Shown piece after piece: positions 1 to 37,040 of a stretch of 37,040 nt of DNA. The translations under genes and the position numbers were made by a program. The DNA is taken from NCBI GenBank assembly GCA_029559915.1, contig JAKPZU010000171.1:1-37040 (forward strand). Reading direction: 5' to 3'. Below the pieces are notes generated by a model, which was not told where the DNA came from, ran no database searches, and saw only the letters and a list, made by a program, of their open reading frames with translations. Each line of letters begins with the position of its first letter. The stretch's first letter is position 1. This DNA is from Bacillota bacterium. Lineage in GTDB: Bacteria > Bacillota_I > Bacilli_A > Izemoplasmatales > Hujiaoplasmataceae.

Positions 1-264
1 TTAATAGTTATCGGTGCTGTATTTTTACTCAATACTCTAGGTATCTTTACCTTTAATATCTTTGCAATCAAAGGTTGGTGGACCTTATTCTTGATTATTC
101 CAGCAGTAATTTCCATGTCAAGACAAGGAATTACTACCGGAAACGTCATTTTGCTGGTTTTGGGAGTGGTCTTATTTTTAAGAGAAAGAGACTTTGACTT
201 CAACGGCTATTTATTACCGGCTGCCTTGATTGTCTTGGGTATCAGTTTGTTCTTGAAAAAATGA
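1..264 (+). CDS. LiaF-like membrane protein, C-terminal part (partial)
   Basis: The reading frame is open from base 1 and ends at a TGA; the 5' end lies outside the window. The visible 87 residues are very hydrophobic and form about three or four membrane segments separated by short polar turns (GWWTLF, SMSRQG, RERDFDFNG). This spacing is like the N-terminal membrane module of LiaF/DUF5668 proteins, which sense or modulate cell-envelope stress, but the soluble LiaF domain is absent here. The stop overlaps the start of the HIT gene (ATGA), so the two are probably translationally coupled. The family call is inference from hydrophobic pattern only. Confidence 0.55.
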   Translation, partial: LIVIGAVFLLNTLGIFTFNIFAIKGWWTLFLIIPAVISMSRQGITTGNVILLVLGVVLFLRERDFDFNGYLLPAALIVLGISLFLKK

Positions 265-635
265 GTTGTATATTCTGTGATTTTAAAGAAAAAACAGAGC
301 AAATTATATATGAAAATGAGAAAGTTTTTTGCATTTACGATAATTATCCAGTAACTCGTGGTCACATATTAATCATCAGCAAAAAACATAAAGTAGATTA
401 TTTTGCCTTGGATAAGCAAGAATTAGTTGCCATTGATGAAGCTATCAGGATTTGTAAAAGTAAGTTGGACGATTTGTTTCATCCATCCGGATACAACATT
501 GGCATCAATAATGGTCGAAGTGCAGGGCAAACAATCATGCATCTACACGTACACCTAATACCCCGTTATGATGATTTGGCAATTGATCCTAAAGGTGGAG
601 TAAGAGGAGCAATACCGGAGAGACAAAAATATTAG
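261..635 (+). CDS. HIT family nucleotide hydrolase
   Basis: A 124-residue protein with the histidine triad motif HLHVHLIPRY (His94, His96, His98) and an N-terminal CxxC (Cys3, Cys6). The C-terminal GGVRGAIPE stretch is typical of the Ap4A-hydrolase-like branch of bacterial HIT proteins. Members hydrolyse dinucleoside polyphosphates or nucleoside phosphoramidates in the cytoplasm; the middle or last His is the nucleophile region. The start ATG overlaps the stop of the upstream membrane-protein gene. The last nine codons form the left arm of a rho-independent terminator. The exact substrate cannot be told from sequence. Confidence 0.9.
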   Translation: MSCIFCDFKEKTEQIIYENEKVFCIYDNYPVTRGHILIISKKHKVDYFALDKQELVAIDEAIRICKSKLDDLFHPSGYNIGINNGRSAGQTIMHLHVHLIPRYDDLAIDPKGGVRGAIPERQKY

Positions 636-649
636 TTTCTCCGTTTTTT
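616..649 (+). terminator. Rho-independent terminator overlapping the HIT gene 3' end
   Basis: A 9-bp stem (616-624 with 635-643, one G-U pair) has a 10-base loop that contains most of the HIT stop codon, followed by TTTTTTATTTT. The left arm is coding sequence, so termination signal and reading frame share the same bases. Confidence 0.75.
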
Positions 650-680
650 ATTTTGTCGTTTTAATTTATACAAAATATAG

Positions 681-686
681 TATAAT
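681..686 (+). promoter_or_regulatory. Probable -10 element of the pyk promoter
   Basis: A perfect TATAAT stands 25 bases before the pyk start codon, directly after the HIT terminator. No good -35 is present at 17 bases; the best candidate is TTTTAA near 659. The position between a terminator and a strong ribosome binding site supports a promoter. Confidence 0.5.
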
Positions 687-711
687 ATTGTTAGAGTATT
701 GGGAGGCTTTT

Positions 712-2130
712 ATGAAAAGAAAAACCAAAATAGTATGTACAATTGGACCGGCTATCGATTCGCCGGAAATGATTAAAAAAATTATCAATGCCGGTATGAA
801 TGTGGCGAGACTTAATTTTTCTCACGGCAATCCTACTGAACATAAAGCAAGAATTGATATGATTAGATCTATCGCTCATGATTTACATCGTTATATCGCG
901 ATTATGGCAGATACAAAGGGCCCAGAAATCAGGACTGGCATGTTCAAAGATAACCAGGCTCAGTTTAAAACCGGAGACCAAGTGAAAATTTTAAAAGAAG
1001 AGATTCTGGGAACTAAAGAAGCTTTTCACATCTCTTGTCCTGAACTGTTCACGGATATTTCCGTTGGCGATTTTTTGTTGATAGATGATGGAAAAATGCG
1101 TTTGACGGTAGTGGAAAAATGTGTGGATGAATTCACATGTGTCGTAAATAATTCCGGTGTAATCAAAAGTAGGAAGGGCGTCAATGTCCCTAATGTTAAA
1201 CTGAGCATGCCTTTTATCTCTGTAAAAGATGATGAAGACATCAGATTTGCTTGTCGCAACAAAGTTGACTTAATTGCTCTTTCTTTTGTCAGAGGCAAAG
1301 AAGATGTATTGCAGGTAAGGGAAATATTGAAACAAGAAAATTGTGAAACTATAGAATTGATCTCCAAAATTGAAAATCAAGAAGGCGTCGATAACTTGAG
1401 TCAAATTCTTGAAGTTTCCGATGGCATCATGGTTGCCAGAGGTGATTTAGGGGTTGAGGTCTCGACACAATTAGTGCCAATCTACCAGAAAAAAATCATT
1501 CAAAAAGCCAATGAAGTTGGCAAACCTGTCATTACAGCCACGCATATGTTGGAATCGATGATGTCATCACCACGACCAACAAGAGCGGAAGCTAGTGATG
1601 TCGCTAACGCCATCTTGGATGGTTCCGATGCAATTATGCTTTCTGGAGAAACTGCCGCAGGTGAATATCCGATTGAATCGGTACTAATGATGGACACGAT
1701 TGCCAAGACAGTTGAAGATATCATTCCTTATGAAGAAAGATTACAAAAAGCCATCAAATCTTCTCATCAAACTACCAATGACGCCATAGGTATCGCTGTT
1801 GCCCAAACAGTGTTAACTTTACCAAAAGCTGAAGTCATCATTGCTTTTACCGAAACTGGTGGTACAGCGAAAAGAATGTGTAAATTCCGACCGGGAGTAC
1901 CGATTATTGCTGTTACCGACAGCGTTGAAACCTGTCAAAAGCTAGCTTATTATTGGGGGGTATTCGCTACAATTGGTGAAAACATCACTGATTTGAGATA
2001 TCATGACCAAGTCGCCATTGAAGTTGCCAAAGATTTTGGTTTCAAAAAAGGAGCCACTATGGTAATCACTTCAGGCTGGGGTCAAAAACATGGATATACT
2101 AATACGATGAGGATTGTCGACATCGAGTAA
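712..2130 (+). CDS. pyk: Pyruvate kinase
   Basis: Converts phosphoenolpyruvate and ADP to pyruvate and ATP in the last step of glycolysis. The 472-residue chain has the expected motifs in order: KIVCTIGPA at the N terminus, ARLNFSHG, DTKGPEIRTG, the active-site Lys in ISKIENQEG, ARGDLGVE and the signature region ITATHMLESM. The last has His where Gln is more usual. The C-terminal allosteric domain is present (FTETGGTAKRM, SGWGQK), but there is no extra PEP-utiliser domain as in the 585-residue Bacillus enzyme. I chose ATG 712 because GGGAGG lies just before it; an in-frame TTG at 688 has no ribosome binding site. A bidirectional terminator separates it from convergent glnA. Confidence 0.97.
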   Translation: MKRKTKIVCTIGPAIDSPEMIKKIINAGMNVARLNFSHGNPTEHKARIDMIRSIAHDLHRYIAIMADTKGPEIRTGMFKDNQAQFKTGDQVKILKEEILGTKEAFHISCPELFTDISVGDFLLIDDGKMRLTVVEKCVDEFTCVVNNSGVIKSRKGVNVPNVKLSMPFISVKDDEDIRFACRNKVDLIALSFVRGKEDVLQVREILKQENCETIELISKIENQEGVDNLSQILEVSDGIMVARGDLGVEVSTQLVPIYQKKIIQKANEVGKPVITATHMLESMMSSPRPTRAEASDVANAILDGSDAIMLSGETAAGEYPIESVLMMDTIAKTVEDIIPYEERLQKAIKSSHQTTNDAIGIAVAQTVLTLPKAEVIIAFTETGGTAKRMCKFRPGVPIIAVTDSVETCQKLAYYWGVFATIGENITDLRYHDQVAIEVAKDFGFKKGATMVITSGWGQKHGYTNTMRIVDIE

Positions 2131-2135
2131 AAAAT

Positions 2136-2164
2136 AAAGAGCTAAAAATTTTTAGCTCTTTTTT
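2136..2164. terminator. Bidirectional terminator between pyk and glnA
   Basis: A perfect 13-bp inverted repeat (2136-2148 and 2149-2161) is A-rich on the left and T-rich on the right. It can therefore terminate pyk on the plus strand and glnA on the minus strand. The glnA stop codon lies two bases beyond it. Confidence 0.85.
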
Positions 2165-2165
2165 G

Positions 2166-3506
2166 TTACATCAAATGAATATAGCGATTGACTTCCCATT
2201 CAGTGACAGTTTTTTTGAATTCATCCCATTCCTTATTTTTGTATTCGATGAATTTTGAGAAGATATGATCACCAAGGGCTTCCTTAATCAAATTATCTTC
2301 TTTCAGCAAATCAACTGCTTCTTTTAAATTGTCAGGTAAATTCTTGACACCTAAATTTGCTCTTTGCTCATCGGTAAGTTCAAATAGATTTTCGTTGATT
2401 GGTTCAATCAGTGGCAGATTGTTTTCGATGGCATCAAGACCAGCGGCTAAAATAACCGCTATAGCTAAATAAGGGTTGGCCGCGGTGTCGACTGAACGAA
2501 TTTCGGTTCTTATAGTTTTTCCTCTGGTTGCAGGGATCCTAATCATGACTGAACGATTGTGTTCTGACCAACTTACGTAACATGGCGCTTCATATCCGGG
2601 AACCAGTCGTTTATAGGAGTTGACGGTAGGGTTGGTTATGGCACAAAAATTGCGGGAATGAGTTAAAATTCCGGTAATCCATTGTCTAGCAACTAATGAA
2701 AGTCCCATCGGATCGTTTTCATCACAAAAGGCATTGTTGCCAGCCATATCTGCTAAGGAGCAGTTGGTATGCATACCGTTGCCATTAATCGATGCGATTG
2801 GCTTTGGCATGAAAGTAGCGTGAAGATTATGTCTTCTTGCTATATTCTTGACTACTAGCTTAAAGGTTTGAACTTTGTCGCAAGCTTCAATAATATTGGA
2901 GAATTGAAAGTTGATTTCATTCTGGCTAGGAGCGACTTCATGATGAGAAGCTTCGACGGTGAATCCGATTTTTTCAAGTTCCAAAACAATGTCTCTTCGG
3001 CAATCACTCGCTCCGTCAATTGGCGACAAATCAAAATAACCACCTTGATCTGTCATCTTCATGGTTATTTTTCCGTTTTCATCGAGTTTGAAGAGAAAAA
3101 ATTCCGGTTCAAAGCCGATATTGAGAGTTGAAAAACCGATATTGTTCATTTTCTTAATCATCTTTTTCAGGTTTGAGCGAGGATCAGCCGCTGATGGCAA
3201 GCCATCAGGCGTATAAACATCGCAGATTAATCTGGCAACCTTACCATAACGAGATTCTTCCCAGCTATGAATCAACCAGGTATCCAAGTCTGGTCTTAAG
3301 TACATATCGGCTTCCATGATTCTTACAAAACCTTCAATTGAAGAACCGTCGAACATGACTTTGCCGTCAAGTGCTCTTTCCAATTGACCGACAGGTATTT
3401 CCACGCTTTTGATGGTACCGATGATATCGGTAAACATCAGACGGACATAGCGGACATTTTCCGCTTTGGCGTTTTCAAGAATTTGATTTCTGGTATATTT
3501 TTTCAT
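2166..3506 (-). CDS. glnA: Glutamine synthetase, type I-alpha
   Basis: Makes glutamine from glutamate, ammonia and ATP; it forms dodecamers in the cytosol. The 446-residue length and the motifs MFDGSSIEGF (51-60), NGNGMH, NPTVNSYKRLVPGYEAP and the RIP-ATRGKTIRTEIRS region place it in the Bacillota GSI-alpha group. Arg62 is present, the residue linked in Bacillus subtilis to feedback sensitivity. There is no adenylylation-loop Tyr region of the beta type that I can recognise. It is monocistronic and convergent with pyk. No glnR gene precedes it, unlike in Bacillus, so regulation must come from elsewhere or from the palindrome in its leader. The ribosome binding site AAGGTG precedes the ATG. 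Confidence 0.97.
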   Translation of the reverse strand: MKKYTRNQILENAKAENVRYVRLMFTDIIGTIKSVEIPVGQLERALDGKVMFDGSSIEGFVRIMEADMYLRPDLDTWLIHSWEESRYGKVARLICDVYTPDGLPSAADPRSNLKKMIKKMNNIGFSTLNIGFEPEFFLFKLDENGKITMKMTDQGGYFDLSPIDGASDCRRDIVLELEKIGFTVEASHHEVAPSQNEINFQFSNIIEACDKVQTFKLVVKNIARRHNLHATFMPKPIASINGNGMHTNCSLADMAGNNAFCDENDPMGLSLVARQWITGILTHSRNFCAITNPTVNSYKRLVPGYEAPCYVSWSEHNRSVMIRIPATRGKTIRTEIRSVDTAANPYLAIAVILAAGLDAIENNLPLIEPINENLFELTDEQRANLGVKNLPDNLKEAVDLLKEDNLIKEALGDHIFSKFIEYKNKEWDEFKKTVTEWEVNRYIHLM

Positions 3507-3522
3507 TTTTTCACCTTAAATT

Positions 3523-3535
3523 ACCCTGCCAGGGT
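3523..3535. promoter_or_regulatory. Palindrome in the glnA leader
   Basis: The 13-base perfect inverted repeat ACCCTGGCAGGGT (read on the minus strand) lies between the glnA -10 and its ribosome binding site, about +16 to +28 of the predicted transcript. Its GC content stands out in an AT-rich leader. It does not match the GlnR/TnrA consensus. It could be an operator or a small hairpin; which one is not determinable here. Confidence 0.4.
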
Positions 3536-3557
3536 TATATAACAATAATATTTTTGT

Positions 3558-3586
3558 ATTATACAAATAAAAAACAAATAAATCAA
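3558..3586 (-). promoter_or_regulatory. glnA promoter
   Basis: On the minus strand, TTGATT (3581-3586) and TATAAT (3558-3563) are separated by 17 bases, which fits a vegetative sigma-A promoter. It is about 50 bases upstream of the glnA start. Confidence 0.65.
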
Positions 3587-3609
3587 TAATTTATGACTTA
3601 TTTGCTTAA

Positions 3610-3623
3610 TATAAACGTTTTCA
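3610..3623. promoter_or_regulatory. cre-like site upstream of glnA
   Basis: Read on the minus strand the site is TGAAAACGTTTATA, one mismatch from the CcpA consensus TGWAANCGNTNWCA. It sits between the PAP2-like gene stop and the glnA promoter. A single such match in AT-rich DNA may be chance. Confidence 0.25.
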
Positions 3624-3632
3624 TTCGTAATT

Positions 3633-4355
3633 TTAGTTTTCAAGCTTCAACTTCTTGTTGAGATTGTCAACAAAGCGGGTAATAAAAGTAACTATTTTTG
3701 AGTTTCTTAATAGCCAATAAGCGGCTTCAGCGAGAATTATTCCCGCTATCAAATCAATGATGTAATGTTGTTTCAAAGTTTGAGTAGCTATGATAATCGA
3801 AATTGACAAAACCCAAATGACGATTTTTGTCCAAAGTGGAATTTTTTTATCCATTCTCAGAGCAATTATACATAACCAGCTCATTAAAGTGTGCATTGAC
3901 GGTAAAGCGTTTCTTGGGCCTGCCGCCTGATAAATCATCATTACCAAAGATTCGGTAAAGTTAAGGTCAGTTCTCGGGGTCGCATAATCATTATTCAAAA
4001 ATAATCCTGAAGTTGTTCGCCAATAAGTAACGTCAGATTGCCAGAAGAAGTACCAGATGCCGCAGATAGTGAACGTTATCAAGGCCATCGTCAAGATCTT
4101 GTACATATTTTCTCTTGATCTTGTGGCAATGTAAATAAAAACGCCAGCCCAAAATGGATAAGCTATGACATAAGGATAAATATGCCAAGCGACGAAAGGT
4201 ACCTGCTGATTGAATTTAAGGAAAATATAAGAATAATCAACACCAACTTTTCCCACAGCTTCAGCGTAAATTTGATTGCCGAAATAGGTGATAAACAAAA
4301 AGATAATTAAAAGTAAAAAAGGGATGATGATATAGTTGTATTTTTTTATGCTCAT
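3633..4355 (-). CDS. PAP2-family membrane phosphatase
   Basis: A polytopic membrane protein of about 240 residues with roughly six hydrophobic segments. It carries PAP2 phosphatase motifs: ALPSMHTLMSW in the middle (motif C2, catalytic His) and LKQHYIIDLIAG near the C terminus (motif C3, His and Asp). Such enzymes dephosphorylate or transfer lipid phosphates, for example phosphatidate, undecaprenyl pyrophosphate or inositol phospholipids; the PSMH form resembles the Aur1/inositolphosphotransferase-like branch (PAP2_3). I place the start at 4355 because AAAGGT lies nine bases ahead of it; an in-frame ATG at 4373 has no visible ribosome binding site. Substrate unknown. Confidence 0.8.
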   Translation of the reverse strand: MSIKKYNYIIIPFLLLIIFLFITYFGNQIYAEAVGKVGVDYSYIFLKFNQQVPFVAWHIYPYVIAYPFWAGVFIYIATRSRENMYKILTMALITFTICGIWYFFWQSDVTYWRTTSGLFLNNDYATPRTDLNFTESLVMMIYQAAGPRNALPSMHTLMSWLCIIALRMDKKIPLWTKIVIWVLSISIIIATQTLKQHYIIDLIAGIILAEAAYWLLRNSKIVTFITRFVDNLNKKLKLEN

Positions 4356-4454
4356 AAAGTTGTGACCTTTCATATAATCTACTTAAAAATATACCATAAA
4401 ATGGCACAAAAGACCATAATAAAAATATATGAATATTTTGTGATAATTAATATA

Positions 4455-4483
4455 TTGTTATTAAAACAAAATTGTGATAAAAT
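4455..4483 (+). promoter_or_regulatory. Promoter of the E2-like gene
   Basis: TTGTTA (4455-4460) and TAAAAT (4478-4483) are spaced by 17 bases, about 30 bases before the start at 4513. The intergenic space 4374-4512 also has to hold the divergent promoter of the PAP2-like gene. Confidence 0.55.
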
Positions 4484-4512
4484 CAAAGGTAATTTTATGA
4501 GGGGGTTCACCT

Positions 4513-5373
4513 ATGTTCGGATTACGCAGTGATGGAAAAAAAATTAAAAAAATTGATCCTTTAATGAGAATAGTTCCACATATCATGTTTTATCGCAATG
4601 ACGCTCAAGTAATGCAGTTACAGGAAATTGACTGTGAAGCAATGGATAATTATATTCTTGATAAAAGAAGAACCGAAGGTTTAAGGTTGACATATATGGA
4701 TATTGCTATTGCTTCATTTGTGAGAGTTGTCTCCTTAAGACCGAAACTTAACCGGTTTATTGTCAACGGCCGGATTTTTAAAAGAAACAATATTCAAATT
4801 TCTTTGGCTGTAAAGAAAAAGTTGGTTGATACAGCAGATGAAACAACGATAAAAATCACCTTTGATGGTACAGAATCAATTATGGAAGTTATGGAAAAAG
4901 TTCATAAGACCGTCAACGAAAATAAGGGCGATATCACCAATGATACTGATAAGATTGCAAAATTTTTGACAAAAGCTCCTAACTTTTTCATTAAGGTCAT
5001 GGTGAGATTTTTGATGTGGACTGATAAGCATGGAATGTTACCGAAATCGATTATCGAAGCCAGCCCTTTCCATACCACAATCTTTTTGGTAAACTTGAAA
5101 TCAATCAAAATGGAAACAGTATATCATCATATCTATAATTTTGGTACAACTGGTTTGTTTGTATCCATGGGCAAAGAAACTTTGGAACCAAGAGTCATAA
5201 ACCAGGCAACAAAGGAAATCGGTGTCAAAAAGATTATGAAAATGGGTATCGTGGTCGATGAAAGAATCACTGATGGACTTTACAACAGTTTGTCTTTAAG
5301 AGAATTCAAGAAGATTATGGAAAATCCTTATATTCTCGATCAAAAAAATGATAACGTCGTTTTAGACGACTAA
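4513..5373 (+). CDS. Stand-alone E2-like acyltransferase-fold protein
   Basis: A 286-residue protein resembling the catalytic domain of 2-oxoacid dehydrogenase E2 subunits and chloramphenicol acetyltransferase. Visible landmarks are a YMDIAIASFVRVVSLRP helix, LNRFIVNGRIF, a SPFHTTIFLVNL strand and the C-terminal VDERITDGLY. The last occupies the place of the E2 active-site HRxxDG, but with Glu in place of the catalytic His. There is no lipoyl domain, no subunit-binding domain and no E1/E3 gene nearby. From memory, proteins of this size with DER-x-x-DG recur in Bacillota and related genomes, so the change is a family trait, not a local mutation. A GAGGGGG ribosome binding site precedes the ATG. 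Function unknown; ordinary E2 acetyltransfer is unlikely. Confidence 0.7.
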   Translation: MFGLRSDGKKIKKIDPLMRIVPHIMFYRNDAQVMQLQEIDCEAMDNYILDKRRTEGLRLTYMDIAIASFVRVVSLRPKLNRFIVNGRIFKRNNIQISLAVKKKLVDTADETTIKITFDGTESIMEVMEKVHKTVNENKGDITNDTDKIAKFLTKAPNFFIKVMVRFLMWTDKHGMLPKSIIEASPFHTTIFLVNLKSIKMETVYHHIYNFGTTGLFVSMGKETLEPRVINQATKEIGVKKIMKMGIVVDERITDGLYNSLSLREFKKIMENPYILDQKNDNVVLDD

Positions 5374-5421
5374 TTAGAAGGTAACTGTAAAAGTCAGCTA
5401 GTGACAGAAAAGAGGAATGAC

Positions 5422-5670
5422 ATGACAGATTTGATTTTAGCTATTTTAGGAATAATCGTCGGACTGATATTTTTCATGATCGGTGTGAGATTGACCTTTT
5501 CACCTAAAAAATTCATAATTGGCATGATGAACTATAAATACAAGGGCAAGAGAAATGCCGAACCACAGAAGAACGCAGTGATATTAACTGTTGTCATGGG
5601 AGCTTTATTAATGCTCGGTGGTTTGTATTATATGGTGATTGGTGTAGTCGCCATATATGCCTTGAGATAA
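5422..5670 (+). CDS. Small two-segment membrane protein
   Basis: Eighty-two residues with two hydrophobic stretches (about 3-25 and 51-81) separated by a basic loop containing YKYKGKRNAEPQK. I do not recognise the family. ATG 5422 is preferred over GTG 5401 because AGAGGA stands seven bases before it. It follows the E2-like gene by 48 bases without a clear terminator, so the two are probably cotranscribed. By the positive-inside rule the loop is likely cytoplasmic. Confidence 0.65.
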   Translation: MTDLILAILGIIVGLIFFMIGVRLTFSPKKFIIGMMNYKYKGKRNAEPQKNAVILTVVMGALLMLGGLYYMVIGVVAIYALR

Positions 5671-5696
5671 TTGTTTTCGCTTTAAAAAATATTTTA

Positions 5697-5725
5697 TTGT
5701 ATAATCAGTATTTATTTGATAAAAT
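5697..5725 (+). promoter_or_regulatory. Putative promoter of the ABC-F gene
   Basis: TTGTAT (5697-5702) and TAAAAT (5720-5725) are 17 bases apart. An overlapping TATAAT at 5700-5705 is an alternative -10 but lacks a -35 at a usual distance. Confidence 0.45.
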
Positions 5726-5782
5726 AATATTAGCGAAAAAGTGCGTTTTATCGCTTTAATTGCTAGTTTAGGTGGTGACATT

Positions 5783-7621
5783 ATGAACTTATTACGAATA
5801 AATAACCTAAATAAGACATTTGGCGGTAATGTGCTTTTTGACAATGTTTCTTTAGAAATAAACAAGCAAGAAAAGGTGGCCCTTATTGGACGCAATGGCG
5901 TTGGTAAAACCACTTTGGTCAAGATGATATTAAATGAAATTACCCCAGATTCTGGGGAAATTTTTATTTTTAAGCAAGCCTGTATCGGCTATTTGTCGCA
6001 AAAAATCATTGAATCGGAGAACAATACTTTAATAGATGAATGTTTAAACGTCTTTTCTGATCTTGTCAGAATTGAAAAAGAATTGAAGAGATTATCAGAA
6101 GTTCTATCAATTGATGGTTCAGATTTAGCCTTAAAAAGATACAGCGACAAAGAACACGAATTTTTGGTTAAAGGTGGCTATGATTACTTGACCAAGATTG
6201 AGATGTTGTTGACGAGATTTGGATTTTCCAAGAATGAGTATAACCGCTCTATTGAGAGCTTTTCTGGTGGAGAAAAAACAAGGATTGCTTTCGCTAAACT
6301 TTTAATGATCAATCCCGATTTGTTAATACTCGACGAACCGACAAACCATATGGACATCGAGATTATTGAATGGTTGGAAGATTATCTCAGAGCTTATAAT
6401 GGTGCAGTTTTGGTTATAACTCATGACAAGTATTTCATTAATCGAGTTGTTAATAAAATTTATGAAATCGATAATCAGAGCATAGAAACATATTATGGCA
6501 ATTACGATGACTATGAAATTGAAAAAGTTAGCCGTTATGAATTGTTGTTGAAAAAATATGAAAAGCAAAAAAAGGAGATTGCTCACTTGCAAAGTTTTGT
6601 GGACAGATTCAGATACAAGGCCACAAAAGCAAAAAGCGCTCAAGACAGGATAAAAAAAATCAATAGAATAAAAGTCGTTGAAGTACAAGGGCAGACTCAT
6701 AGTCATATAAATCTGAAATTTACAAGCAAAAGACCAACTAACAGCCATATTCTAGAAGCAGTGAATTTGACTATCGGTTATGATAAACCCCTGATTGAGA
6801 AGATTAATTTCCAGATGCGAGGTTTTGAAAAGGTCGGAATTATTGGTAATAATGGTACAGGAAAAACAACTTTGATTAAGACCTTGATGGGGGAAATTGA
6901 ACCCTTAGAAGGGAAGTATGTTTTCCATAAACAAATGAAATTTGGGTATTTTGATCAAAATTTGCAGAATTTCAATCCTGATTTGACTTTGATTGAAACT
7001 GTTCACTCAATTTATCCAACTAAGACTTTGTATGAAGTGAGAAGCGATTTGGCAAAAGTACAATTTGTCAAAGAAGACGTTTTTAAGCAAGTAAGGGTGC
7101 TATCCGGTGGAGAATTAGTTAAATTGCAAATCTTATTGATAATGCTTGAAAAACCGGATTTATTAATCCTTGACGAACCGACAAATCATTTGGATATTGA
7201 ATCGAAAAATTTGATTGAAGATATTTTTGAAGAGTATGAAGGACCGATGATTTTCATTTCACATGACCGATATTTTATTAACAAGGTAGCGACTAAAATA
7301 ATTAAATTGGACAAAGAAGCGCATGTTTTTGAAGGGAATTATGAAGAATTTGTTGCAAGTGTAAAACCGGAAATCAAGGAAACAAAATCAGATCGCACCA
7401 AGTCTTTGCAACCAAATTATCGAAAACAGAAATCGTTAATTTTGAAGGATATCGAAGTTTTGGAGAAAGAGATTAAGGAATTGCACAATTCTTTGTTTTT
7501 AGAGAAAATTTATAGCAATAAGGAATTATATTTTGAAACTGAGTCTACAATCAAGAAAAAAGAGAGTGAACTGGAGAATTTATATATAAAATTAGAAGAA
7601 ATAGATATTTTAGCAGCTTAA
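5783..7621 (+). CDS. ABC-F family ATPase
   Basis: A 612-residue soluble protein with two ABC ATPase domains and no membrane segments. Domain 1 has GRNGVGKTT (about 35), SGGEKTR (about 160) and LDEPTNHMD (about 183). Domain 2 has GNNGTGKTT (about 354), LSGGELVK (about 439) and LDEPTNHLD (about 463). Between them is the basic helical linker with FVDRFRYKATKAKSAQ, the part that reaches toward the ribosomal P-site tRNA in ABC-F proteins. A C-terminal coiled coil follows (about 535-610). Layout and length fit the YdiF/Uup-like translation factors that relieve ribosome stalling. Antibiotic resistance cannot be inferred. Start 5783 is chosen for its GGTGGT ribosome binding site over an upstream in-frame GTG. 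argS follows 29 bases later. Confidence 0.92.
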   Translation: MNLLRINNLNKTFGGNVLFDNVSLEINKQEKVALIGRNGVGKTTLVKMILNEITPDSGEIFIFKQACIGYLSQKIIESENNTLIDECLNVFSDLVRIEKELKRLSEVLSIDGSDLALKRYSDKEHEFLVKGGYDYLTKIEMLLTRFGFSKNEYNRSIESFSGGEKTRIAFAKLLMINPDLLILDEPTNHMDIEIIEWLEDYLRAYNGAVLVITHDKYFINRVVNKIYEIDNQSIETYYGNYDDYEIEKVSRYELLLKKYEKQKKEIAHLQSFVDRFRYKATKAKSAQDRIKKINRIKVVEVQGQTHSHINLKFTSKRPTNSHILEAVNLTIGYDKPLIEKINFQMRGFEKVGIIGNNGTGKTTLIKTLMGEIEPLEGKYVFHKQMKFGYFDQNLQNFNPDLTLIETVHSIYPTKTLYEVRSDLAKVQFVKEDVFKQVRVLSGGELVKLQILLIMLEKPDLLILDEPTNHLDIESKNLIEDIFEEYEGPMIFISHDRYFINKVATKIIKLDKEAHVFEGNYEEFVASVKPEIKETKSDRTKSLQPNYRKQKSLILKDIEVLEKEIKELHNSLFLEKIYSNKELYFETESTIKKKESELENLYIKLEEIDILAA

Positions 7622-7634
7622 TTGTGCTAAAATA
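7606..7634. repeat. Inverted repeat spanning the ABC-F stop codon
   Basis: The perfect 10-base arms TATTTTAGCA (7606-7615) and TGCTAAAATA (7625-7634) have a 9-base spacer that contains the TAA stop of the ABC-F gene. No T-tract follows; CCTGTAGGAATGGGGG leads into argS. It may be an intercistronic mRNA hairpin or an operator; the right arm includes a TAAAAT that could act as a -10 for argS. Confidence 0.5.
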
Positions 7635-7650
7635 CCTGTAGGAATGGGGG

Positions 7651-9360
7651 ATGATTAATATGATTGATAAAATTAAAAACATAATCAGGCAAGAACTTGA
7701 AGTTAACTTAAGCGCTCATTATGGTGAAAGTATAAATGTGGTGGTTGAAGAGCCGAAATCGAGTAATTTGGGCGATATTTCAATTCCGGTTTTTTCAATT
7801 GTCAAAACTGTAAGAAAACCATTGAATGAAGTGGCTGATACGGTAATTGAAAAAATCAGGAAACTAGAAGTCAGCAATCTTTTGAAAGAAATTAATCGAG
7901 TAGGTGGCTTCATCAACATAACGCTTAATCGTTTGGCTTTTTCCAAGAAAGTTATCGACAATTATTTTGAGAACGGTCTTTCTGTTGAACAAATCGGTAG
8001 AGAAAAAACCATCGTCATTGATTATTCATCACCTAATATTGCCAAGCCGTTTTCAGTTGGACATTTGCGTTCGACCATCATCGGCCATTCCATTGGCAAT
8101 ATCTTGGAAAAATTAGGATATCAAGTTGTGCGTATCAATCACTTAGGAGACTTTGGCACTCAATTTGGCAAGATTATCTATGCTTATTTAAACTTTGGAG
8201 ACAAGCAAAAGGTTGATGAAAATCCGATTGAAGAATTGGTTAAACTCTATGTTGAATTTCATGAGCTTGCAAAAGAAAATCCAATACTTGAAGATAAGGC
8301 AAGAGAAATTTTCAAGGAACTTGAACAGGGTAATCCTGAATATCAAAAACTTTGGGAGCATTTTCGAGAAGTTTCATTGGCGGAATATATGAAAGTATAT
8401 GAGATGCTCAATGTCCATTTTGATTCTTATAATGGCGAGGCATTTTATAATGATAAAATGCAGGCGGTCGTGGATGAGTTAAATGCCAAGGGTCTGCTCA
8501 AGAAAGATGAAGGAGCGATGATTGTTGATTTGGGAAATGAGATGCCACCCGCTTTGATTCAAAAAAGCGACGGATCTACCCTTTATATAACAAGAGATTT
8601 GGCTGCTCTTTTCTATCGCAAAAATACTTATCATTTTGATGAAGTTTTATACGTGGTTGGCAATGAACAAAAATTACACTTTGAACAACTAAAAGCAGTT
8701 GTAAGAAAGATGGGTTATGATTTCTATCAAGACATCCATCATATCAATTTTGGTTTGGTCCTGCAAGAAGGCAAGAAAATGTCAACTAGAAAGGGCAAGA
8801 TTGTAAAATTAGAAGATGTGCTTGTAGAGGCCTGCAATCTTTCCTTGGATTATATCAATGAGAAAAATCCTTGTTTGGCTAATAAAGAGGAAATTGCCAG
8901 GAAAATTGGAGTTTCTGCGATTATCTTCAATGACCTCAAGAATTATCGAACCAATGACGTGGAATTTGATTTACAAGAAATGGTCAACTTTGTCGGACAG
9001 ACGGGACCATATCTCCAGTATACTTCTGTAAGAATTTCGTCCGTTTTGGAAGAAAACAATTTTTCTAATTCAGAGTTGATGTATGATTTGTTAGTACAGG
9101 ATCATAGTTTTGATTTAATCAAGACTATTGCTCAGTATGAAGAAATATTGAATAAGGCAAAGGAAGAATACTCGCCTTCCGTATTGGCTAAATATTTGTT
9201 GAATTTAGCGAGTTATTTTAATAGTTTTTATGCAAAAGAAAAGATTATGGTTGATGATTTAAAAGAAAGAAATACCAAGTTGTGTTTGATTTCTATCATC
9301 AGAAACATTCTCGACGAAGGCATGAATTTATTGGGTATGCAAGTGATTAGGAAAATGTAA
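7651..9360 (+). CDS. argS: Arginyl-tRNA synthetase
   Basis: A class I aminoacyl-tRNA synthetase that charges tRNA-Arg. The 569-residue chain has the N-terminal ArgS-specific domain (NLGDISIPVF), the HIGH-equivalent PFSVGHLRST (about 135), a KMSKS-equivalent KKMSTRKGK (about 376) and the C-terminal anticodon-binding DALR domain with QTGPYLQYTS. It ends in LLGMQVIRKM, close to the usual LLGI-x-x-PERM ending. The start is ambiguous: ATG 7651 has AGGAA six bases ahead, ATG 7660 has GGGGG nine bases ahead, so three residues are uncertain. It is probably transcribed with the ABC-F gene, and the exporter gene follows by 24 bases. Confidence 0.96.
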   Translation: MINMIDKIKNIIRQELEVNLSAHYGESINVVVEEPKSSNLGDISIPVFSIVKTVRKPLNEVADTVIEKIRKLEVSNLLKEINRVGGFINITLNRLAFSKKVIDNYFENGLSVEQIGREKTIVIDYSSPNIAKPFSVGHLRSTIIGHSIGNILEKLGYQVVRINHLGDFGTQFGKIIYAYLNFGDKQKVDENPIEELVKLYVEFHELAKENPILEDKAREIFKELEQGNPEYQKLWEHFREVSLAEYMKVYEMLNVHFDSYNGEAFYNDKMQAVVDELNAKGLLKKDEGAMIVDLGNEMPPALIQKSDGSTLYITRDLAALFYRKNTYHFDEVLYVVGNEQKLHFEQLKAVVRKMGYDFYQDIHHINFGLVLQEGKKMSTRKGKIVKLEDVLVEACNLSLDYINEKNPCLANKEEIARKIGVSAIIFNDLKNYRTNDVEFDLQEMVNFVGQTGPYLQYTSVRISSVLEENNFSNSELMYDLLVQDHSFDLIKTIAQYEEILNKAKEEYSPSVLAKYLLNLASYFNSFYAKEKIMVDDLKERNTKLCLISIIRNILDEGMNLLGMQVIRKM

Positions 9361-9384
9361 CACTTGCTCTTTGGAGGAATTACT

Positions 9385-11232
9385 TTGGACGATATTAAAA
9401 AAATAGATAAGCCAAAGCGGAATATATTTAAACACCTGATTTTAATGTACAGATGGTTGGGAAAGAATTCTCTGCTTTTGATTCCCGCTTTGGCATCATT
9501 GTTCTTAGTTTCATATTTAAGAACTTTAACACCACTTTTCGGACAACATATCATTGACTCGATTTTAAGTGATAAACCATCGAAACTACCTAGCTTTTTG
9601 GCGGATTTGATCCAAGCTGACACTTTGGTAAAGCAATTGTTATTGGCGACTTTATTGTTGTTGTTGATTTCTTTTATCAGAGCTCTTTTCATCTTTGTTG
9701 AAAGAGCAGTTACTGGGGTGTTTGCTGAAAGAACGGCTTATAGCCTAAGAAACAAATTATATGTAAAATTACGTGATGCGGACTATTATTTTCAATCACA
9801 TTTGGAAACTGGAGATATCATCCAGAGATGTACAACGGATGTGGAAATGTATAAACGTTTCATTTCAGAACAAAGCATCGAAGTTGCAAGACTCGTACTT
9901 TTGGTTGGTCTTTCAATTTACCACATGTCAAAACTAAATGTCACCATCATGTGGGTGTCATTGATAATAGCACCAATTCTTTTGGTCAGTGCGGCTTTAT
10001 ATTTCAATAAGGTCGAGAAAATGTTCACGGAAATCGAAAAGAATGAGGCGACCATGACCACTCATGTCCAAGAAAACGTCAGTGGCGCACGAGTCGTCAA
10101 GGCATTTGCAAATGAAGCTTATGAAGTGGAAAAATTCAGAAAGTTGAACCGGACATACACCGATTCCGATCTTAGGTTGGTCAAAAAAATGTCATTTTTC
10201 TGGAGTTCTACAGATTTATTGAGCTTTATTCAATTTTTCATCATTGCGATTATTGGAATAATTTATGCATCAAAAGGTATCATCAGCGTTGGTATTTATA
10301 CTGCATTCTTAGCTTATTCCGGTAATATCATTTGGCCAATGCGACAATTGGGCAGGTTGGTTGGTGATTTTTCGAAGACGGTAGTCTCAGTTTCAAGACT
10401 GGATTACATCATGTCTAACCCTGGTGAATACGTTGACGAAGCCAATAAAATAACACCTGAGATAAAAGGCGATGTTGAATTCAAGAATGTCTCATTCAAA
10501 TTTGCTGATTCCAAGGAAGACCAAATCATTGATGTCAGCTTTAGAGCAAAACCGGGTGAAACCATAGCGATTATTGGCAAGACCGGTTCGGGAAAGAGTA
10601 CTTTAATGAATCTCTTAATCCGGTTATTGGATTATCAAAAGGGCCAAATTTTAATTGATGGTATCGAAATCAAAGATATCGAAAAACATCATTTGCGTCA
10701 AAATGTCGGCGTTATCTTGCAGGAACCGTTCTTGTTCTCAAAATCGGTTGAGGAAAACATAAAAATTTCCGATATGGCTGTCGACAACAACAAAGTATCA
10801 TCGGTAGCTAAGATAGCTCAAGTCCACAATGACATCATGAATTTTGAAAAAGGTTATCAAACCTTGGTTGGTGAAAGAGGTGTAACTTTATCGGGGGGAC
10901 AAAAACAAAGAGTTGCGATAGCTCGTATGCTGTTGAAGCCAAAACCGATTTTGGTTTTTGACGATTCTTTATCCGCAGTAGATACGGAAACTGACGTTCA
11001 AATCAGAAAAGCATTGCAAAAAGAGTGGAAAAATTCCACGGTCTTTATCATAACCCATCGCATCACCACGGCTGCGGAGGCAGATCGAATCTTGGTGATA
11101 GCCGATGGAAAGATTAAAGAAAGCGGAAAACACGAGGAATTGATAAACCGAGAAGGTTTATATAAAAATATTTGGAAAATACAATCACAGATTAATTTCC
11201 AGTTAGAAGAGGATGGTGAGGAAAATGAGTGA
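9385..11232 (+). CDS. ABC exporter half-transporter, degenerate-site subunit
   Basis: A 615-residue type IV ABC exporter: N-terminal six-helix membrane domain, then an ATPase domain with GKTGSGKST (about 397), LSGGQKQR (about 502) and Walker B FDDSLSAVD (about 524). Asp replaces the catalytic Glu after Walker B, as in the non-hydrolysing site subunit of heterodimeric exporters such as BmrC, LmrC or TM287. The signature motif is intact. Start is TTG 9385 with GGAGG seven bases before; there is no suitable ATG. The partner gene overlaps by 8 bases. Likely role is export of amphipathic drugs or lipids; the substrate is unknown. Confidence 0.92.
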   Translation: MDDIKKIDKPKRNIFKHLILMYRWLGKNSLLLIPALASLFLVSYLRTLTPLFGQHIIDSILSDKPSKLPSFLADLIQADTLVKQLLLATLLLLLISFIRALFIFVERAVTGVFAERTAYSLRNKLYVKLRDADYYFQSHLETGDIIQRCTTDVEMYKRFISEQSIEVARLVLLVGLSIYHMSKLNVTIMWVSLIIAPILLVSAALYFNKVEKMFTEIEKNEATMTTHVQENVSGARVVKAFANEAYEVEKFRKLNRTYTDSDLRLVKKMSFFWSSTDLLSFIQFFIIAIIGIIYASKGIISVGIYTAFLAYSGNIIWPMRQLGRLVGDFSKTVVSVSRLDYIMSNPGEYVDEANKITPEIKGDVEFKNVSFKFADSKEDQIIDVSFRAKPGETIAIIGKTGSGKSTLMNLLIRLLDYQKGQILIDGIEIKDIEKHHLRQNVGVILQEPFLFSKSVEENIKISDMAVDNNKVSSVAKIAQVHNDIMNFEKGYQTLVGERGVTLSGGQKQRVAIARMLLKPKPILVFDDSLSAVDTETDVQIRKALQKEWKNSTVFIITHRITTAAEADRILVIADGKIKESGKHEELINREGLYKNIWKIQSQINFQLEEDGEENE

Positions 11233-13075
11233 TTACCTTCAAGATGAAGAGAACTTCACGTCCCAAAAGTTTGATTGGTTAGTATGGAAAAAAATCTTGG
11301 CTTTTATGAAGCCATTAAAGAAATACGCTATTATGGGGTTATTAGCCGTCATTGTTTTGGCTGTCACCGATGTCATTTACCCTTATATTTCCGCTTTTGC
11401 AATAGATGATATCATCACGCCGAATATTGAAAACGGCACTCAAGATTTATCAAAATTACCAATATTGATTACTTATTTCATCATTTTTATGATAGTTCAA
11501 GCAGCAATGGTTTATTTATTTATCTTGTTTGCCGGTAAGGTACAAAACGAACTAGCTTTCAGCATTAGGGAAAAAGCCTTCAATCATTTGCAGGAACTGC
11601 CATTCTCCTACTACGATAGAACTAGAGTCGGTTGGATTATGGCAAGAATGACTTCGGATTCAAGAAACCTCAGTGAAGTATTATCATGGGGATTAATTGA
11701 CTTGGTTTGGGGTCTTTTCTTGATGATTTTCTTAACGATTTTCATGTTCATCATCAAGTGGCAATTGGCTTTGGTAATCTTGGCTGTCGTACCGCTTTTG
11801 ATGGGGGTTGCCATCTTTTTCAGAAAATACATTTTGAAGGCATACCGTTCAATCCGAAAAGTCAATTCAAAAATTACCGGTGCTTTCAATGAAGACATCA
11901 CTGGTGCGGTAACCACTAAAACTTTGGTCTTGGAAGAGCAAAACTATCAAGAATTCGATAAATTGACTAGAGACATGCGTCAACAATCAATTAGGGCGCA
12001 TCTATTACAAGGAGTTTTCTTTCCGACAATGTTGTTCATCATTTTCATCGGGATGGCGATGGTTTACAATATCGGTGGCAACATGGTTCTAAATGGCGCC
12101 ATCTCAGTCGGTACCTTATATTTGTTTACCAACTATGTCTGGCAGTTCTTTGATCCGGTTAATAATATTGCGAACTTTTATGCTCGTTTTCAGCAAGCTC
12201 AAGCTTCGGCTGAAAGAATCGTTTCTTTGATTGAAACTGTTCCTGATATCGTCGATAAGGATGAAGTTATTGCAAAGTATGGCACGATTTTCGATTATAA
12301 AACCGAGAATTTTGAACCGCTTATTGGCGATGTCGAATTCAAGAACGTTTCCTTCAAATATAATGTCGGTGAACAAGTCTTAAGTGATTTCAATCTCAAA
12401 GTCAAAGCCGGCCAATCTGTGGCTTTAGTTGGTCACACTGGTGCTGGAAAAACCACAATCGTTAATTTAATCTCAAGATTTTATGAACCAACATCCGGAG
12501 AGATCCTGATTGATGGCATTGATTACCGTGAAAGATCGATTGGTTGGTTGCATTCAAATCTTGGTTATGTCTTACAAACACCGCATTTATTCAGCGGTTC
12601 AGTGATGGAAAATATTCGTTATGGCAATTTAAAGGCAACGGATGAAGAAGTTATTGAAGCAGCTAAAGCTGTAGAAGCTCATGGATTTATTGTCAAGTTT
12701 GAAAATGGCTATGATACTGAATGTGGTGAAGGCGGCTCAAGGTTGTCGGTTGGACAAAAACAATTGGTTTCCTTCGCTAGAGCGATCTTGGCTGATCCCA
12801 AAATTTTAATATTGGATGAAGCTACTTCAAGTGTTGATACAGAAACCGAACAACTGATTCAAAATGCCATCCACAAATTGCTCAAGGGCAGAACTTCATT
12901 TATCGTAGCGCATAGACTATCGACTATCGTTCATAGCGATTTGATTTTAGTTCTTGATGACGGTAAAATCATCGAATCAGGTAGCCACAGGGAACTGATA
13001 AAAAAAGAGGGCGCGTATTACAAATTATATACTAACCAATATTCTGAAGAAATGTTGGAGTTATCTAAACGTTAA
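11225..13075 (+). CDS. ABC exporter half-transporter, catalytic-site subunit
   Basis: The 616-residue partner of the preceding gene has the same six-helix membrane domain and ATPase domain order. Walker A is GHTGAGKTT (about 402) and Walker B is LDEATSSVD with the catalytic Glu (about 529). The signature is LSVGQKQ (about 507), where Val replaces the second signature residue Gly. Together the pair keeps one consensus ATP site (intact signature of subunit 1 with intact Walker B of subunit 2) and one degenerate site, the asymmetry known for BmrCD/LmrCD/TM287-288. ATG 11225 is favoured by GGTGAGG just upstream and overlaps the previous stop. A strong terminator follows. Confidence 0.93.
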   Translation: MSDYLQDEENFTSQKFDWLVWKKILAFMKPLKKYAIMGLLAVIVLAVTDVIYPYISAFAIDDIITPNIENGTQDLSKLPILITYFIIFMIVQAAMVYLFILFAGKVQNELAFSIREKAFNHLQELPFSYYDRTRVGWIMARMTSDSRNLSEVLSWGLIDLVWGLFLMIFLTIFMFIIKWQLALVILAVVPLLMGVAIFFRKYILKAYRSIRKVNSKITGAFNEDITGAVTTKTLVLEEQNYQEFDKLTRDMRQQSIRAHLLQGVFFPTMLFIIFIGMAMVYNIGGNMVLNGAISVGTLYLFTNYVWQFFDPVNNIANFYARFQQAQASAERIVSLIETVPDIVDKDEVIAKYGTIFDYKTENFEPLIGDVEFKNVSFKYNVGEQVLSDFNLKVKAGQSVALVGHTGAGKTTIVNLISRFYEPTSGEILIDGIDYRERSIGWLHSNLGYVLQTPHLFSGSVMENIRYGNLKATDEEVIEAAKAVEAHGFIVKFENGYDTECGEGGSRLSVGQKQLVSFARAILADPKILILDEATSSVDTETEQLIQNAIHKLLKGRTSFIVAHRLSTIVHSDLILVLDDGKIIESGSHRELIKKEGAYYKLYTNQYSEEMLELSKR

Positions 13076-13101
13076 AAACCTGCAAAATTTGCAGGTTTTT
13101 T
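13074..13101 (+). terminator. Terminator after the ABC exporter pair
   Basis: AAAACCTGCAAA and TTTGCAGGTTTT form a near-continuous palindromic stem right after the stop codon, followed by a T-run (to 13101). Confidence 0.9.
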
Positions 13102-13113
13102 CTCTTCAAATGA

Positions 13114-13119
13114 TATAAT
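13114..13119 (+). promoter_or_regulatory. Probable -10 of the amidohydrolase promoter
   Basis: TATAAT stands 21 bases before the ATG at 13141. The best -35, TTGCAG at 13089, lies inside the upstream terminator at a long 19-base spacing, so only the -10 is well supported. Confidence 0.4.
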
Positions 13120-13140
13120 AAAAATGAGGTGAAGCAACTT

Positions 13141-14520
13141 ATGAAAATCAAGGCATTTATTGATTCCCATCTTCACTTGATGGGAATGGGTTATTATGAA
13201 GAAATCTTGAATTTAAGTAACGCAAAATCGCTTGCGGAAATAATTGAACTTGCAAAAAAATCGGAAAATGAGGTTATCATTGGCAGAGGTTTCAATCAGG
13301 ATAATCTGCTTGAAAAAAGAATGCCTGAAGCACAAGATTTTCAAGATATTGAAAAACCGCTGGTGTTGTTTCGAATCTGTGGTCATGTTGCTATCGCCAA
13401 TCAGTTGATGATTGATTTAATAAAAGAGAAGTCGGACATCTTACCTATCAGTGGTGGCAGTTTTAATTTAAAAACCGGTTTGTTCACGGAAAATGCCCTT
13501 GCTTATCTTTATCAAGCCTTGCCAAAGCCAACGAAGAAAGACTTGGTGAGATATATTGCGAAAGCGAATAAAATTCTTTTGAAGAACGGTATTACCAAAG
13601 TAGCCAGCGACGATTTTTCATCTTTTGACGTTCCTTTTGAAATGGTAATTGAAGCTTATCTAGAAGCGATTGAACAAGGATTGCTGGATGTTGAAGTTAC
13701 CGAACAAGTCAATTTACCAATCAAGAAATTTGAGGAATTTTGTCGAAAAGACTATTCCAATAAAAAATATCATAATTTTCAAATGGGACCTCTAAAAGTT
13801 TTGGCGGATGGTAGTTTAGGGGGCAGAACTGCAGCTCTAAATGAACCCTATTCCGATGATTTGCATAACTTGGGAATATTGACCTACACTGGCTCTGAAC
13901 TTTATGATTTGGTCAAGTTAGCTACGATTAACAATATGGATTCAGTGATTCACGCTATTGGCGATAGAGCAGCCGACCAAGTAATTGATACCTTGATAAA
14001 AGTTCAGAAAGAAATGAATGTAAAATCACCAAATAACGCGATTATCCACGCACAAGTCTTGAATAAAATTCAAATAGAGAAAATGAAAAAACACCAAATA
14101 GGCGCGATTGTTCAACCGGTATTCATCAACTCCGATATTCAAATTGTCAAGGATAGACTTGGGGAAAGAAGATATGAATCCTATCTTTTTAAAACCATGT
14201 ATGAAAATATTTCTTTAGGTTTTTCAACCGATTGCCCAGTTGAAGCGGTCAATCCCTTCAAAAACATTTATTGTTCGATAACCAGAAAAAGCGCTGATAA
14301 ACCTGAGTTTGATGCCTATCTACCGGAAGAAGGATTTACCATGAAGGAAGCTTTGAAAGCTTACACCGATAATAATTTACGCTATGTCTATAGCGAATCA
14401 CAGGATGACTATCTAGAGATAGACCGAGATATCTTCGCGGCTGAAAATGAAGAATTACTGAGTGTTTCAGTCTTAAAAACATACAAAAACGGTAAAATCG
14501 TTTATGAAAGAAAAAATTAA
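13141..14520 (+). CDS. Amidohydrolase family 3 (YtcJ-like) metal-dependent hydrolase
   Basis: A 459-residue cytosolic protein of the amidohydrolase superfamily. It has the N-terminal metal-binding DSHLHLMGMG (His10, His12), DGSLGGRTAALNEPYSD, HAIGDRA and IIHAQ with further His ligands, and STDCPVEAVNP carrying the conserved Asp. These match the Amidohydro_3 group (YtcJ, N-substituted formamide deformylase-like), which hydrolyses C-N bonds in varied substrates. The chain is somewhat shorter than the usual 520-550 residues because the N-terminal beta-sandwich is reduced: the HxH begins at residue 10. Start 13141 has GAGGTGA before it. Stands alone between a terminator and tRNA-Leu. Substrate unknown. 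Confidence 0.85.
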   Translation: MKIKAFIDSHLHLMGMGYYEEILNLSNAKSLAEIIELAKKSENEVIIGRGFNQDNLLEKRMPEAQDFQDIEKPLVLFRICGHVAIANQLMIDLIKEKSDILPISGGSFNLKTGLFTENALAYLYQALPKPTKKDLVRYIAKANKILLKNGITKVASDDFSSFDVPFEMVIEAYLEAIEQGLLDVEVTEQVNLPIKKFEEFCRKDYSNKKYHNFQMGPLKVLADGSLGGRTAALNEPYSDDLHNLGILTYTGSELYDLVKLATINNMDSVIHAIGDRAADQVIDTLIKVQKEMNVKSPNNAIIHAQVLNKIQIEKMKKHQIGAIVQPVFINSDIQIVKDRLGERRYESYLFKTMYENISLGFSTDCPVEAVNPFKNIYCSITRKSADKPEFDAYLPEEGFTMKEALKAYTDNNLRYVYSESQDDYLEIDRDIFAAENEELLSVSVLKTYKNGKIVYERKN

Positions 14521-14552
14521 TTTTTTTTCTTTTCTTTTTTATAAAAATTGTG

Positions 14553-14558
14553 TATAAT
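14553..14558 (+). promoter_or_regulatory. Probable -10 of the tRNA-Leu promoter
   Basis: TATAAT lies 12 bases before the mature tRNA 5' end, following a long T-rich run (14521-14540) that may itself serve as the tail of a weak terminator for the amidohydrolase gene. No convincing -35 is visible. Confidence 0.4.
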
Positions 14559-14570
14559 AAATGTTGCTAT

Positions 14571-14657
14571 GCCAGTATGGTGAAATTGGTAGACACGATG
14601 GACTCAAAATCCATTGCCCTTAAAAGCGTGTCGGTTCGAGTCCGACTACTGGTACCA
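14571..14657 (+). tRNA. tRNA-Leu (anticodon CAA)
   Basis: An 87-base tRNA with acceptor arm GCCAGTA pairing to TACTGGT, a D-arm with GGTGAAATTGGTAGACAC, and an anticodon stem ATGGA/TCCAT around loop CTCAAAA, giving anticodon CAA, which reads UUG. It has a long class II variable arm (TGCCCTTAAAAGCGT) and a T-arm GTCGG-TTCGAGT-CCGAC. The CCA end is encoded. The first acceptor pair is G-U. Confidence 0.96.
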
Positions 14658-14680
14658 TTCTTAGACATTTATTAAATTTT

Positions 14681-14711
14681 AGAAGAGGCGAATTTACGCC
14701 TCTTCTTTTTC
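14681..14711. terminator. Bidirectional terminator between tRNA-Leu and the convergent gene
   Basis: The perfect 10-bp stem AGAAGAGGCG/CGCCTCTTCT with loop AATTTA is followed by TTTTT on the plus strand. On the minus strand the right arm encodes the last codons of the C_GCAxxG_C_C gene (stop at 14694-14696 is in the loop), and AAATTTAATAA-rich DNA follows. Confidence 0.8.
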
Positions 14712-15080
14712 GTTAATTGTTGATTTCAAGATTGTAAAAGCGTCATTGATGACTCCTGCACAACGGACGACATTTTGGCGATGAGTCGTCTTGATTTTAT
14801 CGCAAGCCAATGATTGAAAGTGTTTCTCGACTAAATCTTGGTATTTAATAACTTTGTTTTTTAAGCGTTCTCCGTCATAGAGCAAGGAAAGTACAGCGAT
14901 TCCCCCGGTAACTACTCCGCAGGTTCTTTCCTTGTACATTCCGCCACCAAAACCCTTAAGTAATCTTACATAATCTTTTTTTATCTGCAAATCATACTCT
15001 TCAATACTCAGCAACAAAATAGTTTCTGCACAATTGAAGTTTTCTTCAAGATAGTATTTTTCCGTTTTTTCTTTAGACAT
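14694..15080 (-). CDS. C_GCAxxG_C_C family putative redox protein
   Basis: A 128-residue protein with the spaced cysteine and glycine pattern of the C_GCAxxG_C_C family (PF09719): FNCAETILL near the N terminus, GFGGGMYKERTCGVVTGG in the middle and further Cys residues near 93 and 106. Members are thought to be redox-active or metal-binding; no reaction is established. It overlaps the upstream epimerase-like gene by 8 bases, so the two form an operon. Its 3' end is part of a terminator hairpin. The start has AAAGGCG ahead of it. Confidence 0.8.
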   Translation of the reverse strand: MSKEKTEKYYLEENFNCAETILLLSIEEYDLQIKKDYVRLLKGFGGGMYKERTCGVVTGGIAVLSLLYDGERLKNKVIKYQDLVEKHFQSLACDKIKTTHRQNVVRCAGVINDAFTILKSTINEKEEA

Positions 15081-16005
15081 TATTTTCGCCTTTAAACCAT
15101 GTAACCGTATTTTGAATTGTTTGATTGATTGGAACTGGATTAATCATTAATTCTTCAATCATTTTCTTGTTGGAAAAATTATGATCTGTCAGCAAAGCCT
15201 TTATCATGATTCGATACTTTGGTAGAATCAAAGCGGCGAATCTAACTAGATTAACCGGAATCTTGATCATCAGGACTTTTCTCTTTAAAGTTTTGAAGAT
15301 CAATCGGTACATATTGTAAAGAGTGATGAATTCATTGCTGATGATATAAGAACCGCTGATTTTTTTGGTTATTCCCTGCATTAACGCTTCAGCAACATCG
15401 CTGACATCAACGAAATTATTGCCACCATGAAAGTAGAAGCAGAGCCTGCGCTTAAAGGTTCTTTTAATTTCTCTGCCAATAGCTGAAGGTTTAAAATCGT
15501 TGATTCCCAAAACAGCTGAAGGATAAACAATCATTGCCTTCAAGTTATCGTTTATCATCAGCTTCAAGAGATAATTTGTGGCTTTGGCTTTAGAGCGCTG
15601 ATAATACCCTTCAAGTTTATCAATATCAATTGTATCTGGCTCATTTATTAGATAATTACCATTGGTTATCACATCAGTAGAACTGGTGTAGATTAAGTGG
15701 ATTTTATGTTTAACACAAAAATCGGCAATGGTTTTTACTCCCTTGAAGTTAACTTCATCGGTGAGAAGCGCTTTATCATTCTTGAGATTGATGTAAGCGG
15801 CCAAGTGTACCAAGGTATCGCATTCTTTAATGTTTTTTTCTAGGAATTCTTTATTAAAGATATCGCCTATGATAACTCGGTTTTTGAATTCCTGGATGGC
15901 AATGGAGGATTTACGGGCAAGAATGCGAAAATCTATCTGCTTTTCTGCCAGCTTTTTCACTAAATTATTGCCTATATGTCCAGTTGCGCCCGTAATATAA
16001 ATCAT
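15073..16005 (-). CDS. Extended SDR, NAD(P)-dependent epimerase/dehydratase-like
   Basis: A 310-residue protein beginning MIYITGATGHIG, the glycine-rich dinucleotide-binding motif of extended short-chain dehydrogenases. Further landmarks are LVHLAAY, IYTSSTDV (active-site Ser/Thr region) and Y-x-x-x-K in YYQRSKAKATNYLL. Family members act on nucleotide sugars, flavonoids or sterol-like substrates; the substrate here cannot be assigned. I start at 16005 because GAGAGGTC lies just upstream; the open frame extends 13 codons further but without a ribosome binding site. First gene of a two-gene operon with the C_GCAxxG_C_C gene. Confidence 0.85.
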   Translation of the reverse strand: MIYITGATGHIGNNLVKKLAEKQIDFRILARKSSIAIQEFKNRVIIGDIFNKEFLEKNIKECDTLVHLAAYINLKNDKALLTDEVNFKGVKTIADFCVKHKIHLIYTSSTDVITNGNYLINEPDTIDIDKLEGYYQRSKAKATNYLLKLMINDNLKAMIVYPSAVLGINDFKPSAIGREIKRTFKRRLCFYFHGGNNFVDVSDVAEALMQGITKKISGSYIISNEFITLYNMYRLIFKTLKRKVLMIKIPVNLVRFAALILPKYRIMIKALLTDHNFSNKKMIEELMINPVPINQTIQNTVTWFKGENNV

Positions 16006-16026
16006 GATTGACCTCTCAATAAAAAT

Positions 16027-16032
16027 ATTATA
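16027..16032 (-). promoter_or_regulatory. Probable -10 of the epimerase operon
   Basis: TATAAT on the minus strand, 22 bases upstream of the start codon. The -35 is not clear. Confidence 0.4.
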
Positions 16033-16083
16033 ACATAATTTCAAAATTGAACGATTTTAATTTAAAAAGCTGGAGGTTTATTG

Positions 16084-16089
16084 TATAAT
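16084..16089 (+). promoter_or_regulatory. Probable -10 of the PfkB-type kinase gene
   Basis: TATAAT within TTGTATAATATAATT, 30 bases before the start at 16119. Best -35 is TTTAAA at 16061-16066 with a 17-base spacing. It is divergent from the epimerase promoter in the same 113-base gap. Confidence 0.45.
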
Positions 16090-16118
16090 ATAATTAAAAT
16101 TTGGAGGTAAAAAAATAT

Positions 16119-17249
16119 ATGGAACATAAAAAATTAGATTTAATTAAAGAACTTAAAAACAAGAATCCAAAATTATTGAAACTATTAATCGGATTTGATG
16201 GATTCGTTGATGAAATAATTCACGTTGTTGACAAAAGAATCAACAGTGACAATTTTAAGCGCATTGAGACCATAGAAGATCTAGCAAAAAGAATCCAAAA
16301 AGCGAGTGGATTATCCACGAATATTGAGTTGGTTCCCGTAGTCAAAAAAATTGGCGGAAACGGTCCAATCATGTGTAACGCCATGGCTTCAAGCGGTGCT
16401 TTAATTACCTATGTAGGAGCTTTGGGATACCCTACATTAAATGATGTGTTCCATACTTTGGCTGATAAAGTAAAAGTATATACCATTGAAAATCCAGGTC
16501 ATTCTGATGCCTTGGAATTTAATGACGGTAAACTTATCTTGGGCAAAATGAGTTCCTTGACTAATGTAACATATGAGCAGTTAATCGCTGTGGTTGGCGA
16601 AGATAATCTAAAAGACCTGATTTCTGAAACCGACATGTTTGCGACAGTTAACTGGTCGATGCTGCCAAACATGACGGATTTATGGAAAAAGCTCTTGGAT
16701 AAAATCATTACTAAACTGCCTAAGAAGAATCATCGTCCTTTCATGTTCATCGATTTAGCCGATCCGGAAAAACGAGAAAATGTAGAAATAATTGAAGCTT
16801 TGAATCTCCTTAAGGAGTTTAATTCGTACTTTAGGGTGATTCTCGGTTTAAATAAAAAAGAAGCTTACGATGTCGCAAACGTCCTAGATTTGTTTGATGA
16901 TGCAAGCCTTAAAAACATGCAAGTGTCTCTAGAAGATTTAAATCAGGCATTGTATCGCTATTTGGATGTTCATGCAGTAGTAATCCATCCAGTGGACAGA
17001 TCTTGTTGCGTAGTTGATGATGTCTTCTATGAAGAACTTGGACCATATGTGGAAAAACCACAATTGACTACCGGCGCAGGCGATAATTTCAATGCCGGAT
17101 TCATGTTGGGCATGTTGTTGGACCTTAAACCGGATCAAGCCTTGCTAACAGGAATGTCAACCAGCGGTTATTACGTTAGAAACGCCAAGAGTCCTGAATT
17201 CAATGAATTGATTGAGTTTATCGGCGATTGGCACAAAAATCTGATATAA
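16119..17249 (+). CDS. PfkB-family carbohydrate kinase
   Basis: A 376-residue protein with ribokinase/PfkB features: LIGFDGFVDEI near the N terminus, KKIGGNGPIMCNAMASSG (substrate-binding GG-N region) and the C-terminal signature TTGAGDNFNAGF with the catalytic Asp of GAGD (about 317). Such enzymes phosphorylate sugars or nucleosides with ATP. The chain is longer than typical ribokinase (about 300). The substrate is not clear. Start 16119 follows TTGGAGGT. Flanked by a divergent gene upstream and a terminator downstream, so it is monocistronic. Confidence 0.85.
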   Translation: MEHKKLDLIKELKNKNPKLLKLLIGFDGFVDEIIHVVDKRINSDNFKRIETIEDLAKRIQKASGLSTNIELVPVVKKIGGNGPIMCNAMASSGALITYVGALGYPTLNDVFHTLADKVKVYTIENPGHSDALEFNDGKLILGKMSSLTNVTYEQLIAVVGEDNLKDLISETDMFATVNWSMLPNMTDLWKKLLDKIITKLPKKNHRPFMFIDLADPEKRENVEIIEALNLLKEFNSYFRVILGLNKKEAYDVANVLDLFDDASLKNMQVSLEDLNQALYRYLDVHAVVIHPVDRSCCVVDDVFYEELGPYVEKPQLTTGAGDNFNAGFMLGMLLDLKPDQALLTGMSTSGYYVRNAKSPEFNELIEFIGDWHKNLI

Positions 17250-17251
17250 CA

Positions 17252-17281
17252 AAAAAGGAGCTATAATTTAGCTCCTTTAGT
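17252..17281. terminator. Bidirectional terminator between the kinase and ferritin genes
   Basis: The 10-bp stem AAAGGAGCTA/TAGCTCCTTT (17254-17278) has A's on its left and a short T-rich tail on its right, so it serves both convergent genes. Confidence 0.75.
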
Positions 17282-17295
17282 TTGTTTGATTAATC

Positions 17296-17772
17296 TTACC
17301 TTTTGGCTAATTGATGGTCCATCATCAATAATCCGTTTGGACCGCCCATTTTTACCTTTTCAATCAATTCAGAGAAGTTTGCTTCCTCTTCAACTTGTTC
17401 GTTCAAATACCAATTCAAGAAAGAAACACTGGCATAGTCTTTTAATTCAATTGCCATCGCCATCAAATTGTTAATGCGTTTTGTGACTTCTTTTTCATGG
17501 TTTAAAGATACTTCAAGAATTTCAAGCACTGAAGCAAATTCATTTTTTGGAGAAGCGAAGCCGCGAATGTCGACTCTTTCTCCTCTGCTGTTCAAATAAT
17601 CCATAAATTTTTGTGCATGTTCCAATTCTTCTCGGAATTGGATTTGGAACCAATGTTCAAATCCTTTCAAGGAATGAGCCGCGAAATAGTTTTGCATTGC
17701 CAAGTAAACGTGAGCAGATTCAATTTCAAAATTCAGTTGCACATTGATTGCTTCCACAAATTTTTTATCCAT
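17296..17772 (-). CDS. Ferritin
   Basis: A 158-residue non-haem ferritin that oxidises Fe(II) and stores iron in a 24-subunit shell. Ferroxidase ligands align with E. coli FtnA at an offset of one: Glu16, Glu49, His52, Glu93, Gln126 and Glu129. Motifs include NFEIESAHVYLAM, FREELEHAQKF and NEQVEEE. The start is preceded by the strong ribosome binding site AAGGAGGA. It has its own promoter between this gene and pepF. Substrate and fold assignment are secure; in vivo role (storage versus peroxide protection) is inference. Confidence 0.95.
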   Translation of the reverse strand: MDKKFVEAINVQLNFEIESAHVYLAMQNYFAAHSLKGFEHWFQIQFREELEHAQKFMDYLNSRGERVDIRGFASPKNEFASVLEILEVSLNHEKEVTKRINNLMAMAIELKDYASVSFLNWYLNEQVEEEANFSELIEKVKMGGPNGLLMMDHQLAKR

Positions 17773-17801
17773 AATAATATCCTCCTTTTTTCTTCAAGTC
17801 T

Positions 17802-17829
17802 ATTATAACTTATTGATAGTTTAATTCAA
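17802..17829 (-). promoter_or_regulatory. Ferritin promoter
   Basis: On the minus strand TTGAAT (17824-17829) and TATAAT (17802-17807) are 16 bases apart, within the short gap after the upstream peptidase gene. Confidence 0.55.
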
Positions 17830-17838
17830 CTGATATAC

Positions 17839-19530
17839 TTATAATTTTTGGTCATCGACGCCATCAAGATATGCCTTGATAGGTTCGATGACTTTTCTTA
17901 CTGTGCCATCAACGAATGGATTGTCGAGATTGACAGCTTTGATGAGATTGACGAAGCTCTTAGAACCACCCAGGCGGCAAAGGCTTAGATAAGATTTGAA
18001 AGCTTCTTGATGGTTTTCTCTGGATTTTACCCAATATTGGAAAGCCAACACTTGAGCAAGAGTATAATCGATGTAATAGAAAGGCGAACCGAAGATATGA
18101 CCTTGGCGGTACCAATAAGTACCTTTTTCCAAGAAATGATCATCGTCATAATCCTTGAATGGCAGATATTTCTTTTCAATCTTGCGCCAAGCGGCTTTTC
18201 TTTCTTCCTTTGTCATATCAGGTCTTGAATAGATTTCATGTTGGAATTCATCAACTGCAACGCCGTAAGGCAAGAAGGAGATGGAACTGTCCAAATGGAA
18301 AAATTTATATTTGTCGGCATCTTCCTTGAAGAAACCATCTATCCACGGCCAAGCTAAAAATTCCATGCTCATTGAATGAATTTCTGCGGCCTCAAAGGTA
18401 GGCCAACGGTACTGCGGATAATTGTCCCTAGATGAATAGACTTGAAAAGCATGTCCCGCTTCATGAGTCAAAACATCAACGTCATGGGAAGTTCCATTGA
18501 AATTGGCAAAGATGAAAGGGGCACGATACTTAGGAATATAGGTACAGTATCCGCCTCCGGCTTTACCTGGTAAAGAATCCAAATCCAAGAGGTCTTGATC
18601 AAGCATGAAATGGAAAAATTCAGCGGTTTCCGTAGACATTTCCTCATACATGTTCTTAGCGATTTCCACTTGCCATTTTCGGTCTCCCTTAGGCGTTGGG
18701 TTGCCAGACAAAAATGATAAAGTCAAGTCATAGGATTTTGGATCTTTTATGCCGATTCTTTTGGCAGCTCGTTTTTTGAGTTCCGTTACCAAAGGAACGA
18801 CATCGCGATAGATTTGCTTACGATAGTTCGCTACGTCTTCATGATTATAATCAGTTCTTCCCAAACGATCATAGCCTAATTGCACGTAGTTTTCATACCC
18901 AAGTTTCTTGGCAATCTCAGTTCTGACTTTGACCATATCGTCATAAATTCGATCTAAAGTGTCTTCATTGCTTTGGAAGAATTCGGATACTTTTAGTTGA
19001 GCACGATGACGAATGTCGCGGTCAAGGTTTTGCAGGAAAGGTGTCATGTTACTCAGGTTGTAAACATCACCATCAAATTCAATCTTCGCCGAAGCAATCA
19101 ATTTGGAATATTCCGTGTCCAGTTTATTTTCAGTCTGCAAAAGCGGGATTATTTCCGGAGAGAATGTTTTTTGTCTGAGTTCGGCTTGTTTGAAAAGCAA
19201 TGAGCCAAATTCCTGTTCCAAGACCAATCTATTCTTTGACTTCAAGATTTTCGACGAAAAAATGTGTTCATATTCTTGAAGAGCAGGAACGTTTTCATTA
19301 AAGAAATCTTGTTCTTTCTCATAGAATTCGTCTTGGGTGTTAAGTGAGTTTCTGATAGATACCAAAGTGATCAAGGTATCCATTTCATCATTTAGATCAA
19401 ATAGATTCTTAATTGCTTTGATTTCCGTCTCGGCTGTTTCGCTCTCGCCAATTAAAGCTAATAGTTCTTTAAATCTTTTGATATAATTTTCGATGTCTGG
19501 TCTTTCATAAACAAAGTCTTTAAATTTCAT
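17839..19530 (-). CDS. M3B-family oligoendopeptidase
   Basis: A 563-residue zinc metallopeptidase that degrades short peptides in the cytoplasm. The HExxH zinc motif is HEAGH (356-360), with the third ligand Glu in EAAEIHSMSMEF about 25 residues later. The GTSHDVDVL stretch before HExxH and the C-terminal DYTLAQVLAFQYW are typical of the PepF/M3 oligoendopeptidases of Bacillota. No signal peptide. The start has AAAGGATA upstream. It lies upstream of ferritin on the same strand, but ferritin has a separate promoter. Confidence 0.93.
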   Translation of the reverse strand: MKFKDFVYERPDIENYIKRFKELLALIGESETAETEIKAIKNLFDLNDEMDTLITLVSIRNSLNTQDEFYEKEQDFFNENVPALQEYEHIFSSKILKSKNRLVLEQEFGSLLFKQAELRQKTFSPEIIPLLQTENKLDTEYSKLIASAKIEFDGDVYNLSNMTPFLQNLDRDIRHRAQLKVSEFFQSNEDTLDRIYDDMVKVRTEIAKKLGYENYVQLGYDRLGRTDYNHEDVANYRKQIYRDVVPLVTELKKRAAKRIGIKDPKSYDLTLSFLSGNPTPKGDRKWQVEIAKNMYEEMSTETAEFFHFMLDQDLLDLDSLPGKAGGGYCTYIPKYRAPFIFANFNGTSHDVDVLTHEAGHAFQVYSSRDNYPQYRWPTFEAAEIHSMSMEFLAWPWIDGFFKEDADKYKFFHLDSSISFLPYGVAVDEFQHEIYSRPDMTKEERKAAWRKIEKKYLPFKDYDDDHFLEKGTYWYRQGHIFGSPFYYIDYTLAQVLAFQYWVKSRENHQEAFKSYLSLCRLGGSKSFVNLIKAVNLDNPFVDGTVRKVIEPIKAYLDGVDDQKL

Positions 19531-19609
19531 AAAATTATCCTTTATGAATTTTGTAATTAACTAATATTTTATCATAAAATCAGTTATATTCCTATTGCTT
19601 GATACGATA

Positions 19610-20290
19610 TCAATCACTTAATTTTGATTTCTTTAACTTAGCGATGGTCAAAATCAAACCTAAGGCTATTGATAAAAATCCAGCACTTAAAATCCTGTAA
19701 TTCTCTGGTAAAAGAAAGGTTATCGTATGAGCGGGAATCCAAAATAGTGGAATGGTTTTTAAAACAACGAAGCTAAAAAAATTTTGCCAATCGATACTCT
19801 TGATGACTTCTTTAAAATCTATTTTCAAGATAGCCCCTAATTTACCTTGGCCAAGATCAAGATAAGTATCGGTTATTCTGTGCAGAATCATGAAGGTTGG
19901 GGCGAAAATCAAATTAAGAAAAAAACTTGTCAAAAAGGCAACATAAAGATTTCTGATGAAACCGGTATTGGCTATATTTGGCAACAAATTAACGGAAATT
20001 GCAGTTTTGACACCCGAATCAAAAATCTTGAAAACCAAGACGAAGACCATCCCTAATAATCCCCATACAAAGAAGCGATAGAAGAGACCGGTTTTTTTAA
20101 AATAGTCACCACTGCCGATTCTGGAGCCAATCATCTCACCATAAGTTGCAAGAATTGCAGTTTTGACAAACCCCATCAAGTATGGCAATTGGGTAGAACT
20201 ATTGGCAATGAATGTTCTTGACTCAGGAACAATCAGCAAACTGACAAAAAAGATAAAGATTAAGATGAATAGAAAATCAACTTTTTTCAT
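19610..20290 (-). CDS. Mpv17/PMP22-like polytopic membrane protein
   Basis: A 226-residue protein with about five hydrophobic segments. The C-terminal stretch FWIPAHTITFLLPENYRILSAG resembles the conserved end of Mpv17/PMP22 proteins (W-P-x-x-Q-x-x-NF-x-x-VP-x-x-x-R), and MIGSRIGSGD could be a loop. Eukaryotic Mpv17 is a channel-like organelle protein; bacterial members have no established role. The start follows TTGGAGGT. The assignment is by resemblance only. Confidence 0.55.
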   Translation of the reverse strand: MKKVDFLFILIFIFFVSLLIVPESRTFIANSSTQLPYLMGFVKTAILATYGEMIGSRIGSGDYFKKTGLFYRFFVWGLLGMVFVLVFKIFDSGVKTAISVNLLPNIANTGFIRNLYVAFLTSFFLNLIFAPTFMILHRITDTYLDLGQGKLGAILKIDFKEVIKSIDWQNFFSFVVLKTIPLFWIPAHTITFLLPENYRILSAGFLSIALGLILTIAKLKKSKLSD

Positions 20291-20311
20291 AGAAAAACCT
20301 CCAACATGAAA

Positions 20312-20317
20312 ATTATA
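20312..20317 (-). promoter_or_regulatory. Extended -10 upstream of the Mpv17-like gene
   Basis: On the minus strand TGATATAAT forms a TGn-extended -10, 21 bases before the start codon. The -35 is weak. Confidence 0.4.
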
Positions 20318-20375
20318 TCATGATTTTTCAAGGTTATGCCAGAGAAAATGAACTTACGCAAAAATCGACTAATTA

Positions 20376-20387
20376 TGACATTTGTCA
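20376..20387. promoter_or_regulatory. Inverted repeat upstream of the EncFtn gene
   Basis: TGACA-TT-TGTCA is a perfect 5-bp inverted repeat, 20 bases upstream of the predicted -35 of the EncFtn gene. It might be an operator for a metal- or stress-responsive regulator, or chance. Confidence 0.25.
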
Positions 20388-20406
20388 ATTGAATTTTTAG
20401 CGAGAC

Positions 20407-20435
20407 TTTCATTTTGAATCGAAATTTGTTATAAT
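20407..20435 (+). promoter_or_regulatory. EncFtn gene promoter
   Basis: TATAAT (20430-20435) with TTTCAT (20407-20412) at 17 bases; it lies 26 bases before the start codon. Confidence 0.5.
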
Positions 20436-20461
20436 AGAATTAATGAAAAAGGAGGAGTAAT

Positions 20462-20746
20462 ATGAATCAATATCATGAACCTTATGAATTATTAAGTGAT
20501 GAAGTAAGAGAAATCACCAGAGCCATCAAATCTTTAATTGAAGAATTTGAAGCGGTAGATTGGTACAATCAAAGAGCGGCGGTAACAAAGGATGAAGAAC
20601 TGAAGAAGATTTTACTCCATAACCTTGATGAAGAAGTTGAGCACGCAGCAATGGCGCTCGAATGGTTACGAAGGAAAATGCCAGTCCTCGACAAGGAACT
20701 TAAAGACAATCTTTTCAAAACTGGCAAAATCACCGGTAATCACTAA
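20462..20746 (+). CDS. Encapsulated ferritin (EncFtn) homologue without targeting tail
   Basis: Ninety-four residues closely following Rhodospirillum rubrum EncFtn: HEPYELLSDE, SLIEEFEAVDWYNQR, HNLDEEVEHAAMALEWLRR and LFKTGKIT. The ferroxidase residues align at an offset of four (Glu28, Glu58, His61), as do Glu27, Glu30, Trp34 and Tyr35. EncFtn is a two-helix protein that forms decamers and oxidises iron inside an encapsulin nanocompartment. Here the chain stops at ITGNH, so the Gly/Ser-rich linker and C-terminal encapsulin-targeting peptide are missing. No encapsulin shell gene is adjacent; degraded DNA follows. AAGGAGGAG precedes the ATG. It may work free of a shell or with a shell encoded elsewhere. 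Confidence 0.85.
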   Translation: MNQYHEPYELLSDEVREITRAIKSLIEEFEAVDWYNQRAAVTKDEELKKILLHNLDEEVEHAAMALEWLRRKMPVLDKELKDNLFKTGKITGNH

Positions 20747-20757
20747 CACTTTCACTT

Positions 20758-20783
20758 AAAAGCACTCTAGGTGAGTGCTTTTT
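20758..20783 (+). terminator. Terminator after the EncFtn gene
   Basis: The stem AAAAGCACTC/GAGTGCTTTT with loop TAGGT is followed by further T residues, 12 bases after the stop codon. Confidence 0.85.
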
Positions 20784-20844
20784 ATTTGGCTAACGTTGTT
20801 TATTCACAGATAATTTGATAAAATATTGATAAAAGGTAAAATAC

Positions 20845-21099
20845 ATGATAAAAATTGTCACGAGCAAAAAAGACTTAAATCAATTTAGTTATTTTGTTAA
20901 GGATTTATATAAAGATGAGGACCATTATATATATCCTGTTTTTTCTATTTTGAAAAAGTAATTACGTAAAAAAGTCTTACAGGATAAGTAGTATACGGTA
21001 ATTGTTTCTTTGAAAGGTGACGTATTAGTTCCTTCATTAATGATAGGAGTAACGATTTTGGAATCATCGCTTCTATCAACAAGAAAGTCAGGGAAGTAA
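20845..21099 (+). pseudogene. Remnant of a GNAT-like acyltransferase gene
   Basis: ATG 20845 has AAAGGT before it and starts MIKIVTSKKDLNQFSYFVKDLYKD, the opening of a common GNAT-superfamily protein type (K-x-x-DL-x-x-F-x-x-x-x-x-LYK). TAA at 20959 interrupts it after 38 codons. The same frame continues with LRKKVLQDK, a TAG at 20989, then YTVIVSLKGDVLVPSLMIG, which keeps family character, before a final TAA at 21097. The rest of a gene usually over 350 codons is missing. I read it as a decayed gene with nonsense mutations and a 3' deletion. Confidence 0.65.
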
Positions 21100-21103
21100 A
21101 GTT

Positions 21104-21451
21104 AACCACAATCTTGGCCATTACTTGATCTTAATCTTTTCTTTTGCGTTAGCTTCCTCAGTTAATTTTCTTCTTATCACCGGTGATTTTTCCAAAATAA
21201 TCATTCCTTATTGAATAATCACCTTGGGTGCATTCCTGTTGGCAATGGTTATTTCGATGTTCTTTAAGATTGACTCTGATTGCATGATTGTCTGTGCAAC
21301 TGCAGGAATTTACGGACCGGCGTTCATACCGGCTATTACGAAACAGTTAAAGAATGACAACTTGACTGCTCCGGGACTGATTGTCGGTTCAATTGGTTAT
21401 GCGATAGAAACTTTCTTGGGACTGCTTTTTGGTCTATTGTTCATGATATAA
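21104..21451 (+). pseudogene. Remnant of a DUF819-family membrane protein gene
   Basis: One frame reads HNLGHYLILIFSFALASS, then a TGA at 21212 in the position of a Trp (IIPY-stop-IITLG), then ATAGIYGPAFIPAITKQL and LTAPGLIVGSIGYAIETFLG to the TAA at 21451. The latter part is the conserved C-terminal region of DUF819 (YjcL-like) integral membrane proteins. The N-terminal two thirds are absent, and there is no ribosome binding site for the downstream open part. A single TGG-to-TGA change explains the stop. Left flank is fused to the GNAT remnant, suggesting one deletion joined two genes. Confidence 0.7.
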
Positions 21452-21469
21452 ATATAGGAGGATTAATAA

Positions 21470-23425
21470 ATGCCTTATCAAAACAAGTATTTGGAGTTGC
21501 TTAGTCAGAAATATCCCACAATTCAAACTGTGGCTTCGGAGTTGATTAATCTCAGTGCGATTTTGAATTTGCCGAAAGGCACGGAAATCTTTATCACCGA
21601 TATCCACGGAGAATATGATGCTTTCAATCATTATCTGAAGAACGCATCCGGCATCATCAAGGAAAAGATTGACTTGATTTTTCCAAATCTCAGTGAAGCG
21701 GATAAGAATCGTTTGGCTTTTTTCATCTATTACCCAACAGACATGCTCAATAAATATAAAGAGATGCTTAAGGGTGAAAACTTCCAGAAACTGATTAATC
21801 AACAGCTGAGCTATATGATTTTATTGGCCAAAGAGATTGTGACCAAATACACCAAAAGCAAGGTCAGAAAATCTCTCCCGGATGAATTCAGTTATATCAT
21901 TCAAGAACTGATTTATGAATCAAGTTCACATGAGGACAAGGAAAGATATTATCAAGCTATTATCGAAGCGATTTTCTTGACAAAAAGAGAAAGTAAATTT
22001 ATTCTGCAATTATCAAGATTCATTAGAAAATTGGCTATAGACAGACTCCATATCGTCGGTGATATTTTTGACAGAGGACCTTTGCCGCACTTGATTATGG
22101 AGAAGCTGTCTTCCATGAATAATGTTGATATTCAATGGGGCAATCACGATATCTCTTTTTTGGGAGCTGCAAGCGGTTCTAAAGTGATGGTCGCAAACGT
22201 TATCAGAATCGCGGCCAGATACAACAATCTGGATTGTTTTGAAGACGGGTATGGAATAAATCTTATTCCCTTAGCACGATTGGCGGAAAAATATTATAAA
22301 AAAGACGAATGTAGTTTATTCATTCCCAAAGGCTTGAACGTCAATTATAAAAAAACTGAGGATTTATCATTTATTGGAAGAATCCATAAAGCCATTACCA
22401 TCATCCAGTTCAAGTTGGAACACAATCTGATTACTCGAAAACCAGGATTTATGTTGGAAGATAGACTCTTGTTGGATAAAATCGATTTTAACGATAATAC
22501 TGTCTTGATCAATGGCGTTAAATATCCGCTTCTAGACCACAGTTTTCCAACCATCAATCCGAAAAAACCTTACGCATTGAATAAAGACGAAGAAGAAGTG
22601 ATTAATCACCTTACCCAACTTTTCCTTCACAATGAAATGTTACAAAAACATGCGCGTTATTTGGTGCAAAACGGCTCTATGTATTTAAAGTACAATAACA
22701 ACTTGCTCTTTCACGCAGCCGTGCCACTAACTGAAGATAGACAGTTCTTAAAACAAACAATCAATGGCAAGGAATATTATGGTCGAGGGCTTTTCGATGA
22801 GTTTGATCGTTTGGTCAGAAGTGCTTTCCTCAATCGCTATGAAAAGGACAATTTTGACAAGGATTACTTTTACATCCTCTGGCAAAGCGGAGCGTCTCCT
22901 CTTTTTGGCAAACACTCGATGAAGACTTTTGAAAGATATTTTATCGCTGACAAAAAGACTCATAAGGAGATTACAAATCCATATTATAAATATCGCCTAG
23001 AAGAAGATGTCTTAAGGATGATTTATGATGAATTTGAACTTGATTTCAACAAATCAAAAATCGTCAACGGTCATGTACCGCTTGATATCACCAAAGGCGA
23101 TCAAGTCGTATTGGCAAACAAAAGAATTTATTCCATCGACGGCGGTATGAGCAAGGAATATGCTGATAGAACCAATATCGGCGGCTATTCGTTGATTTCC
23201 GACTCCCACGCCTATTTCCTGGTTTCCCACGAAAGATTCGACAACTATCAAACCTTGATCAATCAAGAAAAAGATATTGTGTCAATCACACGTTCCGAAG
23301 AATTAAATACTAGAAGAACATATATTTATGACACCAATAAAGGTACGGAATTAAAAGAGAAAATCAACGATTTGTTGCAATTGCTTGAAGCTTATCGAAA
23401 TGGTACCATCACAGAAAAAAAATAA
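21470..23425 (+). CDS. fbp: Fructose-1,6-bisphosphatase, class III
   Basis: A 651-residue cytosolic enzyme of gluconeogenesis that removes the 1-phosphate of fructose 1,6-bisphosphate. It is of the Bacillota class III type, a calcineurin-like metallophosphatase with the metal motifs TDIHGEYDAF (Asp44, His46), HIVGDIFDRGP (about 192-203) and WGNHD (about 223), and later NGHVPLD and SIDGGMSKEY. Length is close to the Bacillus enzyme (about 670). AGGAGG precedes the ATG. With pyruvate kinase in the window it shows that both glycolytic and gluconeogenic flux are possible. Confidence 0.96.
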   Translation: MPYQNKYLELLSQKYPTIQTVASELINLSAILNLPKGTEIFITDIHGEYDAFNHYLKNASGIIKEKIDLIFPNLSEADKNRLAFFIYYPTDMLNKYKEMLKGENFQKLINQQLSYMILLAKEIVTKYTKSKVRKSLPDEFSYIIQELIYESSSHEDKERYYQAIIEAIFLTKRESKFILQLSRFIRKLAIDRLHIVGDIFDRGPLPHLIMEKLSSMNNVDIQWGNHDISFLGAASGSKVMVANVIRIAARYNNLDCFEDGYGINLIPLARLAEKYYKKDECSLFIPKGLNVNYKKTEDLSFIGRIHKAITIIQFKLEHNLITRKPGFMLEDRLLLDKIDFNDNTVLINGVKYPLLDHSFPTINPKKPYALNKDEEEVINHLTQLFLHNEMLQKHARYLVQNGSMYLKYNNNLLFHAAVPLTEDRQFLKQTINGKEYYGRGLFDEFDRLVRSAFLNRYEKDNFDKDYFYILWQSGASPLFGKHSMKTFERYFIADKKTHKEITNPYYKYRLEEDVLRMIYDEFELDFNKSKIVNGHVPLDITKGDQVVLANKRIYSIDGGMSKEYADRTNIGGYSLISDSHAYFLVSHERFDNYQTLINQEKDIVSITRSEELNTRRTYIYDTNKGTELKEKINDLLQLLEAYRNGTITEKK

Positions 23426-23430
23426 AAAAA

Positions 23431-23475
23431 TGAAGTCTCAATCCGAATATTTCCGGGTTTCGGTTTGTGAAACTT
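23431..23475 (+). terminator. Imperfect hairpin after fbp
   Basis: GAAGTCTCA-AT-CCGAA pairs imperfectly with TTCGG-TT-TGTGAAACTTC; the loop is ATATTTCCGGGT. There is no clean T-tract, so it may be a weak terminator or relic. Confidence 0.35.
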
Positions 23476-23548
23476 CTCCAGTGTCAAATGAAATATGAAA
23501 GCAGACCAAATGAACTATTGAACTACACGATATCCAGCCAGGTTTCAA
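23476..23548. other. Non-coding stretch between fbp hairpin and phnC-like remnant
   Basis: No open frame, promoter or recognisable homology on either strand. It is probably decayed DNA from the transporter operon to its right, the continuation of the phnC-like frame on the minus strand, but no family motif survives. Confidence 0.35.
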
Positions 23549-23602
23549 TCAAAGCAAACGTATATTAGGATAGGTTTTGTTTGCGTTGACGAATTTTATC
23601 AT
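23549..23602 (-). pseudogene. N-terminal remnant of a phnC-like ABC ATPase gene
   Basis: On the minus strand a start at 23602 gives MIKFVNANKTYPN, matching the opening beta strand of PhnC/MetN-type ATPases (MI-x-F-x-NVSK-x-YPNG), and then breaks off at TGA after 17 codons. No Walker A or later motif follows. It lies where phnC is expected after a phnD-like gene. Confidence 0.5.
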
Positions 23603-23618
23603 GATGACACTTCTTAAA

Positions 23619-23650
23619 TATAATAGCCACCATCATCGGTGGCTATTATA
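23619..23650. terminator. Strong intercistronic hairpin between phnD-like and phnC-like remnants
   Basis: A perfect 13-bp stem (23619-23631 with 23638-23650) with loop ATCATC. There is no T-run, so it may be a transcript-stabilising or attenuating hairpin of the kind found between binding-protein and ATPase genes of ABC operons. Confidence 0.6.
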
Positions 23651-23666
23651 AATATTTCCAAAAAAA

Positions 23667-24023
23667 TTAACTCTTAACCGAAAGTCCATTATTCTTGTCT
23701 AGCAAGATAAGTTCTAATGATATCATAATCGCCATCTGCAGCTTCAGCATAGCCTTCATGGTTTCAATGAGTGCTTTATAGTCAGTTGTTACTGTTACAA
23801 GAACATTCATACCCAGTTCTTCTGATAATAAATCTTGAAGAGGTTCTTTTTGAGCTTCCAAAAGCGCGATGTCTTTGGAAGGTATCAATTGAACTTTTAG
23901 AGTTTCAAGATTGATGTATGTTTTAGGAGCTGCTGTAGTTGGACCTGTTGTAGCTGTTCCTGCACAAGCTACCACTCCAAGCATGAGTAATGCAAATACA
24001 AATAAACTTAAAACTTTTTTCAT
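23667..24023 (-). pseudogene. phnD-like phosphonate/phosphite-binding lipoprotein gene with internal deletion
   Basis: Starts at 24023 (AGGGGG upstream) with a lipoprotein signal peptide: MKKVLSLFVFALLMLGVVAC, Cys20 being the likely lipidated residue. Mature sequence LETLKVQLIPSKD...LQDLLSEELGMNVLVTVTTDYKALIETM is the N-terminal lobe of PhnD-type binding proteins. After this the frame is nonsense, but another frame reads NHEGYAEAADGDYDIIRTYLARQE and stops at 23689, which looks like the extreme C terminus of the same family. So about two thirds of the gene, usually around 300 codons, was deleted and the ends joined out of frame. The product would be an inactive 118-residue lipoprotein. Confidence 0.75.
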
Positions 24024-24046
24024 AGAATTTCCCCCTCGTATAATAC

Positions 24047-24079
24047 GTAGTGTAGATTTGAACTGTGAGAGTTCACTAC
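24047..24079. repeat. Composite inverted repeat upstream of the phnD-like remnant
   Basis: GTAGT...GAACT-gtgag-AGTTC-ACTAC: two consecutive 5-bp arms pair around a 5-base loop, with an 8-base bulge on the left. It lies in the leader of the phnD-like gene and could have been an operator or RNA structure. Confidence 0.4.
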
Positions 24080-24160
24080 ATAATTGCATTATTTAAAGAG
24101 AACATCTGAAAAAAACATAAATTTATTGTAAAATATTAAATAAGAAGTGGAGTTGGGAGA

Positions 24161-25723
24161 ATGAAGAAAAAGTTTAACTTGAGGATTCTATCCACAAGCG
24201 ACATTCATGGAACGATTTTAGCGAAGAATTACGCTGACAATTCTTTAACATGTAGCGGTCTTTCGGTAGTAAGTTCTATGGTAAAAAAGGAACGGACTCA
24301 AAGCACAATACTGCTTGATGTCGGTGATGACTTACAAGGAAATCCTTTGATGTACTTTCATCAACTTAATCGCAATAAGTATAAAAATCCTTTAGTGGAC
24401 GTCTTTAATTATCTAAAATACGATTATTTTATTCCAGGAAATCATGATTTTAATTATGGTCTAGATTATCTCCAGGATTTCATAGGTGATTTGAATGCCT
24501 TGACTTTATGCGCCAATATCCTTGATTCTAATGATGCTTTATTGTTTAAGAATGCTTATGATATTATCGAATTTCCTAATGGACCAAAAGTCTTGATTGT
24601 TGGGGTAACCACTCAATATATTCCTAATTGGGAGAATCCAAGTTATATTAAAGATATCAAGTTTATCAATGCTTTTGAATCCGCAAAGCAATTAGTCGAC
24701 AGATTCAGAAGTGAGGTTGATTTGGTAGTAGTTGCTTATCATGGCGGTTTTGAAAAGGATTTACATACCTGGGAAAAATTTGTCGAAGACACAGGTGAAA
24801 ATTTGGGATCTTTGATGTTAAAGGAAATTACGGGGATTGATGTATTGATTTCTGCTCATCAACATCGTCACTTGAGCGAAAAGATAAATGACACATTAGT
24901 AATTCAAAGCGGTTCAAAAGCTGATAGTTTGGGTGTGTGCGATATTGAATTCAATTATCGGGACAAATGGGTTGTCACCAAAAAGGATAACAAACTTTTG
25001 ACTTCTACAGGTTATCCGGTTGACGAAGGAGTAGTTGAACTGGTCAAGGACATTGAAGCGGATTGTCAGAATTTTTTGGATCAAAAGATTGGAAATGTCG
25101 TTTCTGACAACTTGAAAATAGACGATATGTTCAGCGCCAGACTTAATAAACATCCAATTGTCACTTTTATCAATAAAGTGCAGCTGTTTTATACAAAAGC
25201 CATGATTTCCGGTACTTCATTGCCTAATGATGTCACTGGCTTTGAAAAGGACATCACAATCAGAAACGTGCTTTCAACCTATGTATATGCAAACACTTTG
25301 GCGGTTTTAGAGGTCAATGGCGGTATTTTGAAACAAATATTGGAAAAAAATGCAGAATATTTTATTTGTGCTGAAGGAAAAATTGCGGTCAATCCCAGAT
25401 TTGTTTATCCTAAAGTCCAACATTACAATTATGATATGTTTGACGGAATTGATTACTTAATTGATATCGATAAGGATTTTGGCGAAAGAATTGTGGAAAT
25501 TAAGTACCAAAACAAGCCCATTAAAGCCGATGATTTATTTACCTTGACTGTCAATAATTATCGCGCCAGTGGGGGCGGAGATTTCGCAGAATACAAAAAA
25601 CTTAAGGTTATCAGGGTTTTGCCTTTTGATATAACGGAATTAATCATCGACTATATCGTCAAAAATAGAAATTTGACTATCAAAGATGAAAAAAATATAA
25701 AGATAATCAGTGAAAATTGTTGA
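24161..25723 (+). CDS. 5'-nucleotidase/2',3'-cyclic phosphodiesterase-like metallophosphatase, cytosolic
   Basis: A 520-residue two-domain protein of the UshA/CpdB type. The metallophosphatase domain has STSDIHGTI (Asp14, His16), LLDVGDDLQGNP, PGNHDFNYG, and SAHQHRH. The C-terminal nucleotide-binding domain (5_nucleotid_C) has YANTLAVLEVNGG and RASGGGDFAEY. Most relatives are secreted or wall-anchored; this one has no signal peptide, and its N terminus (MKKKFNLRIL) leads straight into the first strand, so it should act in the cytoplasm. It releases phosphate from nucleotides, giving nucleosides. It lies upstream of the purine-type operon, on the same strand, separated by a promoter. Confidence 0.88.
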   Translation: MKKKFNLRILSTSDIHGTILAKNYADNSLTCSGLSVVSSMVKKERTQSTILLDVGDDLQGNPLMYFHQLNRNKYKNPLVDVFNYLKYDYFIPGNHDFNYGLDYLQDFIGDLNALTLCANILDSNDALLFKNAYDIIEFPNGPKVLIVGVTTQYIPNWENPSYIKDIKFINAFESAKQLVDRFRSEVDLVVVAYHGGFEKDLHTWEKFVEDTGENLGSLMLKEITGIDVLISAHQHRHLSEKINDTLVIQSGSKADSLGVCDIEFNYRDKWVVTKKDNKLLTSTGYPVDEGVVELVKDIEADCQNFLDQKIGNVVSDNLKIDDMFSARLNKHPIVTFINKVQLFYTKAMISGTSLPNDVTGFEKDITIRNVLSTYVYANTLAVLEVNGGILKQILEKNAEYFICAEGKIAVNPRFVYPKVQHYNYDMFDGIDYLIDIDKDFGERIVEIKYQNKPIKADDLFTLTVNNYRASGGGDFAEYKKLKVIRVLPFDITELIIDYIVKNRNLTIKDEKNIKIISENC

Positions 25724-25762
25724 TTTGTTTTCTTCTAGCTTGTAGCAATAGAGGTATGTTTG

Positions 25763-25771
25763 TGTTATAAT
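25763..25771 (+). promoter_or_regulatory. Promoter of the molybdenum hydroxylase/purine operon
   Basis: TGTTATAAT forms a TGn-extended -10 (TATAAT 25766-25771). The -35 at 17 bases (TAGCAA) is poor, as is often allowed with an extended -10. The leader to the first start codon is about 70 bases, too short and with no structure for a molybdenum-cofactor or purine riboswitch. Confidence 0.55.
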
Positions 25772-25823
25772 ATTTTTTACTAAAAAAATGAGTAGAATTA
25801 ATTTAAATTTTTTTAATCGGTAA

Positions 25824-25837
25824 TGTAAGCGCTTAGA
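25824..25837. promoter_or_regulatory. cre-like (CcpA) site in the operon leader
   Basis: TGTAAGCGCTTAGA differs from the CcpA consensus TGWAANCGNTNWCA at one position and contains the perfect 10-base palindrome TAAGCGCTTA. It lies between the promoter and the AGAAGGAG ribosome binding site, a place where bound CcpA would act as a roadblock. Confidence 0.55.
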
Positions 25838-25847
25838 AGGAGTGAAT

Positions 25848-26402
25848 ATGATCGAAGGCATCATTTTAGCAGGCGGATACTCTTCTAGATTCAAACAGAA
25901 TAAAATGGTTGTGAATTTCAAAGGTCAAGCTTTGATACTTCATACTGCGCAGACACTCCTAAAAATATGTGACCATGTCTATGTTGTCACTGGTCATTAT
26001 CATGAAGAAATAAAAATATTGTTCAAAGATTATTCAAACATCACGATTGTCAATAATAAGGATTATCAGGAAGGGATGTTCTCTTCGGTAAAATGCGGCG
26101 CGAGTCATGTTAAACATGATTTTTTTATCATACCCGGAGATTATCCTTTGGTAAGCGACACAACTTATAAAACCTTACTGAAGGGTAAAAAAACGATAAG
26201 GGTTCCCAGTTATAAGCATAAACTGGGTCATCCGCTATTTATATCATATAGTTTGAAAGATGATTTGATTGATACTGATGTTGAAAGCTTAAAAGACTTT
26301 CGTAATCTCCATGATTACGAGATTATCGAAGTTGAAGATCAATTCATCAACTTCGATATTGACACAATAGAAGATTTAGAAGAAATTGAGGGAAAGGAAT
26401 GA
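25848..26402 (+). CDS. mocA: MocA-like molybdenum cofactor cytidylyltransferase
   Basis: A 184-residue nucleotidyltransferase of the MobA/MocA family. It has the N-terminal LAGGYSSRFKQNK (variant of LAGG-x-S-x-R-x-G-x-x-K), VVTGHYHEEI, and IPGDYPLVS (the GD-x-P metal motif). MocA converts molybdopterin-Mo to the cytosine dinucleotide form used by bacterial xanthine-dehydrogenase-family enzymes; E. coli YgfJ is a neighbour-type homologue in purine clusters. Position as first gene before three hydroxylase subunits supports this role. Start 25848 follows AGAAGGAG. Its stop overlaps the next start (ATGA). Cofactor choice (CTP versus GTP) is inferred from context. Confidence 0.85.
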   Translation: MIEGIILAGGYSSRFKQNKMVVNFKGQALILHTAQTLLKICDHVYVVTGHYHEEIKILFKDYSNITIVNNKDYQEGMFSSVKCGASHVKHDFFIIPGDYPLVSDTTYKTLLKGKKTIRVPSYKHKLGHPLFISYSLKDDLIDTDVESLKDFRNLHDYEIIEVEDQFINFDIDTIEDLEEIEGKE

Positions 26403-27199
26403 TTTTTATGGAGGTAAAGGAATTAATTAGAGCGATTGATGCAGAAGCAGCTTATACTTTATTGAATGAATTTAAGGGGAGTAAAGTTATGGCTGGTGGT
26501 GCATGGATGAAACTGTCAGTTAAGTCGGTAGATAAATTGATTCTTTTGGATGATTTGAATTTGGATTACATTAAGGAAGAAAACGAATATTTGGAAATTG
26601 GCGCTATGACTTCCCTTAGAACCATGGAAATGCATCCAACCATTAAGAGTTTAAATTCAGGTATACTGGCTAAAGCCATCAAATCGATAATGGGCGTTCA
26701 AGTCAGAAATGTGGCAACCATTGGCGGTAGCGTCATGGGCAGATTTGCATTCAGTGATATATTGGGGGCTTTATTGGTCTTGGACTGTCGGTTGTATTTT
26801 CATGAGTTGCATGAAATCTCGCTTTTCGATTTCCTGCAAATGCCGAAAGTTCCGCGCGATATCTTATTGAGTATAAAAATCAAGAAGTCATCGGGAAAGG
26901 GTTACTTTCATAAAGTCAGTAAAACTCATTTGGACTTTTCCCTTTTGAACATTGCCATTACCAAGAATGAGCTGTTCAAGATTGCTATTGGTTCAAGACC
27001 GCAAACAGCGACACTTGCAATCAGCACTGCAAATTTCTTGAATTCGCAAAGTGTGATTAACGAAGCAATAATCAAGAAGGCGGTCGAGATTGCCTGCGAT
27101 GAAATTAAGGTTTCCACAAATCTCAGAGCTTCCAAGGAATACCGTGAAGTTTTACTGAAAACATATTTAACTCGAGGTCTTTTAGAGGTGATAAAATGA
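26399..27199 (+). CDS. Xanthine dehydrogenase-family FAD-binding subunit
   Basis: A 266-residue medium subunit (FAD_binding_5 plus a short C-terminal CO_deh_flav_C part). The FAD loops are visible as VMAGGAWMK (30-38) and VRNVATIGGSV (102-112). It passes electrons from the 2Fe-2S subunit to an acceptor. It overlaps mocA and the Fe-S subunit gene by four bases each, so subunits should be made in similar amounts. ATG 26399 has GAGGGAAAGG ahead; ATG 26408 is an alternative. Related to XdhB and E. coli YgfM. Confidence 0.9.
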   Translation: MIFMEVKELIRAIDAEAAYTLLNEFKGSKVMAGGAWMKLSVKSVDKLILLDDLNLDYIKEENEYLEIGAMTSLRTMEMHPTIKSLNSGILAKAIKSIMGVQVRNVATIGGSVMGRFAFSDILGALLVLDCRLYFHELHEISLFDFLQMPKVPRDILLSIKIKKSSGKGYFHKVSKTHLDFSLLNIAITKNELFKIAIGSRPQTATLAISTANFLNSQSVINEAIIKKAVEIACDEIKVSTNLRASKEYREVLLKTYLTRGLLEVIK

Positions 27200-27648
27200 A
27201 AATCAACTTAAGAATCAATGGCCAATCAAGGCAATTCTTGATTGAACCAAATGAATACTTGCTTGATGTTTTGAGAAAAAATGATTATTTGAGTGTTAGA
27301 AGAGGTTGTGACAACACCAGTTGCGGTGTTTGTACAGTTCTAATTGACAATAAACCCGTTCCTTCTTGTAGCGTCTTAGCTGCACGATGTGAAAACAAAG
27401 AAATTACGACAGTTGAAGGCATTGAAAAAGAAGTGGAAAAATTAGCAAAGTATTTTGGCGAATTGGGAGCTGATCAATGCGGTTATTGTAATCCTAGCAT
27501 GGCACTGACGGTTTATTCCCTAAAACTGGAAAATAAAAATGCGAACATCGAAGAGGTAAAAGAATATTTGGTTGGCAATCTCTGCCGTTGCACCGGCTAT
27601 GTTGCACAACATGAAGCAATCATGAAATATTTGGGTGATGAATCATGA
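27196..27648 (+). CDS. Xanthine dehydrogenase-family 2Fe-2S subunit
   Basis: A 150-residue small subunit carrying two [2Fe-2S] clusters. Plant-type cluster ligands are Cys38, Cys43, Cys46 and Cys58 (GCDNTSCGVC), and the second set is Cys95, Cys98, Cys130 and Cys132 (QCGYCNPS, LCRCTGY). The usual Q-C-G-[FY]-C-T-P-G is here Q-C-G-Y-C-N-P-S, a mild departure. It hands electrons from the molybdenum centre to FAD. Overlaps both neighbours by four bases. Confidence 0.95.
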   Translation: MKINLRINGQSRQFLIEPNEYLLDVLRKNDYLSVRRGCDNTSCGVCTVLIDNKPVPSCSVLAARCENKEITTVEGIEKEVEKLAKYFGELGADQCGYCNPSMALTVYSLKLENKNANIEEVKEYLVGNLCRCTGYVAQHEAIMKYLGDES

Positions 27649-29960
27649 AAGTTGTAAACAATTTAACTCATTCCATTGATGGAATGGGCATAATGAAGGG
27701 CAGAAAAGCTTTTACTGATGACTTTGCGGAAAAGGATACTTTAATCGTCAAAGTTATGCGTTCACCATATGCATATGCTAAAATTCTCAAGATAAACGAT
27801 TCTGAAGCACGGAAGCTGGAAGGAATCGAAATGGTTTTAACCCATAAAGATTTTAAAAGGATACCTTTCACTAGAGCTGGGCAGGGCTATCCAGAACCTT
27901 CGCCTCATGACAAGTTTGTCTTGGATGAATATGTAAGATATATCGGCGATGAGGTTTTGGCTGTAGTTGGCAGAAGTGACGAAATTTGCGATAAGGCTTT
28001 GTCATTGATCAAGGTAGAATACGAAGTGCTGGAGCCAGTATTAGATTTTGAAACAGCAAAAGATAATCCAATAGTAATTCATCCTGAAAATGAGATTCAT
28101 GAGATGTTTGACATCGGTTTCGAACCCAAAAGAAATATAGCGGCTAGTTATGCGATGGAAATTGGCGACGTAAAAAAGACTTTGAGTGAATGTGAATACG
28201 TTATCAAGGAAACATTCTATACCCAAGCGCAAGCACATGTGATGCTTGAACCGCATACGGTTAATGCCCGTATGGATTATCAAAACAGACTATGCATCTA
28301 TTCTGCGACGCAAACACCTTTTCATGTCCGAAGAATCATCTCGCAAGGGCTGGAAATTCCTCTATCAAAAATAAGGGTCATCAAACCAAGAGTTGGCGGG
28401 GGATTTGGCGGGAAACAGGCAATTCATGGCGAGATGTTGGTAGCCTATGTAACTTATAAAACCAATAAACCAGCGAAAATGATTTATTCAAGGAAAGAAG
28501 TTTTTGAATCTTCATATTCCCGTCATCCAATGCGAATCGAGATGACTTTGGGAGCGGATAAAGATGGGAAATTAAAAGCGATAAATTGCGAAGGCTTATC
28601 AGATACCGGAGCTTACGGCGAACATGCGTTGACAGTTTTCATGGTAACTGGTTCAAAGGTTTTGCCGTTATACAATAAAGTCGATTCAGTTAGATTTGCC
28701 GGCGACATCGTCTATACAAACCATACTCCAGCTGGCGCCTTTAGAGGTTATGGAGCAATTCAAGGCAATTTCGCTTTGGAATCGGCTGTCGATATTCTTT
28801 GTAAAAAGATGAAGATGGACCCAATTCTTTTTAGACAAATCAACATGATGAAAGAAAAAGAAACGTCACCTATTTTTGCAATCATGGGTGAAGGTACTGC
28901 CGGTACTGCCATGATTATGGAAACATGCAAATTGGAAGAATGTATTGAAAAAGGCATGGAATTAATCGGTTGGAAAGATAAGTATCCAAGAATTGAAAGT
29001 AAGGATAAAATAAGATCTGTCGGCATGGCTATAGCGATGCAAGGCAGTGGCATACCTTATATTGATATGGGTAGTGCAACGATTAAGTTAAATGATGACG
29101 GCTTCTATAATTTAATGGTCGGGGCCACAGAGATTGGCCAAGGCAGTGATACGGTTTTAACGCAAATTGCCGCAGAAGAATTGATGACTACGGTTGACAA
29201 GGTGGTAATTTATTCCTCTGATACCGACCTTACACCTTTTGATGTGGGGGCCTACGCTTCAAGTACGACCTATATCTCAGGAAACGCAGTTTGGAAAGCC
29301 GCGAAAGAATTAAAGGAAAAAATGATTGTCGAAGCCGCGAGAATATTGAAAACAAATATAGAAAACATTGATTTTGATGGCAAGACATTCACCAATAGAG
29401 TTAGTGGTGAGAAAATTACCTTGGTTGATTTATCAAATCAGATAACTTACTCTCATGAACAAAAGCAATTACAGGTAACTTCAAGTTATGTAGGACACAA
29501 GTCGCCACCGCCATTTATGGCTGGTTTCGTTGAAATTGAGATTGATAAAGCCACATACGAAATTGATATTCTTCACTATGTCAGCGTCGTCGATTGTGGC
29601 ACAACCATCAATCCGATGCTTGCCAAAGGTCAAGTTGATGGCGCTATCGTCCAAGGTTTAGGTATGGCGCATTTTGAAGAAGTGATTTATGGCGCTAATG
29701 GAAAACTGATTTCCAGTGATTTGTTAAATTACAAGATACCTACAAGACTTGACATCAAGAAATTGACAACAGTTTTCGTCGACAGTTATGAAGAAACCGG
29801 ACCTTTTGGAGCAAAATCAGTTGGAGAAATCGGCATTGATACCCCGCCGGCGGCTTTGGCCAATGCCGTAGCCAACGCCTTGGGTGTTAGAATAACGACT
29901 TTACCGATTACTTCAGAAAAAATCTTTAAGGAAATGAGGAGAATCAATGATGAAAAATAA
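27645..29960 (+). CDS. Xanthine dehydrogenase-family molybdopterin subunit (first)
   Basis: A 771-residue large subunit with the aldehyde oxidase/xanthine dehydrogenase a/b hammerhead at the N terminus and two molybdopterin-binding regions. Motifs: RVGGGFGGKQ (249-258), GAFRGYGAIQ (364-373; Arg367 matches the purine-orienting Arg880 of bovine XDH), and VGEIGIDTPPAA near the end, whose Glu (about 728) is the catalytic base. Gln258 takes the place of bovine Glu802. It hydroxylates a heterocycle or aldehyde at the Mo centre using water. It forms an alpha-beta-gamma complex with the two preceding products. The substrate could be a purine, but the Gln leaves this open. Confidence 0.93.
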   Translation: MKVVNNLTHSIDGMGIMKGRKAFTDDFAEKDTLIVKVMRSPYAYAKILKINDSEARKLEGIEMVLTHKDFKRIPFTRAGQGYPEPSPHDKFVLDEYVRYIGDEVLAVVGRSDEICDKALSLIKVEYEVLEPVLDFETAKDNPIVIHPENEIHEMFDIGFEPKRNIAASYAMEIGDVKKTLSECEYVIKETFYTQAQAHVMLEPHTVNARMDYQNRLCIYSATQTPFHVRRIISQGLEIPLSKIRVIKPRVGGGFGGKQAIHGEMLVAYVTYKTNKPAKMIYSRKEVFESSYSRHPMRIEMTLGADKDGKLKAINCEGLSDTGAYGEHALTVFMVTGSKVLPLYNKVDSVRFAGDIVYTNHTPAGAFRGYGAIQGNFALESAVDILCKKMKMDPILFRQINMMKEKETSPIFAIMGEGTAGTAMIMETCKLEECIEKGMELIGWKDKYPRIESKDKIRSVGMAIAMQGSGIPYIDMGSATIKLNDDGFYNLMVGATEIGQGSDTVLTQIAAEELMTTVDKVVIYSSDTDLTPFDVGAYASSTTYISGNAVWKAAKELKEKMIVEAARILKTNIENIDFDGKTFTNRVSGEKITLVDLSNQITYSHEQKQLQVTSSYVGHKSPPPFMAGFVEIEIDKATYEIDILHYVSVVDCGTTINPMLAKGQVDGAIVQGLGMAHFEEVIYGANGKLISSDLLNYKIPTRLDIKKLTTVFVDSYEETGPFGAKSVGEIGIDTPPAALANAVANALGVRITTLPITSEKIFKEMRRINDEK

Positions 29961-30588
29961 TCGAATTGAATTAATCTCAAAAATCTTATTTTTTGGGGCT
30001 ATTTGGGGAATTTTAGAAGCTACTCTCGGCTATGCGCTGCATTTATTGCCAGCTCTTATCGCTGGTAGCGTCATGTTTCCGCTGGTAATGTTCATTCTTT
30101 ACCGGGCATATAAGGCAATTGGTTCAAGAGCTGGTGTTTTGTTAGTTGGAGTTGTCGCTATCATAATCAAGGCGACAAACCTCTTCCTACCTTTCTTGTT
30201 TCCGGCAAAAACCATTAATCCGATGGTGGCGATGTTCATCCAGAGTTTATTGGTGTTTTTAGTTTTGCCAATGCTTGACAATGAGAAAGTTACCGTAAAA
30301 ATCTCGAGTTTTGCAATCGGCAGTTTTTCATGGCGAATCCTGATGCTTTCTTATTATGGTCTCAATTATTTATTGACTGGTTTCATGGATTTAAGAATTG
30401 CTAGTCTCGATGCGGCATTCAGCTTTGTTTTGTGGGAAGGCTTGATTTCACTTGCGGTGATTTCAGGTTTATTCTATCTTACGGGTAAGATTCAAAACTT
30501 GGACAAAATCAATACACAAAGGATTCACCCGCTGTTATCAATGGCGATGATAGCCTTAGCACTGGTCTTGACTTTAGTTAAATTTTAG
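29947..30588 (+). CDS. Polytopic membrane protein within the xdh operon
   Basis: A 213-residue protein with about six hydrophobic segments starting at FFGAIWGILEATLGYALHLLP. The short length and glycine/small-residue-rich first helix recall ECF-transporter S components, but I recognise no named family. Its start (ATG 29947 or 29950, GAGGAG upstream) overlaps the Mo-subunit gene by 14 bases, so it belongs functionally to the operon. A role in uptake of the operon's substrate or of molybdate or vitamin is possible, purely from context. Confidence 0.6.
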   Translation: MMKNNRIELISKILFFGAIWGILEATLGYALHLLPALIAGSVMFPLVMFILYRAYKAIGSRAGVLLVGVVAIIIKATNLFLPFLFPAKTINPMVAMFIQSLLVFLVLPMLDNEKVTVKISSFAIGSFSWRILMLSYYGLNYLLTGFMDLRIASLDAAFSFVLWEGLISLAVISGLFYLTGKIQNLDKINTQRIHPLLSMAMIALALVLTLVKF

Positions 30589-30596
30589 GTGATTTG

Positions 30597-31436
30597 ATGG
30601 ATATATTTAAATTGATTATCGACTTCAAACAAAAGAATATGCCAATAATGGCCGTCACCGCTGTTAAAAAAGAGGGTGCCGGTCCTGTTGAGGTTGGTAA
30701 GAAGATGATAGTTCTCGCGGATGGTAGAAGTTATGGAACCGTCGGTGGCGGTGCTATTGAATATTATGCCAAGGCCAAGGCGGTTGAACTTTTAAAGAAT
30801 AAAACTTCTATACTTGAAAACTACATTCTTGATGAAGGAAAAATAATACCAGAAAGCATGACTTTACCTATGGTTTGTGGCGGAATTGTCAGTTTGTTTT
30901 ACGAATATATCGGTCCTAAGGCGACAATCTACATTTTTGGTGCCGGTCATGTCGGTCAAGCTTTGACAAATGTTTTGAAAACGATGAATTATCACGTGAC
31001 TGTCATTGATGAAAGAACTGAAGTTATCGAAAAGTTTATCGGAGCCGATATCTTGGTCAATAAGGGCTTTGTCGATTTTATCGATCAAGACATAATCAAA
31101 GACGGTGATTATATCATTGTCTGTACCCCAAGTCATAAATATGATTATCACGTAATCAATCGCATTCTCGAAAAACAAATCAAACCCAAGTATTTAGGTA
31201 TGTTGTGTTCTCCGGACAAAATTAGAGGTTATTTGACTTCAACATTTGAAAAATTCGGTAAAGATATTGATTTAAGCTTTTTCTACTCGCCAATCGGTCT
31301 TGAACTGGGAGGAATGACTCCTGAAGAAATCGCGATATCAATAGCTGCGGAAATACTGGCACTGACCTATCAAAAAAAAGGTCATAGGCATATGAGGGAG
31401 ACCCTAGATGATAAAGATTGTTACTGGGAAGATTAA
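30597..31436 (+). CDS. xdhC: XdhC/CoxF-family molybdenum hydroxylase maturation factor
   Basis: A 279-residue protein with an XdhC_CoxI N-terminal domain (VEVGKKMIV, GTVGGGAIE at 47-55, MVCGG at 92-96) and a C-terminal Rossmann domain beginning IYIFGAGHVGQAL (111-123). XdhC proteins bind the molybdenum cofactor, help its sulfuration and insert it into the apo-hydroxylase. Start 30597 follows AGGTGAT. The C-terminal 29 bases overlap the next gene. Name follows the Rhodobacter usage (not the E. coli Fe-S subunit of the same symbol). Confidence 0.88.
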   Translation: MDIFKLIIDFKQKNMPIMAVTAVKKEGAGPVEVGKKMIVLADGRSYGTVGGGAIEYYAKAKAVELLKNKTSILENYILDEGKIIPESMTLPMVCGGIVSLFYEYIGPKATIYIFGAGHVGQALTNVLKTMNYHVTVIDERTEVIEKFIGADILVNKGFVDFIDQDIIKDGDYIIVCTPSHKYDYHVINRILEKQIKPKYLGMLCSPDKIRGYLTSTFEKFGKDIDLSFFYSPIGLELGGMTPEEIAISIAAEILALTYQKKGHRHMRETLDDKDCYWED

Positions 31437-31875
31437 TTCTCAAAAAAGCACCAGATTATTGGAGTATTACCAAGAACATCCCCAAGGAGATGGGTTTATT
31501 TCCCGTAAAATTATGCAAGGCAATTTGGTTTATGGTTACAACCTTTTACAACTGTCCAATAATAAGTTGATTCCTTTTGTGATCAGGGACATCTATGATG
31601 ACGGCTCTAAAGCCATTATCTGCAAAGTCGGACCTTATCATTTTTATGAGGATGCATTCAATTATGTTGAAGAAATGATTGATGATTTTATAGCTAAAAA
31701 AATCAGTCCGGTCTTTTTGGATGAAATCAGTCTATTGGAATTGAACGATCAGGGATTTCATCAAGTTTTGGTTAAATTGATTGAAAATGACATGGATTTA
31801 TGCTTGGTAGTGAGAGATGATTTGATCAATCAAGTTCTTCATAAGTACCAGATGAAATCAGTAGAGATTATCTAA
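31408..31875 (+). CDS. THEP1-like P-loop NTPase with altered Walker A
   Basis: A 155-residue protein whose layout follows the THEP1 nucleoside-triphosphatase family (NTPase_1): an N-terminal P-loop, then GFISRKIMQGNLVYGYNLL, GPYHFYEDAFNYVEE, Walker B with VFLDEISLLEL, and LCLVVRDDLINQVL. The P-loop reads G-x-x-x-x-Q-K-S (GKINSQKS, 7-14): the second Gly of G-x-x-x-x-G-K-S/T is Gln. Family members hydrolyse NTPs slowly in vitro. It overlaps xdhC by 29 bases and may act in cofactor insertion or nucleotide handling; that is inference. Not YqeC, whose P-loop reads GAGGKT. Confidence 0.65.
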   Translation: MIKIVTGKINSQKSTRLLEYYQEHPQGDGFISRKIMQGNLVYGYNLLQLSNNKLIPFVIRDIYDDGSKAIICKVGPYHFYEDAFNYVEEMIDDFIAKKISPVFLDEISLLELNDQGFHQVLVKLIENDMDLCLVVRDDLINQVLHKYQMKSVEII

Positions 31876-31886
31876 GGAGCAAAGCG

Positions 31887-33176
31887 ATGTTCGATAAGGT
31901 TATCCGTAATGGTAAGGTCTTTATCGCCGGTGAGTTTGTTAAAACCAATGTTTATATTGAAAAAGAAGTGATTGCCAAAATCACTCCTGAGGTTTTGTCC
32001 GCAAAAGAAAGTATCGATGTGAACAATGCCTTGGTAATTCCGGCGTTGATCGATCCGCATGTCCACTTTCATCTAGACTTAGGATCGATTCATTCTCGAG
32101 ATGATTTTTATTCCGGGACACTTCAAGCTGTTTATGGCGGAATTACGACAGTGATTGATTTTTTGGATCCCGTCGATAATCCTGTTGACTTGGAAAAGGC
32201 TTATTATAGGCGTTTAGATGAAGCAAAAACATCTGTTTGCGACTATAGTTTTCACGCTACAATCAAGAATCCAAATTGTGATTTGGAAGAGTTTGTGATC
32301 AAGATGAAGAGTTTGGGAATAAATTCCTTAAAGCTCTTTACAACTTATTCCGACTCTAATCGTAGAACCTATGACAATCAAATCATCGAGCTTTTAAAAC
32401 TATCTTCGAAATATGATTTCTTACTTTTGGCACATATTGAAAACGATAACCTGATTGACTTAAATCCAAATTTCAAATATAACTGTCTCTTAAAATCAAG
32501 ACCAACTTTGGCGGAAACGAAAGAAGCATTGAAATTGGCTGCTTTTACCGAAATTAACGGTGGATATTTATATATGGTCCACTTGTCAAGTGGCATTACC
32601 TTGGAAAAACTCAAGAAAGATTTTCCCAGTTTAATCAATAAACGTTTTTTTATCGAGAGTTGTCCGCAATACTTTGCCTTCACCAATGATTTCTTGGAAA
32701 GAGAAGATGGTTATTTATATACTTTGGCTCCTCCTTTAAGAACAAGAAGAGAAAGAACTTTATTGAAAGAAAATTTCAACGATGTTTTTTCTGTCGGTAC
32801 TGATCACTGTGCCTTCAACAAGAAAGATAAAGATAGAAAGTACCTTAAGGATATTCCTCTGGGTATTGGCGGGATTGAAAATTCATTTGATGTTTTATAT
32901 GAGTTTTTCAAGGAAAAAGCAATCGATAAGATGAGTAAGAACATAGCTTCACTTTATCCAAATCTTGTCGGTAGGGGAGAAATCAAAGAAGGAAATCTAG
33001 CTAATTTGTTTATTTACGAACTTTATGATAATTTTATTTCCAAGCACCACGGCAAAACCGACTGTTTCTTATATGACAATTTTAAAAGATCGGGAGAAAC
33101 TGTTCATACCATGAATCGCGGTGAATTCATCATTAAAAATCGTGAGTTTATTAAATCTGTCAGCAAGAAAGTATAG
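31887..33176 (+). CDS. Hydantoinase/dihydropyrimidinase-type cyclic amidohydrolase
   Basis: A 429-residue member of the cyclic amidohydrolase family, which opens cyclic ureide rings. All di-metal ligands are seen: His58 and His60 (DPHVHFH), the carbamylated Lys149 (NSLKLF), His183 (LLAHIEN), His232 (MVHLSSG) and Asp306 (GTDHCAF). SRPTLAETKEA matches the hydantoinase SRP-x-x-E motif. It is shorter than typical dihydropyrimidinases (about 460-480), chiefly at the C terminus. In purine clusters the HyuA homologue stands next to SsnA, as here. The exact ring (hydantoin, dihydropyrimidine, dihydro-purine product) is not known. Ribosome binding site AAGGAG. Confidence 0.9.
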   Translation: MFDKVIRNGKVFIAGEFVKTNVYIEKEVIAKITPEVLSAKESIDVNNALVIPALIDPHVHFHLDLGSIHSRDDFYSGTLQAVYGGITTVIDFLDPVDNPVDLEKAYYRRLDEAKTSVCDYSFHATIKNPNCDLEEFVIKMKSLGINSLKLFTTYSDSNRRTYDNQIIELLKLSSKYDFLLLAHIENDNLIDLNPNFKYNCLLKSRPTLAETKEALKLAAFTEINGGYLYMVHLSSGITLEKLKKDFPSLINKRFFIESCPQYFAFTNDFLEREDGYLYTLAPPLRTRRERTLLKENFNDVFSVGTDHCAFNKKDKDRKYLKDIPLGIGGIENSFDVLYEFFKEKAIDKMSKNIASLYPNLVGRGEIKEGNLANLFIYELYDNFISKHHGKTDCFLYDNFKRSGETVHTMNRGEFIIKNREFIKSVSKKV

Positions 33177-33184
33177 GTGATGTT

Positions 33185-34501
33185 ATGTATGCTTTAATCA
33201 ATGCTCGCTTTTATGATTATAAAAATTATCGGGAGAATGTCTCAATCATTTTTGATGATCATATAAGATTTATCAAGCCAATGAGTGAATACAAAAATGA
33301 TGGATATATTGAAATTGATTGCACAGGAAAGCTTGTTATGCCGGGCTTTGTCAGCGGTCACACTCATTTGTATTCAACTTTTGCCAGAGGCATGATGATT
33401 GAATTCAATCCAAAAGATTTTCTGGATATCTTGAAACAGTTATGGTGGAAGATGGATCATTTTCTTGATTTGGATTTGGTTTATCATTCAGCCTTTATGG
33501 GTGCTCTAGAACAAATGTCTTCGGGCACTACAACGCTTATCGATCATCATGCTTCCGGAACAATAAGTGGTAGTTTGAATTGCATCAAAAAAGCTGTAGT
33601 TGACGAACTTAAGTTAAGAGCGATTTTAGCTTTTGAAACCTCCGATCGTTTCAATGTTTCTTCTGCGATTGAAGAAAATCTGGAGTTCATCGAACATAAT
33701 CAACGAAAGAATGCCAATGGATTATTTGGCATGCACGCATCATTATCTTTAAGTGATGAGACTATGACTAAAATCAGTGCCAAACTCAAGGGAGCCGGAA
33801 TTCATGTTCATGTGGCGGAAAGTTTGCTTGATGAGGAAGATTGTCGGAATAAATATGGAATGAGAGTGGTTGAAAGACTCGAGAGTTTCAATCTCTTGAA
33901 TGAAAAATCGTTGTTGGTTCATTGCACTCACATTGATGAAACTGAGATGGATATCATCAAAAAACATGGGTCAACTATTGCCATCAATATCACTTCAAAT
34001 CTGAATAATGCTGTCGGCATTGCTCAGATAAAGAAATTTCTTGATAAGGGTATCAGGGTCATTAGCGGCAATGACGGGCTATTGCCTTCACAGCCAATAG
34101 AATATTTAAACATCTATTACCTTTCGCATTTATTGGGTAAGTCGCCTACATCTTTCAGCTTAGATGATTTAAAAACCATTATCAACAATACCTATGATTA
34201 TGCAAATAAAATATTGACGACCAATCTCGGTTCCATTAAAGAAGACGCGGAAGCCGATTTGGTCATTGTCGATTTCAATCCTTATACACCTATAACAAAG
34301 GAGAATATTTTCAGCCATGTCTTTTTTGGAGTTTTTCCAAGTTTTAAACCGGAAAAAGTTATTGCCGGAGGCAAGATATTGATTGAAAATTATAAAACCA
34401 AAGAAAATTATCAAGAAAGATTTTCTTTGGCAAAAGAAAAAGCCGATAGATTATGGAAGATAATCGGGAAGGAAGGCAAAAATGTTCGATTTAAGTACTA
34501 G
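33185..34501 (+). CDS. ssnA: SsnA-type aminohydrolase
   Basis: A 438-residue amidohydrolase-superfamily protein with GHTHLYSTFARGM (His59, His61), LIDHHASG, HVHVAES, LLVHCTHID and SGNDGLLPS (metal Asp). The HTH-x-YS-x-FARGM pattern is characteristic of SsnA, related to guanine deaminase and other nucleobase deaminases (chlorohydrolase/TRZ branch). It should remove an amino group from a purine-derived ring. It lies 8 bases after the hydantoinase, with AGGTGATG before the ATG, and overlaps the next gene by 20 bases. Confidence 0.88.
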   Translation: MYALINARFYDYKNYRENVSIIFDDHIRFIKPMSEYKNDGYIEIDCTGKLVMPGFVSGHTHLYSTFARGMMIEFNPKDFLDILKQLWWKMDHFLDLDLVYHSAFMGALEQMSSGTTTLIDHHASGTISGSLNCIKKAVVDELKLRAILAFETSDRFNVSSAIEENLEFIEHNQRKNANGLFGMHASLSLSDETMTKISAKLKGAGIHVHVAESLLDEEDCRNKYGMRVVERLESFNLLNEKSLLVHCTHIDETEMDIIKKHGSTIAINITSNLNNAVGIAQIKKFLDKGIRVISGNDGLLPSQPIEYLNIYYLSHLLGKSPTSFSLDDLKTIINNTYDYANKILTTNLGSIKEDAEADLVIVDFNPYTPITKENIFSHVFFGVFPSFKPEKVIAGGKILIENYKTKENYQERFSLAKEKADRLWKIIGKEGKNVRFKY

Positions 34502-35570
34502 TTTTGATGGCTTAAAATTCAGCAATCCCTTGATGCCTGCAGCAGGACCGCTGAACGGAGATTTGGAAAAACTGGAGTTTTTGGTTTCTCAAGGACTTGG
34601 GGGAATTGTCACCAAGACAATTGCAAGAGCCTTGCCAAATATACCGAAACCATGCATCTATGGCGATAAGACTTTTATCATGAACTCGGAACTGTGGAGC
34701 GAATTGAGTTATGAAGTTTGGGTAAATGAAATTTTACCCAAGTTTCACAAAAGTAAGGATCGGCCTTTAATTATTAGTTTGGGTTATACCAAGGAAGATA
34801 TGGAGTTCTTGGTACCGTTGGTGGAAAAATATGCCGATGCATATGAAATTTCCACTCATTATGTCGGAACTGACTTGACAGTCATTCAAGGGACAGTCAG
34901 GGCAATCAGAAAACATACAAAAAAACCGATATATATGAAGATTAGTCCGCATTTACCTGATCCTGAAGGCTTTGCCAAAGCAATCAAGGAAGCGGGAGCA
35001 AATGGTGTGGTTGCCATTAATTCATTGGGTCCGACCATGAAAATCGATTTAAAAGAAAAAAGCATCATTTATGGCAATGAAAAGGGTTTTGTCTGGACTT
35101 CTGGTCCGGCCATTAAACCTGTAGCTTTGGCCACAGTTTATAAAATCAAGCAAGCTGAACCATCATTGACCGTGATTGGCGTCGGTGGAATCAAAAACGC
35201 TGAGGATGTTTTAGAATTTTTATTAGCTGGTGCTAGTGCTGTACAAATGCTTTCAGCGGCTTTGCTTTATGGTAAGGACCTATATAAAAAAATCATAGCT
35301 GATTTACCAAAAACTTTGGAAAAGTATGGATTTACCTCAATTGAAGAAGTTATTAATCATGGTTTGAAAAAAGAAGTTGTCTATAAACAGTCATTGCCTG
35401 TTTTAGATCGGGACAAATGCATCGATTGCATGTTGTGCGAAAAGATTTGTCCATATTTTGCAATTTCCTATCCTGGTGTAATAACTTTTAATCCTGATAA
35501 ATGTTTTGAATGTGGTCTTTGTATCGCCAAATGTCCAACCGGTGCTATCAGTTATTCTTTGAAGAGGTGA
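34482..35570 (+). CDS. Dihydroorotate dehydrogenase-like flavoprotein fused to 2x[4Fe-4S] ferredoxin
   Basis: A 362-residue fusion. Residues 1 to about 290 form a DHOD/PreA-like FMN barrel (NPLMPAAGPLNGD, YMKISPHL, VIGVGGIKNAEDVLEFLLAGASAVQM). Residues 305-362 carry two [4Fe-4S] motifs: Cys313, 316, 319, 323 and Cys341, 344, 347, 351. The NLSCPN segment of class 1 DHODs, with the catalytic Cys, reads EISTHYVG here, so the proton donor is changed and pyrimidine-type chemistry is doubtful. YgfK of E. coli purine clusters contains a similar DHOD-like plus Fe-S layout in a larger chain, so this may be its compact counterpart that transfers electrons to or from a purine intermediate. Overlaps ssnA by 20 bases. 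Confidence 0.8.
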   Translation: MFDLSTSFDGLKFSNPLMPAAGPLNGDLEKLEFLVSQGLGGIVTKTIARALPNIPKPCIYGDKTFIMNSELWSELSYEVWVNEILPKFHKSKDRPLIISLGYTKEDMEFLVPLVEKYADAYEISTHYVGTDLTVIQGTVRAIRKHTKKPIYMKISPHLPDPEGFAKAIKEAGANGVVAINSLGPTMKIDLKEKSIIYGNEKGFVWTSGPAIKPVALATVYKIKQAEPSLTVIGVGGIKNAEDVLEFLLAGASAVQMLSAALLYGKDLYKKIIADLPKTLEKYGFTSIEEVINHGLKKEVVYKQSLPVLDRDKCIDCMLCEKICPYFAISYPGVITFNPDKCFECGLCIAKCPTGAISYSLKR

Positions 35571-35575
35571 TTGCT

Positions 35576-37040
35576 ATGAAAGATATTTCCCAAAGTATCA
35601 ATAAAGTCGATAACGATGAAAAAATTTCCGGTAAAGCCAAATATGTCGCTGACATCAAAATGGAAGGTATGCTTCATGCCTTGACTTTAAGAGCGACTAT
35701 TGCTAAAGGAGAGATTGTTGAAATAATCTACCCAAAGATGCCAGAAGGGTATTTTGTCGTTGATTACAAGGATATTCCGGGAAAGAATGTTGTCAAGGTA
35801 ATATTTGATGACATGCCCATTTTCACTACAGGTAAAATAACTTATCTTTATGAGCCCATCGCTTTGTTGGTTGGCCCGGATAAGCATTTAGTTAATGAAC
35901 TTTTAAAACAGGTAAAAGTAACTTATAAAGAGGAAAAACCATTATTTGATTGGGTTGATAGCGTCATCCATTATGAATTTAAAAAAGGCGAAGGTTTCAA
36001 ACCCGAAAAGGGCGATATAATAATCGAGAAATCCTACGAGACTTCCTATCAGGAGCAACTTTATCTCGAAACTCAAGGAATGATTGGATATATGGAAGAT
36101 AGTGAAAAAATCACTTTGGTGGGATCAATTCAGTGTCCTTACTATGTTAAGAATGCACTCATTCAAGCACTTGACGTCGAAGAAAAGTTGGTAAGGGTCA
36201 TCCAAGCAACTGTAGGTGGAGCCTTCGGTGGTAAAGAGGAATTTCCATCCTTGATTGCTTGTCAATTGGCAGTAGCTGTCAAAAAGATTAAAAAACCGAT
36301 TAGGCTTATCTATGAAAGGGAAGAAGATATACTCTCGACAACTAAACGTCATCCTTCAAAAACCACTTTGAAGGCATTGGTAAGAAATGATAAGATTATT
36401 AGTCTAGCCGTCAAGGTAGGACTTGACGGTGGCGCAAATATCGGTCTGAGCGGTGTGGTTTTATCTCGAGCCTTGATAGCTTCAAACGGTGCTTACACGA
36501 TTGATAATCTTGATGTCCAAGGTGATGTATTCAGAACGAATACCGTTCCCAATGGAGCGTTCAGGGGATTTGGAGCGCCACAAATGATGTTTGCCATTGA
36601 GATGTTTGTTGATCATGTCGCTAAGGAAATCGGAAAAGACTCATTGATGTTTAGAATGAAGCATTTGGCTAAACAAGGCGATTATACATCGACTATGGGG
36701 CTGTATCGCGATCCAATTTTATTGGAAGATATGATTGCCAAGGCAATGGAAGTTTCAGATTATAAAACCAAAAGAAAACTATATGAGCAAAAAGATTGTT
36801 ATAAGGGCATCGGCATGAGTGTTTTCTTCCATGGCTGTGGTTTCACCGGTTCGGGAGAAAAGAATCATATCAAAGCTCGGGTCAAACTCAAGAAACAAGA
36901 TGACGTAGTAGAGATATTGATAGCTGCTGTGGATATGGGTCAAGGTGTAAAAACCAGTTTCAGAAAACTTGTTGCGCATATCCTGGATATTGAGATTGAA
37001 AGAGTTATTTTCAATAATCCGGATACGGATTACGTGCCTG
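35576..37040 (+). CDS. Second xanthine dehydrogenase-family molybdopterin subunit (partial)
   Basis: Starts at ATG 35576 with GAGGTGA upstream, 5 bases after the previous stop, and is open to the window edge (488 codons seen). N-terminal hammerhead domain (KVDNDEKISGKAKYVADI), then ATVGGAFGGKEEF with Glu221 at the position of bovine Glu802, NGAFRGFGAPQ (Arg330 like Arg880), and AAVDMGQGVKT. Unlike the first large subunit it keeps the purine-binding Glu/Arg pair, so it is the better xanthine- or urate-type candidate. The C terminus with the catalytic Glu lies outside. No second FAD or Fe-S subunit is visible, so it may share those upstream or others to the right. Confidence 0.9.
   Translation, partial: MKDISQSINKVDNDEKISGKAKYVADIKMEGMLHALTLRATIAKGEIVEIIYPKMPEGYFVVDYKDIPGKNVVKVIFDDMPIFTTGKITYLYEPIALLVGPDKHLVNELLKQVKVTYKEEKPLFDWVDSVIHYEFKKGEGFKPEKGDIIIEKSYETSYQEQLYLETQGMIGYMEDSEKITLVGSIQCPYYVKNALIQALDVEEKLVRVIQATVGGAFGGKEEFPSLIACQLAVAVKKIKKPIRLIYEREEDILSTTKRHPSKTTLKALVRNDKIISLAVKVGLDGGANIGLSGVVLSRALIASNGAYTIDNLDVQGDVFRTNTVPNGAFRGFGAPQMMFAIEMFVDHVAKEIGKDSLMFRMKHLAKQGDYTSTMGLYRDPILLEDMIAKAMEVSDYKTKRKLYEQKDCYKGIGMSVFFHGCGFTGSGEKNHIKARVKLKKQDDVVEILIAAVDMGQGVKTSFRKLVAHILDIEIERVIFNNPDTDYVP

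What the first reader, a model, noticed from the sequence alone, without database searches (positions are those of the whole stretch)
20462..20746. EncFtn homologue with full ferroxidase residues but no encapsulin gene or targeting tail
All key residues of encapsulated ferritin are kept, yet the protein lacks the C-terminal cargo peptide and stands alone next to decayed DNA. Shell-free EncFtn would release iron oxidation products into the cytosol; a canonical ferritin lies about 3 kb away on the other strand and may take up the iron.
Basis: partly seen in the sequence, partly recalled or inferred. Interest (0 to 1): 0.55.

Follow-up and report, generated by a model that had tools for sequence, protein, structure and literature searches.

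The report
Encapsulin cargo that outlived its shell
A small iron-oxidising protein that normally works inside a bacterial protein shell (encapsulin) is kept here, under strong selection, after the shell gene and the protein's shell-docking tail were lost; close relatives show the loss at several stages, which makes an unsettled question about such "short" proteins testable.

Summary
ORF 20462-20746 (+) is a 94-aa EncFtn-like protein with every ferroxidase residue and no targeting tail. The genome (an 83%-complete MAG of Candidatus Izemoplasmatales) has no detectable encapsulin. Across 90 genomes of the order, 28 carry encapsulin, and their EncFtns carry a C-terminal tail, nearly always ending in a targeting-peptide-like motif. 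In nine genomes (five of the window's genus, four of a sister genus) EncFtn is intact, encapsulin is absent or a pseudogene, and the protein stops just past the ferritin domain. Synteny puts the lost shell gene between EncFtn and FBPase_2: intact in G007, a pseudogene in G010, cleanly gone in G006, G008, G009 and G029. rpoB and encapsulin trees imply about three losses. Low dN/dS (about 0.02-0.13) indicates a functional shell-free protein. All nine also carry classical ferritin, against 6 of 28 shell-bearing genomes, but phylogeny confounds this. Short shell-less EncFtn is already known (2016 "Non-EncFtn"; 2024 "s-FLP"), so this is a new member of a known kind. New is the shell loss seen in progress, and evidence that short EncFtns are usually not encapsulin cargo (45 of 47 other genomes lack encapsulin). 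Iron hand-over to ferritin is untested.

The parts
20462..20746 (+). EncFtn-like protein, 94 aa, no targeting peptide
20430..20435 (+). TATAAT, likely -10 element of EncFtn's own promoter; similar ...GTTATAAT in G006, G008, G009 and G029 (inferred; the automatic sigma-70 scan did not call it)
   Evidence: sequence; scan negative here
20450..20457 (+). AGGAGGAG ribosome-binding site
   Evidence: sequence
20758..20782 (+). 10-bp hairpin ending in a T run, 11 bases after the stop: likely terminator, so the gene is probably a single-gene unit
   Evidence: fold -13.7 kcal/mol, z -2.8; the simple terminator scan did not call it
20839..21009 (+). remnant of an acetyltransferase-like gene (intact in G026)
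   Evidence: tblastx against L064
21057..21451 (+). remnant of a DUF819 transporter gene (intact in G026); together with the previous part it fills the slot where G007 has encapsulin
21470..23425 (+). class III fructose-1,6-bisphosphatase (FBPase_2), the conserved right-hand neighbour that marks the encapsulin slot
17296..17772 (-). classical non-haem ferritin (Ftn), 158 aa
17839..19530 (-). M3 family oligoendopeptidase, usual neighbour of this ferritin in the family

Best explanation
The gene encodes a former encapsulin cargo that now works free in the cytosol as an open EncFtn ring: a ferroxidase and small-capacity iron buffer with no storage cavity. Shown here by comparison: the ancestor of this family of Izemoplasmatales most probably had EncFtn with a targeting peptide, followed by encapsulin; the shell gene was lost about three times (window genus g1; G009; the G006/G008/G010 branch), in each case the EncFtn now ends just past the ferritin domain, and the remaining protein stayed under strong purifying selection with all catalytic residues. 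Inferred: it still assembles and oxidises Fe(II), and the classical ferritin, which was probably already present in the ancestor of g1, g2 and g3, carries the bulk storage that the shell once provided, so the shell became dispensable while the ferroxidase did not.
For: Shell status and tail go together: the EncFtns of the 28 shell-bearing genomes have tails (one extra tail-less paralogue in G078), nearly all ending in a targeting-peptide-like motif, while 9 of 9 shell-less EncFtns stop just past the domain. Slot series EncFtn-[shell]-FBPase_2: intact in G007; pseudogene with several stops, 52-62% identical to G007's shell, in G010; 84-137 bp and no remnant in G006, G008, G009, G029. G007 and the G010 pseudogene are sisters in the encapsulin tree (100*), and G007 and G009 are sisters in the rpoB tree (98*). 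dN/dS is 0.02-0.05 in g1 and 0.04-0.13 in shell-less g3, where dS could be estimated. Ftn is in 9 of 9 shell-less against 6 of 28 shell-bearing EncFtn genomes (Fisher 4e-5, phylogeny not corrected); every one of the 38 EncFtn genomes has an encapsulin or a Ftn. The Ftn forms one group in g1/g2/g3. R. rubrum EncFtn without shell is an active ferroxidase but precipitates iron (PMC5012862).
Against: Almost all genomes are MAGs; of the shell-less ones only G006 and G008 are single contigs. The ferritin association rests on about two independent contrasts. No biochemistry exists for any of these proteins, and dS is near saturation in many pairs. Shell-free R. rubrum EncFtn aggregates with excess iron, which would be a cost in the cytosol. 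Parsimony by count alone also allows one loss plus a regain in G007 (2 changes).
Confidence: 0.6

Rival explanations
1. Encapsulin is present but missed: it lies in the unassembled part of the MAG or is too divergent for the models, and the short EncFtn docks by another route (for example its His-rich end).
For: The genome is only 83% complete. A 2024 review suggests a putative docking sequence LFTDKPIAHE at the end of short EncFtns (PMC11202242). The family-2 model PF19307 had no positive control here.
Against: Five species of the genus and two single-contig genomes of the sister genus lack it. The slot beside EncFtn is filled or closed, and in G010 holds a dead shell gene. The motif LFK-x-G-x-I-x-H-H also precedes the true targeting peptide in shell-bearing relatives, so it is better read as the end of the domain than as a docking signal. 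45 of 47 short-EncFtn genomes elsewhere have no PF04454 encapsulin.
Confidence: 0.08
2. The EncFtn gene is on its way out: a relic with no present function after shell loss.
For: Neighbouring DNA is decaying. One genus member, G028 (82% complete), shows neither EncFtn nor a strong Ftn match. The window copy has R55L in an otherwise conserved HNRDEE motif.
Against: Intact ORF in nine species across about three loss events, all ten functional residues kept, low dN/dS, strong ribosome-binding site, likely own promoter and terminator.
Confidence: 0.08
3. The protein has taken a role unrelated to bulk iron storage, for instance O2 removal or metal delivery, and the link with ferritin is only phylogenetic coincidence.
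For: The ferritin has a classical sequence and should not need a second ferroxidase; the association has few independent contrasts. Short EncFtns are common in Proteobacteria, where ferritin content was not tested.
Against: All iron entry, exit and ferroxidase residues are unchanged, which favours the old chemistry.
Confidence: 0.24

Closest known systems
Short or 'Non-EncFtn' ferritin-like proteins (s-FLP), e.g. Nitrosomonas europaea NE0167, PDB 3k6c
   Same: About 95 aa, same domain, same ferroxidase residues, no recognised targeting peptide; most genomes with this type lack encapsulin.
   Different: The window's protein belongs to the Izemoplasmatales clade of mostly tailed cargo proteins (96*) and became short on its own, rather than joining the proteobacterial short forms.
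EncFtn cargo of family-1 encapsulins (Rhodospirillum rubrum Rru_A0973, Haliangium ochraceum Hoch_3836)
   Same: Domain, ferroxidase centre, metal entry and exit residues.
   Different: No C-terminal targeting peptide and no shell gene.
Classical bacterial ferritin (FtnA type), as at 17296-17772
   Same: Ferritin superfamily, di-iron chemistry.
   Different: EncFtn is a two-helix half-ferritin that, in solved relatives, forms an open ring without a storage cavity.

Membership tests
EncFtn-like family (PF22277 / TIGR04535) | Profile match above curated cut-offs | tested here: met
   131.1 vs 27 bits and 127.5 vs 125 bits
EncFtn-like family (PF22277 / TIGR04535) | Ferroxidase residues E32, E62, H65, Y39 and entry/exit residues E31, E34, H57, E61, E64 | tested here: met
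   All conserved
EncFtn-like family (PF22277 / TIGR04535) | Metal-dependent decamer with ferroxidase activity | not testable with these tools
   Needs purified protein
Encapsulin cargo (EncFtn with targeting peptide, FLP-TP) | C-terminal targeting peptide of L-x-I/V-G-x-L type | tested here: not met
   Protein ends LFKTGKITGNH
Encapsulin cargo (EncFtn with targeting peptide, FLP-TP) | Family-1 encapsulin gene beside it or in the genome | tested here: not met
   None in genome or genus; slot lost or filled
s-FLP / Non-EncFtn | About 95 aa, no targeting peptide, all ferroxidase residues | tested here: met
s-FLP / Non-EncFtn | Forms a decamer like 3k6c | not testable with these tools
   Only sequence similarity to 3k6c shown
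Classical ferritin (PF00210) | PF00210 profile match | tested here: not met
   No PF00210 match listed for the 94-aa protein at E<=0.1

The most novel reading that the evidence does not exclude
Shell-free EncFtn and cytosolic ferritin form a two-part iron system in which the open EncFtn ring oxidises or buffers iron and ferritin stores it, a functional replacement for the encapsulin compartment that evolved repeatedly in Izemoplasmatales.
Probability: 0.15. Interest if true: 0.7.

Novelty: new member of a known kind. Interest (0 to 1): 0.45.

Why it matters
Whether short EncFtns are encapsulated by an unknown signal or work free in the cell is described as unclear in a 2024 review (PMC11202242). 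The Izemoplasmatales series is a natural deletion experiment: same locus, shell intact, dead or gone, with the docking tail absent when the shell is absent while the enzyme is preserved. It argues that EncFtn has a selectable function without a shell, and that the proposed docking motif LFTDKPIAHE is only the end of the domain. It also gives matched protein pairs (G007 versus G009) for a direct test.

Tried and rejected
Encapsulin remnant in the decayed DNA: rejected; it matches an acetyltransferase-like gene and a DUF819 gene. Apparent encapsulin next to G027's EncFtn: traced to a wrong query of mine (a membrane protein from L038) and dismissed. Family-2 encapsulin (PF19307): no hits, but the control was silent, so uninformative. 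Acquisition of the short form from Proteobacteria: rejected, because the Izemoplasmatales EncFtns form one clade (96*). The independent-contrast test for shell versus ferritin had too few pairs to decide. No structure prediction was run, since a close relative is solved (3k6c).

Full report
What is there. The ORF at 20462-20746 (+) is intact, 94 aa, with an AGGAGGAG ribosome-binding site and a TATAAT element upstream, and is followed after 11 bases by a 10-bp hairpin that runs into T residues (-13.7 kcal/mol, z -2.8; a simple pattern scan called neither the promoter nor the terminator). It matches EncFtn-like (PF22277) and TIGR04535 above cut-off, and its nearest solved relative is NE0167 (3k6c). 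All residues that R. rubrum EncFtn uses for the ferroxidase centre and for metal entry and exit are present (numbering from PMC5012862).

The genome. The window lies in a MAG of 2.49 Mb, 83% complete and 5.5% contaminated. The closest named contig, 98% identical over the protein and with the same gene order, is Candidatus Izemoplasmatales STE_170. No encapsulin was found with PF04454 or with the G007 encapsulin at E<=1.

The order. Of 90 genomes, 38 have EncFtn and 29 match PF04454; one of the 29, G010, is only a pseudogene. The window genus (G000, G026, G027, G029, G030) and G006, G008, G009, G010 of the sister genus have EncFtn without an intact shell gene. Their EncFtns are 94-102 aa and stop just past the conserved LFK-x-G-x-I-x-H-H end of the domain. 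The full-length EncFtns of shell-bearing genomes are 110-121 aa and carry tails, mostly ending in LxIGxLK-like targeting peptides; G007 has a shortened ...SLKIK end and G011 an atypical one. G078 has both a tailed and a tail-less copy beside its shell gene. G023's EncFtn is cut by a contig end and was left out of the counts of tails.

The slot. In G007 the order is EncFtn, encapsulin, FBPase_2. In G010 an encapsulin pseudogene with several stops lies in the same place (52-62% identical pieces). In G006, G008, G009 and G029 only 84-137 bp separate EncFtn and FBPase_2, with a hairpin (shown for G006) and no shell remnant. In the window, G026 and G027 the slot holds an acetyltransferase-like gene and a DUF819 gene, intact in G026 and decayed in the window.

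How often was the shell lost? In the rpoB tree G007 (shell) is sister to G009 (none), 98*; G006, G008 and G010 form another branch, 98*; g1 is separate (G000 itself had only rpoB fragments and is represented by G030). The encapsulin tree joins G007 with the G010 pseudogene (100*), next to genus g4. The simplest history with an ancestral shell is three losses; one loss and a regain in G007 is shorter by count but needs reinsertion in the same slot and a regained tail.

Is the shell-free protein functional? Pairwise dN/dS is 0.02-0.05 in g1 and 0.04-0.13 among shell-less g3, similar to shell-bearing genera (0.04-0.08), where dS could be estimated.

Ferritin. A classical Ftn (PF00210 above 100 bits) is in 9 of 9 shell-less EncFtn genomes and in 6 of 28 shell-bearing ones (Fisher 4e-5), but the tree offers only about two independent contrasts, both in the expected direction in most pairings. 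The Ftn of g1, g2 and g3 forms one group (97*), and in all three genera it lies near the same M3 peptidase, so it probably predates the shell losses. G007 shows neither this Ftn nor a close homologue of its M3 peptidase neighbour, but is only 80% complete. That the ferritin takes up EncFtn's product is not shown.

Beyond the order. The 80 best relatives in GTDB genomes are mostly short EncFtns of Proteobacteria. Of 47 short-EncFtn genomes searched, 45 have no PF04454 encapsulin; two with a targeting-peptide tail (L183, L216) do. Short EncFtns were noted in 2016 as 'Non-EncFtn' (PMC5012862) and in 2024 as 's-FLP', with a putative docking sequence LFTDKPIAHE and the remark that encapsulation is unclear (PMC11202242). 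In the Izemoplasmatales alignment this stretch is present in tailed proteins too, ahead of the real targeting peptide, so it is better read as the end of the domain. I found no paper on encapsulin in Izemoplasmatales in the searched library.

Mechanism. Shown: gene, residues, absence of tail, absence of a detected shell, selection. Inferred: free decameric ferroxidase or iron buffer in the cytosol, with ferritin as store. R. rubrum EncFtn alone oxidises iron but holds only tens of ions and precipitates with excess iron (PMC5012862), so a store or a low iron flux is needed.

Noticed in passing
L012/L081 (G078): Two adjacent EncFtn genes before encapsulin, one tail-less (94 aa) and one with a targeting peptide: possible mixed decamers.
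   Followed up: no
L013/L066 (G007): The only shell-bearing member of its genus has a shortened targeting peptide (...SLKIK) and no detected classical ferritin; it may be a late stage before shell loss or a reciprocal loss.
   Followed up: partly
window 20839-21451: Decayed acetyltransferase-like and DUF819 genes, intact in G026 (L064), fill the former encapsulin slot.
   Followed up: yes
window 20624-20626: R55L in the HNRDEE motif (HNLDEE) in the window copy only; the other Izemoplasmatales copies in the alignment keep R. Recent change or sequencing error.
   Followed up: no
G091/G092 (L159, L160; L231, L234): Two gammaproteobacterial genomes have a short EncFtn and an encapsulin elsewhere in the genome; the shell's own cargo was not examined.
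   Followed up: no
window genome G000: MAG of 2.49 Mb against 1.2-1.6 Mb in its genus, 5.5% contamination: may merge more than one strain.
   Followed up: no
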